The notes under the pieces were generated by a model that saw only the letters and a list, made by a program, of their open reading frames with translations, was not told the origin of the DNA and made no database searches. 64,000 bases of DNA from Marinifilum sp. D737. Lineage in GTDB: Bacteria > Bacteroidota > Bacteroidia > Bacteroidales > Marinifilaceae. A program made the position numbers and the translations under genes. This document shows, piece after piece, positions 1 through 64,000 of this stretch (position 1 is the first letter of the stretch; every line of letters starts with the position of its first letter). The stretch spans positions 62,001 through 126,000 of the forward strand of contig NZ_JANQCD010000004.1 in NCBI RefSeq assembly GCF_026672275.1, in the 5' to 3' direction.

Positions 1-546
1 AAATTTATAACCTATGTTTATCCGGTTAGCACCGAAGAAGAAATCAAAGAACACATTGCCAAACTAAAAAAAGAGTATTACGATGCTCGTCATCACTGCT
101 ATGCATACATGCTTGGCGCAGATAAGAAAAACTTCCGTGCCAACGACGATGGAGAGCCCTCTTCAACTGCAGGAAAACCCATTTTAGGGCAAATTCTATC
201 CAATGATCTTACCAACATTCTTATCGTAGTCGTACGTTATTTTGGTGGAACGAAACTTGGAGCCAGTGGACTAATTCATGCCTACAAAACTGCAGCAGCC
301 GATGCCATTTCAAATGCTGAAATTTTAGACAAAACAGTAAATGATATTTATGACATACATTTCGATTACCTGGTAATGAATGATATCATGAAAATCATAA
401 AGGATGAGCAACCAGAACAACTTGGGCAGGATTTTAACTTAACTTGCAAAATTACTCTAAGCATTCGCCAAAGTGAAGTGGAAAGATTAATTCAAAAATT
501 TGAAAAAATTACCAGCGTAAAAGCAGAATATATTCGTACTACCTAG
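1..546 (+). CDS. YigZ/IMPACT family protein (5' end cut off)
   Basis: The reading frame is open from base 1, so the start lies outside the window; 181 codons plus stop are present. The visible N-terminal part contains the DARHHCYAY and DDGEPSSTAG motifs, followed by VVRYFGGTKLG, which are the hallmarks of the UPF0029/Impact N-terminal fold. The C-terminal part matches the small alpha/beta domain (DUF1949) usual in YigZ. The family is about 200 residues long, so only some 20 residues are missing. The cellular role of YigZ is not settled; a link to translation or RNA binding is suggested for IMPACT relatives. Family assignment is firm, function is not. Confidence 0.9.
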   Translation, partial: KFITYVYPVSTEEEIKEHIAKLKKEYYDARHHCYAYMLGADKKNFRANDDGEPSSTAGKPILGQILSNDLTNILIVVVRYFGGTKLGASGLIHAYKTAAADAISNAEILDKTVNDIYDIHFDYLVMNDIMKIIKDEQPEQLGQDFNLTCKITLSIRQSEVERLIQKFEKITSVKAEYIRTT

Positions 547-633
547 CTTATTATCTCTCAATCCAATAGACTATTTTTAATAATCAATATAATGCCAAGA
601 TTAAAAATTTGTTAATAATTAATCAAGTTTTCA

Positions 634-666
634 TTTGATTTCTCGAATAAATTATACCTATATTTG
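634..666 (+). promoter_or_regulatory. Bacteroidetes-type promoter of pyrBI
   Basis: A TTTG box at 634-637 and a perfect TAnnTTTG element (TATATTTG, 659-666) are separated by 21 bases, the standard spacing for the main sigma factor of Bacteroidetes. Transcription should start near 671-673, about 265 bases before pyrB, giving a long leader RNA. Confidence 0.7.
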
Positions 667-675
667 TAATCTAGA

Positions 676-933
676 ATGGAGTACATAATTATTCAATCTA
701 GAGCCGCATTTATATCTGAAAGAAGTAAGTTTCATTACTTCTTCACTCACATTTTCCATTATTTATTTCGATGTAAACGCAATAACAAGGCGTATTTTCT
801 TGATTGTTATTTGGGTAATCCCCTTCAAAAATATTTTTCAAAAAAACCAACATTACCATTAATTTCGGTAATTGTTGGTTTTTTTTTGTGCAGAATAATA
901 AACAAGCATTTTATATACACTTTTAATTTTTAA
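676..933 (+). CDS. Putative pyrL-like leader peptide ORF of the pyrBI attenuator
   Basis: An 85-codon ORF fills the whole pyrB leader and stops 3 bases before the pyrB ATG. It resembles no protein family I know and is very rich in Phe, Tyr and Ile because the RNA is U-rich. It runs through a perfect 9-bp hairpin (720-743), a pyrimidine-rich tract (744-771) and the terminator at 847-887. That is the order found in the enterobacterial pyrBI leader, where a ribosome following a UTP-starved polymerase breaks the terminator. The only ATG lies 3-5 bases after the predicted transcription start, so translation would be nearly leaderless; this is the weak point. It could also be a chance ORF. Confidence 0.4.
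   Translation: MEYIIIQSRAAFISERSKFHYFFTHIFHYLFRCKRNNKAYFLDCYLGNPLQKYFSKKPTLPLISVIVGFFLCRIINKHFIYTFNF
720..743 (+). promoter_or_regulatory. Leader hairpin (possible polymerase pause site) upstream of pyrB
   Basis: AAGAAGTAA (720-728) and TTACTTCTT (735-743) form a perfect 9-bp stem with a 6-base loop. No T-run follows, so it is not a terminator; a U-rich tract follows instead, as expected for a pause hairpin. The pause role is inferred by analogy with E. coli pyrBI. Confidence 0.45.
847..887 (+). terminator. Attenuator terminator in the pyrBI leader
   Basis: CCAACATTACC (847-857) pairs with GGTAATTGTTGG (867-878), with one bulged base, and nine T follow. It lies between the pyr promoter and pyrB with no gene before it, so it acts as a premature terminator. 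A second GGTAAT at 814-819 could pair with ATTACC (852-857) instead, which offers a competing antiterminator. Confidence 0.75.
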
Positions 934-936
934 TCA

Positions 937-1842
937 ATGGATAACAAAAGTTTAGTATCGATCGACGACTACACAAAAGAAGAAATTCTGGAAGTATTAG
1001 CCAGAGCTGCCGAATTCGAAAAAAATCCAAACTGCAACCTATTGGAAGGTAAAGTTGTTGCTTCGCTTTTTTTCGAGCCATCTACTCGTACTCGACTAAG
1101 TTTCGAAACTGCTATTAGCAGAATGGGTGGTAAGATTGTAGGATTTACCGATTCCTCTTCGTCAAGTGTTACCAAAGGTGAAACTTTGAAAGATACCACC
1201 AAAATGGTAAGTAATTATTGCGACTTGGTGGTTATGCGCCATCCAATTGAAGGGTCAGCTCGCTATGCTTCCGAAGTATCCGATGTTCCGGTAATCAATG
1301 CAGGTGATGGAGCAAATCAGCATCCTACACAAACCATGCTTGACCTTTACTCAATTTACAAAACACAAGGAACTCTGGAAAACCTTAACATCTTTATGGT
1401 AGGAGATTTAAAATACGGACGTACCGTTCACTCCTTGTTAATGGCGATGTCGCATTTTAACCCAACCTTCCACTTTATTGCTCCAAAAGAATTGGAAATT
1501 CCTTTGGCGTACAAGATTTTCATGAACAAGAACAACATTAAATATCATGAACACACCGAGTTCAACGACATCATTAATGATGCTGATATCTTGTACATGA
1601 CTCGTGTTCAGCGTGAGCGCTTTGCCGATCCGTTGGAGTATGAGAAAGTGAAGAATGTGTACATCCTAAAGAATGATATGCTTGAGAATACCAGAGATAA
1701 CCTGAAAATTCTTCATCCACTTCCAAGAGTAAACGAAATTGCTGTTGATGTAGATGAAAATCCTAAAGCATACTATTTCCAACAAGCTCTTAATGGTGTC
1801 TATGCACGACAGGCAATTATTGCAAAGGCTCTTGATTTATAA
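937..1842 (+). CDS. pyrB: Aspartate carbamoyltransferase, catalytic subunit
   Basis: PyrB catalyses the committed step of pyrimidine synthesis, carbamoyl phosphate plus aspartate to N-carbamoyl-aspartate, in the cytosol. The 301 residues carry the carbamoyl-phosphate loop FEPSTRTR (46-53), HPTQT (129-133), the [10 protein letters not shown] segment (about 157-166) and the aspartate-site HPLPR (260-264). Length and motifs are those of a full catalytic chain. pyrI follows after 33 bases, so the two are co-transcribed and should form the allosteric c6r6 holoenzyme. Expression is probably set by the attenuator in the leader. Confidence 0.97.
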
Positions 1843-1875
1843 TCACATTTTTCACGCTAAAAAGAACATCAAAAT

Positions 1876-2334
1876 ATGAACGCAAAAAAAGAATTACAAG
1901 TAAGTGCGATCGAAAATGGAACTGTAATTGACCACATTCCAGCAGAATATCTTTTTCAGGTAATTAATATACTTGGACTAGACAATTGTGATAATTCTGT
2001 AACCTTCGGGAACAATCTTGAAAGTAAAATATTGGGTAAAAAAGCCATCATCAAAATTGCTGATAAATTCTTCGAAGATGACGAAATCAATAAAATTTCA
2101 TTGATTGCTCCTCATGCAAAACTAAACATCATCAAGAACTACCAGGTAGTTGAAAAGAAAATTGTTGAGTCGCCTGACAAAGTGATTGGTATTGCAAAAT
2201 GCATGAATCCAAAATGTATTACAAATGTAGAGGATGTCACAACCAGATTTAAGGTAATTGAAAAAACTCCTATTACTTTAAAGTGTCACTATTGTGAAAA
2301 AATTACTGATCACAAGCATATTGAAATCATTTAA
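1876..2334 (+). CDS. pyrI: Aspartate carbamoyltransferase, regulatory subunit
   Basis: PyrI binds nucleotide effectors in its N-terminal domain and joins catalytic trimers through a C-terminal zinc domain. The 152 residues match the family length. The four zinc cysteines are all present at 109, 114, 137 and 140 (CMNPKC and CHYC). The N-terminal part has the expected VIDHIPA segment. It lies 33 bases downstream of pyrB and is followed by an intrinsic terminator, closing a two-gene operon. Confidence 0.96.
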   Translation: MNAKKELQVSAIENGTVIDHIPAEYLFQVINILGLDNCDNSVTFGNNLESKILGKKAIIKIADKFFEDDEINKISLIAPHAKLNIIKNYQVVEKKIVESPDKVIGIAKCMNPKCITNVEDVTTRFKVIEKTPITLKCHYCEKITDHKHIEII

Positions 2335-2360
2335 TTGCATTGTGATTTTCTTGTTAGTTA

Positions 2361-2385
2361 AAAAAGCCCCTAGTGGGCTTTTTTT
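2361..2385 (+). terminator. Intrinsic terminator of pyrBI
   Basis: AAAAAGCCC and GGGCTTTTT form an A/T-flanked stem just 27 bases after the pyrI stop, followed by a T-run. It closes the pyrBI operon. Confidence 0.85.
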
Positions 2386-2392
2386 ATTTTTC

Positions 2393-2400
2393 TACCTTTG
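2393..2400 (+). promoter_or_regulatory. -7 promoter element (TACCTTTG) of the 2429 gene
   Basis: A perfect TAnnTTTG element lies 28 bases before the ATG at 2429 and just after the pyrBI terminator. No clear -33 TTTG box is visible. Confidence 0.5.
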
Positions 2401-2428
2401 CAGCAAATTATAATATCGATCATTAACT

Positions 2429-3088
2429 ATGATACAAAATATAGAAGAGTTTAGAGAGTTGATTTCTGCTGCAATAGAGAATGGACAAAATGGAAAAATT
2501 AAGGCTTGTAAATCAGCTTTGCGCAATATTTATTCCTCCATTAAGAATAATCCTTTTCTGCTATGGGAAGACTCTTATGTATCTCAATTGGGTAAAGCAA
2601 TTATCATGATGATTCATTGGGATATGATTGATGATGAAGACGAAAATATTGGATTGGCTCACCTTGCATATTTATATATTAGCAAGGCAATTGAAAAAGA
2701 AGAAAACATACAGCCAGAAAGTGATAAATGCGAACTTTTTCGTTTAAGAAAGGACCGAATTATCATCATGAAAAGCTTCGATGATTTCTTCGTAGAGAGT
2801 TTACAAAACTTCTATTTCGCAGATAATAAAGCCACCGATCTGGATACCTACAACGAGCAAAGAAAAGCTGTTCTAAGCCGTTTGCCTTTTATGCAATTTT
2901 CAGATATCTACCTAATTGAACAAGATTATCCAAACCTACGTGATGATGAGTTTCTTTTGGAGTTGGCAAATATGATTGAACACGATCAGGAATTTACCAA
3001 TGAAAACTTAAATGAAGCCTTTCTACTTCATAAAATACTGTATAAATTCACCTATGAGGAATTGAAAAAAGGAGAATTCGTTTATTAA
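2429..3088 (+). CDS. Hypothetical protein, 219 aa, mostly helical
   Basis: I do not recognise a family. The protein has no signal peptide and no membrane segment, so it should be cytosolic. It is rich in Glu, Asp and Lys, with long predicted helices throughout. It has its own -7 element (2393-2400) and a terminator (3111-3137), so it is a single-gene unit between pyrBI and a flavoprotein gene. Coding status is supported by the long open frame and the flanking signals. Confidence 0.8.
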   Translation: MIQNIEEFRELISAAIENGQNGKIKACKSALRNIYSSIKNNPFLLWEDSYVSQLGKAIIMMIHWDMIDDEDENIGLAHLAYLYISKAIEKEENIQPESDKCELFRLRKDRIIIMKSFDDFFVESLQNFYFADNKATDLDTYNEQRKAVLSRLPFMQFSDIYLIEQDYPNLRDDEFLLELANMIEHDQEFTNENLNEAFLLHKILYKFTYEELKKGEFVY

Positions 3089-3110
3089 TAAAGCTGATGT
3101 ACTAGAATAC

Positions 3111-3137
3111 AGAGACGTAAATTCATACGTCTCTTTT
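3111..3137 (+). terminator. Intrinsic terminator
   Basis: AGAGACGTA (3111-3119) and TACGTCTCT (3126-3134) form a perfect 9-bp stem followed by T residues, 22 bases after the stop of the 219-aa gene. Confidence 0.85.
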
Positions 3138-3333
3138 TGTATACAGCAAGTTCATTTCATAAAAAAAGACTTTTTTATCTGCAAAACATATCATTAGTTA
3201 CTGAAGTTGAATTTTTCTTTCTATCTTAATGCTTTAAATGCATAGGTGTATATAAAATCGCTGAGTTTTTCCTATGTGAGGTTGGATTGCAAACAAAATA
3301 TTATCAGCAAAAAACAATAAACAACAGCATTTT

Positions 3334-4854
3334 ATGAGTATAGAAAAATACGACCTTGTTGTATTGGGAAGTGGTCCTGCAGGCTTCTCGGCAGCAATGC
3401 GTGCAATTGATTTTGGCAAATCTGTTTGTCTTATCGAGGCACAACATCTTGGTGGAGCTGGAATTATGAACGGAGCTCTTACCTCAAAAGCAATGTGGGA
3501 ACTATCCAGAGACTATTCCATTGCCTCATCAGTAATGAGGGGGTACCGAGCATCTGGTTTGAATGTTGATTACAAGCAGGTACAAAAAACCATTATGCAA
3601 GCAGCTAAACAAAAGCAATTGCAAATGCTTTCTCAGATTGAAACCTATGCAGAACCAACTGAAAAGTTTGGAAATATCACTTTAAAGTATGGTTGGGGAA
3701 AATTTATCGATTCGCATACAGTAGAGGTTAAATCTGCAAAAAATACAGAGCTTGTTCATGGTGATAACTTTATTATTGCAACGGGATCGAGACCACGCCC
3801 AATGCCTGATGTTGAAATTGATCAGGAAAGAATTATTGATTCGGAAGGAATTATGAATCTAAAAGAATTTCCTGAAAGGATGATTATTTTAGGTTCGGGG
3901 ATTATTGGTTGTGAATTCGCTACCATTTTCTCCAATTACAATCAAACAGAAGTACACCTACTCGACCGACAGCACAAGGTAATTCCATACGAAGATGATG
4001 ATTTAAGTAGCTTTGTGTCGAGAAATCTTGAGAATAATGGTGTAATTATCCACCATACAGCTAACTTAAGATGCATTAGAAAACGACCAGATTTTCTGGA
4101 AGTAGTGCTTGATTACCAGGATGGCCATTCAAAAGTAATTGAAGTAGACGTTGCGTTGGTAGCCATTGGTAGAATTCCAAATCTTGACAATATCGGTCTT
4201 GAAAATGTAGGTATTGAAAGAACCGACCGAGGTTATTTGAATATCAATGAGGTTTGTGCAACCGACGACTTTAAGGCATGTAATATTTTTGCTGCAGGTG
4301 ATGTTTCAGGTCACGCACAGCTCTATTCCGTAGGTGAACTACAGGGAAGATATATTGTGGAAGCATTGTATGGAAATCTGGATTATCCGTTAGACTATTC
4401 CAACATGTCTACTTTAATGTTCTTTAAGCCCGAAGTTGCTGCAGTTGGATTAAACGAAAAAGCTTGCCAAAAAAGAGACATACCTTATAAAGTTGCTACC
4501 TACTCAAATTCACTAATAAACAGAGCTATTGCCATGAGAGCAGTTGATGGTTTTATTAAAATTATTGTTAGTGATGACGGTAATGATCGAATTCTAGGAA
4601 TGAGAGCAGCTGGTCCACAGGCCTCTACATTAATTACTTCCATAGCCTACCAAATCACTCAAAAAGGAACCTTAAAAGACATCCGACAAAATGTTCATCC
4701 ACACCCAAGTATTAGTGAAGGAGTACAGGAATGTTTAAGGGTTTTCGAGGAAAAATCGATATACAAACCCAAAGCGTTTCCAGATTTGATAAAATTGAAA
4801 AGCTGGAAACCTGAGAAGGTAAAAGAAGCAAAAAACAACACCCCAAATAGCTGA
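3334..4854 (+). CDS. FAD/NAD(P)-dependent oxidoreductase of the disulfide-reductase family, lacking the redox disulfide
   Basis: The 506-residue protein has the layout of dihydrolipoyl dehydrogenase and soluble transhydrogenase: FAD-binding GSGPAG (12-17), an NAD-binding GSGIIGCEF in the middle, the FAD motif FAAGDVSG, and a dimerisation domain with HPHPSISE near the C-terminus (455-462). Where active members have GGTCxxxxC, this one has GGAGIMNGALTSK (40-52), so both redox cysteines are replaced by Gly and Ala. It cannot run disulfide chemistry. A transhydrogenase-like or other flavin role is possible, since soluble transhydrogenases also lack the pair. It is a single-gene unit. Confidence 0.88.
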   Translation: MSIEKYDLVVLGSGPAGFSAAMRAIDFGKSVCLIEAQHLGGAGIMNGALTSKAMWELSRDYSIASSVMRGYRASGLNVDYKQVQKTIMQAAKQKQLQMLSQIETYAEPTEKFGNITLKYGWGKFIDSHTVEVKSAKNTELVHGDNFIIATGSRPRPMPDVEIDQERIIDSEGIMNLKEFPERMIILGSGIIGCEFATIFSNYNQTEVHLLDRQHKVIPYEDDDLSSFVSRNLENNGVIIHHTANLRCIRKRPDFLEVVLDYQDGHSKVIEVDVALVAIGRIPNLDNIGLENVGIERTDRGYLNINEVCATDDFKACNIFAAGDVSGHAQLYSVGELQGRYIVEALYGNLDYPLDYSNMSTLMFFKPEVAAVGLNEKACQKRDIPYKVATYSNSLINRAIAMRAVDGFIKIIVSDDGNDRILGMRAAGPQASTLITSIAYQITQKGTLKDIRQNVHPHPSISEGVQECLRVFEEKSIYKPKAFPDLIKLKSWKPEKVKEAKNNTPNS

Positions 4855-4870
4855 TTGTATTTGGGGTGTT
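4837..4870. terminator. Hairpin between convergent genes, likely bidirectional terminator
   Basis: AACACCCCAAATA (4837-4849) pairs perfectly over 13 bases with TATTTGGGGTGTT (4858-4870). The stop codon of the upstream gene (4852-4854) is in the loop. It separates the flavoprotein gene from the convergent LruC gene. Confidence 0.75.
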
Positions 4871-4892
4871 TGCATTTATAATCTAATGATCA

Positions 4893-6959
4893 TTATTCAA
4901 TTTTATCCGTATTTCTGTATCCTGCATTATCCTTATACCAATCAGGATATAATTCTCCACCACTCTCGGCCCATTTGGCAAAATGATTATAGCCTTCGAT
5001 AATCTCTACCTTCTCTTTTGTGTATTTAAATTCGTGAGCAATTGCAATGGCCCAAGGCAATCCTTTGGGTGATCTATAATCTCCATCTGAATCCAGGTTG
5101 GTTACACTTTGACTGGAATAGGGCTCTCCCAATGAAGTTCTACTATGATTTGACAAATGAATTTCTTTTGTTCTATTTCCATTCACAATCAGGAAAGGGT
5201 TAAAAGGACTTGTTCCAATTTCATCCAAATCCAAAGGTTCTGTGAATCGTATATTAATCGTTAGCTCATTATAATCTGGATCAGGTTCACTGGTTTCATT
5301 TCTATAATTCTGCGACTGATCAAATGCAATAACTACAGCTTTTTCCTGGTTTGCCTCCAAGCCATTGGCTTGTACATCTATGTAATCTGATCTGATATCA
5401 GTACCGGTAACACTTTCAATCTGTTTAGGCAATAAATTGTCGAACTGAATACCAAAGCCATTATTGAATGAAGCTCCCTTAACATGTTTCACCCAAAACT
5501 TAGCCTCCATTCGAACTGCTTTGTTATCCAGATTAATCATCATGGTATACCTGTAATTTACCACCAAATCATTAAAATCATAATCTCCTTTATATGGCCA
5601 CAAATCTTCAAAAGCAAGACTTCCCCATCCATATTTTGTTGGCGTAACCGTTTTTAGACACACCTCAGGGTCATTGGGAAACTCATCGATGTCATCAGGA
5701 CAACCATCATTGTCAGAATCTCCAACATTCTCGTATTCCAAAGGTGTTTTTGTAAGGTCATTAATTGCCAATTCATTATCCGGATCACGGGTATCATACC
5801 CTCCTGTTTGCGTATCCATTACATACAAACTTGAAGGTGTAAAATTATCAGCAACCCAAATATCCGGAGTTTGTTTCGTATCGATACATAAAGAAGTTGG
5901 TGTAAAAGGCAAGTTATCCGCACTTTTTCGAACTGCATTCACTTCGTTCGAGCCCTCGTTAAAAGTTAAAGCATATAAACCACCAAAGGTCGACATGTAC
6001 CAGTTTCCATCTTTTCCTTTTGCAATATCTCCTCCTCCTGTATTGTTCAATCCATCATCAATATTAAATGTTTCCAATACACTTCCATCAGTAGGATTTA
6101 ATTTATAAATGTAGTCTTTATTAGAAAAGTACAAAAAGCCTTCGTCATTGGCATATTCCAAACGAGGACCACCAAAACCCAAATTGCTATTGATAATGGT
6201 TGGTTCCGACACTGCATAATCATTCTCAACATCTACATCATAACGATACAACTTGTAAGGTTTACCACGTCCTATGGTATAAAACTGATGATTGTGAAAA
6301 TCCATAGCTACAGTCCACGTACCTTCAGCCAAATCACGCTTACGAACTGTCGTCATGTCTTCTGGATTCACCGTAAAAAGCTGTCCACTACCATTTACAC
6401 ACCAAAGAATATCACTTGCCAACCCAGCATTTTTTGTTGTGATTTTTGGTCTGGACTTGGTTTTCAAATTACTTCCATTAAAGGTCAAACTTAAAGGACG
6501 TTCTTCGGTAATATCATTTGTATAGGTACTGGCAAATGCACCTTTGTAATATTTCTTTAGGAGTAATTTCTTTACATTGGTTGGAACGGATAAAGAGACA
6601 TTTGCTTTTCCACCTGCTACACGAACCACGCCCAATTCAATGGTATTATAATGATCGGCTACAGGCACTTCATTGCTAACGGTATTCCCCTCATCATCGG
6701 CATACTCAATCTCCTGCCAACCAATTACATCCTCATATGAGTAGATGTAATAATAGGCTCCATCATCTGAATCGTTTATCTCCAGCTTTAGCTCTCCGGT
6801 AGTTTTAAAATCAAATTGATCGGGAATATTCAATTGCCCTAATAAGGTATTATCTGATACAGGATCTACCGGGGGCTTATCTGGTTCCTGTGAAGGTGTG
6901 CAGGAAAACAATCCTAAAAACATTACGAACAATAAAATGCTCCAAGTAAATTTCTTCAT
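4893..6959 (-). CDS. LruC domain-containing lipoprotein
   Basis: The start is placed at 6959 because the residues from there form a lipoprotein signal peptide with lipobox LFSC; a longer ORF begins at 7019 but its extra 20 residues would spoil the signal. The protein has 688 residues. A middle part (about 170-390) looks like a beta-propeller (phrases such as SDILWCVNGSGQL and ANDEGFLYFSNKDYIYKL). Next is a Ca-binding DSDNDGCPDDIDEFPND segment, and then the LruC (DUF4842) domain with EDLWPYKGDYDFNDLVVN. It should be anchored at the cell surface or outer membrane. Its precise role is unknown. Confidence 0.88.
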   Translation of the reverse strand: MKKFTWSILLFVMFLGLFSCTPSQEPDKPPVDPVSDNTLLGQLNIPDQFDFKTTGELKLEINDSDDGAYYYIYSYEDVIGWQEIEYADDEGNTVSNEVPVADHYNTIELGVVRVAGGKANVSLSVPTNVKKLLLKKYYKGAFASTYTNDITEERPLSLTFNGSNLKTKSRPKITTKNAGLASDILWCVNGSGQLFTVNPEDMTTVRKRDLAEGTWTVAMDFHNHQFYTIGRGKPYKLYRYDVDVENDYAVSEPTIINSNLGFGGPRLEYANDEGFLYFSNKDYIYKLNPTDGSVLETFNIDDGLNNTGGGDIAKGKDGNWYMSTFGGLYALTFNEGSNEVNAVRKSADNLPFTPTSLCIDTKQTPDIWVADNFTPSSLYVMDTQTGGYDTRDPDNELAINDLTKTPLEYENVGDSDNDGCPDDIDEFPNDPEVCLKTVTPTKYGWGSLAFEDLWPYKGDYDFNDLVVNYRYTMMINLDNKAVRMEAKFWVKHVKGASFNNGFGIQFDNLLPKQIESVTGTDIRSDYIDVQANGLEANQEKAVVIAFDQSQNYRNETSEPDPDYNELTINIRFTEPLDLDEIGTSPFNPFLIVNGNRTKEIHLSNHSRTSLGEPYSSQSVTNLDSDGDYRSPKGLPWAIAIAHEFKYTKEKVEIIEGYNHFAKWAESGGELYPDWYKDNAGYRNTDKIE

Positions 6960-7133
6960 AGCAATTATTTTATAGTCAATTTTAATCCGTAAAATCATAC
7001 TTACGCAAGTAATAAACATTTGTTAGAACAAAATGTACCATTATGGAAAAATGATAGATTCCAAAATAGAGAATTGACCTTATGCACTGATTTTTGTAAC
7101 TTATAATTGGTCAATAATCAATAAAACAATCAG

Positions 7134-7451
7134 ATGAACTACGTGGAATTTATAAAACTAATTACCAATGGGGAATGGCGCAATGTGGAATCGCAAGAGG
7201 TATGCTCATTCTTTTGGACTGAACCAGATCAATCCATAAATATTAAATTCATATCAGGTGAAAAAGCTGGCAAAACCGACTCTCATAAATTCGTAAAGTT
7301 ATACTTGAGCAAAGAACAGCAAGAAGACTGTCATGCCTTGCAATTTCAGAGCAATTTATTCACCAGTAAATTCAGTTTAGAATCGAAAGACAGCCACCTG
7401 TTTGTATCCTCAAAAGTTTTTGGTGATATGGAATTGGAAAGGCATAGCTAG
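7134..7451 (+). CDS. Hypothetical protein, 105 aa
   Basis: A short cytosolic protein without signal peptide or membrane segment and with no family I recognise. It sits between two minus-strand genes, convergent with the metallo-beta-lactamase-fold gene only 13 bases away. The predicted mixed alpha/beta composition and normal codon use support a real gene, but nothing points to function. Confidence 0.6.
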   Translation: MNYVEFIKLITNGEWRNVESQEVCSFFWTEPDQSINIKFISGEKAGKTDSHKFVKLYLSKEQQEDCHALQFQSNLFTSKFSLESKDSHLFVSSKVFGDMELERHS

Positions 7452-7464
7452 CTCTTCAGATAAG

Positions 7465-8310
7465 CTAAAATTCGAGTACAATTGAATCCATCTTATTTTG
7501 GAAAATTGTAACATGATCAAGCTCCTTAAAATGCTTTGTGAATGCAGATTTATTTTTCGGATTAATGTGCATCAGAACCATTTGTTTGGGAGCTATATAC
7601 TTGTTCAGAATATCAATACTTGCTTTTCCATAAGCAAAAAACAAACGTTCCACTAAAGCGATATCGATATTTTCATCTTGTAAGTTAAAAGTTGAATATT
7701 CCTTTTCGTTTAAAGGATTGGTATCCCCACAATGAAAGACTTTTACGCCATCTATATCCAATACAAATCCTAAATTCTCGATATTTCGATGACGATTTAT
7801 TTTTCCTCCATTAATCGTATCCTCCTCCATATAATGACTGTGCTCCAATCGGCAAATACGTATCGGAATATCATTGACTGTAAGTTTCTCATCGCAATAT
7901 TCGCCAGGAGTGCAAAGAGTTACTCGATTTGAAAATTCCTTGTAATTCTTATTCTTTGCCAATATCTCTCCTACTTGTTCGGGGCAAAGCAAATAAGCCT
8001 TTTTGTTATGCAACATATGGCTTACTACCACATCCACATTAAAATGATCGCGATGCTTATGACTTACAGCAATTAAATCAATATTATTGAATGGTGCTTT
8101 GGCATGCTTTAATGCATGTAAGGTACTATCGTTGGGAGAATCGCACCAATTACCATCAATATGATTGAACAGGGCATCAAACATGATTTTTTTATCACCA
8201 GTTTGCAATAAAAAACCTTCATTGGAAACATAGGTAAGTTTGCATTGCTTTTGAGCCTGCGAATTGGTAAACAAAGTACATAAAACCAGAAATAGAATTA
8301 GCCTTTTCAT
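7465..8310 (-). CDS. Secreted MBL-fold metallo-hydrolase
   Basis: The 281-residue protein starts with a signal peptide (MKRLILFLVL through NSQAQ). The metallo-beta-lactamase motif SHKHRDH (83-89) gives the HxHxDH metal site; later ligand candidates are LEHSHY (about 157), HCGDTN (about 193) and LMHINP (about 252). It belongs to the UlaG-like group of the fold rather than to true beta-lactamases. A periplasmic hydrolase is likely, substrate unknown. Confidence 0.88.
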   Translation of the reverse strand: MKRLILFLVLCTLFTNSQAQKQCKLTYVSNEGFLLQTGDKKIMFDALFNHIDGNWCDSPNDSTLHALKHAKAPFNNIDLIAVSHKHRDHFNVDVVVSHMLHNKKAYLLCPEQVGEILAKNKNYKEFSNRVTLCTPGEYCDEKLTVNDIPIRICRLEHSHYMEEDTINGGKINRHRNIENLGFVLDIDGVKVFHCGDTNPLNEKEYSTFNLQDENIDIALVERLFFAYGKASIDILNKYIAPKQMVLMHINPKNKSAFTKHFKELDHVTIFQNKMDSIVLEF

Positions 8311-8349
8311 ACGGATGTATTTTTGAATGTTTATTGTTCTCCTAGAATA

Positions 8350-8395
8350 TAACTTTAATCATCTTACTACACATGCTTTTAGACGATTAAAGTTA
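8350..8395. repeat. Inverted repeat, 11-bp arms
   Basis: TAACTTTAATC (8350-8360) and GATTAAAGTTA (8385-8395) are perfect inverted arms 24 bases apart. They lie between two minus-strand genes, upstream of the MBL-fold gene. No T-run follows on either strand, so this may be a regulatory structure rather than a terminator. Confidence 0.4.
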
Positions 8396-8420
8396 CATAC
8401 TCGTTACAGTTGATTTCTAC

Positions 8421-8933
8421 TTATTGTGGTGAATATTCGAATACTATGGCATTAGCATCATCCAACAGATTCTGTTCATCCCTATTCAATTCCAACTCCC
8501 TGATTAATTTCTCCTTTGTAGGGAAATAGGTAGCAAATAAGCACATTAGTAATACAGCAAACCCAATAAACAGAAAATTGGCAAATAGTAAATTGGCAAT
8601 AATTGCAAAGAATGCTGCACCTTCAATCATTGCAAGCTTTATAATCTGAGTCGATCGATAAACACCTAACTTCGAGTTTAAATCCTTCTCTTTTCTGCTC
8701 GCCTCCAATCTTTTAGGTACAATTATCTGACTTGCTATAAAACATCCAATAAAAAAGATGGGCACGAGAATGAAAAATATATCTTCCAATTCAGCATCGG
8801 GAGCAGTTGCTCCATTCATTTGAGTTATGAAAATGGTTATGCCTGCAAAAGTAATTTGCCCAAACAATAATGCTCCATGTATGATATTTAGTCCACGCAG
8901 GTATTGTTTAAAGTTTTGTTTGATAACACTCAT
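8421..8933 (-). CDS. Hypothetical integral membrane protein, 170 aa
   Basis: Four hydrophobic segments are visible (about residues 17-38, 51-70, 100-115 and 117-135), with a charged loop between the second and third and a charged C-terminal tail. I do not recognise a characterised family. It is located in the inner membrane by prediction. It is not clearly co-transcribed with its neighbours. Confidence 0.75.
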   Translation of the reverse strand: MSVIKQNFKQYLRGLNIIHGALLFGQITFAGITIFITQMNGATAPDAELEDIFFILVPIFFIGCFIASQIIVPKRLEASRKEKDLNSKLGVYRSTQIIKLAMIEGAAFFAIIANLLFANFLFIGFAVLLMCLFATYFPTKEKLIRELELNRDEQNLLDDANAIVFEYSPQ

Positions 8934-8990
8934 TGATTTTTTGTTTAGGTTTAATAAAGTCTGAATTTAACTGTATCAAATCAATTAACA

Positions 8991-9019
8991 AAATAAAAGC
9001 TCAACCAAAAGGTTGAGCT
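8991..9019 (-). terminator. Intrinsic terminator of the FKBP gene
   Basis: AGCTCAACC (8998-9006) and GGTTGAGCT (9011-9019) form a perfect 9-bp stem with a 4-base loop. Read on the minus strand it is followed by TTTTATTTT, 24 bases after the FKBP stop codon. Confidence 0.85.
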
Positions 9020-9042
9020 CACTACAAATGTCTTTTTTCTGC

Positions 9043-9855
9043 TTATTTAGTGCTATGTTTCTTGCAAAGTTCAATCATTTTTTCCTGCATCATTTTATTT
9101 TCAGGATCACTTTTCAAAAGAATTTCCAATTGATCTTTGGCAGTAAGGTATTCTTCCATACTCTCCAAAGACAATACATTCCTGTACTTTAGTCTATCAT
9201 CCTTGGCCAATTCGCCAATTTTTCCTGCGTAATTAGCTGCCTTCTCATGCAAGTTCTCTTTGGTAAGCATTTCCCAAACTCTATTTACCTGCTCGCTATC
9301 GGTATGGTACTGCTTTGCCTCCTCACCTTCAACTACTCGTTGATAAGTTGCAATGGCATCTTCAAGCGATTTCTCTTTCATATCGGCATACAGTAAATCC
9401 GACAGGAATTTTTTAGGAGCTCCTACCTTTATCACTTTAAACTGATCGTAAACCAAAGTGGCATTTGGAGGAATCACATCTCCTGCTCCCTTGGAACCAT
9501 ACGCCAAAGAATCCGGTAAAATCGCAACTACCTCATCGCCTTCACGAAGCAACATGCTTATTTCGGTAAAACCTTTAATCAAACGAGAATAATCAGCTGT
9601 ATAAGTAAATAATGAATCAGGCAACTCATTGGTATTCCAAACCACCTTTTCATCAACCTGAAGGCTTAAATAAGCGCCTACTTTGCATCCGGTTTCAACC
9701 TTTCGCCCCTCTCCTTTTTTAAGATAGAAATACTTTAAACCACTAGCCGTTTGAATGGTATCGCCCAAAGCAATTTCTTTATTTATTGATTTTTGATTGT
9801 TACAAGCACTTAGCAATACCAGTGCCGTAAATAAAATAGAATAAATCGTTTTCAT
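9043..9855 (-). CDS. FKBP-type peptidyl-prolyl isomerase lipoprotein
   Basis: The 270 residues begin with a lipoprotein signal (LLSAC). Residues of about 35-145 match the FKBP fold, with SGLKYFYLKKGEG, YSRLIKGFTE, LPDSLAYGSKGAGDVIPPNATLVYDQFKVIKV. The C-terminal 120 residues are helical and TPR-like. It should assist folding in the periplasm or at the outer membrane, as other Bacteroidetes FKBP lipoproteins are thought to do. It is a single-gene unit with its own terminator. Confidence 0.92.
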   Translation of the reverse strand: MKTIYSILFTALVLLSACNNQKSINKEIALGDTIQTASGLKYFYLKKGEGRKVETGCKVGAYLSLQVDEKVVWNTNELPDSLFTYTADYSRLIKGFTEISMLLREGDEVVAILPDSLAYGSKGAGDVIPPNATLVYDQFKVIKVGAPKKFLSDLLYADMKEKSLEDAIATYQRVVEGEEAKQYHTDSEQVNRVWEMLTKENLHEKAANYAGKIGELAKDDRLKYRNVLSLESMEEYLTAKDQLEILLKSDPENKMMQEKMIELCKKHSTK

Positions 9856-10057
9856 AGTGTTGTTATTATGTGGTATCTGTACAATCAGAATTCCAAATGT
9901 AAGAAATAATAAAGTGGTGGAACATAAATCACAAATGGAATTTTATCCTGTACCTTATTACAATTCGATTATTATTCCTCTTAAATACCATTCATTCCCA
10001 ACATCTAGCCGATCTTATTTAATTTCCTTAAATTTAAATGAATCAAATAGGCAATGT

Positions 10058-10821
10058 ATGTGTTACGATATACAAGCAAAATTAGAGGCTCAATTAAAAA
10101 GAGCTCGAAGGTTAAATCAGGCTGAAGTCATTCGCGAATTGGAGACCGAACTGGAACCATATATTACCAACTGGCATCATGTATCAGGATTTGCTCACCC
10201 CAATTTGATCATTTATACAAACGAAACTCTGATTTACCAACGATAGCATCTTGGGGGTTAATACCAGATTGGGTTAAGAATGAAAATCAAGCCAATGATT
10301 TAAGAAGAAAAACCATTAATGCCAGGGGCGAAAGCATATTTGAGAAACCTTCATTTCGAAAATCGGCTCAATATCATCGTTGTTTGATTTGCGTTAATGG
10401 CTTCTATGAACATCATCATAAGAATGGAAAAAAATTTCCCTTTTTCATCCAGATTGAAAATAGAGAACCTATGAATCTTGCCGGACTTTGGAACAATTGG
10501 ACAAACAAGCAAACTGGTGAAATTCTGAAAACTTTTTCCATTGTAACGGTAAAAGCCAATCCTTTTATGGCAGATATTCATAACAATCCCAGGCTTAACG
10601 AATCAAGAATGCCTTTGATACTCAGCGATGATAATGCGGACCTTTGGATTCATACCTCATCGAATTCAAAGGATATGGATAGAATTAAATCCTTAATCAA
10701 ATCTTCCCAAACAAATTTAATAGCACATACAGTTCACCCTTTGCGAGGCAAACACTCGTTTGAAAATTCTCCAAAAGCAAGCGAAGTGTTTCTTTATAAC
10801 GACTTGAATAGTCTTTTTTAA
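10058..10821 (+). pseudogene. SRAP (YedK/HMCES-like) gene broken by a frameshift
   Basis: SRAP proteins cross-link through Cys2 to abasic sites in single-stranded DNA. The first part begins MCYDIQ at 10058, so Cys2 is kept, and runs to NLIIYTNE before hitting a stop at 10244-10246. The rest continues in another frame from about 10230, with WGLIPDWVKNE, TINARGES, CLICVNGFYEHH and the active-site His in AHTVHPLRG. Joining the two frames needs one extra base between about 10222 and 10230 and would give roughly 254 residues, the normal length. Either the gene is inactivated by a 1-base deletion or the sequence has an error. No other defect is visible, so the damage is recent or artificial. Confidence 0.85.
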
Positions 10822-10933
10822 ACGCCACTAATTAAAAATAATAATGCATATTCGATTATTACACCATTTAAATTTCATAGTGAGCACAAGTGAAACACCA
10901 AGCTTAATCACTGACATATAATCGATTAGATGT

Positions 10934-10952
10934 TTTGAGTGATACACTCAAA
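10934..10952. promoter_or_regulatory. Palindrome upstream of the 11.0-kb promoter
   Basis: TTTGAGTG (10934-10941), spacer ATA, CACTCAAA (10945-10952) is a perfect 19-bp inverted repeat. It lies just upstream of the candidate promoter at 10958-10987. It looks like a dimeric repressor or activator site, different from the palindrome at 11013. Confidence 0.4.
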
Positions 10953-10957
10953 TGACA

Positions 10958-10987
10958 ATTGTGAATTAATAATCGATATTATTTTTG
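10958..10987 (+). promoter_or_regulatory. Candidate promoter of the membrane protein/regulator operon
   Basis: ATTG at 10958-10961 and a perfect TAnnTTTG element (TATTTTTG, 10980-10987) lie 18 bases apart. The operator-like palindrome at 11013-11031 would be in the early transcribed region. A second possible -7 (TACTTTG) is inside the palindrome itself. Confidence 0.45.
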
Positions 10988-11012
10988 GAGAATAAAAAAA
11001 TTTACATACTTT

Positions 11013-11031
11013 TACTTTGAATTTCAAAGTA
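11013..11031. promoter_or_regulatory. Operator-like palindrome, copy 1
   Basis: TACTTTG, five-base centre AATTT, CAAAGTA. The same 19-bp layout with arms unchanged occurs at 11958-11976 before creD. The site ends 6 bases before the ATG at 11038. It is a good candidate for the binding site of the winged-helix protein encoded at 11652. Confidence 0.65.
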
Positions 11032-11037
11032 CTTTTT

Positions 11038-11655
11038 ATGAAGCAACAAAAATACATTGATGATTTAAATGAAATTAAAGAGATGATGAACAAATCATCC
11101 AAATTTATTTCATTGAGTGGTTTATCAGGAATTTCGGCAGGAATTATCGCATTAGCAGGTGCCTATTTTGCATGGATCAACATCTATTCTGAAACTGGCT
11201 ACCAAAATTTTGATCGTGCTCTGTTAAGTTGGGAACAACTTATACAATTAATAGGCATAGGTGTAATTACATTGTTACTTGCAGTTGGCTTTGGAATTTT
11301 CTTTACTCGACTAAAAACCAAAAAGACCAAGCAAAACATATGGGATTCACAAACCAAAATATTGCTAATCAATTTACTTATCCCCCTTTTGAGCGGCGGA
11401 GTATTTTGCCTGTTGATATTACTTAAAGGTTACATAGGTTTAATAGCTCCTTTAACCTTGATTTTTTATGGTTTGGCCTTGGTAAATGCAAGTAAATACA
11501 CCCTAACCGAAGTTCGAAGCCTGGGAATTCTAGAAATCATTTTAGGATTAATTGCTACTTATTTTATAGGGTATGGCCTGATATTTTGGTGCATTGGATT
11601 TGGAATCCTACACATTGTGTATGGTATTATTATGGAGGTAAAATACAAGTCGTGA
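11038..11655 (+). CDS. Hypothetical membrane protein with about six membrane segments
   Basis: The start at 11038 (MKQQKYID) is preferred over 11017 because the longer form would begin inside the palindrome. A charged N-terminal helix of about 30 residues is followed by paired hydrophobic segments, some six in all. The gene overlaps the next one by 4 bases (GTGA), so it is translationally coupled to the winged-helix regulator. In Bacteroidetes such membrane proteins commonly precede this type of regulator and creD; the function is unknown. Confidence 0.82.
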   Translation: MKQQKYIDDLNEIKEMMNKSSKFISLSGLSGISAGIIALAGAYFAWINIYSETGYQNFDRALLSWEQLIQLIGIGVITLLLAVGFGIFFTRLKTKKTKQNIWDSQTKILLINLLIPLLSGGVFCLLILLKGYIGLIAPLTLIFYGLALVNASKYTLTEVRSLGILEIILGLIATYFIGYGLIFWCIGFGILHIVYGIIMEVKYKS

Positions 11656-11942
11656 AAGATATTTTAAAAGATTTAAATAAAGCTTTTGAGAACCGAATTC
11701 GACTTGGAATCATGTCGGCCTTGGTGGTAAACGATTACCTGGATTTTAATGCCTTAAAAAACCTTTTAGGCGTAACTGATGGTAATTTGGCCAGCCACCT
11801 AAAGTCTTTGGAAAAGACCGAGTACATTCGCGTTCAAAAAGAATTCCTGGATCGCAAACCAAATACCAAGTATAGTGCAACAAATGAAGGGAAAGCAGCA
11901 TTCCTAAAACACATAAAAGCCATTGAGCAACTATTGAAATAA
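11652..11942 (+). CDS. Winged-helix transcriptional regulator
   Basis: The start is the GTG at 11652, which overlaps the previous stop and has GGAGGT 12 bases upstream; an in-frame ATG at 11586 would bury the start deep in the previous gene. The 96-residue protein begins MKDILKDLNKAFENRIRLGIMSAL and has the recognition-helix part GVTDGNLASHLKSLEK followed by a wing (KPNTKYSATNEGKAAF). It belongs to the single-domain winged-helix group that resembles MarR/PadR. The identical palindromes before its own operon and before creD suggest it controls both. Confidence 0.88.
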   Translation: MKDILKDLNKAFENRIRLGIMSALVVNDYLDFNALKNLLGVTDGNLASHLKSLEKTEYIRVQKEFLDRKPNTKYSATNEGKAAFLKHIKAIEQLLK

Positions 11943-11957
11943 TTTTTTTTATCATTC

Positions 11958-11976
11958 TACTTTGCATTTCAAAGTA
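11958..11976. promoter_or_regulatory. Operator-like palindrome, copy 2, before creD
   Basis: TACTTTG, centre CATTT, CAAAGTA; same arms and spacing as 11013-11031. It ends 18 bases before the creD ATG. TTG at 11934-11936 lies 21 bases before the TACTTTG arm, so this arm may double as the -7 element. Confidence 0.65.
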
Positions 11977-11994
11977 CTTTTAAAAACACAATAT

Positions 11995-13338
11995 ATGAAC
12001 ACAGAACAATCACCATTCGAAAAATTAGGCAGCTGGCTAAAACAATCCGTTGGATTAAAACTTTCTACTATTACCATTCTTATGCTTTTGCTTCTTATTC
12101 CTGCAAGCATGATCAAATCCATCATTCACGAAAGAGAAAGTCAAAATAGATCGGTACTCCGCGAAGTAAGCTCCAAATGGGCCAATGAACAACAATTAAA
12201 TGGTCCTATATTGACTATTCCTTTGGTATATGAATATCTAAACAATGAAAATGAAACCATTCATAAAACCAAACACCTACACATTTTACCAGACCAATTA
12301 AATGTTAATGGAAATATCGAACCCAAAACTTTGAAGCGTGGTATTTACGAGGTCGTTGTTTACAGCAGTAAACTGAAGGTTTCGGGACAATTTGATTTAA
12401 ATGCAAAAATTGATCAAAGTGGACTAAAGGAAATCCAATTCGACAAAGCATTCATAAGCATTGGTATTTCTGACCTAAGGGGAATAGAGGATCAAATTCA
12501 ACTCCACTGGGGGAAAGATAAAGTATCGGTTCAACCAGGATCACGACTGCCCAATATGATGCCTTCTGGTGTAAGTCTTGATGTACCGAACTTGGCAGAA
12601 GATTTTACCAAAACAGTTAACTTTTCTTTTGATTTAAACCTACAGGGTAGTCAAAATCTTTCCTTTATACCAGTTGGTGGAAGCACACAAGTTGAGTTAG
12701 AGTCTCCATGGTCCTCTCCTAGTTTTAATGGAAACTTTATTCCTAAAACTCGTGAAGTTAGCAATAAGGGGTTTACAGCCCAATGGAAAGCCTTATTACT
12801 TAATCGCAACTACCCTCAATCGTGGGTGGATAGAAATATGGCAGACAGAATGCAGGATTCCAGTTTTGGTGTAGACCTAATTATGCCTTTAGATGATTAC
12901 CAAAAAGCCACTCGATCGGCTAAGTATGCTGCAATGACAATCTCTTTAATCTTCCTGGTATTCTTCCTGGTAGAAATTCTCAACGGGAAAAAAATTCATC
13001 CATTTCAATATACTTTGGTAGGTTTAGCACTTTGCCTTTTCTATGTTCTGTTGATATCAATTTCGGAACATACTAATTTTAATATCGCATATTTTATTTC
13101 TGCAGGAGTTAGTTCCTTGCTCATCTCTCTTTACTCCACAAGTGTTTTTAACTCATTAAAGTTTACAGCGATATTGTCATCAACAATTCTTGGAATTTAC
13201 ACTTTCCTTTTTGTTACCCTTCAACTTGCTGACTATGCATTGCTAATGGGTAGTATAGGCTTAACAGTTATTCTTGCCATCACCATGTTCTTTACCAGAA
13301 ATATCAATTGGTACAAACTACATGTGAGTGCTGAATAA
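11995..13338 (+). CDS. creD: Cell envelope integrity protein CreD
   Basis: The start at 11995 (MNTEQSPFEK) gives 447 residues, close to the 450 of E. coli CreD. There is one N-terminal membrane segment (about 25-45), a large periplasmic domain with the family pattern SVLREVSSKWANEQQLNGPIL and SWVDRNMADRMQDSSFGVDLI, and about five C-terminal membrane segments. CreD is an inner-membrane protein linked to envelope stress and colicin or beta-lactam tolerance in proteobacteria. The palindrome shared with the upstream regulator operon ties its expression to the winged-helix protein. Confidence 0.93.
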   Translation: MNTEQSPFEKLGSWLKQSVGLKLSTITILMLLLLIPASMIKSIIHERESQNRSVLREVSSKWANEQQLNGPILTIPLVYEYLNNENETIHKTKHLHILPDQLNVNGNIEPKTLKRGIYEVVVYSSKLKVSGQFDLNAKIDQSGLKEIQFDKAFISIGISDLRGIEDQIQLHWGKDKVSVQPGSRLPNMMPSGVSLDVPNLAEDFTKTVNFSFDLNLQGSQNLSFIPVGGSTQVELESPWSSPSFNGNFIPKTREVSNKGFTAQWKALLLNRNYPQSWVDRNMADRMQDSSFGVDLIMPLDDYQKATRSAKYAAMTISLIFLVFFLVEILNGKKIHPFQYTLVGLALCLFYVLLISISEHTNFNIAYFISAGVSSLLISLYSTSVFNSLKFTAILSSTILGIYTFLFVTLQLADYALLMGSIGLTVILAITMFFTRNINWYKLHVSAE

Positions 13339-13362
13339 TTCCTATTAAAATCCGATTGAGAA

Positions 13363-13755
13363 ATGAATAAAAAAAGCAAATTCTCCATTAAGGCTCAGCT
13401 AAACAGTTTCAAACATGCTTTGCGAGGTTTAAAAATTACAATTAAAGAAGAAGACAATGCCAAAATTCATTTGGGGATTGGCATTATCATGTACGTTCTT
13501 TCTGCTGTTTTGAAACTAAAAAAAATAGAAATCATCGCAGTGCTTTTCTCAATCGGGTTTGTTATAGTAGCAGAACTATTTAATACAGCGATCGAAAATC
13601 TATGTGATTATATTCATCCGGATCGTCACAAGCAGATCAAAAAAATAAAAGATATTTCGGCAGCAGCAGTATTAATTAGTGCGATTACTGCTTTCCTTGT
13701 CGGGTTAATGATATATACAAATAATTTAATAATTGAATCGTTAAATTTATTGTAA
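13363..13755 (+). CDS. dgkA: Diacylglycerol/undecaprenol kinase family protein
   Basis: The 130 residues have the compact three-helix membrane architecture of DgkA. Family residues are visible in EEDNAKIHLGIG, AELFNTAIENLCDYI and KKIKDISAAAVLI. Gram-positive and Bacteroidetes members often phosphorylate undecaprenol rather than diacylglycerol; which applies here cannot be told from sequence. It starts 24 bases after creD and may be co-transcribed with it. Confidence 0.93.
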   Translation: MNKKSKFSIKAQLNSFKHALRGLKITIKEEDNAKIHLGIGIIMYVLSAVLKLKKIEIIAVLFSIGFVIVAELFNTAIENLCDYIHPDRHKQIKKIKDISAAAVLISAITAFLVGLMIYTNNLIIESLNLL

Positions 13756-13810
13756 AAGCATTATATTTAATGTATTAATAAATTTATATCATTACTAACC
13801 CCTATTCCCA

Positions 13811-14986
13811 ATGAAAAAAATACTATTAATCCTGATCATTCAGCTGACGAGTCTAATCTCAATTGCACAAATTAATTTTAAATCAGGCTATTTTATAGAT
13901 AATAATGGAAAAACAATTCAATGTTTAATAAAAGATGTTGGATGGAAAAACAATCCTACAAGTTTTAACTACAAAATCAATGAAACTGCAGAAGTACAGT
14001 CTGCAAACATAAATGATGTGAAAGAATTTAGCATTACAGAATCAGTTCATTTTATTCGTTATGATGTTAATATTGATAGATCTTCTGAAATTCTAGGGAA
14101 ATTAAGTTCCAATCATGAACCAAAATACAATCTTGAAACATTATTTCTCAAAATAATTATTACAGGAAAAGCAACTTTATATAAATATGAAGACAAGGAT
14201 ATTATAAGGTTTTTCTACTCGATTAATCATTCAAATCCAACACAGCTCGTATATAAAAAGTACTTAAGCAATAGTAAGTATATCCATTACAACAAATCAT
14301 ACAAAAACCAACTCCTTCAAAATTTTAAATCATCTATTCTTACAAGAGAAAGTATTCACAAGATTAATTACAAACAGAAAGATTTAACTTCAGTTTTTAA
14401 TGCATATAATATAAAGCATGACCCAAACTTTACAGTTAATATTCCGAAAGAAAAGGACAGGTTTAATTTTTATTTAATCGCAGGCATTGACCAATTATCT
14501 CTTTCGGTTAAAAGTATAAATTCAACTACAAACTTTGGCAATAAATCTCATATTAAACTAAGTTTTGAAGCTGAGTATATTCTTCCTTTCAATAATAACA
14601 AATGGAGTGTTTTTATTGCTCCATCATTTGTAAATTATAATGCAACAAAAGAGATATCCATACAAACTGCAAAAGTTGATTACAAATCATTAGGACTTCC
14701 AGTTGGATTAAGATACTATCTCTTTTTTAACAAATCGAAAGTACATATCGATGGACTTGTTTCTTATAATAATGATTTTAATTCAGAAATTAAATATTCA
14801 GCTAGTCAAGCGGTTTTTGAGTTCGAACCTAACTATAATTTTGGTTTTGGAGTAGGTTACGATTATAAAAACTTAGGAAGTATAGAGGCTAGATACTATA
14901 CAAAAAGAAATCTTACAAATAATGCACCGGCATACACTACTCATCTTGAAAACTTTTCTATCATCCTAAAGATCAAAGTTTTTTAA
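13811..14986 (+). CDS. Secreted hypothetical protein with C-terminal beta-barrel-like region
   Basis: A clear signal peptide ends near SIAQ (residue 20). The first half (about 25-210) resembles a beta-rich domain of unknown type. From about 215 the sequence shows repeated amphipathic beta-strands ending in LENFSIILKIKVF, with aromatic strand ends as in outer-membrane beta-barrel proteins. An outer-membrane location is likely. I know no specific function, and the flanking genes give no hint. Confidence 0.72.
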   Translation: MKKILLILIIQLTSLISIAQINFKSGYFIDNNGKTIQCLIKDVGWKNNPTSFNYKINETAEVQSANINDVKEFSITESVHFIRYDVNIDRSSEILGKLSSNHEPKYNLETLFLKIIITGKATLYKYEDKDIIRFFYSINHSNPTQLVYKKYLSNSKYIHYNKSYKNQLLQNFKSSILTRESIHKINYKQKDLTSVFNAYNIKHDPNFTVNIPKEKDRFNFYLIAGIDQLSLSVKSINSTTNFGNKSHIKLSFEAEYILPFNNNKWSVFIAPSFVNYNATKEISIQTAKVDYKSLGLPVGLRYYLFFNKSKVHIDGLVSYNNDFNSEIKYSASQAVFEFEPNYNFGFGVGYDYKNLGSIEARYYTKRNLTNNAPAYTTHLENFSIILKIKVF

Positions 14987-15044
14987 CGTTTAAATCATTC
15001 TAAAATACAAACAAACACTCTTTTTTTTACAAAAGGTTTAAAAC

Positions 15045-15773
15045 ATGAATTTCTATCAAAGCATCTCAAAATACTACCATTATATTTTTCCTTTGAATAA
15101 AATGCAGCTCGATTTTATTGGGAAAAGCCATCCTCAAGCTAAAGATCAACTTTCCGTTTTAGATATTGGCTGTGCCATAGGTGATTTATCATTGGAACTA
15201 GCTAAATCTTATCAGACGGTCACTGGCATAGATCTGGATAAAGGGATGATTGACAAGGCAATCACCAAAGGAAAGAACTACAAAAATCTTGAATTCCGTT
15301 TGCAGAATATGCTGGAGCTTGATACTGCCTTTGGATCAAATTCGTTCGATATCATTGCCTGCTTTGGAAATACATTGGTGCACTTGAATTCAGATGAAGA
15401 AGTTTTGCAATTCTTTAAAAATGCCAAAGCCGTTTTAAAGGAAGATGGTAAACTACTATTTCAAATCATCAATTACGACAGAATCATCGATCAGATGATT
15501 GATCACCTGCCTACCATTGAAAATGAGGTCATAAAATTTGAACGCAACTACAAGTATCATTCCTCATTGGGAAAAGTTGATTTTGAAACCATACTAAGTA
15601 TTAAAGAAAATAATAACAGCATTCAAAATTGCATTGCTTTATTGGCGCTCAGAAAATCAAAAGTGGAAGAACTACTGCAAAAAGCAGGTTTTTCAAGTAT
15701 TTTATTTTACGGAAACTTTAAACGGGAAAATCTTACAGAAAACAGCATGCCTTTAATTATTGAGGCAAGTTAA
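15045..15773 (+). CDS. Class I SAM-dependent methyltransferase
   Basis: The 242 residues contain the SAM-binding motif I VLDIGCAIGD (about 39-48), the acidic residue after strand 2 in VTGIDLD (about 60-66), and a motif IV-like region FDIIACFGNTLVHL. The fold is that of small-molecule methyltransferases. The substrate is unknown. A radical SAM gene follows after 59 bases; the two may belong to one unit. Confidence 0.88.
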   Translation: MNFYQSISKYYHYIFPLNKMQLDFIGKSHPQAKDQLSVLDIGCAIGDLSLELAKSYQTVTGIDLDKGMIDKAITKGKNYKNLEFRLQNMLELDTAFGSNSFDIIACFGNTLVHLNSDEEVLQFFKNAKAVLKEDGKLLFQIINYDRIIDQMIDHLPTIENEVIKFERNYKYHSSLGKVDFETILSIKENNNSIQNCIALLALRKSKVEELLQKAGFSSILFYGNFKRENLTENSMPLIIEAS

Positions 15774-15832
15774 TGCCCTAAGTATCTGCTTTTACATATC
15801 GTTATTTTTTAAATCCTTCATATCCTACAGAA

Positions 15833-17242
15833 ATGAAAGTTAAACTCGTATTGCCTTCACTCACCGAGGCGAAGAGCCCATTTTGGCGTCCAATTAAATA
15901 CTCCTTGTTCCCTCCTCTTGGTTTAGCAACCTTAGCATCTTACCTTTCTGCAGAGGATGAAATTGAACTCGTAGATCAACATGTAGAAAAATTACATATC
16001 GATGACAATCCCGATTTGGTCCTAATTCAAGTATATATTACCAATGCAAAGCGAGCTTATAGAATTGCCGATCATTACAGAAAACGTGGGGCATTTGTAG
16101 TTTTGGGAGGTCTACATGTTACTTCACTGCCAAATGAAGCAATCCAACATGCAGACACTGTGATTCTAGGACCTGCAGAGCAATCCTTTCCTGAATTTCT
16201 GCAAGATTTTAAAATGAAAAGAACTAAAAAATTCTATCATGCAAATAATGGAAGAACCATTGAAAACCAACCAGTAATCAGGAGAGATTTGATCAAACGA
16301 GAAAAGTACTTAGTCCCCAACTCTCTATCCATATCAAGAGGCTGTCCTCATCACTGTAGTTTCTGCTATAAGGATGCCTTTTTTAAAGGTGGAAAATCAT
16401 TTTACACACAACGAGTAGATGAAATTCTTGCTGAAATTGATCGACTTCCAGGAAAGCATCTCTACTTTTTGGATGATCATCTTCTGGGCGATCCAAAATT
16501 GACTGCCACACTATTTCGTGAGATGAAGGGAATGAACAGAGTCTTTCAAGGAGCTGCTACTGTTGAATCCATTCTTAAAGGCAATTTATTAGAATTGGCC
16601 GCCGAAGCAGGCTTAAGAAGCGTATTTGTAGGATTCGAAACCTTCTCGGAAGAGAATTTGCGCCAAAGCAATAAAAATCAGAACCTAAAACAAAGCTATG
16701 AGTTGGCTGTTAAAAGACTGCACGATTTAGGCATCATGATCAATGGTAGTTTTGTTTTTGGATTGGACAATGATAATAAGGATGTATTTAAACGAACGGT
16801 TGACTGGGGAGTAAACCATTCAATTACCACAGCAACATATCATATCTTAACACCTTATCCGGGCACGAAGCTCTATCAGGATTTAGAGAAGCAGAATCGT
16901 ATTCTTACCAGAGATTGGGATTTATACGACACAAGACACACGGTATATGAAAGCAAAAATTTAAGCGCAAAAGAATTGGAGGATGGATATGAATGGGCCT
17001 ATAAGGAATTTTATTCCTGGCAGAACATTTTCAAATCCTCTTTCGCTCATGATCATCTTACCCATCAACTAAAACATTTATTCTATACCGGCGGATGGAA
17101 AAAATTTGAACCACTATGGAATTTCATCATCAATACAGGAGGTTTGAAACGAATGTTGCCACTATTGGAATTGCTTCTTTGCGAAGTTGACAAGGCCAAA
17201 GCAAATATTTCTGACAATGCTCTATACAAATCATTTCAATGA
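15833..17242 (+). CDS. Radical SAM protein with B12-binding-like N-terminal domain
   Basis: The cluster motif CPHHCSFC (CxxxCxxC, about residue 168-175) binds the 4Fe-4S cluster that cleaves SAM. Residues 1-125 have the fold of a cobalamin-binding domain, ending in the typical FVVLGGLHVTSLPNEA, but the DxHxxG cobalamin ligand motif is not visible. The order and 469-residue length match the BchE/HpnP-like group. The substrate is unknown. SRPBCC and methyltransferase neighbours suggest modification of a small hydrophobic molecule, which is inference only. Confidence 0.9.
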   Translation: MKVKLVLPSLTEAKSPFWRPIKYSLFPPLGLATLASYLSAEDEIELVDQHVEKLHIDDNPDLVLIQVYITNAKRAYRIADHYRKRGAFVVLGGLHVTSLPNEAIQHADTVILGPAEQSFPEFLQDFKMKRTKKFYHANNGRTIENQPVIRRDLIKREKYLVPNSLSISRGCPHHCSFCYKDAFFKGGKSFYTQRVDEILAEIDRLPGKHLYFLDDHLLGDPKLTATLFREMKGMNRVFQGAATVESILKGNLLELAAEAGLRSVFVGFETFSEENLRQSNKNQNLKQSYELAVKRLHDLGIMINGSFVFGLDNDNKDVFKRTVDWGVNHSITTATYHILTPYPGTKLYQDLEKQNRILTRDWDLYDTRHTVYESKNLSAKELEDGYEWAYKEFYSWQNIFKSSFAHDHLTHQLKHLFYTGGWKKFEPLWNFIINTGGLKRMLPLLELLLCEVDKAKANISDNALYKSFQ

Positions 17243-17287
17243 TTTTTCGTATATTCTATATTCCATAAACTTTAAACCAGAATTGAA

Positions 17288-17722
17288 ATGAAGTATACCG
17301 TTGAAATAGAAATTAACAAGCCTATTGATGAAGTCGTAAAATTATTCAATTGTAAGGATAACCTTTTTAAATGGATGGAAGGTCTGCAGAGTATAGAACA
17401 CCTAACGGGAGAACCTGGAACAAAAGGTTCTACTTCAAAAATGATTTTCAAACAAGGGAAAAGAGAAATGGAAATGCTTGAAACAGTAATCACCTTAAAT
17501 CTTCCTGAAGAGTTTATTGCAAGCTATAAAGCAAGAGGGGTTTACAATTTGGCTAAAACCACTTTTCTGCCTTTAGGCGATCACAAAACAAAGTACCTAA
17601 GCGAACAGGAATTTCAACTGAAAGGGCTGATAAAAATATTTGGATGGCTTATGCCTGGAGCCTTTAAAAAGCAAACCGAAAAATACCTGCAAATGTTTAA
17701 GGAGTTTGCCGAAGAACAGTAA
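17288..17722 (+). CDS. SRPBCC (START-like) family protein
   Basis: The 144 residues begin with the typical strand MKYTVEIEINKPIDEVVKLF, followed by the W-x-x-G/L region FKWMEGLQSIEHLTGEPGTKGS and a C-terminal amphipathic helix (FKKQTEKYLQMFKEFAEEQ). This is the helix-grip fold that binds hydrophobic ligands. The gene lies 45 bases after the radical SAM gene and ends before a shared terminator, so it may be the last gene of that unit. Confidence 0.88.
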   Translation: MKYTVEIEINKPIDEVVKLFNCKDNLFKWMEGLQSIEHLTGEPGTKGSTSKMIFKQGKREMEMLETVITLNLPEEFIASYKARGVYNLAKTTFLPLGDHKTKYLSEQEFQLKGLIKIFGWLMPGAFKKQTEKYLQMFKEFAEEQ

Positions 17723-17727
17723 TAAAA

Positions 17728-17755
17728 AAGCCATTTACCGATAAGTAAATGGCTT
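17728..17755. terminator. Hairpin between convergent genes, likely bidirectional terminator
   Basis: AAGCCATTTAC (17728-17738) and GTAAATGGCTT (17745-17755) pair perfectly over 11 bases. A-run on the left and T-rich sequence on the right allow termination from both sides. It separates the SRPBCC gene from the C69 peptidase gene. Confidence 0.8.
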
Positions 17756-17775
17756 CTTCATATTCTTTTATTTGA

Positions 17776-19389
17776 TTAGAATCCCAAACCAAATCTTCCC
17801 CAATATTCATTCTCCAATTCTTTCCAACGCAGCATTGTAGCTCCTGTAAAGTCTTTGGTGAATTTATTTAGAAGTGTGGTTGCTTCTTCTTTCTTGCCTT
17901 CTTCTAATAACTTCTTGATTTTAGCTTCAAAATACTCCGCATCGCTAAAGCCTTTGTCTTCAAAGTAAGCCACTTCTTCCATCATGCCTTTTCTGGTTTT
18001 TTGCCATTGCAAAGTAGCCAATTTGTTGGCCTTTCTGTATTGCCAGATTGCAGCATCTTCTCTGTATCGTTTTTGACCACAGAAATTAAAGCTCTCAGGA
18101 AGTTTCGTAGTTCCTGAATAAATTGGAATACGAGGGCTTTGTGCTGGATTATCGAAAGAGAACCAAGCTCTACCACCAATTTCATCAGGCAACCAATCTC
18201 TCAACTGAATGATATGAGAATAAGAACACCATGCAACAGCAACCGTTCTCTGATACTCGATGGTTCCCTCTTTAAGGAAATTGCGTAAGTTTCTGTGATC
18301 TCTTGTTGGCCATGGGTGAGCATTTGGAGCGATAATGGTATCAGCACCAATCTCCTCTTTCTTATCGTTGTATTTTTTCTTCACCACTTTTAGGTTTTGA
18401 GTCATATCATACTCAGTACCTTCATAGGTTTCGCGATACAATGCTATTACGTCGCGTACAGAAACTTTCTGATCTGGTTTTACCGAAAATGGCAATTCAT
18501 CCGCTTCAAAATCCAATTTTAATGATGGAGCCAAAGCATTAAGAATGAAAAACTCACGAATCTTAAATGGTTTATCAACCTTACCATATGCTTTCCAGAA
18601 CTTGAATTCTTCTTTACCATCCCATCTTTTAAGCTTCTTTGCAACAGAGAATACATTATCTGAATACATGAAGTAATCCTTGTTCTTTTTCTCGATCTTG
18701 CCAATTCTTGAAATATTTGCCGATACGCCAACATGATCATCAGGAATACGCTGAGCAGCCCAAACCCCTCCGATATTTTCATGACCTTCGCCAAAAATTT
18801 CCATTTGCCAAACCTCATGCTTGTCTGCAATGGTGATGCACTCACCCCAATCGCCGTAACCATATTCTTTGATTAACTTGCCGATTAATTGAATCGCATC
18901 ACGAGCAGTAGAGCAACGCTGTAAAGCAATTCGTTCCAACTCTTCAATCAGGAACATTCCTTTTTCGTTCACCAATTCTTTAGGACCAACAATGGTAGTT
19001 TCACCAATTGCCAATTGCTTTTCGTTTAAACATGGATAAGCAGTATTTAAATATGCGTATGTTTCTTTCGCTTGTGGAATGGTACCTACAACATTCATTT
19101 TTCTTCGATCCCAAGCAGTTTCAGTTTTCAAGCTACCCTTGTAAACTTCCATGGTAGTATCCTTCTCGAACTTCTGTCCTTTCTCAACCTCTAACCAGGT
19201 TCTGTATCGTCCATCACAGGTATGACTTGTAATTACAGATCCATCGGTTGATGCCTTTTTACCCACCATGATACTGGTACAACTCTCTCCAAAAAACGGA
19301 TCGTTTACCTGATCTAAAACTCCTTGTGCAACAACACTTGCCGGCAATATGCAAAGCATGGCAAATGCTGCTAATAGTAACTTTTTCAT
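17776..19389 (-). CDS. C69 family (PepD-like) dipeptidase, secreted
   Basis: A signal peptide (to about SVVAQ, residue 22) precedes the peptidase domain. The catalytic Cys is expected at Cys37 in GESCTSIMVGKKASTDGS, the usual N-terminal segment of U34/C69 dipeptidases. Other family segments are GDWGECITIADKHEVWQMEIFG and the C-terminal YSHIIQLRDWLPDEIGG. At 537 residues it is full length. Most C69 enzymes are N-terminal-nucleophile hydrolases in which the Cys is exposed by removing the leader. It likely hydrolyses dipeptides in the periplasm. Confidence 0.93.
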   Translation of the reverse strand: MKKLLLAAFAMLCILPASVVAQGVLDQVNDPFFGESCTSIMVGKKASTDGSVITSHTCDGRYRTWLEVEKGQKFEKDTTMEVYKGSLKTETAWDRRKMNVVGTIPQAKETYAYLNTAYPCLNEKQLAIGETTIVGPKELVNEKGMFLIEELERIALQRCSTARDAIQLIGKLIKEYGYGDWGECITIADKHEVWQMEIFGEGHENIGGVWAAQRIPDDHVGVSANISRIGKIEKKNKDYFMYSDNVFSVAKKLKRWDGKEEFKFWKAYGKVDKPFKIREFFILNALAPSLKLDFEADELPFSVKPDQKVSVRDVIALYRETYEGTEYDMTQNLKVVKKKYNDKKEEIGADTIIAPNAHPWPTRDHRNLRNFLKEGTIEYQRTVAVAWCSYSHIIQLRDWLPDEIGGRAWFSFDNPAQSPRIPIYSGTTKLPESFNFCGQKRYREDAAIWQYRKANKLATLQWQKTRKGMMEEVAYFEDKGFSDAEYFEAKIKKLLEEGKKEEATTLLNKFTKDFTGATMLRWKELENEYWGRFGLGF

Positions 19390-19618
19390 GTGTTTGTTGT
19401 TTAAATGTATGCCTCAGTTTTAAAATTGAGCTCTAAAAGTAATTTATTCTCATTATTCTTCCAATTGTACAACAAAATGATTGATAATGCTTTTAAACAA
19501 GTATGCATTTATGGGTACATCACCCTACTTGTTGCAGATACTTGCAAAATTTCGAAGCATAACCATCACTTTTAAGTTTCATTAACTTTTATTCAATCCA
19601 TTTAGCACTCTTCTACCC

Positions 19619-19728
19619 TACATTTGTAACATACAAACAGAGATGTTTTTTCATAGAATTAGATTTAGGTTAGTAAATAGTGCTTAGAGAAAATCCCGAA
19701 CTTTGAACAGGTTCGGGATTTTTCTTTT
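19619..19728 (+). ncRNA. Small RNA or micropeptide transcript, copy 1
   Basis: A perfect TAnnTTTG promoter element (TACATTTG, 19619-19626) is followed by about 95 bases of putative transcript ending in a strong terminator: AATCCCGAAC (19692-19701) with GTTCGGGATT (19711-19720), then TTTCTTTT. Inside is a 14-codon ORF, MFFHRIRFRLVNSA (19643-19687), with AGAG just before its ATG. The transcript could be a regulatory RNA, a micropeptide gene or a type I toxin-like element. No -33 TTTG box is seen, but the upstream 50 bases are conserved in both copies. I match it to no known RNA family. Confidence 0.6.
19643..19687 (+). CDS. 14-codon ORF in small unit, copy 1
   Basis: It encodes MFFHRIRFRLVNSA, short, basic and hydrophobic. 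The second copy encodes the same peptide except Arg7 to Gly. Its stop codon is 4 bases before the terminator stem, so it fills the transcript. Translation is unproven. Confidence 0.4.
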   Translation: MFFHRIRFRLVNSA

Positions 19729-19790
19729 ATAATATTCTGCCCTCAACTTAAGCTTGGAATAAATGGAAATAGTTGGTGCGACGTTCATGC

Positions 19791-19965
19791 AAACTAAATA
19801 TTACGGTACGCTGTACCTTTTTTCATTTCATTCTAATTTTTCTATAAATATTCCGGTACTCCGTACCTAAATTTCTTTAAGAATAAAGCAGCAGAGCTGC
19901 GAAACATTTATAGAACTACACATTTATATATTTAATGAGGTGCAGCGCACCGTGATATGAATCAC
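19791..19965. repeat. Cluster of four REP-like palindromes
   Basis: Short palindromes with a shared tail: GGTACGCTGTACC (19805-19817), GGTACTCCGTACC (19855-19867), GCAGAGCTGC (19891-19900) and GGTGCAGCGCACC (19939-19951). The first two are on the minus strand and the last two on the plus strand. Three carry the tail NNAATATTTATAGAA or a close variant (19791-19804, 19839-19854, 19901-19915). The set resembles dispersed REP elements of Bacteroidetes. Their placement between the duplicated units suggests insertion after or during the duplication. Confidence 0.65.
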
Positions 19966-20028
19966 AATATTCTAATCACTTTTAAGTTTCATTAACTTTT
20001 ATTCAATCCATTTAGCACTCTTCTACCC

Positions 20029-20138
20029 TACATTTGTAACATACAAAACAGAGATGTTTTTTCATAGAATTGGATTTAGGTTAGTAAATAGTGCTTAGAG
20101 AAAATCCCGAACTTTGAACAGGTTCGGGATTTTTCTTT
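20029..20138 (+). ncRNA. Small RNA or micropeptide transcript, copy 2
   Basis: Same organisation as copy 1: TACATTTG (20029-20036), small ORF 20054-20098, terminator AATCCCGAAC (20103-20112) with GTTCGGGATT (20122-20131) and a T-rich tail. The next gene, truA, has its own -7 element beyond the terminator, so this is not obviously a truA leader. Confidence 0.6.
20054..20098 (+). CDS. 14-codon ORF in small unit, copy 2
   Basis: It encodes MFFHRIGFRLVNSA, one residue different from copy 1. The stop lies 4 bases before the terminator stem. Conservation between the copies could simply reflect recent duplication. Confidence 0.4.
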   Translation: MFFHRIGFRLVNSA

Positions 20139-20243
20139 GGTAATATTTTGTACTCAACTAAAGCTGATAGAGATTACAAATAGTTCACTATATCTATAAT
20201 CCTATACATTCAACACTTCTCATCCTGTCATTGTAATTATTCA

Positions 20244-20251
20244 TACCTTTG
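20244..20251 (+). promoter_or_regulatory. -7 promoter element of truA
   Basis: TACCTTTG matches TAnnTTTG perfectly, 52 bases before the truA start. No -33 box is evident. Confidence 0.5.
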
Positions 20252-20302
20252 GGCACATCCAAGTTTAGCAGATCGTGAGAGTATAGAATAAATCAAGAAT
20301 TC

Positions 20303-21109
20303 ATGTCGAAATACAGGTATTTTTTTCATATCGCCTACAAAGGCAGTAATTACAGAGGTTGGCAAAAGCAGATTAACGCTACAAGTGTGCAAGAAAGCAT
20401 TGAGGATGTGTTGAGCAAGTTTCTGAAGGAAAAAATACATTGCATGGGTTGCGGCAGAACCGATGCCGGCGTTCACGCATCGCAATATTACTTCCATATC
20501 GATGTGAGTCACCAGATTGATGATAATCTATTGTTTGCCATTAACCGAATGCTTCCGCCCGATATTTCTGTTTTCGATTTTCAGTTGGTTGAGCCACAAA
20601 ATCATGCACAACATAGCGCCAGTGAGCGTACTTACAATTATTTTATTCACACCAGTAAGAATCCGTATTTGAGCGATATCTCCTCGCTTTATTCTCTTGA
20701 TCTGGACAGTAAGAAAATGCAATTGGCTGCCCAACTCTTAATTGGCGAAAAGGATTTTCGTGCCTTCTGCAAAACGCCCGATCGACACAATCATACCATT
20801 TGCAAAGTAAGCAAAGCACAAGTTTTCAAGAGTGCTGACACAGGTTCTTTGCGATTCGAAATTACTGCCAATCGCTTTTTAAAAGGAATGATTCGAATCA
20901 TTGTTCATCAACTGCTTGAGCTTGGACAAGGTAAAATGAGCGTAGAGGAATTTGAACAGCAATTGAGCCAACAAATTACGCCTTCCCCATTGAATTTGGC
21001 ATATCCACAGGGCTTGTACCTATCAGAAATTAAATATCCCTTTTTAGAACAGAAAAATTTATCCAATCAGTGTATCATGATGGATTTGAAAGACTGGATT
21101 CTTGTTTAG
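20303..21109 (+). CDS. truA: tRNA pseudouridine synthase A
   Basis: TruA converts U38-U40 of tRNA anticodon arms to pseudouridine. The 268 residues contain RGWQKQINATSVQESIEDVLS, the catalytic motif GCGRTDAGVHASQ with Asp57 the likely nucleophile, and the C-terminal FLKGMIRIIVHQLLELG segment. Length is typical. It stands alone, with its own promoter element and no clear co-transcribed partner. Confidence 0.96.
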   Translation: MSKYRYFFHIAYKGSNYRGWQKQINATSVQESIEDVLSKFLKEKIHCMGCGRTDAGVHASQYYFHIDVSHQIDDNLLFAINRMLPPDISVFDFQLVEPQNHAQHSASERTYNYFIHTSKNPYLSDISSLYSLDLDSKKMQLAAQLLIGEKDFRAFCKTPDRHNHTICKVSKAQVFKSADTGSLRFEITANRFLKGMIRIIVHQLLELGQGKMSVEEFEQQLSQQITPSPLNLAYPQGLYLSEIKYPFLEQKNLSNQCIMMDLKDWILV

Positions 21110-21532
21110 CTCTCCTTTTATAGGTTTAATTATCACAACCGTTAAAAACTATATTGTGTTCAAAAAACAATTATCATCATTTAATGCTCAAGCCGCACGG
21201 CTCTTACTTTCTGCATTGATTAGAACGTAAGCAATCCCGAAGCTTCGGGAAGGGCGAGTAAGCCCAAACCACTTCTACTTGAAAAATTTAAGTGCGGCGG
21301 AGTGATCTTCTCCCGATTATGATTTTTGTTGCATTTGCTTCTCAAATGCTTACAAAATCTATTTCGGGATCAGCTTCCCCTCCCGAAAGCTTTCGGGATT
21401 ACTAAAATTTATCCTGCGGATAAGCGGCTTGTCCTTCCCATGCCCCTACCGCAGTCCGAACAAACAAATATACATCTACACTTCACAAAGAGATGAAATT
21501 CTTAGTAGGCTTGTGACTTGGAGCTTGAAGCT
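21110..21532. other. Intergenic region with GC-richer palindromes, no gene seen
   Basis: Two perfect palindromes built on the same core stand out: TCCCGAAGCTTCGGGA (21235-21250) and TCCCGAAAGCTTTCGGGA (21381-21398). The stretch 21190-21460 is richer in G and C than its surroundings. It may be a degraded repeat element. I see no tRNA fold, no credible ORF and no clear terminator for truA or for the kinase gene. Confidence 0.6.
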
Positions 21533-23671
21533 TCAATCAGCATACTTCTCCAACTTTACATACAATTCTTCAGGATTTATTGGCTTGGTTACAAAATCAG
21601 TCATCCCTGCACTCATTACTTTAGCTCGTATTTCGTTAAAAGCAGATGCTGTAACAGCTATAATTGGCAAATTCTGATACTTTTCACCTTCTAGTTTTCG
21701 AATGTTTTCAGAAGCATCATAACCATCCATTTCTGGCATTTGCAAGTCCATAAGCACCATATCATAGTCAACTTCCTGTACTTTTTCAAAAGCAATTTTA
21801 CCATTTTTGGCAATATCGTAGGTAACATTCCATTTCTTGAGGAATTGTTTTATAATTAAAACATTCATAGGATTGTCTTCCGCCACCAACACATGCATCC
21901 CTTTCAGTTTTTCACGACCTGTAAAGTGTTCATCGGAAAAACTAAGCTTAGGTTTTGATTTCAAGCTGATTTTTAAACTAACATTCACAAAGAAAGAGGT
22001 TCCTTTTCCTGCTTCACTTTCCACATCAATGCTACCATTCATTAGTTGTATCAACTTACCTGTAATGGCTAATCCTAATCCGGTTCCACCATACAATCTT
22101 GTGGTATTGGAATCTGCCTGCGAGAATGATTCGAAAATTTGATCTTTTTTGTCCGTCGGAATTCCAATTCCGGTATCGTTAATTTCAAATTGAATATTCA
22201 CTTTATCGTCTGACCCTCCTTTAAAATCAGCCTTTAAATGCACTCTACCTTCGTCGGTAAATTTAATGGCATTACAACACAAATTGGTTATAATTTGAGA
22301 TAATCTAGTAGGATCACCAGTAAGGTGAGCAGGAATTTTAGGATCTATTTCAACAAGAAATTCCAAGCTTTTTTCTTTTGCCTTCATAAAAAATCCGGCA
22401 GTCACATTATTGATAAAATTTCTAAAATTGAAGTCGATTTTCTCCAACTCAATCTTACCAGCTTCAATTTTACTGAAATCCAAAATGTCATTGATTAATG
22501 TCATTAAATTATCAGCCGACAGTTTTAAAATGTTCAGGTTACTTAACTGATCTTCTCTCGGGTCATTTTCCGATAACAAATGTGTAACGCCAATAACAGC
22601 ATTCATTGGCGTTCGTATTTCATGTGACATGGTAGACAGAAACTGCGCTTTGGCTTTTGTAGCTTCTTCGGCTTTTTCTTTGGCAGCAATCAATTCCGAT
22701 TCTACTCTTTTTCTTTCTGATAAATCGTGAAGTGCAACAAAATGAATATTATCCTCGGCCAAATGTACAGGATTCAAAATTACTTCAACAGGAAATTCCA
22801 TTCCATCCTCCTTCATGTGAATCCAATCAAATTTATTAAAACCCTTTTTTCTGGCTTGGTAAATAAAATCCATTGCCTTATCGGATGATCTGGAACCGTC
22901 AGCTTGAAATTCCGGTGAAAAATCTTTTACAAATTTACCAATGAAATTCCTTCGATATTTCACTCCAAAAAGATCTAAGCAAGCCTGGTTGCAATCTAAA
23001 AATCTCGATTCTTTAATAATCAGATATGCTACCGATGATTTTTCAAATATCATCCTGAATTTTTCATCAGTTTCATTCTTTTCTTCTTCTAAACTTTTTC
23101 GTTGCGAAATGTCTTTTATAAAGCCCGATAATCCAGTTGCTTTACCATCTTCACCTATGATTAATCGCTCTTCGATTTCGCACCACTTGTAACTACCCGA
23201 TTTGGTAACAAAACGAACCTCAAAATGATTGGATTTTTCTTTATTCTCGAGCAAATATCTTAATTTCAACCTGCACAACTCAATATCATCAGGATGAATA
23301 AATTCATAAACATTTGTACCAATACTCGACAACAAATCAAAGCCAGTAATTTTCGACCATTCCGGATTTAAATACATCCATTCACCTTCGATATTGGCTT
23401 GGAAAATCACTTCATTAATATTATCAACAATCGACTCCAGTCTTGAGCTTGTTGTTTTAACCTCGGCTGATTTGCTTTCCAGATTTTTCTTAAGCTCACG
23501 ATTTACATTGAACAATTCTTGTGAACTTTCTTCAAGAATATTTTCAATTTGCTTGATATCAGAATCAAAGTCAACATATGCATCATTAATCACATCAAGA
23601 AAGTCTTTGAATTTTTCTTGCTCCTCTTCTGATAAATATTTCCTGATTTGTCTTTTAAGTAGTCGATGCAT
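21533..23671 (-). CDS. Hybrid sensor histidine kinase (PAS-PAS-HisKA-HATPase-REC)
   Basis: No membrane segment is visible, so this is a cytosolic kinase of 712 residues. The order is: N-terminal coiled region (1-75), PAS domain (about 78-190), second PAS (about 203-320), HisKA with His350 in FLSTMSHEIRTPMNAV, an HATPase domain with NLCCNAIKFTDEG and DTGIGI plus YGGTGLGLAI, and a REC domain (592-712) with phospho-acceptor Asp642 in VLMDLQMP. It starts 4 bases after the FIST gene stop. The pair is one operon, so the FIST protein probably supplies the signal. Confidence 0.93.
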   Translation of the reverse strand: MHRLLKRQIRKYLSEEEQEKFKDFLDVINDAYVDFDSDIKQIENILEESSQELFNVNRELKKNLESKSAEVKTTSSRLESIVDNINEVIFQANIEGEWMYLNPEWSKITGFDLLSSIGTNVYEFIHPDDIELCRLKLRYLLENKEKSNHFEVRFVTKSGSYKWCEIEERLIIGEDGKATGLSGFIKDISQRKSLEEEKNETDEKFRMIFEKSSVAYLIIKESRFLDCNQACLDLFGVKYRRNFIGKFVKDFSPEFQADGSRSSDKAMDFIYQARKKGFNKFDWIHMKEDGMEFPVEVILNPVHLAEDNIHFVALHDLSERKRVESELIAAKEKAEEATKAKAQFLSTMSHEIRTPMNAVIGVTHLLSENDPREDQLSNLNILKLSADNLMTLINDILDFSKIEAGKIELEKIDFNFRNFINNVTAGFFMKAKEKSLEFLVEIDPKIPAHLTGDPTRLSQIITNLCCNAIKFTDEGRVHLKADFKGGSDDKVNIQFEINDTGIGIPTDKKDQIFESFSQADSNTTRLYGGTGLGLAITGKLIQLMNGSIDVESEAGKGTSFFVNVSLKISLKSKPKLSFSDEHFTGREKLKGMHVLVAEDNPMNVLIIKQFLKKWNVTYDIAKNGKIAFEKVQEVDYDMVLMDLQMPEMDGYDASENIRKLEGEKYQNLPIIAVTASAFNEIRAKVMSAGMTDFVTKPINPEELYVKLEKYAD

Positions 23672-23675
23672 TGTT

Positions 23676-24812
23676 TTATTTTTCAGAAATTGTAGTAATT
23701 GTCATGGTTTGATTGTGCAACTTACATGGTGTGTTCTTGCGAAATGGAGAGATCTCTCCGTAAGAGTAAAACCCAGTAATACACACATCTTTACCAATTA
23801 CATCCGAAACTGCTTCCACCTCTTCTTCGATCAGCTGCTTTAAAACCAATTTACGACCTACACAACTAATCAAAATGGCTATTTCAGCTATGTCCTTTGG
23901 TAATATTTCGGTAGTAGTTATCGCAGAATTTTCGGCTCCATTAATTAACCTGTCTACATTGGCTTTCATTAACCTCACATAGGCGCCCTCAGGAATGCAT
24001 CCAGCAAAAGTCATCGATTGATCTTCTTCGTTTACCCCTAAAATGGTACGAACCACTGGTTCCTGAATTCCATCCTCTCGTAAACTTAAAGGGAATAGTA
24101 AACCCGATGCTGGTAAACCTTCTGCTTTATCTCCTAAAAATTGCTTGTAAAGCTGTAAGGCAGGTTTTCCGTCCAATTCATACAATATATTTCCTTTCGA
24201 CTTGGTTACCAACCTTTCCAGTCCAAAGCTGTCCCATCCTCCATTTGAACCATAACCTACAGAAATCTTTTCGCCATAAAAGCCTAAGGCTGCAATACAA
24301 TTTGACACTGGCTTACCAGATTTATCATACACAACCGTTTCGTTGAAATCACTACCATCACCAGCTAAACCTCCGGTAACCGTAACATTTCCAGGCAATG
24401 TATTTTCTATTCCATCAACCAGTTCAGCACCATTTATATTCAATCCATCAGAAAGAATCATAACATGCTTTAAACCGTTCTTATCCAGTTTATCCAATAA
24501 CTTAGTCCCTAACAGTGTATTATCAGAATTCTCTTCTATTTGAATGGATTCTAACTTCACCGTCGAATTTTCAAATTCAATTGCAGTAATCACCACAGAA
24601 TGATCTATCACTTCGGTTCCGGAGATTTCACCAGCAGAAGAACAACCAAATAAAACCGCCTCTGGATAATGATTCTTCAATGCTAATGTAAATGGTTCAT
24701 CCAACATTAGTTTTCGATATCCAAAAACAAATATCAGGTCAGCTTTAATACGTAGATTTTTAATATTCGGCAATTCATCAATTGAATTAATTCTCAGCTT
24801 ATCAATTTTCAT
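23676..24812 (-). CDS. FIST domain sensory protein
   Basis: The 378 residues contain both FIST modules. The N-terminal part has YRKLMLDEPFTLALKNHYPEAVLFGCSSAGEISG and VMILSDGLNINGAELVDGIE with VTGGLAGDGSDF. The C-terminal part has VGYGSNGGWDSFG and ends ICITGFYSYGEISPF. FIST proteins are thought to bind small ligands such as amino acids. The gene is first in the operon with the hybrid kinase (4-base gap). No signal peptide is present. Confidence 0.92.
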   Translation of the reverse strand: MKIDKLRINSIDELPNIKNLRIKADLIFVFGYRKLMLDEPFTLALKNHYPEAVLFGCSSAGEISGTEVIDHSVVITAIEFENSTVKLESIQIEENSDNTLLGTKLLDKLDKNGLKHVMILSDGLNINGAELVDGIENTLPGNVTVTGGLAGDGSDFNETVVYDKSGKPVSNCIAALGFYGEKISVGYGSNGGWDSFGLERLVTKSKGNILYELDGKPALQLYKQFLGDKAEGLPASGLLFPLSLREDGIQEPVVRTILGVNEEDQSMTFAGCIPEGAYVRLMKANVDRLINGAENSAITTTEILPKDIAEIAILISCVGRKLVLKQLIEEEVEAVSDVIGKDVCITGFYSYGEISPFRKNTPCKLHNQTMTITTISEK

Positions 24813-24937
24813 ACTATAGGTGTAAATAGGTAGTAGAATTCCACTTAATAGTGAATTTTAAATTATTCGTCAACATTTTAATACGATTCACAGCAAAGTC
24901 TGTTACATAAGTTAATCAAAAAATTAGTTTTTATCAC

Positions 24938-24945
24938 TATTTTTG
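24938..24945 (+). promoter_or_regulatory. -7 promoter element of the PBP1A gene
   Basis: TATTTTTG matches TAnnTTTG, 87 bases before the ATG at 25032. No -33 TTTG box is seen at the usual distance. Confidence 0.4.
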
Positions 24946-25031
24946 AACTTCCAATGAGTAATGTTTTGCAAGAAGATATAATCTTTATTGTGAAAATTCG
25001 TTGAATAATAGTAGCATCAAGAATTTTAAAT

Positions 25032-27431
25032 ATGGCAAAAGCAAAGAAAACAACAAGCAGAAAAACAAATTCCAAAAGAAAGACTTCTACAAAGAAAAAA
25101 GCAAAGAAAAGAAGTTTTAAGTCATATATCATTCGATTGGGATTATTGGCAATAGGATCTGCTCTTGTTGGTATTGGCTTGCTGTTTTCAACGGTATACC
25201 TGGGGTTCTGGGGAAAACTGCCAGATTATTATACTTTGCGAAACATTAAAAATGCTGACGCCTCTGAAATCTACTCTGAAGACGGTGCTATTCTAGGTAG
25301 AGTTTATGCCGAAAACAGAACCAATGTCAATTTTAAGGATATTTCTCCCAATGTGATTAACTCATTAATTGCAACCGAAGATGCTCGCTTTTACGAACAT
25401 CAAGGTGTTGATCAAAGAAGTATGCTACGTGTTTTGGTAAAATCTTTGATCATGAGAGATCGAAGTTCTGGTGGAGGAAGTACACTAAGTCAACAACTTG
25501 CCAAAAACCTATATCCCAGAAAACGTTTTGGTGCCTTAACCATGCCTGTTAATAAAATCAGGGAAGCCATAACTGCATCGAGACTAGAAAAAATATACTC
25601 CAAAAAGGAAATCTTACAACTGTATTTAAATACTGTATCTTTTGGCGAAAATGTATTTGGAATTGAGAGTGCATCCAGACAATTTTTCAGCAAACCAGCT
25701 TCCGCTTTAAAAACTCATGAATGTGCCGTATTAATCGGAATGCTAAAAGCTCCAACTTACTACAATCCTCGATTGCACCCTGAGAGATCAAAACAAAGAC
25801 GTAATGTTGTTTTGAATCAAATGGCAAAATATGAATATATTTCAGAAGTACAGTCAAAGCAACTGAAAGCTTTGCCATTGGGATTAAGATATAATAATCA
25901 GGCTTCGAAAAGTGGTTTAGCTCCATACTTAAGAGAAAAAATTAGAATTGAAGCGAATAAAATATTAGCTGATTTCCCTAAAGATGATGGAAGCTATTAT
26001 GACATTTACAGAGATGGTTTGAAGATTACCACAACTTTGGATTCCAAGCTTCAGGCATATGCTGAACAATCGGTAAGTGAACATTTAAAGAGACTTCAGG
26101 ATTTGTTTTACAAGCATTGGGGAAGTTCTAAACCTTGGGACAATAAAAAAGACATTCTTACTGATGCCAAACGCAGGTCTGATCGTTACAAGAAGTTGAA
26201 AAAAACTGGTAAATCGGAACAAGAAATCAACAAGATTTTCAATAAAAAAATAGACATGAAAATTTTCACCTGGTCTGGTGAAAAGGAAGTAAACATGTCG
26301 CCTAACGATTCAATTAAACACTACGTTCAACTTTTAAACACAGGCTTTTTGGCTATGGAACCACACTCAGGAAAAATAAAAGCCTGGGTTGGAGGGATCG
26401 ATTTTAATCATTTCAAATACGATCATGTTACTGCAAAAAGACAAGTAGGATCTGTATTTAAACCTGTTGTTTTCTCTGCTGCTCTGGAAGAAGGAGTATC
26501 TCCATTTGTATATTTACCTAACGAAAGAAAAGTTTACGAAGAGTACGATAATTGGTCACCTAGAAATGCCGACAACAAATATGAGGGCAGCTACAGTATG
26601 GAAGGTGCTTTGGCTGAATCGGTAAACACCATTGCAGTAGATGTACTTTTGCAAACCGGCATTCGGGATGCAATTGTTCTGGCCGAAGAAATGGGAGTAG
26701 ATAGCAACCTGCCTAAAGTTCCATCTTTGGCATTGGGAACTGCCAATATTTCCCTGTTCGAAATGATTCAAGTTTATGCAACTTTAGCCAACAGAGGTGT
26801 ACATGTTGATCCTTATTACCTGGTAAAAATTGAGGACAAGAATGGAAATTTAATTGCTGATTTATCTAAACAACGAGATGAAAATAGATTTGTGTTATCT
26901 CCTCAGAATGCAGATATCATTAATCACATGCTGCAGGCGGTTGTAAATAGCGGAACTGGTAAAACACTACGAAATGTTTATAAACTCGAAGGCGATTTGG
27001 CTGGTAAAACAGGAACTACAAATTCACATGCAGATGGATGGTACATTGGTTACAATTCCAATTTAGTAGCTGGTGCCTGGGTTGGAGCCGATGACATGCG
27101 TGTTCACTTCCGCTCCTTAACTTTAGGACAAGGTGCAAGTATGGCTTTGCCAATATATGGTAAATTCATGCACAAACTAAGTCGTAATCGCAAATTCTCT
27201 AACTACAGTTATGCCTCAATTCGCAAACCTGATAGTGATATTCTGGCTCAGTTAAGTATCCCACACTACATGCCTAAAGACTCAGGATTTCTTAAGAATA
27301 TTTTTGGCGTTAAAGCAAAGGATCGCGATAAACTCATGGAACGCAAAGCCAGAAGAGCAAAAAGAAAAGCCGAGAAAAAATCAATTTACCAAAGGATTAA
27401 GAATATTTTTAAGAAGAAAAACAAAGACTAG
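25032..27431 (+). CDS. Penicillin-binding protein 1A (bifunctional)
   Basis: The enzyme polymerises and cross-links peptidoglycan at the inner membrane. A very basic N-terminal tail (about 30 residues of Lys, Arg, Ser, Thr) precedes one membrane segment (about 36-58). The GT51 domain has the catalytic Glu116 in ATEDARFYEHQGVD and GGGSTLSQQLAKNLYPR. The transpeptidase domain has Ser474 in GSVFKP, SVN at 530-532 and KTG at 659-661. The C-terminus is again very basic. At 799 residues it is full length. It ends overlapping the convergent CHAD gene by 4 bases. Confidence 0.95.
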   Translation: MAKAKKTTSRKTNSKRKTSTKKKAKKRSFKSYIIRLGLLAIGSALVGIGLLFSTVYLGFWGKLPDYYTLRNIKNADASEIYSEDGAILGRVYAENRTNVNFKDISPNVINSLIATEDARFYEHQGVDQRSMLRVLVKSLIMRDRSSGGGSTLSQQLAKNLYPRKRFGALTMPVNKIREAITASRLEKIYSKKEILQLYLNTVSFGENVFGIESASRQFFSKPASALKTHECAVLIGMLKAPTYYNPRLHPERSKQRRNVVLNQMAKYEYISEVQSKQLKALPLGLRYNNQASKSGLAPYLREKIRIEANKILADFPKDDGSYYDIYRDGLKITTTLDSKLQAYAEQSVSEHLKRLQDLFYKHWGSSKPWDNKKDILTDAKRRSDRYKKLKKTGKSEQEINKIFNKKIDMKIFTWSGEKEVNMSPNDSIKHYVQLLNTGFLAMEPHSGKIKAWVGGIDFNHFKYDHVTAKRQVGSVFKPVVFSAALEEGVSPFVYLPNERKVYEEYDNWSPRNADNKYEGSYSMEGALAESVNTIAVDVLLQTGIRDAIVLAEEMGVDSNLPKVPSLALGTANISLFEMIQVYATLANRGVHVDPYYLVKIEDKNGNLIADLSKQRDENRFVLSPQNADIINHMLQAVVNSGTGKTLRNVYKLEGDLAGKTGTTNSHADGWYIGYNSNLVAGAWVGADDMRVHFRSLTLGQGASMALPIYGKFMHKLSRNRKFSNYSYASIRKPDSDILAQLSIPHYMPKDSGFLKNIFGVKAKDRDKLMERKARRAKRKAEKKSIYQRIKNIFKKKNKD

Positions 27432-28231
27432 CGCTTTAAAAAATTAGTAAGCATTTGTTGTTTGAATTCTTTTATATGAGTATTCTTTTCACTTCTGTTT
27501 TTATTCTTTATTTCACGAACCAATGATTTAAATTCTGGATTTGGAGCAAAGCTTTGAATTTTAGCTAACTTCTTATCCAGAACATCTCGATCGTGCCAGT
27601 TCCCAAGAGTAGATTCTGTTTCATTTACAACTTTGTATTCTCTTTCCAGATCTTCAGAACTCTCTACGTCAATTAATAATTGGAGTAAGGATTTAATGAT
27701 TTTGAAAAACTTACGAATATCGTGATAATTCTCTTCTCCTCTCGAAGAAGCCCATAGTTTGTATATTAAATCTAACTCATCAAGAATAATTTTATCAGCC
27801 TTCTCTCTTAATTCTGTGCTAGATGTTCTTTCCAAAACCTGATAAAGCTTTTCCATCCGCTTTTTAAATTTATCAAGCTTAAATTTTTCTAATGCTACAA
27901 CAAAATCATTTGATATCTTCGACTGATTCTCTTCTAAAATCTGAATTACTTTCTCTTGATTCTTTACATTGTGTTGCAAGACTAAACTTTTACAAACCTG
28001 AATAGTCCTTAAACGACCTGAATACTTAAAAACAGGTCTTAATTGCTTTAACAACTTTCCAATAATAATCGTATCCAAGTGAAGTGCCTCCACCAGTAAA
28101 AGCAAGCTTCTCATATATTTAATGTCAACACGTAACTTGTGTACATTATCCTCATTCAGACTTTTAGCCTCTGTAAGATGCATTAAAAATGCATCAAATC
28201 TTCTCTTGTAAAACGTGCTTAATTTATTCAT
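27428..28231 (-). CDS. CHAD domain-containing protein
   Basis: The 267-residue helical protein has the conserved histidines of CHAD: VHKLRVDIKYMRSLLLL near residue 30, YHDIRKFFKIIKSLL and GNWHDRDVLDKKL. CHAD proteins bind inorganic polyphosphate. It is convergent with the PBP1A gene, sharing 4 bases. A single-gene unit is likely. Confidence 0.9.
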   Translation of the reverse strand: MNKLSTFYKRRFDAFLMHLTEAKSLNEDNVHKLRVDIKYMRSLLLLVEALHLDTIIIGKLLKQLRPVFKYSGRLRTIQVCKSLVLQHNVKNQEKVIQILEENQSKISNDFVVALEKFKLDKFKKRMEKLYQVLERTSSTELREKADKIILDELDLIYKLWASSRGEENYHDIRKFFKIIKSLLQLLIDVESSEDLEREYKVVNETESTLGNWHDRDVLDKKLAKIQSFAPNPEFKSLVREIKNKNRSEKNTHIKEFKQQMLTNFLKR

Positions 28232-28357
28232 ATCTATAGTATAAGTCCCCTATCAATTACATACAAGATACACAAAATCAAAAAATTAGTAAAATGAAAT
28301 TTGAGCAAATACTTTTTGTTTAATTTAAAATAATATTCTTAAATGGATACAAATAAA

Positions 28358-28384
28358 AAAGACCATCTATATTAGATGGTCTTT
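28358..28384 (-). terminator. Intrinsic terminator of the Arc/SPFH operon
   Basis: AAAGACCATCTA (28358-28369) and TAGATGGTCTTT (28373-28384) form a perfect 12-bp stem with a 3-base loop. Read on the minus strand, TTTTTTATTT follows. Confidence 0.88.
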
Positions 28385-28403
28385 GCATAACTGAATTAAC
28401 TAT

Positions 28404-28583
28404 TTATTCAGAGTGATCATCACTCTTTTTTTCATCTTTTAACCGGCCCGATTCTTTAAGCGCTTTGTTTAATATCCATTCAATTTGACCGTTAGTACTG
28501 CGAAATTCATCAACAGCCCATTTCTCCAACTTCTTAAACATCTCAGGACTCAAACGCAGAACAAATGATTTCTTTTTAGTCAT
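28404..28583 (-). CDS. Arc-type ribbon-helix-helix DNA-binding protein, 59 aa
   Basis: This small gene encodes MTKKKSFVLRLSPEMFKKLE, continuing WAVDEFRSTNGQIEWILNKAL. The N-terminal strand SFVLRLSP and the helix pair are the Arc/MetJ fold, with the typical RSxNGQIExxL segment of Arc-like proteins. It starts 10 bases after the stop of the SPFH gene and is followed by a terminator, so the two form one operon. It may regulate that operon; the target site is unproven. Confidence 0.85.
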   Translation of the reverse strand: MTKKKSFVLRLSPEMFKKLEKWAVDEFRSTNGQIEWILNKALKESGRLKDEKKSDDHSE

Positions 28584-28593
28584 ATTCTATTTA

Positions 28594-29448
28594 TTATTGA
28601 TACAGGCTACCAGTATTTAATACTGGCGTTGCATCTTTATCTGAACAAAGCACAACCATTAAATTACTAACCATGGTAGCTTTTTTATCTTCATCCAAAT
28701 CTACAATATCTTTATCGGCAAGTTCTTCCAATGCCATTTCTACCATACTTACAGCACCTTCAACAATTTTAAAGCGTGCCGCTACCACCGCTGTGGCCTG
28801 CTGTCTTCGTAACATGGCCCCTGCAATTTCGGAAGCATAAGCTAAATAATTGATTCTTGCTTCCATAACCTCAATTCCTGCAATCGCCAATCGTTCCGTT
28901 AACTCCTGCTCCAACAATTCACTTACTTCATTTCCGCCAGATCTTAAAGTAATTTCAGCCTTTTCATCTTCAAAGTTATCGTAAGGATATGCACCTGCCA
29001 TATGTCGAATTGCCGCTTCAGATTGAATGGAAACAAAATTTTCGTAATTATTCACATCAAAAGCTGCTTTATAAGTATCCTGAACTCTCCATACCAATAC
29101 AACTCCAATCATAATTGGGTTACCTATTTTATCGTTCACCTTAAGGGGATCACTATCGAGGTTTCTTGCTCGCAAAGATATCTTCTTTTTTACAAATAGA
29201 GGGTTTACCCAGAAAAATCCATTTTTTAAAATCGTACCCTTGTAAGCTCCAAAAAGAACCAACACAGCAGATTGATTTGGATTAACCACTGTAAATCCCG
29301 GCAGACAGATCATCAATACGAAGATGAGTAACATAAAAAATGGGTTTCGCAGAAATATAGTACCCAATATCCCTCCAGCAAGAAGAAGAAGACATACAAA
29401 TAACATTGCAAAACCCGAAATGGCCGTAAAAGTTTGTTCTTGTTTCAT
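28594..29448 (-). CDS. SPFH/Band 7 domain protein
   Basis: The 284-residue protein starts with two hydrophobic segments (about 10-30 and 35-52) followed by the stomatin/prohibitin domain, with FTVVNPNQSAVLVLFGAYKGTI, WVNPLFVKKKISLRARN and a long coiled helix ending LRRQQATAVVAARFKIVEGAV. Such proteins form membrane-associated oligomers. It is followed in the same operon by the Arc-type regulator. A pair of inverted repeats (29461-29481) lies just upstream of the start. Confidence 0.92.
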   Translation of the reverse strand: MKQEQTFTAISGFAMLFVCLLLLAGGILGTIFLRNPFFMLLIFVLMICLPGFTVVNPNQSAVLVLFGAYKGTILKNGFFWVNPLFVKKKISLRARNLDSDPLKVNDKIGNPIMIGVVLVWRVQDTYKAAFDVNNYENFVSIQSEAAIRHMAGAYPYDNFEDEKAEITLRSGGNEVSELLEQELTERLAIAGIEVMEARINYLAYASEIAGAMLRRQQATAVVAARFKIVEGAVSMVEMALEELADKDIVDLDEDKKATMVSNLMVVLCSDKDATPVLNTGSLYQ

Positions 29449-29460
29449 AGTTGAATCTTT

Positions 29461-29481
29461 TTGATATTATTTTGATATCAA
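29461..29481. promoter_or_regulatory. Inverted repeats upstream of the SPFH/Arc operon
   Basis: TTGATAT (29461-29467) and ATATCAA (29475-29481) are 7-bp arms; TTGATATCAA at 29472-29481 is also a perfect 10-bp palindrome. They lie 13-33 bases before the SPFH start. This is a possible site for the Arc-type protein of the same operon. Confidence 0.35.
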
Positions 29482-29520
29482 TTTACAATTATTTTTAGAA
29501 TTAACAAAAACAAGGCATAA

Positions 29521-29555
29521 AAAAAATCGGAACAGTGATTGTTCCGATTTTTTTT
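29521..29555 (-). terminator. Intrinsic terminator of the 81-aa gene
   Basis: TCGGAACA (29527-29534) and TGTTCCGA (29540-29547) form an 8-bp stem flanked by A6 and T8, so it can act on both strands. The stop codon of the 81-aa gene lies in the T-run. Confidence 0.85.
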
Positions 29556-29799
29556 AATTCAACATTAACTCCCTTATATCAGGAATTTTTAAATCAACAT
29601 TAACCGTTGATTGATTAAATGTTTTTATGCGTTCGACTATTTCACCTGATGCTTTCACCTTAAATTCATCGAGTAAATTGTATAAATCTGATGAATCAAA
29701 CAGGTTTAAATCCGAAATTCTTTCAAGTAGAGTAAGCATTTCCTCAGGTGAAAATAAAACATCATGTTGTAACAAAGCGTAAATTTCATTCATAGGCAT
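29554..29799 (-). CDS. Hypothetical small protein, 81 aa
   Basis: A short acidic, helical, cytosolic protein of unknown family. Two Met codons near the start (29799 and 29793) are both possible. It has its own terminator but no clear promoter; the sigma factor gene upstream ends in a terminator. Partial readthrough from the sigma gene would make it a downstream partner, which is only a guess. Confidence 0.6.
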   Translation of the reverse strand: MPMNEIYALLQHDVLFSPEEMLTLLERISDLNLFDSSDLYNLLDEFKVKASGEIVERIKTFNQSTVNVDLKIPDIRELMLN

Positions 29800-29865
29800 A
29801 ATTGGCTAATTTATTTTATTCTAAAACGCCTATGATTTTCATTTAGTATTCCAAAAACAAAAAAA

Positions 29866-29884
29866 GCCGGAAAATATTTCCGGC
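29866..29884 (-). terminator. Intrinsic terminator of the sigma factor gene
   Basis: GCCGGAAA (29866-29873) and TTTCCGGC (29877-29884) make a perfect 8-bp stem. On the minus strand a T-run follows. It lies 21 bases after the sigma gene stop. Confidence 0.85.
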
Positions 29885-29905
29885 CTACTAAAATCAAATA
29901 AAAAA

Positions 29906-30502
29906 CTAATGAAAGGTTAAAGTCATATTTCTCTCTTCGATAATCTTTCTCATATTAATTAATGCATATCGCATTCTACCCAATGCAGTATTAATACTTA
30001 CATCGGTTTGTTCGGCAATATCCTTAAAACTTAATCCTTTATAGTGCCTTAAAATCACAACTTCTCTCTGATCATCGGGCAGTTCCCGAACCAACTCTCT
30101 TATGTCATCATGTATTTGCTCACGAATCAATTCATCTTCGCAATTGCCCTCACAATACTTATTGGAGTTAAATATATCCAATTCATAATCATCTTTCGAG
30201 AAAGTATTACTTTGTTTCTCTCTTCGAAAATGATCAATGATTAAATTGTGTGCAATGCGTAAAACCCAAGCTAGAAATTTACCATTGTCTTGATATTTGC
30301 CCAAACGCAACGATCGGATCACTTTTATGAAAGTGTCCTGAAAAATGTCCTCGGTAAGCTGATGATTTTTTACAATAAGATAGATATAGGTATAAGTTCT
30401 ATCCTTATGACGATTGATTAATGTATCAATGCATTCATGATTACCATCAATATACTGCTTCACGAGATCATAATCGGTAGGATTATTTTGTCTCAAATTC
30501 AC
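29906..30502 (-). CDS. ECF-type RNA polymerase sigma factor
   Basis: The 198 residues hold sigma region 2 (LINRHKDRTYTYIYLIVKN then LTEDIFQDTFIKVIRSL) and region 4 (LPDDQREVVILRHYKGLSFKDIAEQTDVSINTALGRMRYAL, with a helix-turn-helix). It lacks regions 1 and 3, as ECF sigmas do. No obvious anti-sigma gene follows; the 81-aa gene downstream has no membrane segment. The target promoters are unknown. Confidence 0.92.
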   Translation of the reverse strand: MNLRQNNPTDYDLVKQYIDGNHECIDTLINRHKDRTYTYIYLIVKNHQLTEDIFQDTFIKVIRSLRLGKYQDNGKFLAWVLRIAHNLIIDHFRREKQSNTFSKDDYELDIFNSNKYCEGNCEDELIREQIHDDIRELVRELPDDQREVVILRHYKGLSFKDIAEQTDVSINTALGRMRYALINMRKIIEERNMTLTFH

Positions 30503-30609
30503 AACTATTTAGTTTTTAAACAGCGTAAAAGTTTTTCTATAAGCAGTATCTCCTTTTTTTGGGGTTTATAAATTGGTAACAGTATGCAATAAACTAATTT
30601 TTCCTGAGA

Positions 30610-30640
30610 TTTGAAAATCTTTAGAAGTTAAATAACTTTG
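30610..30640 (+). promoter_or_regulatory. Promoter of uvrA
   Basis: TTTG (30610-30613), 19-base spacer, TAACTTTG (30633-30640): a full match to the Bacteroidetes housekeeping promoter. Transcription should start near 30646, about 50 bases before the ATG. Confidence 0.7.
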
Positions 30641-30696
30641 GAAATTCGATTTCAAGATATAAATTCATCTCCATTTAGGAGCAGATTAAAATACAG

Positions 30697-33480
30697 ATGG
30701 CAGAGAAATTTTCAGAAGATTTTATTCATATAAAAGGTGCAAGGGTACACAACCTAAAAAACATTGACTTAAAGATTCATCGTAATCAATTCATTGTAAT
30801 TACCGGACTTTCCGGATCAGGTAAATCATCACTTGCATTTGATACTTTGTACGCCGAAGGCCAAAGAAGATATGTGGAAAGTTTATCAGCTTACGCTCGT
30901 CAGTTTCTTGGTAGAATAGACAAACCTGAGGTAGATTTTATTAAAGGAATTCCGCCTGCAATTGCAATTGAGCAAAAAGTGAATACTAGAAATCCAAGAT
31001 CTACAGTTGGAACATCTACTGAAATATATGACTACCTAAAATTACTTTTTGCAAGAATTGGTAAAACCTATTCGCCAATTTCAAATTCCTTGGTAAAACG
31101 ACATAGCATCAGTGATGTTGTTAATTTTATTTTGAAGCAGAAAGAAGATTTGCCAGTGATGATATTGGCAGAAATGCTAAATGGCGACAGAAGCAAAAAA
31201 GAACAACTTGAAGTACTTTCGAAGCAAGGATTTTCGCGTATTGAAATTGATGGCAAAATTCACAAAATTTTCGATGCTCTAGAAGCACCAGAAATCATTC
31301 CTGCAGATAAGCCAATTCATATCGTTATTGATAGAATAAGAGTCTCTTCCGACGAAGATACGAAGAACAGAATAGCGGATTCCTTGCAAACTGCGTTTTA
31401 CGAAGGAAAAGGTGAATGTTTGGTAATGTTTGAAGGAGAAACTCATTCTTTTTCGAATCGATTTGAAGCGGATGGAATTGAGTTTGAAGATCCTAATGTA
31501 CATACTTTTAGTTTTAACAATCCAGTTGGTGCTTGTCCGAAATGTGAAGGTTTTGGGAAGGTAATTGGAATTGATGAAGACTTGGTAATTCCTAACAAAA
31601 CAGTTAGCATTTATGATGATGCAGTAGTTTGTTGGAAAGGAGAAAAAATGCAGGAGTGGAAAAATCAATTGATTTATGCTGCCGATAAGTTTGATTTTCC
31701 TATCCATCGACCATATTTTGAATTGAGTGAGGAACAAAAGCTTTTATTGTGGACTGGTAACAAGCACTTTAAAGGATTGAATGCTTTTTTCAAATACCTG
31801 GAATCTAAGCAATATAAAATTCAATATCGTGTAATGCTATCGAGATATAGAGGTAAAACCACCTGTCCAGATTGTAGAGGTACTCGATTAAAGAAAGAAG
31901 CTGGCTATATTAAAATTGGTGGGAAAAATATTCAGGATTTGGTGTTAATGCCAATCACCGAACTAAATAGTTTCTTTCAGAATTTAGAATTAAGCAAAAC
32001 CGAAGAGCAAATTGCCAAAAGGCTTTTGGTAGACATTAAAAACCGTCTACAGTTTCTTTCTGATGTTGGCTTGGGATATCTTACCCTAAATCGTCTTTCA
32101 AGTAGTTTATCTGGTGGAGAATCTCAAAGAATCAATTTGGCCACATCATTGGGAAGTAGTCTGGTAGGATCACTCTACATTCTCGACGAACCAAGTATTG
32201 GTCTTCACTCGCGAGATACCGATTTATTGATTAAAGTTCTTAAACAACTCCGAGATTTAGGAAATACGGTTATAGTGGTTGAGCACGATGAAGACATTAT
32301 TCTGGCTGCAGATCATGTAATTGATATTGGCCCACATGCTGGTAGACTTGGCGGTGAAGTTGTTTTTCAAGGTGACCTGAATGCCTTAAAAAAATCAAAC
32401 GAAAGTTTAACATCACAATACATCTCGCAAGAAAGAAATATTCCGGTTCCTTCGAACAGAAAAAAATGGAACAATTACATTGAAATTATTGGCGCAAGAG
32501 AAAATAACTTAAAAGGACTTAATATCAAATTTCCACTTAATGTAATGTCTGTGATTACAGGGGTAAGTGGTTCTGGTAAATCATCTTTGGTGAAAACAAT
32601 TTTATATCCAGCTCTTAAAAAACACTACGGAGGTTACTCCGATAAGAGCGGTCATTTTGATTTACTTCAAGGTGATCTACAGTTGGTGAAAAACATAGAG
32701 TTTGTTGATCAAAATCCAATTGGTAAGTCTTCACGATCGAATCCTGTTACATATTTAAAGGCATATGATGAAATCAGAAAACTATTCGCCGATCAAAAAG
32801 CTTCACAATATGCCGGTTTTAAAGCTTCACATTTCTCTTTTAATATTGATGGAGGAAGATGCGATGAGTGCCAGGGAGAAGGAATTATAAAGGTTGAAAT
32901 GCAGTTTATGGCTGACATTTACCTTCAATGTGAAAGCTGTAAAGGCAAAAGGTTTAAAGATGACATTTTAGACATTAGATACAATGGTAAGAACATCCAC
33001 GATGTTTTGGAAATGACCGTAAATGAGGCTACTGAATTTTTTAGTGCGTCAAAAGGAAATATCGAGAAGAAAATTGCACAACGTTTAAAACCATTGGTTG
33101 ATGTTGGCTTAGGATACGTTAAATTAGGTCAATCGTCGAGTACCTTAAGTGGCGGAGAAAGTCAAAGGGTAAAATTGGCTTCTTTTCTTGCCAAAGAAAA
33201 AGCAGAACCTTGCCTTTTCATTTTCGATGAACCAACAACAGGACTACATTTTCATGATATCCATAAATTGATGGATGCATTTAATGCTCTAATTGCAAGA
33301 GGACATACTTTGATTATTATTGAGCACAATATGGAAATTATCAAGAGTGCTGATTGGTTAATTGACCTTGGTCCTGAAGGAGGAAACAATGGAGGAAAGG
33401 TTGTTTTTGAGGGAACTCCTGAAGAAGCAGTCAAATGCAAACAATCTTATACGGGAAAATACTTAAAAGAAAAACTATAA
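30697..33480 (+). CDS. uvrA: Excinuclease ABC subunit A
   Basis: UvrA is the damage-recognition ATPase of nucleotide excision repair. The 927 residues hold two ABC modules: Walker A GLSGSGKSS (about 34-42) and GVSGSGKSS in the second half, with two LSGGE signatures (LSSSLSGGESQRINLA and SSTLSGGESQRVKLA). The C-terminal zinc module CDECQGEG...CESCKGKR is intact. The first zinc module has only its second CxxC (ACPKCEGFG); the first pair is replaced by FEADGIEF. So it is UvrA-like throughout but may be a paralogue. It has its own promoter and terminator. Confidence 0.94.
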   Translation: MAEKFSEDFIHIKGARVHNLKNIDLKIHRNQFIVITGLSGSGKSSLAFDTLYAEGQRRYVESLSAYARQFLGRIDKPEVDFIKGIPPAIAIEQKVNTRNPRSTVGTSTEIYDYLKLLFARIGKTYSPISNSLVKRHSISDVVNFILKQKEDLPVMILAEMLNGDRSKKEQLEVLSKQGFSRIEIDGKIHKIFDALEAPEIIPADKPIHIVIDRIRVSSDEDTKNRIADSLQTAFYEGKGECLVMFEGETHSFSNRFEADGIEFEDPNVHTFSFNNPVGACPKCEGFGKVIGIDEDLVIPNKTVSIYDDAVVCWKGEKMQEWKNQLIYAADKFDFPIHRPYFELSEEQKLLLWTGNKHFKGLNAFFKYLESKQYKIQYRVMLSRYRGKTTCPDCRGTRLKKEAGYIKIGGKNIQDLVLMPITELNSFFQNLELSKTEEQIAKRLLVDIKNRLQFLSDVGLGYLTLNRLSSSLSGGESQRINLATSLGSSLVGSLYILDEPSIGLHSRDTDLLIKVLKQLRDLGNTVIVVEHDEDIILAADHVIDIGPHAGRLGGEVVFQGDLNALKKSNESLTSQYISQERNIPVPSNRKKWNNYIEIIGARENNLKGLNIKFPLNVMSVITGVSGSGKSSLVKTILYPALKKHYGGYSDKSGHFDLLQGDLQLVKNIEFVDQNPIGKSSRSNPVTYLKAYDEIRKLFADQKASQYAGFKASHFSFNIDGGRCDECQGEGIIKVEMQFMADIYLQCESCKGKRFKDDILDIRYNGKNIHDVLEMTVNEATEFFSASKGNIEKKIAQRLKPLVDVGLGYVKLGQSSSTLSGGESQRVKLASFLAKEKAEPCLFIFDEPTTGLHFHDIHKLMDAFNALIARGHTLIIIEHNMEIIKSADWLIDLGPEGGNNGGKVVFEGTPEEAVKCKQSYTGKYLKEKL

Positions 33481-33483
33481 AAG

Positions 33484-33511
33484 AAAGGCTCCTAATTAAG
33501 GAGCCTTTTTT
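33484..33511 (+). terminator. Intrinsic terminator of uvrA
   Basis: AAAGGCTCCT (33484-33493) and AGGAGCCTTT (33499-33508) form a perfect 10-bp stem followed by T residues, directly after the uvrA stop. Confidence 0.88.
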
Positions 33512-33524
33512 ATGATATTAGGTA

Positions 33525-33956
33525 TTATATTTTTAATCCGAAAAGCACGACCACACAACCATTCATGCTTTTATCGTATTCTTCATTTTCATCCAAAAAC
33601 TTCATCGAGATGATTAAAGTTTGTGATTCTTCCAGCTCAAAATCGTATTTATTCGTGTATCCACTGTCTTTATTATCAAATAGAACCTCAAAATCGGAAT
33701 TTAGGAGTTTAAAATGAATTGGTGGCAGAAAATCTTCTTTGCAAACTACCAATCTATATTTTTGTCCACTAAAAAATGCTTTATGAAGTTCAACATCTTC
33801 ATCAACATTTAAAACAATTCCATTATAGTTTCCATCATGTATATAATCTTCCAATAAAGGCTTACAGTCCTTTTTGGCAAATTCTTTGCACTGCGAATAA
33901 ACCAAATTGGTATTGGCAAGAAAAAATAAAACGGAAATAGTAAATAAAATCCTCAT
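33525..33956 (-). CDS. Secreted hypothetical protein, 143 aa
   Basis: A signal peptide (to about VYSQ, residue 22) is followed by a small beta-rich domain of unknown family with four cysteines. It starts 17 bases after the lipoprotein gene at 33973-34824 and in the same direction, so the two should be co-transcribed and both exported. No function can be given. Confidence 0.78.
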   Translation of the reverse strand: MRILFTISVLFFLANTNLVYSQCKEFAKKDCKPLLEDYIHDGNYNGIVLNVDEDVELHKAFFSGQKYRLVVCKEDFLPPIHFKLLNSDFEVLFDNKDSGYTNKYDFELEESQTLIISMKFLDENEEYDKSMNGCVVVLFGLKI

Positions 33957-33972
33957 GAAATTTAATCAGTTA

Positions 33973-34824
33973 TTAATCGACTATATAATCTCTTATAGCG
34001 TTAACTTTTAAAATAAGTTGCTCAAAAGCTTCTAAATTAACCCTACCGTAGAAATCCATCTCATTATTTTTTGATATAGTCGACTCTTTGAATAATCTCT
34101 CCAAATCTAATAAATCTTTATAAATTGGCTGTATTACCGGGTTCGATTGGTTTTCACTTAAAACAGATTTTACACTTTCCAAGGACAGCTGTTGATCTAA
34201 AATTCGTTCAATTAAAATTTGATGACTCACCTCGTTTGGTTTCACACTTTGGGTAGCCAAATACAAACTCTCTACCCAAGCTCCTATTAACATTAAAGAT
34301 GAAAGTAGATACCTATCCTGTTCCCTTAATTGCTCATGCGATTCCATATACACCTCAGAAATCACATCAATCACCAACTCCTTGTTCGTTATATTTTCTT
34401 CTAACAATTTAATTTTCTTAGGATCAACAGCTCTTAAAATCCCTAAAGATTCGGCCAAATTTCTGGTGACATTTAAATATTCAATAGATGTTTGAAATTG
34501 TTCATTTATACCTGAATAACTTAAATCTGCACAATAAACTCCCAAGGCAATGGCTCTGGAAGTACTAGTGGAATAACCTGCCAATTTCTCTGTGGAGTTT
34601 AGTAAATCCTTCTGAAAAACTATACCTGATTTGTTAATTAGCAATGAAGTTTCTATAGGACTTGGTAAAACAAAGAATATCTTCTTCATTTTACTTGTAT
34701 TTTCAGCCATTAGCTGATATTCTAAATTTTCAGATTGAATTTCTTTTTCCTTTTTCCCTGCAGAATTCCAACTACAAGAGGCAAATAAAAATAACAACAA
34801 TCCAACTACAGAGATCTTTCTCAT
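33973..34824 (-). CDS. Hypothetical lipoprotein, 283 aa
   Basis: The start at 34824 (MRKISVVGLLLFLFASC) gives a proper lipoprotein signal; the ORF could start 3 codons earlier. The mature protein is helical and resembles no family I recognise. It is the first gene of a two-gene unit with the secreted 143-aa protein. Both are likely periplasmic or outer-membrane attached. Confidence 0.8.
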   Translation of the reverse strand: MRKISVVGLLLFLFASCSWNSAGKKEKEIQSENLEYQLMAENTSKMKKIFFVLPSPIETSLLINKSGIVFQKDLLNSTEKLAGYSTSTSRAIALGVYCADLSYSGINEQFQTSIEYLNVTRNLAESLGILRAVDPKKIKLLEENITNKELVIDVISEVYMESHEQLREQDRYLLSSLMLIGAWVESLYLATQSVKPNEVSHQILIERILDQQLSLESVKSVLSENQSNPVIQPIYKDLLDLERLFKESTISKNNEMDFYGRVNLEAFEQLILKVNAIRDYIVD

Positions 34825-35001
34825 AAAATACAATAACGAGTTAATATTTATAGGCCCAATTAAAATACGATTTTTTATCTACTAAAACTGGATATCTAAA
34901 ACATTTAAAACCACAAAAAAACATACTGACACAAGAAATAAGTTTAATTATTATTAAAAAAGCAATTTTTATCAAACACTACTAATCATCGCTTATTTTA
35001 T

Positions 35002-35009
35002 TAATTTTG
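35002..35009 (+). promoter_or_regulatory. -7 promoter element of the 35031 gene
   Basis: TAATTTTG matches TAnnTTTG. It places transcription start near 35014-35016, which supports the ATG at 35031 over the in-frame ATG at 35007. Confidence 0.5.
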
Positions 35010-35030
35010 CAAAATACAAATGGAAACAAA

Positions 35031-35552
35031 ATGACGGATAAAGCAAAAAAAGCATTACACGATAAATTAGTATCGGAACTACAATCTTCAGATTCTAAAA
35101 TTGTTACTAAATCGATCAATCAACTAAGAGAAGAAGGACAATTGGAAGATATTGTAATTCTGTTTGATTTATTGGTAAAAAGCACGGATGAAGAAGTTAA
35201 AAATACCATTTTAAAGTTTTTGGCTGACATTAAGGATAAAAATGCTGATCTGATTTTTATTGAAGCAATCCTTAATGACCAGTACAAATCAATTCAGAAA
35301 GAATTAGCTGGTATTTGTTGGCAATCTAGTATCGATTTTGCCAAACATGTAAGTGTGTTTACCGATTTATTAATCAAATCTGATTTTGAAACTGCTTTTG
35401 AAGCTTTTACAGTAATTGAAAACTTTACTGGAAAAATTGAATCGGATATAAAAATTGAAGAACAAGATAAATTAAAGGATGCAATTCCAAATGCTCCTGA
35501 AGAAATTAAAGGAATGATTCATGAATGTATTCACATTCTTGATCAATTTTAA
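35031..35552 (+). CDS. HEAT-repeat-like hypothetical protein, 173 aa
   Basis: Helical repeats of about 35 residues are visible (SINQLREEGQLEDIVILFDLL, EEVKNTILKFLADIKDKN, ILNDQYKSIQKELAGICWQS), giving an armadillo/HEAT-like solenoid. No signal peptide. The start at 35031 is chosen because the promoter element at 35002-35009 excludes the upstream ATG. The protein is acidic and probably cytosolic; function unknown. A very stable terminator follows. Confidence 0.78.
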   Translation: MTDKAKKALHDKLVSELQSSDSKIVTKSINQLREEGQLEDIVILFDLLVKSTDEEVKNTILKFLADIKDKNADLIFIEAILNDQYKSIQKELAGICWQSSIDFAKHVSVFTDLLIKSDFETAFEAFTVIENFTGKIESDIKIEEQDKLKDAIPNAPEEIKGMIHECIHILDQF

Positions 35553-35556
35553 AAAG

Positions 35557-35586
35557 AAAGGCTGAATCAAATGATTCAGCCTTTTT
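35557..35586. terminator. Intrinsic terminator between convergent genes
   Basis: AAAGGCTGAATCA (35557-35569) pairs over 13 bases with TGATTCAGCCTTT (35572-35584), and T residues follow. The A-run upstream allows use by the minus-strand gene too. Confidence 0.88.
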
Positions 35587-35589
35587 ATT

Positions 35590-36594
35590 TTAGATCATTA
35601 CATCTTTTTCATTATTCGAAAAGTATTTCATGAACTGAGCTCTTTCGTATAGTGCAGAATCAGGAATGTTTCCATAACTCAACTTCCCTCTGAACTCCTC
35701 AATTGATTTGAATTCTTTTCTAGTCATCCATGCCGAAATTTCTTCCAAAATTTTGGTTACCTGATCAAATCCATGTTCGTAAACTGTAGAACAAATTTGA
35801 ATGGTTTTTGCTCCAGCCAACAACTGCTTGACTGCAGCTTCCCCACTGTGAATTCCTGTTGATGCAGAAATATCAAGACCTTTAATTTTATCGGATAACA
35901 TTCCTACCCAACGTAAAGATCTACGAATATCACTCGCATTACTTAATACCTCTGCACTAGTGATTTTCAAATCTTCAATATCAATGTCTGGCTCGTAGAA
36001 TCTATTAAACAAAACCACAGAATCAGCTCCATCAGCATTTAATCGATTTGCTACAGAAAACAGGTTTGTAAAGTACATACCCAATTTCATCGAAATAGGA
36101 ATATTTACTTCTTTCTTAACAGCATTGAAAATATCGTAATAAAGCTCTTCATACTTTGTAGAACTCATATTTCTATCGTTTGGAACGATAAATGCATTTA
36201 ATTCAATGGCATCAGCACCAGCTTTTTCGATTTCTTTGGCAAAATGAGTCCAATCCGATGACGATACACAGTTAATACTAGCAATAATAGGAATCGAAAC
36301 TGCTTCTTTTGCCTCCTTAATTAATGTCAAATAATTTGAAACCGAGTTACCCTTGATGTAATTTTGGATATAGTCCTCAGCTTCAGGATATCCAACATTT
36401 GTAGGATCTTTGCTAATAAGATGGCGGGCTTCGTTAGTGATTTGTTCTTCAAATAAAGATTTTAATACAACAGCACCAGCTCCCTTTTCTTCGATAATCT
36501 TAATCTTTCTTACCGAATTGGTTAAACCAGAACTACTAACAATTACAGGATTCTTTAAAGGCAATCCCATATAAGTGGTTTCAAGATTTATCAT
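35590..36594 (-). CDS. Dihydroorotate dehydrogenase-like flavoprotein
   Basis: The 334 residues form a TIM-barrel of the DHOD class 1 superfamily, with LKNPVIVSSSGLT, IPIIASINC, GADAIELNA and STGIHSGEAAVKQLLAGAKTIQICS for flavin and phosphate binding. The catalytic-loop motif of real DHODs (NxSCPN) is not present; the corresponding place reads NAFIVPND. It is therefore unlikely to be the pyrimidine enzyme. A -7 element (TATATTTG on the minus strand, 36632-36639) lies upstream. Confidence 0.88.
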   Translation of the reverse strand: MINLETTYMGLPLKNPVIVSSSGLTNSVRKIKIIEEKGAGAVVLKSLFEEQITNEARHLISKDPTNVGYPEAEDYIQNYIKGNSVSNYLTLIKEAKEAVSIPIIASINCVSSSDWTHFAKEIEKAGADAIELNAFIVPNDRNMSSTKYEELYYDIFNAVKKEVNIPISMKLGMYFTNLFSVANRLNADGADSVVLFNRFYEPDIDIEDLKITSAEVLSNASDIRRSLRWVGMLSDKIKGLDISASTGIHSGEAAVKQLLAGAKTIQICSTVYEHGFDQVTKILEEISAWMTRKEFKSIEEFRGKLSYGNIPDSALYERAQFMKYFSNNEKDVMI

Positions 36595-36631
36595 AGTATT
36601 TTGATTTTATTGAATTTCAATCGTTGACGAA

Positions 36632-36639
36632 CAAATATA
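36632..36639 (-). promoter_or_regulatory. -7 promoter element of the DHOD-like gene
   Basis: On the minus strand this reads TATATTTG, a perfect TAnnTTTG, 38 bases before the start codon. A -33 box is not clear. Confidence 0.5.
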
Positions 36640-36691
36640 ATCATTTAAATAAATAATTTCGGTTCATCAACGAAGGACTTTGTGGCAAATG

Positions 36692-37369
36692 TTATTTATT
36701 TGAATAATCTCTAGCTCCAAAAATGGTGCTTCCAACACGAATCATTGTGCTTCCCTCTTCAATAGCCAGTTTATAATCTCCGGACATTCCCATCGAAATT
36801 TCTTTAAAATTCTCCTCGCCTGAAAAGAACTTCGATTTAAGTTCGCTGTAAATAGATTTCAAGTTGCTAAATTCCGAACGTACCTGATTTTCATCATCAG
36901 TGTAGGTAGCCATTCCCATAACACCTACAATGCGAATATTTTGCATATTCTGATATTCCTCAGAATTTATAATAAGCTCTGCATCGTTTAAATCTAAGCC
37001 AAACTTCGTATCCTCATCAGCAATATGAAACTGAAATAAACAATCAATTACACGATCATTTTTTAAGGCTTGCTTGTTAATCTCTTTTAATAGCTTTAAA
37101 CTGTCTACTGCATGAATTAAGCTAACAAATGGAGCAATATACTTAACCTTATTGGTTTGCAAATGACCAATCATGTGCCAAATGATATCTTTGGGCAATT
37201 CGTTAAATTTTCTGGTTAACTCTTGAGGTTTATTTTCTCCGAAAATTCTATAACCACCATCGTAAGCTTCCATTATTGCTTCGTTGGGTTTTGTTTTAGA
37301 AACTGCAACTAAAGTTACATTCTCCGGAATTGATTTTTTAATTTCTTCTATTTTTTGAGGTATGCTCAT
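36692..37369 (-). CDS. YggS family PLP homeostasis protein
   Basis: The 225 residues form the alanine racemase-like barrel alone. The PLP lysine is Lys25 in VAVSKTKP; other family parts are FGENKPQEL, WHMIGHLQTNKVKY and the C-terminal LSMGMSGDYKLAIEEGSTMIRVGSTIFG-type segment. YggS (PLPBP) buffers pyridoxal phosphate and affects amino acid pools. It is downstream of rprY with a 72-base gap on the same strand. Confidence 0.95.
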   Translation of the reverse strand: MSIPQKIEEIKKSIPENVTLVAVSKTKPNEAIMEAYDGGYRIFGENKPQELTRKFNELPKDIIWHMIGHLQTNKVKYIAPFVSLIHAVDSLKLLKEINKQALKNDRVIDCLFQFHIADEDTKFGLDLNDAELIINSEEYQNMQNIRIVGVMGMATYTDDENQVRSEFSNLKSIYSELKSKFFSGEENFKEISMGMSGDYKLAIEEGSTMIRVGSTIFGARDYSNK

Positions 37370-37441
37370 ACCAATACTAGTTTTGAATTTTAGAACTCAA
37401 AATTACAACTTTTCGGTTTTAAGTCTCACCTTGAAGTTAAA

Positions 37442-38140
37442 TTAATTATCATCAGACAGGATAAATCCCACTCCATGAACATTTTCGATTTTCACCTGTG
37501 GATCTGGTTTAAGATGCTTTCTTAATTTTGTAATAAACACATCCAAACTTCTTCCCATGAAGTAATCATTTTCGCCCCAAACCTTTACAAGGATATCCTC
37601 ACGTCGGACAACATTATTTTTCGATTGAAGCAACATGTAAAGAACCTCTCCTTCTTTTTGCGTTATTCGAGACTCATTCCCGTCGATTCTTAGGCTTAGG
37701 TTTACATGATTGTATTCAAAATTACCAAGTTTGAAAGATAATTCCGAAGTATTCTGAACAGAAATTGTTCTTTTTAATATTGCATTTATTCTTCTAACCA
37801 ACTCATCTTCATCAAATGGTTTGGTAATGTAATCGTCACCTCCCAAATCAAAACCTTTTAATTTATCTTCTTTTAATGATTTTGCAGTGAGAAAAATAAT
37901 AGGAATGTCCTTGTCTATTTTTCTAATCTTTTTACCTAAAGAAAACCCATCTAATTTTGGTAACATCACATCCAAAAGGCAAATATTATATTTTGATTTG
38001 GAAAATTTTTCATAGCCCTCTTCCCCATCTCGAGCCAAGCTAACTGTGAAGCCTTCCATTTCAAGAAAAGCATTTAAAACCTCCCCAAGATTAGGATCAT
38101 CTTCAACCAGTAATATATTTTTTGTTGCAAGTGTAGACAT
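37442..38140 (-). CDS. rprY: OmpR/PhoB-type response regulator, RprY-like
   Basis: The receiver domain (about 8-122) has the acidic pocket VEDD and phospho-acceptor Asp57 in LLDVMLPKLDG. The C-terminal winged helix (about 135-232) has VVRREDILVKVWGENDYFMGRSLDVFITKLRKHL. It starts 5 bases after rprX stops, so they form an operon. RprX/RprY of Bacteroides regulates envelope-related functions. The name is given by similarity of domain order and sequence character. Confidence 0.88.
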   Translation of the reverse strand: MSTLATKNILLVEDDPNLGEVLNAFLEMEGFTVSLARDGEEGYEKFSKSKYNICLLDVMLPKLDGFSLGKKIRKIDKDIPIIFLTAKSLKEDKLKGFDLGGDDYITKPFDEDELVRRINAILKRTISVQNTSELSFKLGNFEYNHVNLSLRIDGNESRITQKEGEVLYMLLQSKNNVVRREDILVKVWGENDYFMGRSLDVFITKLRKHLKPDPQVKIENVHGVGFILSDDN

Positions 38141-38145
38141 AAATT

Positions 38146-39414
38146 TTAAGATTGTGGTATTCTAACAGTAAAGGTACTACCATAATTTTTCTTACTCCAA
38201 ACATTTATCGAACCTTTATGAGCATCAATTATCATTCGGGAATATGACAAACCAATTCCAAACCCTTTAACATCATGACGATCACCTGTTGGCGCTCGAT
38301 AATATCTATCGAAAACATGTTTTTGCTCCTCTTTACTCATTCCAATTCCCTTATCGGAAACCAAAATAAGTAAACTTCCATTATTGTTTTTGGTTTCCAA
38401 TTTCAATTCAGGTTTTCCTGAAGAATACTTTATGGCATTATCCAAAAGGTTTACAAAAACATTTTGAATCAACTCCCTATCACCTGTAATTAAATCATTT
38501 ACAGCTGTTTTATTTATAATCAATTCTCCCTTTCGTTCCGATAATCTAACTGATAAAGAATCGATACATTCTTTTAGTAGTTCATGCACATTAAATTGAT
38601 TTGAATTTAATTGCAACTCTCCTCTATCAATACATGACAATTTTAAAAGCTGATCAACTTGTTTTTTTAGTCTATCATTTTCAGAAGTAATCATATTGGC
38701 ATAATGAATTACCTGATTCGATTGAGAATGAACCTTCTCACGCCCTAGCATCTTTCCAGCCAAAGCAATGGTTGCCATTGGGGTTTTGAATTCGTGAGCA
38801 ATATTATTGATAAGGTCAGTTGTTCTTCCTAAAATTTTCTTGTCCTTAAGAAATGAGAAAACAGTCAATCCAAAAAATACAAAGAGTATTAATATCAGCA
38901 TTACTGATAATATAAACATACTGCCCATACTATCCATTAAACTTTGTTCTCTTTTATTAAAATAGACATTCAGTACAGCTTTATCGTGACTTAATGCCTT
39001 ACGCAAACTATAGTAGAAACATTTACTTCTTGGCTGCTCATCAGCAGAAGATAATACCTCAATGGTGTATGCTGATTGAATTTGGTAATTTTGAAATTGT
39101 TGCTTAATGATAGAATCCAAACGTTCCACTTCACTTTCTAATTTTGCACTATCATTGGCATCAAATCTCGATTTATTCATACATGCACTCATAGCTTCAC
39201 ATCTCTCTCGGTCCTTCATAAATTCGTCAACCGATTCGTGTAAAGCCATACCTACCCTATGGTTAAATTGTTCTTCGTTCAAATCGCGCGCTCTACCTAT
39301 CCACCTTATCTGTATTAATAGAAGAGTAATTAGAACGACTACTGATATGCCAAGGAATATCTGAATTCTATAATTACTTAATCTGTTAATTAATTTTTGA
39401 ACTTTTTTTATCAT
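38146..39414 (-). CDS. rprX: Sensor histidine kinase, RprX-like
   Basis: The 422 residues have two membrane segments (about 17-37 and 165-188) flanking a periplasmic domain with two or more cysteines. HisKA has His207 in NNIAHEFKTPMATIA. The ATPase domain has NLLDNAIKYS, DKGIGM and KGFGIGLSYSRMI. Together with the adjacent regulator this is the RprXY type. The periplasmic cysteines and the divergent Cys-rich secreted protein hint at a redox or metal signal, which is inference. Confidence 0.88.
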   Translation of the reverse strand: MIKKVQKLINRLSNYRIQIFLGISVVVLITLLLIQIRWIGRARDLNEEQFNHRVGMALHESVDEFMKDRERCEAMSACMNKSRFDANDSAKLESEVERLDSIIKQQFQNYQIQSAYTIEVLSSADEQPRSKCFYYSLRKALSHDKAVLNVYFNKREQSLMDSMGSMFILSVMLILILFVFFGLTVFSFLKDKKILGRTTDLINNIAHEFKTPMATIALAGKMLGREKVHSQSNQVIHYANMITSENDRLKKQVDQLLKLSCIDRGELQLNSNQFNVHELLKECIDSLSVRLSERKGELIINKTAVNDLITGDRELIQNVFVNLLDNAIKYSSGKPELKLETKNNNGSLLILVSDKGIGMSKEEQKHVFDRYYRAPTGDRHDVKGFGIGLSYSRMIIDAHKGSINVWSKKNYGSTFTVRIPQS

Positions 39415-39494
39415 CTAATATCTTCTGTACTCCTTTAATAATGGGTATATTAATCAATCCAAAGGTAGTTTAATTTTTAAAAAATTAAATTTCT

Positions 39495-39510
39495 TTAACA
39501 ATTCATTAAC
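39495..39510. promoter_or_regulatory. Direct repeat TTAAC, candidate RprY site
   Basis: TTAAC at 39495-39499 and again at 39506-39510 are 11 bases apart, the spacing used by OmpR/PhoB-type dimers on DNA. A third TTAAC is at 39573-39577. The site is in the 180-base region between rprX and the Cys-rich gene. Confidence 0.4.
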
Positions 39511-39594
39511 AGCAGACAAAAAGATCTTTTACGTTCTTTATGATACAATTCAATAAAATCAAAACGGATTAATTAACATTTTAAATTTAAAACA

Positions 39595-39978
39595 ATGAAA
39601 AAGTTATTATTGAGCCTATTATTTGTTTTCGCAATTAGCGCGGTAAGTTTCGCAATTCAACCAGTTAACATTTCTACTGATAACGATGTTGTACTTACTC
39701 AGGATGTAGATCAGAATCAGGATCAAAAACAAGATAAAAAGAAAGTAAAAAAAGAAGCTAAAGCTGATAAAAAAGCTTGTTGTTCAAAGAAAAAAGACTG
39801 TTCTAAAAAAGAATGCTCTAAGAAAAAAGCATGTTGCAAAGACAAAAAGGAGTGTTCTAAAAAAGAAGCTAGTGCAAAAAAATGTGATTCAAAATGTAAA
39901 AAATCATGTTCGAAAGAAGCCAACGCAAAGAAAAAATGTGATTCAAATTGCAAAAAAGAAAGCAAGAAAAAGTCATAA
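39595..39978 (+). CDS. Secreted Cys/Lys-rich repetitive protein
   Basis: A signal peptide (to about SFAIQ, residue 22) and a short spacer lead into a region made almost wholly of Lys, Cys, Ser, Glu and Asp. It has 12 Cys in about 65 residues, in units such as KKACCSKKKDCSKKECS and KKCDSKCKKSCSKE. This could be a metal-binding or disulfide-linked periplasmic protein, or a substrate for export. It is divergent from rprX across 180 bases with TTAAC repeats, so RprXY control is plausible. No family is known to me. A terminator follows. Confidence 0.8.
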   Translation: MKKLLLSLLFVFAISAVSFAIQPVNISTDNDVVLTQDVDQNQDQKQDKKKVKKEAKADKKACCSKKKDCSKKECSKKKACCKDKKECSKKEASAKKCDSKCKKSCSKEANAKKKCDSNCKKESKKKS

Positions 39979-40000
39979 TTTATTATCAAGCAAGAGATAA

Positions 40001-40028
40001 GCCCTTCGAAAAACCGGAGGGTTTTTTT
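40001..40028 (+). terminator. Intrinsic terminator of the Cys-rich gene
   Basis: CCCTTCG (40002-40008) pairs with CGGAGGG (40015-40021) with one G-T wobble, followed by seven T. Confidence 0.78.
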
Positions 40029-40098
40029 ATGTGTTTTGGTACAATTTATGTTGCATGTTTAGCGTTGAAATTTTAAATCAATAAATATTGAAACACTC

Positions 40099-40674
40099 AT
40101 GAAAACATCAATAGCTTTAATCGTAGGTATATTATTCTCATTTTTTGCTCAATCTCAAAATGTGGAACGCTATATGCAATATCATGACAAAGGTAGAATG
40201 CTCATTCTGGAAGGCAAATATGATAACGCAATCCACTACCTGGACACTGCCATTAACATTATGCCCTATTATCCGACAATTTTTCAAGACCGAGGATATG
40301 CATACATGCAACTAAAAAACTACAAAAAAGCCATATTGGATTTTAACCATGTACTGGCTAAAAAACCATATATGAGCGAAGTAAAATTACAGAGAGGTAT
40401 GGCTTACTACCATCTGAACCGATTATATGAATCAGAACAAGATTTGGTAGCTGTAGTTAACTCCAATCCTTCCAAAAGCAGAGAAGCAATTATTTATCTT
40501 GAAAACATCCAAAAGGAAAAGGAGTTGGCCTATATTCAAAACCAAGAGCAATTAAATTACTTGCGATTACAAGTCGAAAATGAAAGACTTCAAAGAGCAC
40601 GACATCGAGAGGAAGTAATCTGGAATACCGTAGTTCCTCTGGCCTTCTGGACAACGGTATTTTTAACCTGGTAA
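40099..40674 (+). CDS. Secreted TPR protein with C-terminal membrane segment
   Basis: A signal peptide (to about SFFAQS) is followed by three TPR units (MQYHDKGRMLILEGKYDNAIHYLD, QDRGYAYMQLKNYKKAILDF, LQRGMAYYHLNRLYESEQDL in part). A charged coiled segment and a short C-terminal hydrophobic stretch follow. The protein likely works in the periplasm as an adaptor. Its last 12 bases overlap the convergent antiporter gene. Confidence 0.82.
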   Translation: MKTSIALIVGILFSFFAQSQNVERYMQYHDKGRMLILEGKYDNAIHYLDTAINIMPYYPTIFQDRGYAYMQLKNYKKAILDFNHVLAKKPYMSEVKLQRGMAYYHLNRLYESEQDLVAVVNSNPSKSREAIIYLENIQKEKELAYIQNQEQLNYLRLQVENERLQRARHREEVIWNTVVPLAFWTTVFLTW

Positions 40675-42681
40675 ATCTGTATCGGGCTGTATTGGTCTTC
40701 GCTTAAAAGAAATCGTTTTTCCTGCAAATCTTATTTTCTTATAGTCAGGAGCTTCCGTATTCTCTAATTTAAGTCTCAATTTATCAATGCTATCAATTGA
40801 ACCAACTACAGTCAATACATCACCTAATCTTAATCTGGTGAATCCAGTAGAAATTAGAGTATTCTGATTTCGTTTGGTAGCCAATATAATCAAATCAGTA
40901 GGTATTTGCAGATCTCGAATTGCAACTCCATGTAATTCCGGATTTTGCATTTCTATGTCAACAGTATCCTGATTTTCTTCCATCCCAAGCAATAATGAGG
41001 TTGCAATTGGTGAACGAACCAAATGGTCCATAAGGCTCACCATCACAGTAGAAGGTTCGACAATTAATGCTCCCAATTCATGAAATTTCTGAATAAAACT
41101 TCTTTCATGAACTCTAACCACAATATCCCTGGTACCAAAATGCTCATAAGCCAATTCACAAACCGTTAAATTGTCATCATCTTTATTTAAAAGAACCAAA
41201 GCATCTGCCTTGTGAGCTTTAATCTTCCTCAGTTCTTCCAAATTATAATCGGGAACATGTACAACATTTACTCCTTGATATTCTAATTTTGCCTTCGCTT
41301 CATTTCGAGTTACCAATTGTACTTTCCAATCATTATCTGCTAATTGTCTTGCCAATGCCAGCGATTGACCTTCCAATCCAAAAATAAGTGCTTTTTGTAC
41401 TTTATTTTCGTGCTGTAACTCTCTTTGTTTATGACTTTCGCCAACCAAAAGAATAGACCATTTGAATAATGGTGGTCCAAATATCTCGTTTAATACAATT
41501 ACAGCCAAAAGTATGGTAGCAAACTCGGAACCCCAAGTTGGATATTTTGCCGATACAACTGATACCAAGCCAATGGCAACACCAGCCTGAGTAACAAATG
41601 GCATCCACGAAATTCTATTGTAACGCATTGGATCACCACCCAAATTTCCACCAATAAATGCTCCAATTGCCATACTGGTTAATCGTACAACAAAAAATAT
41701 CAAGGCAATAGACCATACATCTTGTAAAATATCAATTTTTACTGATGCCCCGGTTAATGTATAGAATAATACATAAATAGATGGAACAACCAATTCGATA
41801 ATTCGATTAAACTCTCTTCGGTTTTTACCAAAATTAACGACTACAAAACTTCCAAGAATACAAATCAGCAATGGTTCAATGTATAAATCGAATCCAAACC
41901 ATTCTAAACTTTGATTATGAACCAAACTTGCTAACAAATACACGCTGTATCCGGTAAGTACAATTATAAAAGCCTTAAGTTGCGTATATATGCGAATAGA
42001 TAAGATTAGATTTAACAAATTTCCTAATACAAAACCTAAAAATACGGATAAGCACAACTCGCCAAACAAAATGATGACCAACCAAAAATCGAATGGAATT
42101 TTTGATATCAATGCATCTGCGACAGCAAAACAAATGGTAAAAAGAACAATTACCAATACATCTTTTATTACTGTAACACCAATTGCCATTTGTGTAAAGG
42201 GACCTTTTGCACGCATTTCATTAATAACAGCAATTGCTGAAACCGGTGATCTGGTAACAAACACAGTCCCAATCAATAAGGCAATAGCCAACTTGTATTC
42301 GAATGACATTTCTGATAAAAACTGAATTCTTTCCGAAATCAACAAAACAAAAGAAACACTAATCCCAAATGTAAATACAAGTTGTCCAAACGTCATCCAT
42401 TTAATGCTTCTCATTCTTCCTTTTAACTCTTTCAGAAACAATTCGGCTCCAGCTGCAAATGCAATGAATGCCAATGATATTTCATTTATAAACCCTAGCT
42501 TTTCGATTGAAGTTTTAGGCAAAAGATTCAATACATAAGGACCAGATAACATCCCTATAAATAAAAGGCCAGTAATTATAGGTAACTTGATTTTTGGGAA
42601 ATACAACGATATTCTATTTGCTCCAACTGCAATAATCAGAAAACTCATTAAGACCATTAATATTTCAAGATATTCATTCAT
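40663..42681 (-). CDS. CPA2-type cation:proton antiporter with TrkA-N and TrkA-C domains
   Basis: The start at 42681 (MNEYLEILM) gives 672 residues; a longer ORF starts at 42726. About twelve membrane segments occupy residues 1-390, with a Kef-type GLLFIGMLSGP segment. The cytosolic part has a TrkA-N/Rossmann domain (KALIFGLEGQSLALARQLAD, about 428) whose glycine motif is degenerate, then TrkA-C (ELHGVAIRDLQIPTDLIIL). It is expected to exchange K+ or Na+ for H+ in the inner membrane under nucleotide control. Confidence 0.9.
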   Translation of the reverse strand: MNEYLEILMVLMSFLIIAVGANRISLYFPKIKLPIITGLLFIGMLSGPYVLNLLPKTSIEKLGFINEISLAFIAFAAGAELFLKELKGRMRSIKWMTFGQLVFTFGISVSFVLLISERIQFLSEMSFEYKLAIALLIGTVFVTRSPVSAIAVINEMRAKGPFTQMAIGVTVIKDVLVIVLFTICFAVADALISKIPFDFWLVIILFGELCLSVFLGFVLGNLLNLILSIRIYTQLKAFIIVLTGYSVYLLASLVHNQSLEWFGFDLYIEPLLICILGSFVVVNFGKNRREFNRIIELVVPSIYVLFYTLTGASVKIDILQDVWSIALIFFVVRLTSMAIGAFIGGNLGGDPMRYNRISWMPFVTQAGVAIGLVSVVSAKYPTWGSEFATILLAVIVLNEIFGPPLFKWSILLVGESHKQRELQHENKVQKALIFGLEGQSLALARQLADNDWKVQLVTRNEAKAKLEYQGVNVVHVPDYNLEELRKIKAHKADALVLLNKDDDNLTVCELAYEHFGTRDIVVRVHERSFIQKFHELGALIVEPSTVMVSLMDHLVRSPIATSLLLGMEENQDTVDIEMQNPELHGVAIRDLQIPTDLIILATKRNQNTLISTGFTRLRLGDVLTVVGSIDSIDKLRLKLENTEAPDYKKIRFAGKTISFKRRPIQPDTDLPG

Positions 42682-42971
42682 TCGGTTCAATTTTAATGTT
42701 TGCCCAAAACAATTGATATAAAACATATCATAGCAATTTGTTTAGGTATTAGTAATTAAGATACAGAATTCTCTTATTAGTTCCAATACCAACAAACATT
42801 GTTAAATGATTGTAAAGTCTGCACAGATACGAACACTTACTGTACGAAATGTAACATCATTTCCTTTTCCATCCACACCAAACCCAATCGCTAATCGTTG
42901 ACATACTGCCACTTATAAAGAACGGCACAAATACTGTTACAATTCAACTGAACCTATTAACCAAACTTAAA

Positions 42972-43937
42972 ATGAAGATCAAACGAATTTTAACCGTTGG
43001 AGTCATTTTTTTGATGATTTGCATTGTGAATACAAAGGCAAATAATCAAAATTATTCTCCTGAAATTATCAAAGCTGTTCTTGATGAAACTCAAGAGCTT
43101 TGCTCAAATGATAATGGATTGCTATGGGGACATAGTTTGGATGTTCCAATTCTCTTTGTTGATGAAGAAAATGAAATCGTGTACTCAAATAAGAATAGCT
43201 CTAAACTAAACCTGGAAGAAAAAAATAACATTTACATAGGGAAACTTCCTGATTTTATAAGAGTGAAAAAAGGACCACAAAAAATTGACAAACGCAATTG
43301 GGCTGTTATACCTCTACCTTTGCCTGAAAACAAAATTGAACAACAGTGTGTTATTTTGCATGAGGCATTCCATTGTTTACAACCACAAATAGACCTAAAA
43401 CCTTTGCCATATAACAACAGTCATATGGAAGAGATGGAAGCAAGAGTATGGTTAAAACTTGAGTGGAAAGCCCTGGATTTTGCATTGCATAGTGAAGGAG
43501 AAGACCGAAAACAAGCAATCATTGATGCAATTTGCTTTAGAAAGTATCGTAGGGCCTTATATTCTGATTGCGATGGATGTGAAAATCGCTTTGAAATTCA
43601 TGAAGGTATGGCCGAATATACTGCTCAAAAAATATGTAGATCGAAACCAGAACTTAAATCATTTTTGCAATCAAAGCTTGAATGTTTGTGGGAAAACAAA
43701 TCGTACGCTGATTGTTTTGCTTATTTCACCGGGCCTGTTTATGCCTATTTATTGGATGAAACCGAAATTAACTGGAGAAACCAATTAGGATCCAAAGACG
43801 ATATTGCCATATTGGTACAAACAGCTTATAACATTTCGTTACCTTTTGATGTTTACATGGAGGCGGAAGAAAGATCTGTTTTGTATAGTGGAGCAAAAAT
43901 TATGGGAGAAGAACTGGATAGAGAAATTTCATTATAA
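42972..43937 (+). CDS. Putative secreted HExxH metallopeptidase-like protein
   Basis: A signal peptide (to about NTKA, residue 23) leads into a protein of 321 residues with HEAFH at 130-134, the zinc-peptidase motif, and a second conserved-looking segment FEIHEGMAEYTAQ about 75 residues later that could give the third ligand (gluzincin type). The family is unknown to me. Two paired cysteines (DCDGCENR) are nearby. It probably acts in the periplasm. A terminator follows. Confidence 0.72.
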   Translation: MKIKRILTVGVIFLMICIVNTKANNQNYSPEIIKAVLDETQELCSNDNGLLWGHSLDVPILFVDEENEIVYSNKNSSKLNLEEKNNIYIGKLPDFIRVKKGPQKIDKRNWAVIPLPLPENKIEQQCVILHEAFHCLQPQIDLKPLPYNNSHMEEMEARVWLKLEWKALDFALHSEGEDRKQAIIDAICFRKYRRALYSDCDGCENRFEIHEGMAEYTAQKICRSKPELKSFLQSKLECLWENKSYADCFAYFTGPVYAYLLDETEINWRNQLGSKDDIAILVQTAYNISLPFDVYMEAEERSVLYSGAKIMGEELDREISL

Positions 43938-43970
43938 GCCTTTTGCTTGTCTGAAATTAATTAGTTAATC

Positions 43971-43997
43971 AAAGGATTGCCTGTGGCAATCCTTTTT
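43971..43997 (+). terminator. Intrinsic terminator of the HExxH gene
   Basis: AAAGGATTGCC (43971-43981) and GGCAATCCTTT (43985-43995) form a perfect 11-bp stem with a 3-base loop, then T residues. Confidence 0.88.
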
Positions 43998-44050
43998 GTT
44001 TACATTACAATTTTCTTTCCTTAACTTTATATATCAAAAAGCAGAAAATC

Positions 44051-44314
44051 ATGAATATTTTATTGGAACAAGGCTGGAGTGAAATAGATAGTAAGCTGAT
44101 TAAAAATTACGTGTTATCTGATTTTACCCATGCCATTAAATTTATCAATCTTATTGCCGAAGATGCCGAAAAAGTTGATCATCATCCTGACATTAAACTG
44201 TATAAATACAAAAATGTCAGAGTAACATTAACAACTCACTCCAAACGAAGAATCACCGAGAAAGACATTTCGTTAGCCAAGCAGATTGATAAGATATTTG
44301 ATTCAATTAATTAA
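44051..44314 (+). CDS. 4a-hydroxytetrahydrobiopterin dehydratase
   Basis: The 87-residue protein has the PCD signature VDHHPDIKLYKYKNVRVTLTTH and ends ITEKDISLAKQID. The enzyme regenerates the pterin cofactor of aromatic amino acid hydroxylases. Its place next to pheA fits a link with phenylalanine metabolism, though no hydroxylase gene is in the window. It is convergent with pheA and separated by only 2 bases. Confidence 0.93.
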   Translation: MNILLEQGWSEIDSKLIKNYVLSDFTHAIKFINLIAEDAEKVDHHPDIKLYKYKNVRVTLTTHSKRRITEKDISLAKQIDKIFDSIN

Positions 44315-44316
44315 CT

Positions 44317-45156
44317 TTATCGAATTTCAATGCCCTTATTGTATGTCCCTAAAATTTGCATTCCTCTAACCTTTTGAGAAATCATATTCATTGCATTTTT
44401 AAATTGCATTGGAGCTTTAAATTCCAAATCGACATGAAAGAAATATTGCCAATTCTCACCAGGAATTGGATGAGATTGGATTTTAGAAAGGTTTATACCC
44501 TCTTGAGCAAAACAATCTAAAATATACGATAAACTACCAGGTTCATGATTTGTACTAAAGTATAGCGAAGCCTTTGTAAATCCACCATTAACACCAACAT
44601 CTTTTTGTCTTTTCAGCAAGAAAAATCGAGTTTGATTATTCTTGATACTTTCAATTGCCTCCTCCAAAATCTCTAAATCGTAGAGCTTAGCAGGTAAATC
44701 ACCAGCAATTGCACCTACACCATGTAGTTCATTATCACGAATATTTTTAGCACTTAATGCTGTATCTTCCATCTCTACCAATCTGATATGTGGATATTGA
44801 CGAAAAAATGCCCTACACTGATTGATAGCCATTGGATGAGAATGAACCTCTTTTAAATCTTCAATTTTCTGTCCCGGCAATGCCATCAAGTTTTGCTTAA
44901 CTCGTAAAAAGATCTCTCCTTCCACAACAAGACCTGAATCTTGTAACAAGCCATAATTTTGTAAAATACTTCCAGCAATTGAATTCTCAATGGCCATTAT
45001 TCCTGCATCGCAAACACTTTCATCATTAACAAGGTCAACAAGCTTGGCAAAATTTTCAGCTGGAATAATTTCTACATCCTCACCATAATATGCATTTGCC
45101 GCGATGTGATGGAAACAACCTTCCACTCCTTGAATAACAATTCTTCTCTTGTCCAT
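44317..45156 (-). CDS. pheA: Prephenate dehydratase
   Basis: PheA converts prephenate to phenylpyruvate, the committed step to phenylalanine. The 279 residues form a stand-alone prephenate dehydratase (no chorismate mutase part). The catalytic TRF motif is at 176-178 (NNQTRFFLL). The C-terminal ACT domain (about 190-279) carries EPGSLSYIL and QSHP in place of the ESRP motif that binds Phe. The gene is preceded by a leader with two Phe-rich ORFs and two terminators, so it should be controlled by phenylalanine supply through attenuation. Confidence 0.94.
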   Translation of the reverse strand: MDKRRIVIQGVEGCFHHIAANAYYGEDVEIIPAENFAKLVDLVNDESVCDAGIMAIENSIAGSILQNYGLLQDSGLVVEGEIFLRVKQNLMALPGQKIEDLKEVHSHPMAINQCRAFFRQYPHIRLVEMEDTALSAKNIRDNELHGVGAIAGDLPAKLYDLEILEEAIESIKNNQTRFFLLKRQKDVGVNGGFTKASLYFSTNHEPGSLSYILDCFAQEGINLSKIQSHPIPGENWQYFFHVDLEFKAPMQFKNAMNMISQKVRGMQILGTYNKGIEIR

Positions 45157-45184
45157 TTTGTTTTGGTTTTATTAGATTTTTTTC

Positions 45185-45212
45185 AAAAAAAAAGTCCTGA
45201 ATAATCAGGACT
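45185..45212 (-). terminator. Second attenuator terminator upstream of pheA
   Basis: AGTCCTGA (45193-45200) and TCAGGACT (45205-45212) form an 8-bp stem. On the minus strand a run of T follows (plus-strand A 45185-45193). A competing pairing of AGAATCCTG (45244-45252) with CAGGACTCT (45206-45214), 9 bp with one wobble, would prevent it. It lies 29 bases before the pheA start. Confidence 0.85.
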
Positions 45213-45252
45213 CTCTTTTAATGCATTTGTAATTTAAACCATTAGAATCCTG
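45206..45252 (-). promoter_or_regulatory. Antiterminator pairing of the second pheA attenuator
   Basis: Minus-strand CAGGATTCT (45252-45244) and AGAGTCCTG (45214-45206) can pair over nine bases with one G-U. The first half lies in the leader ORF after its Phe codons, so a ribosome stalled on Phe would leave it free, while one reaching the stop codon would cover it. Confidence 0.6.
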
Positions 45253-45314
45253 TCCTTCTCGTCTCCAAAAAAGAAAAAGCTAAAAAAGAAGCTAAAGGAA
45301 AATATGGTTCTCAT
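45234..45314 (-). CDS. Second Phe-rich leader peptide of pheA (26 codons)
   Basis: The ORF reads MRTIFSFSFFFSFFFF and continues GDEKDRILMV. Nine of residues 5-16 are Phe. It begins 8 bases after the T-run of the first terminator and its stop is 22 bases before the second terminator stem. Such a density of one amino acid before a terminator is the hallmark of ribosome-mediated attenuation, as in pheL of enteric bacteria. Confidence 0.8.
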   Translation of the reverse strand: MRTIFSFSFFFSFFFFGDEKDRILMV

Positions 45315-45322
45315 CGTATCGT

Positions 45323-45351
45323 AAAAAAAAAGAGCCTTTCGAAAAAGGCTC
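45323..45351 (-). terminator. First attenuator terminator upstream of pheA
   Basis: On the minus strand GAGCCTTT, tetraloop TTCG, AAAGGCTC is followed by nine T (plus-strand positions 45332-45351 and A-run 45323-45331). It is a very stable intrinsic terminator placed between the two leader ORFs. Confidence 0.88.
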
Positions 45352-45382
45352 AGTTAATATTTTATATCACACAAAACCTCTT
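45343..45382 (-). promoter_or_regulatory. Antiterminator pairing of the first pheA attenuator
   Basis: Minus-strand AAGAGGTTT (45382-45374) can pair with GAGCCTTTT (45351-45343), nine base pairs including three wobbles, destroying the terminator stem. The overlapping TTTTGTGTGA (45376-45367) can instead pair with TCACACAAA in the leader ORF (45424-45416), giving the classical 1:2, 2:3, 3:4 set. Confidence 0.5.
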
Positions 45383-45387
45383 CAGCA

Positions 45388-45435
45388 CTACATGCTAAAA
45401 AAGAAAAAAAATCGATTTGTGTGAACTCTATTCAT
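45388..45435 (-). CDS. First Phe-rich leader peptide of pheA (15 codons)
   Basis: The ORF encodes MNRVHTNRFFFFFSM, with five consecutive Phe codons (45411-45397). It lies about 20 bases after the predicted transcription start and 37 bases before the first terminator stem. A ribosome stalled at the Phe codons would mask TCACACAAA and free the downstream segment for antitermination. Confidence 0.82.
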   Translation of the reverse strand: MNRVHTNRFFFFFSM

Positions 45436-45459
45436 TGTTTGTAAATCATTTGTACAGCT

Positions 45460-45467
45460 CAAAGTTA
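45460..45467 (-). promoter_or_regulatory. -7 promoter element of the pheA leader
   Basis: On the minus strand this is TAACTTTG, identical to the uvrA -7 element. Transcription would begin near 45453-45455, just before the first leader ORF. No -33 TTTG box is seen. Confidence 0.55.
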
Positions 45468-45614
45468 AAAAAATAATTTTAAAATAATGATTTGATATTA
45501 AATCAATTCAATTTCAACAACATAATTTAATGCAATAATAAAGGGTACAACTAAGTTTTCTCGATGTTTTTTAATATCTTTTGAACTGATTTTTATTCTT
45601 TAAGAGAAAACCAC

Positions 45615-47966
45615 ATGAAACAACTCATCCTGCTATCATTTATTTTATTGAATGCAACGTGGATAAATGCTCAAAATACCAAGGAATACTCGGTTGCCAT
45701 TTTGGGTGATGAATATATTCACGAAACAGACTCCATCTTAAATCGGTTGAAAGCTGAAATTAAATCTGTTGTATCTCAGGAAGCTACAATTGTATTTAAG
45801 GAGAAATACTTTTTAATGAACCAACTAAGCCAGAAAATGGCAAAAGAAAATTATCAAACTGTTGTAAACACCGATGATGTTGATTTGATATTATCCTTTG
45901 GTTCTCTTAACAATTTTGTGATTGCTCAAAACAAAACATTTCCGAAACCAGTTATTTTATTTGGTGTTATTAATGATGATTTTATAGAGTTTCCTGAAGG
46001 TCAAAACACATCGCAGGTTAAAAATCTGACCTATATTTTAACTCCTAAATCATACAAAAAAGACTTATCTGAATTTAAGGAAATGTATCCTTACAAGAAA
46101 GTTGGAATAATTTTAGATGAGTATTTAAGCGAAATCTACCCTGTAAAAGAAACATTAGACAAAATTCTTGGCGAGATCAAATCGGAGTACAAACTTATCT
46201 CAATATCATCTGCTGATGAGTTAGACAGCCAGCTTGAAGATATTGATGCTGTATATATTTCCGGAGGCCTATATTTCTCTAAGGAGGAAAGACAAAGAAT
46301 GATTGATATGATTAACAATCGAAACTTGCCATCCTTCACTTCATTAGATGAAGAATTTTCTTCACTAGGAGTACTCCTTAATACACAACCTATAAATGAG
46401 TTAGATCAGTTTTTCAGGAGAATTGCTCTAAACATTGAAGCTGCAGTATTGGGAAATGATTTATCGGATTTGCCAATTTATTTAGACGTTGAAACCAAAC
46501 TTCTTCTAAATATCGAAACCTCATTTAAAATTAATTTCCCACTGAAATACAGCTTTTTAATTAAAACAAATATTATTGGAAATGCCAATAAGCTCTCTTA
46601 TAAAAAGAAGTATTACCTAGATGATTTTGTTTATCAACTTCTGGAAAAGAATTTAAGCTTAAAAGCAAGTAAGTTTGATATTAATTTGGCCCAACAAGAG
46701 GTAAAGTTGGCAAACAGTCAATACCTACCAAATCTTACAAGTTCGGTAACCGGTTCTCATATTGATCCTGATTTAGCCAAGGTTTCAAACGGATCGAATC
46801 CCGAGTTTACCACAAGTGGTAATGTTAATATTGAACAACTTCTATTTTCGGAACAAGCCAGTGGAAATATCAAAATTCAGAAAACACTGGCAGCTGCAAG
46901 CCAAGAGAATTACAATGCCATTGAAAAAGATGCAATATTAGATGCGGGTGTTACTTTTTACAATGCATTAATTGCAAAAGCCAATTACCTAATTAATGAT
47001 GAAAATCTAAGGGTTACCAGAAAGAATTTTGAAATCGCAAAGCAAAATTACTCGGCTGGACAAACTGGGAAAGGAGATGTTCTGCGTTGGAAAAGTGAAT
47101 TGGCACTCGCAACTCAAAATATCGTTAATGCTTACACCAACTTTATTCAAGCAATGCATGCCATCAATCAACTTCTAAATAATCCCATCAACTACAAAAT
47201 TGACATCAAACACTCTTTGGTAGATGAGAATACAGAAGATCAATTTAATTACAAGGGCCTAATCGCACTGATTGATGATCCAATTTTAAGAAGTAAACTG
47301 TTAAAATATTTGGAGACAGTTGCTATTGAAAATGCTCACGAACTGAAATCTTTACAGTTTAATATTGAAGCATCAGAGAGAAGTGCAAAACTATATCAAA
47401 GAAGTAAATTCATTCCAAGCATTGCCTTGCAAGGAGGATACAATTATACCTTTTCAAGAGATGGAAAAGGAAGTACATATCCTACAGGAATTGTAGGTGC
47501 TCCAGATGGATATTACAATGTTGGTGTACAATTAAGTCTGCCTATATTTAATCAAAATCAGAGAAGTTTAAACAGGCAAAAGTCATTAATTCAACAACAG
47601 CAACTAAATATTCAAAAAGAAAATACTGAAACACTTATAAAGAAAAATGTAAATGATATTGTATTTACCATATTGAATCTTTATACCAATATTGAGTTAT
47701 CAAAACTTACCACCAAAACAGCAAAAGAAAGTTTGGAACTTATGCAAATTTCTTACTCGAATGGAGCGATAGGAATTACAAGTTTAATTGATGCACAGCA
47801 AGCATACTTTCAAGCACAGCAACAACAAGCAAGTGCAGGTTACAACTTTTATTTAAGTCTGTTACAAATGGAAAGAGTACTATCCTATTATTTTTTCCTA
47901 AATCCGGATGAAGAAAATCAAACTTTCATTCAAAATCTTCAAACCTATCTTTTAACCAATAATTAA
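45615..47966 (+). CDS. Periplasmic-binding-protein-like domain fused to TolC-type outer membrane efflux protein
   Basis: A signal peptide (to about WINAQ) is followed by residues 25-320 that look like an ABC substrate-binding domain of the TrpX/ABC_sub_bind type (VDLILSFGSLNNFVIAQ, PKPVILFGVINDDF, KKVGIILDEYL, DIDAVYISGGLYFSKEERQRMIDMINNRNLPSFT). Residues 340-775 are a TolC/OEP domain with the paired repeats of long helices (YLDDFVYQLLEKNLSLKASKF, PNLTSSVTGS, GKGDVLRWKSELALA, PSIALQGGYNYTFS). At 783 residues it is far longer than ordinary TolC proteins. It opens an operon with an adaptor and an RND pump. Confidence 0.88.
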   Translation: MKQLILLSFILLNATWINAQNTKEYSVAILGDEYIHETDSILNRLKAEIKSVVSQEATIVFKEKYFLMNQLSQKMAKENYQTVVNTDDVDLILSFGSLNNFVIAQNKTFPKPVILFGVINDDFIEFPEGQNTSQVKNLTYILTPKSYKKDLSEFKEMYPYKKVGIILDEYLSEIYPVKETLDKILGEIKSEYKLISISSADELDSQLEDIDAVYISGGLYFSKEERQRMIDMINNRNLPSFTSLDEEFSSLGVLLNTQPINELDQFFRRIALNIEAAVLGNDLSDLPIYLDVETKLLLNIETSFKINFPLKYSFLIKTNIIGNANKLSYKKKYYLDDFVYQLLEKNLSLKASKFDINLAQQEVKLANSQYLPNLTSSVTGSHIDPDLAKVSNGSNPEFTTSGNVNIEQLLFSEQASGNIKIQKTLAAASQENYNAIEKDAILDAGVTFYNALIAKANYLINDENLRVTRKNFEIAKQNYSAGQTGKGDVLRWKSELALATQNIVNAYTNFIQAMHAINQLLNNPINYKIDIKHSLVDENTEDQFNYKGLIALIDDPILRSKLLKYLETVAIENAHELKSLQFNIEASERSAKLYQRSKFIPSIALQGGYNYTFSRDGKGSTYPTGIVGAPDGYYNVGVQLSLPIFNQNQRSLNRQKSLIQQQQLNIQKENTETLIKKNVNDIVFTILNLYTNIELSKLTTKTAKESLELMQISYSNGAIGITSLIDAQQAYFQAQQQQASAGYNFYLSLLQMERVLSYYFFLNPDEENQTFIQNLQTYLLTNN

Positions 47967-47977
47967 ACCAGTACAAT

Positions 47978-49063
47978 ATGAAACCATTATACATTTTAGC
48001 ATTAAGCTTATTCGTGTTTGCATTTGGATCTTGTGGCAATGGCAACGAAAAGCAAAAACAAGAACGATACCGACCAGTAAAATTTCAAGAGGTAAGTTAC
48101 TCAGGAATAGGACAAGTTAGATCATTTAATGGAACTGCCAGATCTGATAAAGAAATCAACTTAAGTTTTAGAACTTCTGGTATTTTAACTGTTTTAAATA
48201 TTGCCAATGGTCAATCAGTTAAAAAAGGCGATTTATTGGCAAGGATCGATAATTCTGAAGCTCAATTGTCCTTGGAACAATCAATATCAGCTCTTAGCAG
48301 TGCGAAAGCAAACTTAAACACAGCAACTTCAACACTGGATAGAACCAGAACCCTGTTTGAGAAAGGAAGTGCCTCATTAAGCGATTATGAAAATGCAAAA
48401 TCCTCTTACGCTTCGGCTAAAGCAAACTATGAATCCTCGAAACGAAGTGTTGAAATACAACAAAAACAAGTTGGCTATGGAATTATCTACTCTCCTTCCA
48501 ATGGAGTTATTGCGGCTAAAAATGTAGAGAACAATGAGAATGTAAGTGCAGGACAAATTATTGCAATTCTAAACGCTGGTAGTTTTATGGAGGTAAGTCT
48601 TGGTTTACCTGAAAACGTAATCAACAGAGTACTACAAGGAATGGAAGTAACAGCAACATTTCCTGCTCTTCAGGGCAAAGAATATCAAGGAGTAGTAAAC
48701 GAAGTATCTCCTTCGATAAGTGAAGGTTCCGCTACCTATCCGGTAAGAATAAAATTATTAGGCGAAACTTCTGAAGTGAAGTCAGGAATGGCAGCACATA
48801 TCAAATTTAAATTTGCCGAAGCTAATAATGGTGAAAGCTTAATTGTTCCGATTTCAGCAGTGGGTGAAGACAGCAAAGGCAACTTTGTTTTCATTATAGA
48901 AAAAGAAAACGAAAATATTGGTGTAATTAAAAAACAACACTTTAAAGTAGGCGTACTTTCTCCTATTGGATTTGAAGTGAAGAGTGGATTAAAGGCAGGT
49001 CAGATTGTGGCTACTGCTGGCTTACAAACACTACTTGACGGACAGAAAGTTAGTTTAAAATAG
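47978..49063 (+). CDS. RND efflux periplasmic adaptor (membrane fusion) lipoprotein
   Basis: The lipobox FGSC (about residue 19) anchors the 361-residue protein. It has the lipoyl-like halves (RTSGILTVLNIANGQSVKKGDLLARIDNSEA and IYSPSNGVIAAKNVENNENVSAGQII), a helical hairpin between them, and a beta-barrel domain. It bridges the inner-membrane pump and the outer-membrane channel. It lies 11 bases after the TolC-fusion gene and 24 before the pump gene. Confidence 0.93.
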   Translation: MKPLYILALSLFVFAFGSCGNGNEKQKQERYRPVKFQEVSYSGIGQVRSFNGTARSDKEINLSFRTSGILTVLNIANGQSVKKGDLLARIDNSEAQLSLEQSISALSSAKANLNTATSTLDRTRTLFEKGSASLSDYENAKSSYASAKANYESSKRSVEIQQKQVGYGIIYSPSNGVIAAKNVENNENVSAGQIIAILNAGSFMEVSLGLPENVINRVLQGMEVTATFPALQGKEYQGVVNEVSPSISEGSATYPVRIKLLGETSEVKSGMAAHIKFKFAEANNGESLIVPISAVGEDSKGNFVFIIEKENENIGVIKKQHFKVGVLSPIGFEVKSGLKAGQIVATAGLQTLLDGQKVSLK

Positions 49064-49087
49064 TATTCACCTCCAAACAAAGCAATT

Positions 49088-52000
49088 ATGAACCTTACAA
49101 AATTTGCTATTGAAAAAAGCCGAATAACCTTTACTCTGCTTGCCGTGGTGGTGATTTTAGGCTTGGCATTATACGAAACACTACCCAGAGATAGTATGCC
49201 ACCATACACCGTTAGAGTAGCTACCGTTGTTTCCTCATTCCCTGGAGCCGGACCAGAAAGAGTTGAACTTTTGGTTACCGACAAGATAGAAAAGAAAGCG
49301 CAAGAAATTCCTGAAGTAAAAGAAATTAATAGTACATCCAGAACTGGTTTATCCGTAGTAACAGTAAAGCTTAAAGACGAAGTTGCTCCTGAAGAACTTC
49401 AGGCAATTTGGGATAAGCTCAGAAGAAAAATAAATAGTCTTAGAGATCTGCCTCAAAATGTAAAACCAAACCTTAATGATGATGATGTTGGTGTGGTGTA
49501 TGGAATTATGGTTGGATTAATAAGTGATGGCTATTCTTATGTAGAAATGAAAGAAGCAGCCGATAAACTAAAAGATGCTCTAATTAAACTCGAGGACGCA
49601 GCTAAAGTTGAACTTGGAGGTGTGCAAGATGAAAGAGTTTTTATTGAGTTTGACGAATCACAATTGAAAGAATATGGATTAAGCTCATCTAAGCTTCAAA
49701 GTATAATTGCATCTACCAATATTTTAGATTCAGGTGGAGAAGTTAATCTTGAATCGGAAAGAATAGTTCTTGAACCAACGGGCAACTATGAATCATTGGA
49801 AAGTATTGAGAATACATTAATTCCAATAGGGGATGGAAGTCAAGTGGTTCAATTAAGAGACATAACCAGCATTCGCAAAGCATATGTTGAACCTGCCAGC
49901 ACCATTGTTCATGTAAATGGCAAACCAGCAATTTCACTTTCTATCTCCTTAATGGATGGCGCTAATATTATTAAGCTGGGTGAAGATGTAGATAAAGTTT
50001 TGGCTGAATGGAATGAACAATTACCAATTGGTTTAAATATACAACGCTTAACTTCTCTAGACCACTATGTTGATAAAAGTATAGATAATTTTATTGGCAA
50101 TTTGGTTCAGTCTATCGTGATTGTATTGGTGGTAATGCTAATCTTCCTGGGATTGAGAACGGGTTTGATTATTTCCAGTTTGATTCCTATTGTAACCATC
50201 ATGACCCTAATGTTAATGGGACTTATAAACATGGGACTAAATCAAGTTACATTAGCTGCATTAATCATGGCACTGGGAATGATGGTTGACAATGCCATTG
50301 TAGTTTCCGAATCGATAATGGTTAAAATGGAGAAAGGAATGACCGTAAAAGATGCTGCTGTTTCATCTTGTTCCGAGCTAATAGTCCCTTTATTAATCTC
50401 AACCTTAACCACTTCGGTTGCATTCCTATCGTTCTATTTGGCAGAATCAACCATGGGTGATATTGTTGGACCAATTTTCGTGGTTATCACATTGGCCTTG
50501 GTATCTTCATGGATCATTTCTCTTACCATCATCACCATGTTGTGTTTTTACTTCCTAAAAGTGAAACCAAAAGAAGAAGCTAAACCGAACTTCATGGATC
50601 GTATTTTTGATGCATTAAAAGTATATTACAAATCCATCATCTTATCCGCTTTAAATCACAAAGGCATTGTTATTGGAGGAATAGTTCTACTATTCTTTTT
50701 ATCCTTAAAAGGATTTAGTTTGGTGCCATTCATTTTCTTCCCGGATAGTGATAGAAACATGATTACCGTTGACATTAATCTGCCTTTGGGAACAAAAATA
50801 GAACAAACTGAAAAGGTGGTAAAAGAGATTGAAAAACACATTGCTGAAGAATTAAAGGTAAATACTGAGAGAGAAAAGGGAATCATTGACTGGTCTTCCT
50901 TTATTGGACAAGGACCGGAATCTTATGACTTGGGATATTCGCAGGATGAAGCAAACTCGAGCTATGCTCACATTCTCGTAAATACAAGCTCCTTCGAAGA
51001 AAATGCAGAAATGATTCGTCGATTGGATGAATTCAGCTTTAAACATTTCGCTAATGCAGATATTAAGGTTTCAGCATTAGGTTCGGGAGGTAGCGGAACC
51101 CCAATTGAGATTAAGGTAAAAGGAGATAATCCAGATATTTTAGCTGACCTATCGGAGAAGATAAAATCAAAATTATCGCAAGTACAAGGAACCAAAAACG
51201 TTAAGGATGACTGGGGGCCAAAAACCAAAAAATTTGTGATTAATATCAATCAGAACAATGCACAAATTGCAGGCATTACCAATCAGGATATCGCTACATC
51301 ATTAAAAACAGTACTGGATGGATTTCAAACAGGCGAATATCGCGAGAATGATAAAAATATTCCGATACTATTAAGAGGTTTCGCAAGCCAAAATCAAAGC
51401 TATGAAAAGATCGAGACCATGAATGTCTTCTCTCAAAGCTCAGGAAGAAGCGTTCCTCTTTCTCAAGTGGCCAGCATTATCCCTCAATGGCAATACGCAA
51501 AAATTAAACGCCTTGATTTGATTCGAAGCATTAATGTTTCGAGCGAAATCACAGAAGATGGGAATGCTTCTGAAATTATGAATGAAGTGCTACCCTGGTT
51601 GGATGAAGATGTGAAAAGTTGGCCTACTGGATACGATTACGAACTTGGTGGTGATAGTAAAAATACTGCTGAAAATATGGGTGCGGTAATCGCATACCTG
51701 CCATTATCTGCATTTCTAATTCTGCTATTGCTGGTCATTCAATTCAATTCGTTTAGAAAAACAGCAATGGTGGTAAGTACCATTCCATTGGGAGTTATTG
51801 GGGTAGTAATTGGATTAATTGCACTTCGCTCCTATTTTGGTTTTATGGCTTTCCTGGGTGTAATATCACTTGCCGGTATTGTAATTAACAATGCCATTGT
51901 ATTGATTGACCGGATTGAAATTGAACTCTCCGAATTGAAACGAACACCACAAGATGCAGTAATTGCAGCTTGCCTGCAAAGGTTCAGACCAATTCTGTTG

Positions 52001-52201
52001 ACCACATTTACAACTTCCTTAGGATTAATTCCATTGTACCTGGGCGGAGGTTTAATGTGGGAACCAATGGCAGCTTCTATTATGATAGGATTACTTTTTG
52101 GCACGGTAATTACCTTAATTTTTATACCTGCACTATATAGTGTATTCTATAAAGTGAATTATAAAGATTATCAATTCGACGAAAAACTCTTACAAGACTA
52201 A
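49088..52201 (+). CDS. RND efflux transporter permease
   Basis: The 1037 residues have the duplicated AcrB-like layout: twelve membrane segments and two large periplasmic loops. The typical N-terminal PRDSMPPYTVRVATVVSSFPGAGPERVE and TM4 segment ALIMALGMMVDNAIVVSESIM, with its intramembrane acidic residue, are present. It is a proton-driven exporter. It is the last gene of the operon and is followed by a terminator. Substrates are unknown. Confidence 0.95.
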   Translation: MNLTKFAIEKSRITFTLLAVVVILGLALYETLPRDSMPPYTVRVATVVSSFPGAGPERVELLVTDKIEKKAQEIPEVKEINSTSRTGLSVVTVKLKDEVAPEELQAIWDKLRRKINSLRDLPQNVKPNLNDDDVGVVYGIMVGLISDGYSYVEMKEAADKLKDALIKLEDAAKVELGGVQDERVFIEFDESQLKEYGLSSSKLQSIIASTNILDSGGEVNLESERIVLEPTGNYESLESIENTLIPIGDGSQVVQLRDITSIRKAYVEPASTIVHVNGKPAISLSISLMDGANIIKLGEDVDKVLAEWNEQLPIGLNIQRLTSLDHYVDKSIDNFIGNLVQSIVIVLVVMLIFLGLRTGLIISSLIPIVTIMTLMLMGLINMGLNQVTLAALIMALGMMVDNAIVVSESIMVKMEKGMTVKDAAVSSCSELIVPLLISTLTTSVAFLSFYLAESTMGDIVGPIFVVITLALVSSWIISLTIITMLCFYFLKVKPKEEAKPNFMDRIFDALKVYYKSIILSALNHKGIVIGGIVLLFFLSLKGFSLVPFIFFPDSDRNMITVDINLPLGTKIEQTEKVVKEIEKHIAEELKVNTEREKGIIDWSSFIGQGPESYDLGYSQDEANSSYAHILVNTSSFEENAEMIRRLDEFSFKHFANADIKVSALGSGGSGTPIEIKVKGDNPDILADLSEKIKSKLSQVQGTKNVKDDWGPKTKKFVININQNNAQIAGITNQDIATSLKTVLDGFQTGEYRENDKNIPILLRGFASQNQSYEKIETMNVFSQSSGRSVPLSQVASIIPQWQYAKIKRLDLIRSINVSSEITEDGNASEIMNEVLPWLDEDVKSWPTGYDYELGGDSKNTAENMGAVIAYLPLSAFLILLLLVIQFNSFRKTAMVVSTIPLGVIGVVIGLIALRSYFGFMAFLGVISLAGIVINNAIVLIDRIEIELSELKRTPQDAVIAACLQRFRPILLTTFTTSLGLIPLYLGGGLMWEPMAASIMIGLLFGTVITLIFIPALYSVFYKVNYKDYQFDEKLLQD

Positions 52202-52215
52202 AACAAATAAAATTC

Positions 52216-52251
52216 AAAAAAGCCTGTCAGTGAAAATTGACAGGCTTTTTT
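52216..52251 (+). terminator. Intrinsic terminator of the RND operon
   Basis: AAAAAAGCCTGTCA (52216-52229) and TGACAGGCTTTTTT (52238-52251) form a 14-bp stem; the outer part is A/T. Confidence 0.88.
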
Positions 52252-52343
52252 ATGCACATTAACAAATCAATAACAAGCCAGATTATTCTGTTACAACGAT
52301 TAATGGTATATTTAATACTTATAAGTCTTATTTGTACCATATC

Positions 52344-52826
52344 ATGAAAATGAAGATACTATTCTCGATCTCCTTACTGATTGCAATCAGTCTGACAGTT
52401 AAATCCCAGGACTTTACAACCTTAAATTTTAAGGAACTAGAACCCACATTCCATCTACAGAACGATACCACCTATGTTATTAATTTTTGGGCCATGTGGT
52501 GCAAACCCTGCGTTGAGGAACTTCCGGAATTTGAATACATCCGAAAATCATACGAAAATAAAAAAGTAAAGGTCCTATTGGTAAGCCTGGACTTTGGAGC
52601 AAAAGTAGAAGAACGCCTGAGCAGATTTCTTACCAAGAAAAATATAAATGCTGAGGTGGTAATTCTAGATGATCCGGATGCAAACTCCTGGATTGGTAAA
52701 GTGGATGACAAATGGGATGGTGCATTGCCAGCTACAGTGATATATAAAAAGAAGCAACGAAAATTCTTTGCCAGGAAAGTAACTTATTCTGAACTAGCAG
52801 AGACAATTGATAATTTGAATAGATAA
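52344..52826 (+). CDS. Secreted thioredoxin-fold (TlpA-like) protein
   Basis: A signal peptide (to about VKSQ) precedes a thioredoxin fold with the active site WCKPC (Cys53, Cys56 from the start at 52344). The 160 residues fit a periplasmic thiol-disulfide oxidoreductase. An ATG 12 bases upstream is possible but gives a weaker signal. The next thioredoxin-fold gene starts 16 bases later, so both are likely in one unit. Confidence 0.9.
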   Translation: MKMKILFSISLLIAISLTVKSQDFTTLNFKELEPTFHLQNDTTYVINFWAMWCKPCVEELPEFEYIRKSYENKKVKVLLVSLDFGAKVEERLSRFLTKKNINAEVVILDDPDANSWIGKVDDKWDGALPATVIYKKKQRKFFARKVTYSELAETIDNLNR

Positions 52827-52842
52827 TAACCAATTTATTTAG

Positions 52843-53445
52843 ATGATGAAAAAAATATTATTCCTAAGTTTCCTGCTAATATCAGCAGTAGCAATTCATG
52901 CTCAAGGATATAAAGTAGGTGATTCAGCTACAGATTTTAAGCTGAAAAATATCGATGGCAAACACATCTCTCTTGCCGATTATAAAGATGCAAAAGGATT
53001 TGTAGTGATCTTTACCTGTAACCATTGTCCATATGCCGTGGCTTATGAAGACAGAATTATTGATATCGATAAAAAATACAAGAAGAAAGGTTTTCCGGTA
53101 ATTGCTATTAATCCGAACGATCCAGCAGTGGTTCCAGGAGATTCTTTTGAAGGCATGCAAAAAAGAGCGAAAGAAAAAGCCTTTACTTTCCCTTATCTTT
53201 TTGATGCAAAACAAGAAGTGTACAAGAATTTTGGAGCTACCAAAACTCCACATGTTTACATTTTAAGCAAAAATGGTAAAGATCTTAAGGTAGAATATAT
53301 TGGTACCATCGACAACAACTATAAAGATGCTTCGAAAGTGAGCACCAAATATGTTGAAGATGCCATTAATTCTCTTTTAATGAATAAAAAGCCAGAAGTA
53401 ACTTACACAAAAGCAATTGGTTGCTCCATTAAAACAAAAGGATAA
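52843..53445 (+). CDS. Secreted peroxiredoxin/thioredoxin-family protein
   Basis: A signal peptide (to about IHAQ) precedes an AhpC/TSA-like domain with CNHCPYA (Cys59, Cys62) and DFKLKNIDGKHISLADYKD. The later ATKTPHVYILSKNG has the cis-Pro loop. It is probably a periplasmic redox enzyme working with the upstream TlpA-like protein. A C-terminal KAIGCSIKTKG carries one more Cys. Confidence 0.9.
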   Translation: MMKKILFLSFLLISAVAIHAQGYKVGDSATDFKLKNIDGKHISLADYKDAKGFVVIFTCNHCPYAVAYEDRIIDIDKKYKKKGFPVIAINPNDPAVVPGDSFEGMQKRAKEKAFTFPYLFDAKQEVYKNFGATKTPHVYILSKNGKDLKVEYIGTIDNNYKDASKVSTKYVEDAINSLLMNKKPEVTYTKAIGCSIKTKG

Positions 53446-53457
53446 ATTTAAATTATG

Positions 53458-53496
53458 AATTATAAGTGATTAATTATAAGTGATTAATTATAAATG
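53458..53496. repeat. 14-bp tandem repeat, 2.8 copies
   Basis: AATTATAAGTGATT occurs at 53458-53471 and 53472-53485, with a partial third copy to 53496. It lies between the redox gene and the terminator. Confidence 0.7.
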
Positions 53497-53533
53497 AACA
53501 CAGCTAATTTACTGAGTTAATTAGCTGTGTTTC
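53497..53533. terminator. Hairpin between convergent genes
   Basis: AACACAGCTAATT (53497-53509) and AATTAGCTGTGTT (53519-53531) pair over 13 bases with a 9-base loop, between the redox unit and the convergent reductase gene. Confidence 0.72.
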
Positions 53534-53560
53534 TATTAATTCTTAATTGATAATTAAAAG

Positions 53561-54508
53561 TTATTCTGTAATTTTCAAAGACAACTTTCCAACAACTCTT
53601 CCCGATTCGCTGTATTGATGTGCTTCTGCAATATCATCCAATTCGTAAGATTTATCGATGTAGGTTTTAAGTAATCCGGCATCAATAAAATCGGCCAACA
53701 ACTCAAGATCCTTTTTACTTTCCTCCACAAAGATCTTTTTCATTTTCTTAGAGCTTACTAAATTGTGAATTGAACCCAACAGAAGAATATTAAAAGATGG
53801 TAAAGTAGTTACATATACTCCACCTCGTTGCAACAAGTGCTTCACTTTTTTGTATTCCAGGTTCCCAACCACATCGAAGAAAATATCGTACTCCTCCTGA
53901 AGTTCCAATAAATTCTCATTCTGGTAATCGATCACTCTATCAGCTCCCAGCTCTTTGGCAAATTCAATATTTCGTGTACTACAAACCCCTGTTGCCTTAC
54001 ATTTAAATGCTTTAGCCAATTGCAAAGCGAAAGAACCAACACCCCCCGAGCAGCCATTAACCAACACACTCATTCCTGCCTTTATTCCACCCATATTGCG
54101 CAATGCCTGTAAAGCAGTTAATCCAGCCAAAGGAACAGTAGCTGCCTCTTCAAAATTCATGTTCTGAGGCTTTAAGGCCAAATGATCGGGAGTTGTTGCC
54201 ACATATTCGGCATAGGCTCCATTTTTGATAATGTCTACTTTCCCGTACACCTCATCACCTACACGGTAAAACTGCACCTTATTACCTACCTCCAATATAC
54301 GACCAGCAATATCTCCGCCTAAAACACAAGGCAATTTCTTCCTCATAAATAGCTTTAGCAGACCTTTTCTTATTTTCCAGTCAACAGGATTAACTGAGGA
54401 GGCATACACCTCCACCAACACTTGATTTTCTTTTATCTTCGGTCGATCCAGATTGGTAATTTCCAACACATCAGGAGAACCATATTTTCTCATTACTATA
54501 GCTTTCAT
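53561..54508 (-). CDS. Zinc-independent MDR (quinone oxidoreductase-like) enzyme
   Basis: The start at 54508 (MKAIVMRKYGSPD) is the usual start of the family; the ORF extends to 54592 but the added 28 residues have no counterpart. The 315 residues show GGDIAGRILEVG, VNGCSGGVGSFALQLAKAF (nucleotide binding) and FDVVGN. No zinc ligands are seen, so it is of the NADPH:quinone reductase type. Confidence 0.9.
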   Translation of the reverse strand: MKAIVMRKYGSPDVLEITNLDRPKIKENQVLVEVYASSVNPVDWKIRKGLLKLFMRKKLPCVLGGDIAGRILEVGNKVQFYRVGDEVYGKVDIIKNGAYAEYVATTPDHLALKPQNMNFEEAATVPLAGLTALQALRNMGGIKAGMSVLVNGCSGGVGSFALQLAKAFKCKATGVCSTRNIEFAKELGADRVIDYQNENLLELQEEYDIFFDVVGNLEYKKVKHLLQRGGVYVTTLPSFNILLLGSIHNLVSSKKMKKIFVEESKKDLELLADFIDAGLLKTYIDKSYELDDIAEAHQYSESGRVVGKLSLKITE

Positions 54509-54623
54509 CGTCGTTTTCTTTTCGCTTAGGTTCAATTTGTCCTGAGTACAAAACTCACTAATCAAGTTACGACAAGTTTGGCTCAATTTCAAGATATTGG
54601 AAGGCAGCCTTGATCTATCTTAT

Positions 54624-54691
54624 AACCATAGAATACACGGAGTAACACAGAGGTCTAATTTGTCATTATTTACTCGGTGTACTCCATGGTT
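54624..54691. repeat. Imperfect inverted repeat, 21-bp arms
   Basis: The arms 54624-54644 and 54671-54691 match at 18 of 21 positions when one is reversed and complemented. No T-run follows. It resembles dispersed intergenic repeats common in Bacteroidetes genomes. Confidence 0.6.
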
Positions 54692-54775
54692 AAATTGCAC
54701 AAAACACTGCGCTTACCGTTTCATAATTGTGTATGAATGCAGCCATAGAAAATCCGGTTTTCTTGATTAAAATCT

Positions 54776-55486
54776 TTACTCCGACAACATATAGGTAATT
54801 TCAACATGATCAGTCAGTACAATTGGATCTGGATTGGTAAACGATTGTGAACCCGAATATCCAGCCTTGCTCACTCTCATTTCAGCCATGTGCTGCTTTG
54901 GTCCGTATATGGTTTTAACTGTTCCGTAATTGATATTCTGTATGCTTTTAAGCTGAACCCCTGCCGATTCTGCCAATATCTTGGCTTTGGTTTTGGCATC
55001 ACTTACAGCCATTGCAATTAATTTGGCCTCGGTAGCTTTAATCAACTCAGGACTTAAACCATAGTTGGCATTGTAATTCAAGTCCACATCCGACGATTTT
55101 AATACTTCAAGACAAGCGTGAATGGTTTTTGGTTTGGCTTCCAACTTTAGCTTAATGCTGTAATTGGCACGGTAACCATCAGGAATCTGTTTTCCCGATG
55201 AATAGGTTTTCTCTTCATTAATTCGCTGACCAACATCAAATATTTTCATACTCTCAATCTTTGCCAACTTCAATGATTTCTTTAAACGATCTATATCAGA
55301 AAGATTTTTGTCCAAACAAGCTTCATATTCGTCTGCCTTGGTGCTTATATTCAACGATATCTCAACGATATCCGGCTCTTGAAATATCTTACTTTCCCCT
55401 TTTACATCTAAAGTAGGATAAGTGCTTTGAGCATTTACACATACACCTGTTATAAGGATCGCCACTAATAGAATTAACTTCTTCAT
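54776..55486 (-). CDS. SIMPL (DUF541) domain protein, secreted
   Basis: A signal peptide (to about CVNAQ) leads into a 215-residue SIMPL domain: LDVKGESKIFQEPDIVEISLNIST at its start, and later EAKLIAMAVSDAKTKAKILAESAGVQLKSIQNINYG. These periplasmic proteins are related to oxidative stress and membrane processes; the biochemical function is unclear. It is a single-gene unit. Confidence 0.9.
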   Translation of the reverse strand: MKKLILLVAILITGVCVNAQSTYPTLDVKGESKIFQEPDIVEISLNISTKADEYEACLDKNLSDIDRLKKSLKLAKIESMKIFDVGQRINEEKTYSSGKQIPDGYRANYSIKLKLEAKPKTIHACLEVLKSSDVDLNYNANYGLSPELIKATEAKLIAMAVSDAKTKAKILAESAGVQLKSIQNINYGTVKTIYGPKQHMAEMRVSKAGYSGSQSFTNPDPIVLTDHVEITYMLSE

Positions 55487-55851
55487 AATTATAAATTTAT
55501 TGATTTACTGTTTCTTATAATATTTAACGAACAAAGAGAAAAAATTCACACCTAATTAAAAGATAATTTAGTCTTTTTTAACTATCTTGCGTCCTCTTAA
55601 ATTCAAAACACGTTTGATTTAGGAACGATTACTTGCAATAATACCGATTATTAATTCGTAGAAATCATTTGTTCGAATAACTCCAAATGCCCAACGAATT
55701 ATATATCGGCATTTCTGTTTAAGATTTCACAGTTTCGCTTAAAGCACTCCCGATAACTATCGGGACTGAAATTTAAATGGTCTAAGTTATCAATGTAAAT
55801 TATCAGCAAAAAAGGCTCTCCTGGCGGGAGCCTTTTTTAGCATGTATGATT
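55487..55851. other. Intergenic region between minus-strand genes
   Basis: It holds a small palindrome (CCCGATA/TATCGGG, 55749-55764) and the terminator at 55808-55838. No ORF of note and no clear promoter for the SIMPL gene are visible. Confidence 0.6.
55808..55838. terminator. Intrinsic terminator downstream of the nitroreductase gene
   Basis: AAAAAAGGCTC with GAGCCTTTTTT form a stem, A-run and T-run on each side, 14 bases beyond the nitroreductase stop. Confidence 0.8.
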
Positions 55852-56421
55852 TTATTTCATTTTATCCCAATCGCCATCAAACAATAATTGGGCCAAGTTT
55901 TTTCTATCTCGTTTAGGCGATTCCATTTCTTGCATGCTTTCGGGCAATTGTTCCGCATCTCCCAGGTAACCAATAGCAATCATGGTAACCGGTTCAAAAT
56001 CTTCCGGGATATCAAAAACCTCACGAGCCTTTTCAGTCGAAAAACCAGCCATTTGATGCATGTACAAATCCATGCTCATGGCTTGCATGGACATGTTACC
56101 AATGGCCAAACCCAAATCATGACGAGCATGTGCATTGGGATTTTGATTGTGAGCAAATTTTTTGGATACCACGGTTAAAATGATCATCGGAGCCGTTTTT
56201 ACCCACATCTGGTTAAATTCGCCCAAACAAGAAAACAATTGCTCGTATCGTTCAGGATAGTCCTTGGTAGCATATACAAATCGCCAAGGTTGTTCGTTGT
56301 AACATGATGCAGCAAAAGAAGCCGCCTCAAACAATTTTTCAATCTTGTCCTCCTCTATCTCCTGATCGGCGAAAGCTCTCGGACTCCATCTTTTATCGAT
56401 TAATTCGTGTATCTGTGCCAT
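55852..56421 (-). CDS. Nitroreductase family protein
   Basis: The start at 56421 (MAQIHELIDKRWSPRAF) is the usual family start; the ORF goes on upstream only because it reads through a repeat. The 189 residues have KRWSPRAFADQEI, the FMN-site phrase AASCYNEQPWRFVYATKD, and the GLAIGNMSMQAMSMDLYMHQMAGF helix. It should bind FMN and reduce nitro- or quinone-type substrates with NAD(P)H. Confidence 0.92.
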   Translation of the reverse strand: MAQIHELIDKRWSPRAFADQEIEEDKIEKLFEAASFAASCYNEQPWRFVYATKDYPERYEQLFSCLGEFNQMWVKTAPMIILTVVSKKFAHNQNPNAHARHDLGLAIGNMSMQAMSMDLYMHQMAGFSTEKAREVFDIPEDFEPVTMIAIGYLGDAEQLPESMQEMESPKRDRKNLAQLLFDGDWDKMK

Positions 56422-56437
56422 ATGTATTGGTTTAAAG

Positions 56438-56545
56438 TTTTTTTCACAAGCCCCAAATATCAAATCCCAAATATCAAATCCCAAATCCCAAATATCAAAT
56501 CCCAAATCCCAAGCTCCAAAGATTGGGATTTGGTGCTTGTATTTT
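56438..56545. repeat. Short tandem repeat (AAATATC/AAATCCC units)
   Basis: The region is built from the 7-bp units AAATCCC and AAATATC in variable order, ending with an inverted TTGGGATTTGG. It lies just upstream of the nitroreductase gene. Such repeats are frequent in related genomes and unlikely to be coding. Confidence 0.8.
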
Positions 56546-56611
56546 GGCGTTTGAAAATGAATATAACTCTTTTTTAACAATTATTAAGGACTTGGCAGTA
56601 TTTAATTCTAT

Positions 56612-56619
56612 ATATTTGG
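56612..56619 (+). promoter_or_regulatory. -7 promoter element of the phosphoesterase gene
   Basis: TATATTTG matches TAnnTTTG. Transcription would start near 56625, leaving a leader of about 135 bases before the ATG at 56761. Confidence 0.45.
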
Positions 56620-56721
56620 TGCCTAATTCAATACTAAAATTGTTATATCTCAAAAAGGTATTGTGTTAATGAAAATTTACATCCTGATGGAAACAAAATT
56701 CTTTTGGGATAGTATAAATAC

Positions 56722-56741
56722 AAATCGGTGAAAACCGATTT
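56722..56741 (+). promoter_or_regulatory. GAAA-tetraloop hairpin in the phosphoesterase leader
   Basis: AAATCGGT (56722-56729), loop GAAA, ACCGATTT (56734-56741) form a perfect 8-bp stem. It covers the GTG at 56728 that could start the ORF, and favours the ATG at 56761. Confidence 0.45.
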
Positions 56742-56760
56742 AAGAATCTTTGAAATAAGA

Positions 56761-58029
56761 ATGAGAGCAAGCGTTTATTTATTAATACCTCTGTTACTAT
56801 TTATGCTTTTGGTAGACATTTACACCTACCGTGGCATAAAACCTCTGATTGCAAGAATTAACAATTCAATTGCACGACACACATTAACGTATTTATTCTG
56901 GAGCATTTCAGTTTTTATTTTTGCTGCCTTTACCACATTCATGTTTGGTATTAAGCACGTACAAAAAGCCGATGCCTACATCTATTCCGGCTATTTGGTG
57001 GCCGGGTTTGCGTTATTTTATTTTCCAAAGTTTGTATTCATATTTTTCGTCTTAATAAAGGACATACAAGGGGCGATTAGGAGAACCATAGCATGGTTCA
57101 GAGAGAGAAGGAATAAAAGTGTACCACAATTTAATTCGAAGAGAAAGATGGAGAGATCCGAGTTTTTGTACCAAATGGGATTGGTATTGGCTGCCATTCC
57201 GTTTGCATCTATCCTTTACGGAGTAACCAAAGGAAAATTCAACTACCGAGTAATGCGCGAGAGCATTCGTTTCAACAATCTTCCGAAAGCATTTAAGGGT
57301 TTAAAAATTGTTCAGATTTCGGATATGCACCTGGGAAGTTTCAACAAGAACTTCGAGAAGGTGGAGAAAGCCGTTGAACTGATTAATGAACAAGAACCAG
57401 ATTTGATTGTTTTTACCGGCGATTTGGTAAACAACTTTGCCGAAGAAACCGATGGTTGGGCTTCCGTTCTGGTAAAAATGAAAGCTAAAATTGGCAAATA
57501 CTCCATACTGGGCAATCACGATTATGGCGATTACTCCTATTGGCGATCAGAAGAAGACAAAGCTAAAAATCTTGCAGCAATCAAACATTTTCACAAGCAA
57601 ATGGGATTTCGATTGTTATTGAACGAAACCGAAACCATTAATGTGAAAGGAGAAGAAATTGCTTTGGTAGGAGTTGAAAATTGGGGTAAACCTCCATTCC
57701 CTCAGCATGGCGATTTAAACAAAGCTACCCAAGGCACAGAACATCTTCCGTTTAAAATATTATTGAGTCACGATCCTTCGCACTGGGACGAGGAGGTGAT
57801 TAAAAACTCAAATATCGATCTTACTTTTGCAGGACACACCCACGGCATGCAGTTTGGAATTGAACGTGCAGGAATCAAGTGGAGTCCGGTTCAGTACAAA
57901 TACCCTCGCTGGGGCGGATTGTACCGCGAAGGCGATCAGTACCTGTATGTAAATCGCGGATTTGGATACATTGGTTTCCCGGGAAGAATAGGTATGCCAC
58001 CCGAAATTACCGTGGTGGAATTGGCATAA
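56761..58029 (+). CDS. Membrane-anchored metallophosphoesterase
   Basis: The start at 56761 (MRASVYLL) is chosen because an in-frame GTG at 56728 lies in a hairpin. About four membrane segments fill the N-terminal 150 residues. The calcineurin-like domain follows: VQISDMHLGSF, FTGDLVNN, ILGNHDYGD, SHDP, AGHTHGMQFG, giving the full metal-ligand set. It is likely an inner-membrane enzyme, like YkuE/YaeI relatives that act on lipid phosphates, but the substrate is not known. Confidence 0.92.
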   Translation: MRASVYLLIPLLLFMLLVDIYTYRGIKPLIARINNSIARHTLTYLFWSISVFIFAAFTTFMFGIKHVQKADAYIYSGYLVAGFALFYFPKFVFIFFVLIKDIQGAIRRTIAWFRERRNKSVPQFNSKRKMERSEFLYQMGLVLAAIPFASILYGVTKGKFNYRVMRESIRFNNLPKAFKGLKIVQISDMHLGSFNKNFEKVEKAVELINEQEPDLIVFTGDLVNNFAEETDGWASVLVKMKAKIGKYSILGNHDYGDYSYWRSEEDKAKNLAAIKHFHKQMGFRLLLNETETINVKGEEIALVGVENWGKPPFPQHGDLNKATQGTEHLPFKILLSHDPSHWDEEVIKNSNIDLTFAGHTHGMQFGIERAGIKWSPVQYKYPRWGGLYREGDQYLYVNRGFGYIGFPGRIGMPPEITVVELA

Positions 58030-58061
58030 AAAAAAGCTCCAATTTTAATTGGAGCTTTTTT
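58027..58061. terminator. Bidirectional intrinsic terminator
   Basis: AGCTCCAATT (58035-58044) and AATTGGAGCT (58047-58056) form a perfect 10-bp stem with a 2-base gap, flanked by A and T runs, between convergent genes. Confidence 0.88.
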
Positions 58062-59162
58062 CTATTTTGACTCTTCATATATTGGAAGCCTAATTTTAAA
58101 ACTTGTACCGTTACCCACATGGCTTTCCACCTTTATTTCACCATTGTGTTTGTCTGCAATTTCTTTCGAAAGAAGTAAACCATATCCCGATCCCAATTCT
58201 CCCGAAGTACCAAGACTAGATTGAGGATGCTCCTTATCGAACAAATTATTCAATTGATTTTCGTTCATTCCAACTCCCGTATCCGTAATATCAATTTCGA
58301 TCATATTACCTATCACCCTGGTTTGTACGGTAACAAAACCTTGTTGACGCGAAAATTTAATGGCATTGCCTAAAATATTCCGAATCATCGTAGCAATTAA
58401 ATCTTTGGTGCCAAAAGTAGATTTTGCCTCTCCAAAGATTTGCACCAACTGTATTTTTTTTAATGCTGCAGTAGGTTGAACAATTTGTAACACTTCTGAT
58501 ATTAGCTTGTGTACATCTATTTTCTCTAAGGTAGATTCAGCTTGCTTTTCCAGATCACGTGCATACACCAGTAAATTATCTAATAGTTCCATATTTTTTG
58601 TGGAAATATTGCAAATCAATTCTGCATATTTTTTAGATGATTTATCTTCACTTGCTTCTAAATTTTTAAGCAATAATTTCGAAAAACCAATCAACGAATT
58701 AAAGGGATTTCTTAAATCATGACCAATGATGGAGAAAATCTTATCCTTGGCAATCATTAATTCATGAATTTGCTTATGCTGTATTTGCAATAAGGAATGT
58801 GTAGATACTTTTGAAAGCAACTCTTCCAACTGAAAAGGTTTTGTGATTACATCCCTACACCCTACTTTAAAAGCTTTGGAGATATTCTCCTGGTCGGTTT
58901 TCTCAGCCATAAAAATAACAGGAGTATTGCTGTTTAAATCACTCACTCTTATTTTATCAACAAAGGCAAAACCATCACGTGGCATTCTAATATCGATTAA
59001 CAAAAGGTCAAACTCAATTTCATTACACAGTTCGTATGTTTCCTCATATGAGCTTGAAGTACGCACAAAATAGTTTGAATCCTCAAAAAAGCTTGAAATC
59101 AGGTTTAGGTTTTCAGGTTTATCATCAACTACCAAGAGTTTGATAACGTTTAATGTATTCAT
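58062..59162 (-). CDS. Response regulator-histidine kinase hybrid (REC-HisKA-HATPase)
   Basis: The receiver domain comes first (about 7-122) with phospho-acceptor Asp57 in LLIDIRMPRDG. Then HisKA with His148 in IIGHDLRNPFNSLIG, and the ATPase domain with RNILGNAIKFS, DTGVGM and GSGYGLLLSKEI. The 366-residue protein has no membrane segment. It starts 1 base after the bacteriohemerythrin gene ends, so the two are co-transcribed and probably act together in oxygen or redox sensing. Confidence 0.92.
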   Translation of the reverse strand: MNTLNVIKLLVVDDKPENLNLISSFFEDSNYFVRTSSSYEETYELCNEIEFDLLLIDIRMPRDGFAFVDKIRVSDLNSNTPVIFMAEKTDQENISKAFKVGCRDVITKPFQLEELLSKVSTHSLLQIQHKQIHELMIAKDKIFSIIGHDLRNPFNSLIGFSKLLLKNLEASEDKSSKKYAELICNISTKNMELLDNLLVYARDLEKQAESTLEKIDVHKLISEVLQIVQPTAALKKIQLVQIFGEAKSTFGTKDLIATMIRNILGNAIKFSRQQGFVTVQTRVIGNMIEIDITDTGVGMNENQLNNLFDKEHPQSSLGTSGELGSGYGLLLSKEIADKHNGEIKVESHVGNGTSFKIRLPIYEESK

Positions 59163-59163
59163 T

Positions 59164-59604
59164 TTAGATCTTTAGTTCGTAGAAAAAATCTTCCAAATTT
59201 ATATTATTTTCCAACATATACAGTTTCAATTTTGTATCTGATTCAACAGTATGCCTAAGAAACCATTCTTTTAGAAATTCATGAAATCCATCAAAATTAC
59301 AATTTTTAAACTTTGCAAGGTTAAATTTTTCCAACAATTCAAAATGTTCAATTTGATGCTCTTTAAAAGCAGGGTAATTCATTCTACGCATGGCATTTTC
59401 CTCACTAATAAAATGAAATTCTGCATACTTTTCTATTTCATTCATAATTCTAAACAACTCATCATCAGAACGCTTTAAATTGATTTCATACTTAAAAGAA
59501 TTCAACAATTCTATAAAGATTTTATGTTCGAAGTCTATTCTCGCAATACCTGTCTCAAAATCGGAATGCCATTGTATAATTCCATCTATCTCTCTACTTC
59601 CCAT
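59164..59604 (-). CDS. Bacteriohemerythrin
   Basis: The start at 59604 (MGSREIDGIIQWHSD) is chosen because W and the following HSDFETGI segment begin the hemerythrin fold; the ORF reaches 59691. Iron ligands are visible in DFEHKIFIE, FHFISEE, HQIEHFE and RHTVESD. It binds O2 through a di-iron site. Its operon partner is the REC-kinase hybrid (1-base gap), suggesting it is the sensor or supplies O2-state information. Confidence 0.92.
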   Translation of the reverse strand: MGSREIDGIIQWHSDFETGIARIDFEHKIFIELLNSFKYEINLKRSDDELFRIMNEIEKYAEFHFISEENAMRRMNYPAFKEHQIEHFELLEKFNLAKFKNCNFDGFHEFLKEWFLRHTVESDTKLKLYMLENNINLEDFFYELKI

Positions 59605-59820
59605 ACTCTTATGTTTTAATGTTAGTATAATGTTGCCTAACAAACACCTTGCAACTTTTGGTAACTCCCAACAATTAACCAGTTCGCACATTGGGTATTG
59701 GCGTTATCACTAAAATAAGAAATTATGTGTAAGAATCTCTCATTTATTTTCAATAATTACATCACAAGCTCTTAACATTCTCTTTATCAGAATTAGATCC
59801 CATACATTCAGTCATAAAAC

Positions 59821-59849
59821 ACCCCATGCAAAACTAGTCTGCATGGGGT
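59821..59849 (-). terminator. Terminator-like hairpin after the DUF6261 gene
   Basis: ACCCCATGCA (59821-59830) and TGCATGGGGT (59840-59849) form a perfect 10-bp stem, 28 bases beyond the gene stop. On the minus strand a short T-rich stretch follows. Confidence 0.72.
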
Positions 59850-59876
59850 AAAATATAATCGATTGTAAGTAATGAA

Positions 59877-60629
59877 TTACGACTCCTTGCTTGAAGATTC
59901 GCTAAGCACTTCTTCTTCGTTTTGTGAACGCCCCATACGCTGGGCAATTAAGCGGTTGGTTTCTTCAGTTACAATATTCAGTTCTTTCGCTAAATTATTG
60001 TAGGCCTCATCTGTTTCAATGTCACACATCACATCAAGATATTTAAACATTGCCTCCAACTCCTTCCTCAACTCTTTACAAACCGCATCGCTCTGACCTT
60101 CATTTCTGCTTGTCTTAGCATCACCTCGTTCTGCCACCGCTTGTTCAAAATTTTTCTGAGCTTGCTCTAGCTCTGTTAACCAAACCTCACCATCCAATTT
60201 TTTCAGAGAACCATTTAAACTTTCATTGGTTTTCAGCTTTTCAACCATTCCATTGATAATGGCCGATTCCTCCAACATTGGCTTACGAATGACACCTGAA
60301 CCCAAACTATCAATTTCATTCAAAATGATTTTTCCAGCTTCGCTAATTTCAGCATTTAACCGTTTGGAACAGGCTAAAACAAAAGTTTCCAAAGCCGAAA
60401 ATGCCAAATCACGCTGAGCATCGCATTCTGCAACCGTAAGGGTTAAAAGTTGAGTGTTTACCTTTTCGGTATTCTTTTCCAACTTTTCGATACCATTAGC
60501 GATTCTGGTTTTAAATGGTTCAAAACTGATTGCCTCTGTTACAGCATTCTCAATTAACTTAAAGATACGATTAGAATAAGTCAAATACTCGGCAATTCGC
60601 ATACGATAAAACATAGGAATTCTGATCAT
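59877..60629 (-). CDS. DUF6261-like helical protein
   Basis: The 250 residues are almost wholly helical (coiled segments from about 40 to 240) and match the general look of the DUF6261 family found only in Bacteroidetes. No signal peptide and no membrane segment. The function is unknown. A 42-bp tandem repeat array lies about 520 bases upstream. Confidence 0.7.
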   Translation of the reverse strand: MIRIPMFYRMRIAEYLTYSNRIFKLIENAVTEAISFEPFKTRIANGIEKLEKNTEKVNTQLLTLTVAECDAQRDLAFSALETFVLACSKRLNAEISEAGKIILNEIDSLGSGVIRKPMLEESAIINGMVEKLKTNESLNGSLKKLDGEVWLTELEQAQKNFEQAVAERGDAKTSRNEGQSDAVCKELRKELEAMFKYLDVMCDIETDEAYNNLAKELNIVTEETNRLIAQRMGRSQNEEEVLSESSSKES

Positions 60630-61148
60630 GATTGTAAATTTTAGTTATTGTATGTTTAATTTTTACTAAACTAATTTATGAAGTCCATTACCCAATGTCA
60701 AGTATATTTTGATTATTTTACAAATCACTTATGAGATTCTTATATCTGTTTTTTAGATATTTACAAACTTCCTTAAACACAATACATGTATATTGTATAC
60801 AATTTACAATTCTTTTAGTGATAAGATAAAGCAAGTACTACAAGACTTCTTTCCCAATTTATCTCCCACTTTCTTTCTCTTATAAATCAGGCATTAATAC
60901 AAAATCAATTCTACATACATAAAAAAGTATTCTCACATCCCCACAGGCCCAAATATTCACTTACAAGCCATTATCAACAACAAACACTCTTGTTCCCTCC
61001 ACTCCTAAATTTTGAAGATGTTCTTTTAATCCTTACCGATATATTCGTCAACTGCGGGGATGGTACTTTCATCTTTGTTTACTCCTTTCGCAACATTGCT
61101 TTACCTTCCTGTAAACTTGTTTGTTATCTTCGATGCACTACGAATTGC
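60630..61148. other. Intergenic region, nothing recognised
   Basis: AT-rich sequence between the DUF6261-like gene and the 42-bp repeat array. I find no credible ORF, tRNA, terminator or full promoter here. Confidence 0.6.
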
Positions 61149-61462
61149 CCAAACAAACTTGTCTAAGTCCTCCACACATTCAACGGACATATAAACAAGC
61201 CTGCCAGACCTTTCTTTACATTTACAGAAGGTTCAAACAATGTTGCGAGATAGCTCCAAGCGTTTAAGAAAGCAATAAACACCCTTGCAGGATGCTTGCC
61301 TGCCATTAAAGTGTGAATAAACAAGCATGCAGGAATCCTCCCTAATGTCACGGTTCATACAAATATGCTCGCAAGAAGCCTCCGTGCCATTAGCAAGAGA
61401 GTAAACAAACTTGCGAGAACCTTTCCTAACCTCACGAATAGAGTAAACAAGCATGCGAGAAA
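61149..61462. repeat. Degenerate 42-bp tandem repeat array, about 8 units
   Basis: The core AAACAA or a near variant recurs at 61151, 61193, 61235, 61277, 61319, 61361, 61403 and 61445, that is, every 42 bases exactly. Units share an AAACAAGCATGCAGGA-like beginning but differ widely in the second half. The exact spacing despite divergence means that no indels have been kept. ORFs on the minus strand give 14-residue repeats (for example FVYSLANGTEA), but each is interrupted. Confidence 0.75.
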
Positions 61463-61668
61463 ACCAACTTTCTTATTTTTATTGATAATGAATTAGTGTA
61501 CAGAACAATACTGTATGCGATTTATGATTAAATTTAGTGTACTAATAGAAATTGACTTTTAAGCTCTTACACAACAGCCAAGTGATATAACATCAATATG
61601 ATGTTATTCTTACGTTGTTTAAATACCGTAAAACCAAACACAATTAAATAAATCCTGCGAAAAACATT
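61463..61668. other. Intergenic region before the hydrolase gene
   Basis: AT-rich with no clear promoter match. It contains nothing that I can name. Confidence 0.5.
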
Positions 61669-63126
61669 ATGCAAAAGAAAATAATATTAATTTTTTTACT
61701 CCTTCTTGCAGTTAAATCTAGTTACTGTCAGGTTGATAGAAAAGATAGATACAATGTGGGTTTTAAGTATTTTAAGGCGACAGACACTTCGAGAAATTAT
61801 ATTATTGGGCATGATACAGTAAATCGCCCCATGTTGATTCATTTTTGGTATCCCAGTCAAAATAATCCTGAATTAAAATGTATGTCATTCAAAGATTATA
61901 TTGATTTGATAGCAATTAGAGAAGATTTTGAGAGAGAACAGCAGGACATTGATAAGATCTCTAACAACTTTGTTAATGCTTACTTGGGATTTTCAAAACA
62001 GCAATTTGGAATTGACACATCAATAACAACAGAAGAGGTGCTAAATAGCCCGGTTAAAGCAATACTCAATGCAAAACCAATTGATAATAAATTTTCTCTC
62101 ATCATATATGCTCCATCCAATAGTAAGTCAGCAGTACAAAATCATATTATGTGTGAGTATTTGGCCAGCAATGGATATTGTGTTGTTTCAGTTGGCTCTG
62201 CAGGACATGAATCCTTAAAACGATACGACCAAAGAAAAGCTACTGTAGCACAAGTTCGTGATATGGAATTTAGTGTAAAATACATTAGTGATTCATTGAA
62301 ATTAGATTTTTCTAATATTGGATTATTCGGGTTTAGTACTGGAGGTATGGCGACAATAATTTACCAGATGCAAAACCCTGAGGTAAAGGCTGTAGCTAGT
62401 TTGGATGGAAGCCATGAATACGGATTATATTCTGTATTAAATAAAATTGAGAAGTTCACTATTGATAAAGCAGATACTCCTTATCTAATGATTGCCAATA
62501 AGTACAAAGACTTTTCAATTTTCCCTTATTACAGTTCAATTTCTACAGAGGATAAACATCTGTATCAAATGACTGCAATAGGCCATAACGGATTCATATC
62601 TTATTGGCAACAATTTGCCATGTGCGGTAAGGATAGTAAGGCAAATAACACAACCGAAAGTTATACTGTGCTATGCAAGAGCCTTACTAGTTTTTTTAAT
62701 GACAAGTTAAAATCAGGAAATAAAGATTCAAAAGAATTTGAAATACAGAACAATAAACTAATTCAAAAGAACGATACTGATTATAACATTGCTGCACAAT
62801 TACTTAATCGGATAATACAAGACGGGATTGATAATTCAATTAGCTGGTTGAAATCAAACAAGGTATTGTTTAAAGGCAAAGCCAATATGATTAATGTAGT
62901 AGGTAAAATGTATTTAGGCAATCAAAATGACATTGCAATAAAAATTTTCACCGCTAATACAGAAATTCATCCTGCTTCCTGGGAAGCTTTTTATAATCTG
63001 GCGCGTGCATACAAAGAAAGTAAGCAGATAAATGCTGCGAAAAGTGAAATTACCAAAGCAAGGAATATTAATAACGAAAATGAAGATATTCAGAAGTTAT
63101 ATGATGAGATAATAAATGCAGAATAA
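61669..63126 (+). CDS. Secreted alpha/beta hydrolase with C-terminal TPR-like repeats
   Basis: A signal peptide (to about SSYCQ) precedes an alpha/beta-hydrolase domain with nucleophile elbow GFSTGG (Ser223) and a late GHNGF segment carrying the probable catalytic His. It resembles the platelet-activating-factor acetylhydrolase group (RPMLIHFWYP near the start). The last 100 residues form TPR-like helices (WEAFYNLARAYKESKQINAAKSEI). It acts in the periplasm or outside; substrate unknown. Confidence 0.88.
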   Translation: MQKKIILIFLLLLAVKSSYCQVDRKDRYNVGFKYFKATDTSRNYIIGHDTVNRPMLIHFWYPSQNNPELKCMSFKDYIDLIAIREDFEREQQDIDKISNNFVNAYLGFSKQQFGIDTSITTEEVLNSPVKAILNAKPIDNKFSLIIYAPSNSKSAVQNHIMCEYLASNGYCVVSVGSAGHESLKRYDQRKATVAQVRDMEFSVKYISDSLKLDFSNIGLFGFSTGGMATIIYQMQNPEVKAVASLDGSHEYGLYSVLNKIEKFTIDKADTPYLMIANKYKDFSIFPYYSSISTEDKHLYQMTAIGHNGFISYWQQFAMCGKDSKANNTTESYTVLCKSLTSFFNDKLKSGNKDSKEFEIQNNKLIQKNDTDYNIAAQLLNRIIQDGIDNSISWLKSNKVLFKGKANMINVVGKMYLGNQNDIAIKIFTANTEIHPASWEAFYNLARAYKESKQINAAKSEITKARNINNENEDIQKLYDEIINAE

Positions 63127-63232
63127 ATTACTTCGCGCAAGCCTATCGCTGGCTCAAGCTCAATGTCATTAGATTAAGATCCTGATAAGCTAGATATTGC
63201 ACTTTACACATACGTTTCACTAATTATAAACT

Positions 63233-63637
63233 ATGCTAAAATACTTAATCAACATAGCCATTCTTCTAATAGGCATTATAATTGGAATAGTGATTACCAA
63301 AAACTTTTGGGGAGTGAATCAACTCAATTCAGAAATTGACTTAATCAAAAAGGAGAAGTCTGAATTACTGGAAATCATTAACGACAATGCCAAAATTCTA
63401 AGACTACTAAACAATTACGATCTGGCTGAAGCTGACAGTGAAAAAACAAAAATTGAACTTGATTGTTTAATCTCTGATATTAAAGAAAAACAGAATGCGG
63501 GTTACTCATGTGGATATATAATTTTTGATATAGAAGCCGATTCGAGCATTAATGCTATAGACACCGTTTTTTCAAGACACACTTTCATTGTTCAAGAATA
63601 TGGGATAGCATGGGATTATATTATCCCACAAAATTAA
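63233..63637 (+). CDS. Hypothetical protein with N-terminal membrane segment, 134 aa
   Basis: One hydrophobic segment (about residues 5-22) acts as anchor or signal; a coiled segment and a small domain follow. No family recognised. The gene lies between the hydrolase and a lipoprotein gene, all on the plus strand. Confidence 0.65.
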   Translation: MLKYLINIAILLIGIIIGIVITKNFWGVNQLNSEIDLIKKEKSELLEIINDNAKILRLLNNYDLAEADSEKTKIELDCLISDIKEKQNAGYSCGYIIFDIEADSSINAIDTVFSRHTFIVQEYGIAWDYIIPQN

Positions 63638-63734
63638 ACTGCGTTCAAAACACTATCATCCAATTAACAAAACCACGCAACCATCTGAAAATGATTTCAT
63701 CTTACCAATATATTCTAACAATAATCACACAAAA

Positions 63735-64000
63735 ATGAAAACACTAAACCTATCTTTCCTACTTATCTTATTAATTCTATCCGTAGCCTGCGACAATAAC
63801 AGTCCTGGTGGATACAAGTACAATACAGGTAGTCTTCCTGAAACTCCCATTAATTTGGAAGCCTTTAATACCGAGTACGATGATTATAACTCTACTGCTC
63901 CTACATTGGGCTATCTGATTCCATTCTGCTTTTCGACTAATAGAAATAGCCAGGGAAATGATTTTGATGTAATCTATCAACCAATGAGTGTGAATTTCGA
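63735..64000 (+). CDS. Lipoprotein, 3' end cut off
   Basis: The ATG at 63735 begins MKTLNLSFLLILLILSVAC, a lipoprotein signal with lipobox SVAC. The open frame runs to the window end (88 codons seen). The mature part contains PETPINLEAFNTEYDDYNSTAPTLG and CFSTNRNSQG, typical of Bacteroidetes surface lipoproteins with propeller-type repeats. It is partial, so the full domain cannot be told. Confidence 0.82.
   Translation, partial: MKTLNLSFLLILLILSVACDNNSPGGYKYNTGSLPETPINLEAFNTEYDDYNSTAPTLGYLIPFCFSTNRNSQGNDFDVIYQPMSVNF

Follow-up and report, generated by a model that had tools for sequence, protein, structure and literature searches.

On the minus strand of the window, by which we mean the entire 64,000-nucleotide stretch of Marinifilum sp. 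D737 DNA that was analysed, pheA is preceded by a promoter element, leader 1, terminator 1, leader 2 and terminator 2, in this order as judged from the sequence and from our leader-unit detector (Table 1). The promoter element conforms to TAnnTTTG, which we take to be the Bacteroidota -7 promoter consensus, and no further copy of this motif was present ahead of unit 2 in the pheA leader of the window. For the 5' arm of terminator 1 there is an alternative partner, an antiterminator segment located 3' of the Phe codons of leader 1 (the competing pairing of AAGAGGTTT with GAGCCTTTT, 9 bp). The 5' arm of terminator 2, AGAGTCCTG, can likewise pair over 9 bp with CAGGATTCT, which lies inside leader 2. 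A simple terminator scan gave terminator 1 on the minus strand and the hairpin of terminator 2 only on the plus strand; the call of terminator 2 on the minus strand is that of our own detector, not of the simple scan. Directly 3' of pheA, the downstream scan found no co-directional ORF of at least 90 aa. The end of pheA and that of a convergent gene for a pterin carbinolamine dehydratase on the opposite strand are two bases apart.

Table 1. Coordinates of the pheA leader and neighbouring genes in the window, and of the leaders of other amino-acid operons in the same genome.
Feature	Position	Strand	Basis
Promoter element TAnnTTTG, TAACTTTG	45460..45467	-	sequence
Leader peptide 1, MNRVHTNRFFFFFSM, 15 codons, five consecutive Phe codons	45388..45435	-	sequence, detector
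Terminator 1 stem-loop, 8 pairs, loop of 4	45332..45351	-	simple terminator scan, detector
Nine-T run behind terminator 1 stem	45331-45323	-	
Leader peptide 2, MRTIFSFSFFFSFFFFGDEKDRILMV, 26 codons, nine Phe within 12 residues	45234..45314	-	sequence, detector
Terminator 2 stem-loop	about 45193..45214, T run to 45185	-	own detector
pheA, prephenate dehydratase, regulated gene	44317..45156	-	PF00800, E 1.3e-51
Pterin carbinolamine dehydratase gene	44051 to about 44314-44317	+	PF01329
Tyrosine operon, tandem attenuator	L227 (G000:C46), about 3063-3351, reversed coordinates	-	detector
ilvD, tandem Ile/Val/Leu leaders	L234 (G000:C41), 1000-1294		detector
hisG, single His leader MKFIALHHRHHHFTYPQVS	L231	-	
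trpE, single Trp leader with WWW	L227, 5693-5835	+	

The detector calls a unit where a Phe/Tyr-rich ORF is followed by an intrinsic terminator. Applied to the 400 bases upstream of pheA in the window it returned two units, and among 500 dinucleotide shuffles of the same bases 497 contained no unit, three contained one and none contained two. The two-unit anatomy that the first-pass annotation had described upstream of pheA was recovered exactly by sequence and detector, and the shuffles exclude a chance origin. Among pheA loci that had 400 or more bases of upstream sequence, a unit was found in 182 of 217 regions (a set that includes five copies of other loci), whereas none of 651 shuffles and none of the 217 reverse complements of these regions contained one. 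One unit was counted in 131 regions, two in 50, three in one and none in 35, the last number being an upper bound because several of these loci are truncated and others visibly have a leader; the latter start with GTG, have a weaker terminator or precede a gene whose start was misplaced. In the window, each unit has a short ORF rich in Phe codons, one intrinsic terminator between the ORF and the gene, and, according to stalled-ribosome folding and a shuffle test, a competing antiterminator that stalling would free.

When a ribosome was placed in a stalled position on the Phe codons and the 3' arm of the terminator was not yet made, the antiterminator was the predicted structure in both units of the window, with energies of -12.0 to -15.4 kcal/mol in unit 1 and -11.2 to -18.9 kcal/mol in unit 2. 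The competing 9-bp pairings proposed earlier for both terminators are present in the sequence. A ribosome positioned on the stop codon left the terminator as the sole fold in both units. After inclusion of the 3' arm, the minimum-energy fold was again the terminator, at each of three stall positions in unit 2 and with the stall at the first Phe codon in unit 1, indicating that the order of folding matters. The pairing between segments 2 and 3 that forms the antiterminator was better than in shuffled sequences in the window (p 0.01 in unit 1 and 0.02 in unit 2 with the loop included; p 0.06 and 0.03, respectively, in a narrower test with a shorter terminator segment). Across loci, p<=0.05 was reached with the loop included by 111/130 single, 40/47 first and 42/47 second units, and in the narrower test by 118/131, 33/47 and 40/47, respectively; 7/47 first units, six of them in genus label g11, and 5/47 second units failed the shuffle test. 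The pairing between segments 1 and 2, which is weak as a test, reached p<=0.05 in 42/131 single, 12/47 first and 11/47 second units.

In 16 aligned sequences of the Marinifilum group, the helices tested were kept with 90 to 98% of cells paired and little variation. The 2:3 helix of unit 2 was 97% paired, and a single pair had changes in both partners (a value reached by 65 of 500 shuffles); for the helix of unit 1 in these close relatives, the covariation score was reached by 21 of 500 shuffles and the number of doubly changed pairs by 431 of 500. Covariation was generally weak among the 16 close relatives; terminator 2 stood out, with 3 of 500 shuffles scoring as high. Since compensatory changes in close relatives are few, structural support comes mainly from distant loci and from the shuffles. 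In the same alignment, both Phe runs were kept while the N-termini of the leader peptides varied, which supports the earlier proposal of two Phe attenuator units in series. The alignment that had been suggested as a check confirmed the conservation of the Phe runs and yielded few of the compensatory stem changes.

Near unit 1, TAnnTTTG was detected in 32 of 48 tandem pheA loci (a count that takes in L031, whose pair with a gap of 365 is probably spurious) and was not found in the remaining 16, and near unit 2 it was detected in 0 of 48; single-unit pheA leaders had the motif in 89 of 130 cases. Occurrence of the motif ahead of unit 1 alone suggests that both units are part of a common transcript. 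The distance between terminator 1 and leader 2 was 14 to 30 bases in 31 of 48 tandems. In five relatives with the label g11 (L045, L047-L050), 103-226 bases separate terminator 1 from leader 2, also without TAnnTTTG, and this inter-unit stretch has apparent repeated segments and an inverted repeat. At 16 loci, for example the single-unit loci L012 and L016, the ATG of the leader is at most 9 bases from the end of TAnnTTTG, so that the leader mRNA would be nearly leaderless.

The survey covered 221 pheA loci: 35 from named genome contigs, 30 from the window's family (56 genomes, 35 with a match), the best-scoring 127 new loci from its order (392 genomes, 183 with a match) and the best 29 new ones from the phylum (296 genomes, 258 with a match). 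Copies of other loci (L006, L007, L037-L039) and loci with too little upstream sequence were left out, and the family table additionally leaves out L008-L035, which carry no family label, and includes L073 and L051 with labels assigned by hand. A single Phe/Tyr unit was present at 112 of the 188 family-labelled loci, a tandem at 49 and no unit at 25, with two further loci being truncated. Among the Bacteroidota sampled, pheA is usually, and not just rarely, preceded by a Phe/Tyr leader. Of the 56 family labels, 14 included tandem leaders; within the family of the window, 28 of 32 loci, that of the window counted, were tandem, three single and one truncated. On a quick PheA tree (179 rows, some long branches), the tandem label needs 16 changes compared to 41 in shuffles, and 10 of the 16 are forced by well-supported branches; the tandem state thus appears clustered on this tree and yet gained or lost many times. 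PheA of the Marinifilum group is placed apart from the other PheA sequences of its family, and transfer of pheA together with its leader is therefore possible. Two loci, L035 and L025, stem from Victivallales and Lentisphaeria metagenome bins. Both have a hairpin and a T run, judged by eye, and L035 also has a Phe/Tyr-rich short ORF, MKTVRYYRYDFAFRFSG, at pheA, so the design may extend outside Bacteroidota.

The codons of the leaders varied with the genes downstream of pheA, which were classed with an ORF cut-off of 90 aa and assigned to clusters identified by Pfam from six members. Leaders free of Tyr codons were found at 0 of 146 loci where pheA was accompanied by tyrosine-branch genes (aminotransferase, DAHP synthase or prephenate dehydrogenase), at 19 of 25 loci where pheA stands alone with no ORF of 90 aa behind it (17 of these 25 belong to the Marinifilum group), and at 1 of 5 loci with another downstream gene. 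Family means differed as well (51 vs 7, p 1.4e-4). On the PheA tree there were few independent contrasts (n=6), of which a mean of 3.6 agreed with a match between codons and operon, none opposed it and 2.4 showed no difference, with a median p of 0.125 in the sign test. Within tandems, the Tyr shares of unit 1 and unit 2 were correlated (rho 0.80, n=42). In the genome of the window, pheA stands alone behind Phe-only leaders and the tyrosine genes reside in another operon. From these sequence comparisons, the leader codons appear to match the products of the operons.

This separate operon comprises genes for an aminotransferase, tyrA, DAHP synthase/chorismate mutase and aroB, and is preceded by the tandem leaders MKTVSTYISNFYYFWFYFYPTR and MSNKAFTYRFYFYYFWFNTNRAGCLIP, which are rich in Phe, Tyr and Trp codons. 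The tandem was found at 18/18 Marinifilum-group loci, with a Trp codon in both leaders of each, and TAnnTTTG was located ahead of unit 1 in 17/17 and ahead of unit 2 in 0/17 loci tested. A third tandem precedes ilvD, giving three operons with tandems in the window's genome (pheA, the tyrosine operon and ilvD). At 30 ilvD loci of the family, the detector found two Ile/Val/Leu units in 21 (20 by judgement, with L294 discounted for an implausible first leader), one in seven and none in two, and a unit in 0 of 300 shuffles; TAnnTTTG was uninformative, with 1/21 ahead of unit 1 and 1/21 ahead of unit 2. In the ilvD leader of the window's genome, Leu codons occur in the run of unit 1 and are absent from that of unit 2. 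Single leaders precede hisG and trpE, and for pheS the detector reported no leader.

We consider it highly probable that two ribosome-mediated transcription attenuators, each of them complete, are arranged in series along the pheA transcript. RNA polymerase would start near 45455. With ample charged tRNA-Phe, the ribosome would complete leader 1 and mask the segment 3' of the Phe codons, allowing terminator 1 to form and transcription to end near 45323. When Phe is scarce, a ribosome stalled on the Phe run would leave this segment free to pair with the 5' arm of terminator 1, resulting in read-through. A polymerase that has passed terminator 1 would then transcribe leader 2, and terminator 2 would repeat the same choice, so that only transcripts extending past both terminators would reach pheA. 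Because both units would read the same signal, their escape probabilities should multiply, which would lower the basal leak and make the response to Phe shortage steeper. This model builds on sequence and comparison: the ordered parts, a promoter motif that occurs once, pairings that compete, conserved elements and leader codons that match the operon; stalling, termination in vivo and the steeper, AND-like response are what we infer from them.

A possible, though rather unlikely, variant is that the two units set two thresholds and do not form a simple AND gate, with a weaker unit 1 that has fewer codons and a more sensitive unit 2 together producing a graded response. Five versus nine Phe codons and terminator stems of -9.7 kcal/mol in unit 1 versus -13.7 kcal/mol in unit 2 of the window would fit such an arrangement, as would the mean numbers of regulatory codons in 47 tandems (7.0 in first and 8.8 in second units, p 6e-6). 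However, the difference fades when family means are compared (14 families; p 0.07 for codons and 0.46 for terminator energy), and fewer codons in unit 1 were therefore not retained as a rule. As both units must still be passed, two thresholds would represent a refinement of the series model.

It is improbable that one unit alone regulates pheA and that the other is a decaying relic of a duplication or an operon rearrangement. Single units are the commonest state of pheA leaders (112/188), hence one unit is enough for many species, and in L051 leader 2 has ATA in place of the ATG of its relatives. Nevertheless, both leaders and both terminators, and mostly the antiterminators too, were kept across the Marinifilum group, and two units are present at three operons of one genome. 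In addition, units 1 and 2 were no recognisable copies of each other in 18 of 20 representatives; recent copying of one unit to give the other was recognisable only in the two remaining loci, both labelled f106. We regard it as still less probable that leader RNAs released by termination, or the peptides encoded in the leaders, act in trans, with termination serving small-RNA production. A trans-acting attenuator leader peptide has been reported from Sinorhizobium (PMC7298713), but the elements conserved here are those expected for control in cis, and the codon content tracks the adjacent operon. It is very improbable that the T-rich tracts are conserved for a poly-U stretch in the RNA, such as a site of pausing, slippage or protein binding, instead of for Phe codons. 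The runs are indeed rich in TTT and almost invariant in nucleotides among close relatives, but are in-frame mixtures of Phe and Tyr codons when pheA is accompanied by tyrosine genes and mostly Phe-only at stand-alone pheA.

Returning to two attenuators in series, the presence of the doubled design in relatives and before two other operons suggests that doubling of attenuators is a general means of tightening control over amino-acid pathways. For the wider proposal, that in Bacteroidales leader-peptide attenuators for the same signal in series are a general and repeatedly evolved design of amino-acid operons, we see even chances. Such a design would comprise three operons in one genome and, for pheA, 14 family labels, with a single promoter, codons tuned to the product and a U tract of terminator 1 that doubles as the translation start region of leader 2, and would provide a near-digital response with very low leak. 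T-boxes, riboswitches and one operon for macrolide resistance already provide examples of units in series for the same signal; here the arrangement would serve the sensing of amino-acid starvation, with adjacent units before one gene and in several pathways. If confirmed, the leader would represent a naturally occurring attenuator of several stages, with gain and leak measurable for each unit. Likewise, amino-acid attenuation would be widespread in the sampled Bacteroidota and readable from the leader codons, which would then aid prediction of the product of an operon.

Ribosome-mediated transcription attenuation by leader peptides is well established for enteric pheA, pheST, trp and his. The window resembles these systems in having short ORFs with regulated codons, competing antiterminators and intrinsic terminators before a biosynthetic gene, and differs from them by two complete units in series and by the Bacteroidota promoter motif. 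In a scan of the window, all Rfam families stayed below their gathering scores, and no T-box or riboswitch was recognisable; unit 1 matched Phe_leader (RF01859) with 30 bits (E 0.0045), which is below the gathering score of 55. Single pheA leaders in Bacteroidota may have been predicted by Lopatovskaya in 2010, a work referenced in PMC4833913. According to another publication of the same year, no leader-peptide system was known outside Proteobacteria and Actinobacteria before the authors' own case from Firmicutes, the ermC leader aside (PMC2965389). For Flavobacteriaceae, structured 5' elements before pheA and hisG were described, the pheA element being without an Rfam hit, and strong clues for leader-peptide attenuation ahead of amino-acid operons were reported for Flavobacterium in 2021 (PMC9723704). 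Phylum and gene are the same as here, and the passages considered describe neither a tandem nor a match between codons and operon (PMC9723704). In a published model of attenuation, sensitivity depends on how many regulatory codons there are; the terms tandem, series and cooperat are absent from that paper (PMC1183508).

Several known systems combine two leaders or two sensing units. In Salmonella, the mgtCBR operon is preceded by two successive leader ORFs, similar to the arrangement in the window, but these respond additively to two signals, ATP and proline, and the authors state that structures resembling intrinsic terminators are absent (PMC3641672). In contrast, both units of the window are Phe-rich, pointing to the same amino acid, and both have predicted intrinsic terminators. 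As both leaders are Phe-rich and the Tyr shares of the units correlate across 42 tandems, the leaders are probably not of the mgtCBR type. Two leader peptides for one signal are also found at ermB, where both ermBL and ermBL2 are required for induction by erythromycin; however, this is translational attenuation and not termination of transcription (PMC8274638). Tandem T-boxes and tandem riboswitches for a single ligand likewise place units for the same signal in series, and a pseudo-cooperative, digital-like response is expected for them, but there the RNA directly senses the ligand or tRNA, whereas in the window the sensor would be the translating ribosome (PMC12452182).

Among the literature matches listed, mostly outside subscription journals, there was no tandem of leader-peptide attenuators for the same amino acid. 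In the mefA/msrD system, two transcription attenuators with the leader peptides MefAL and MsrDL respond to the same signal on one transcript, an arrangement described by the authors as a 'double lock' on basal expression (PMC10314930). The parts of the pheA leader are classical, and a pair of attenuators for one signal is already published outside amino-acid control. Two ribosome-mediated transcription attenuators, one signal and one transcript are what mefA/msrD shares with the arrangement proposed here (PMC10314930). The signal of mefA/msrD, however, is a macrolide, its units precede two different genes and they have no runs of regulatory codons, whereas in the window both units are adjacent before one gene and the signal would be an amino acid (PMC10314930).
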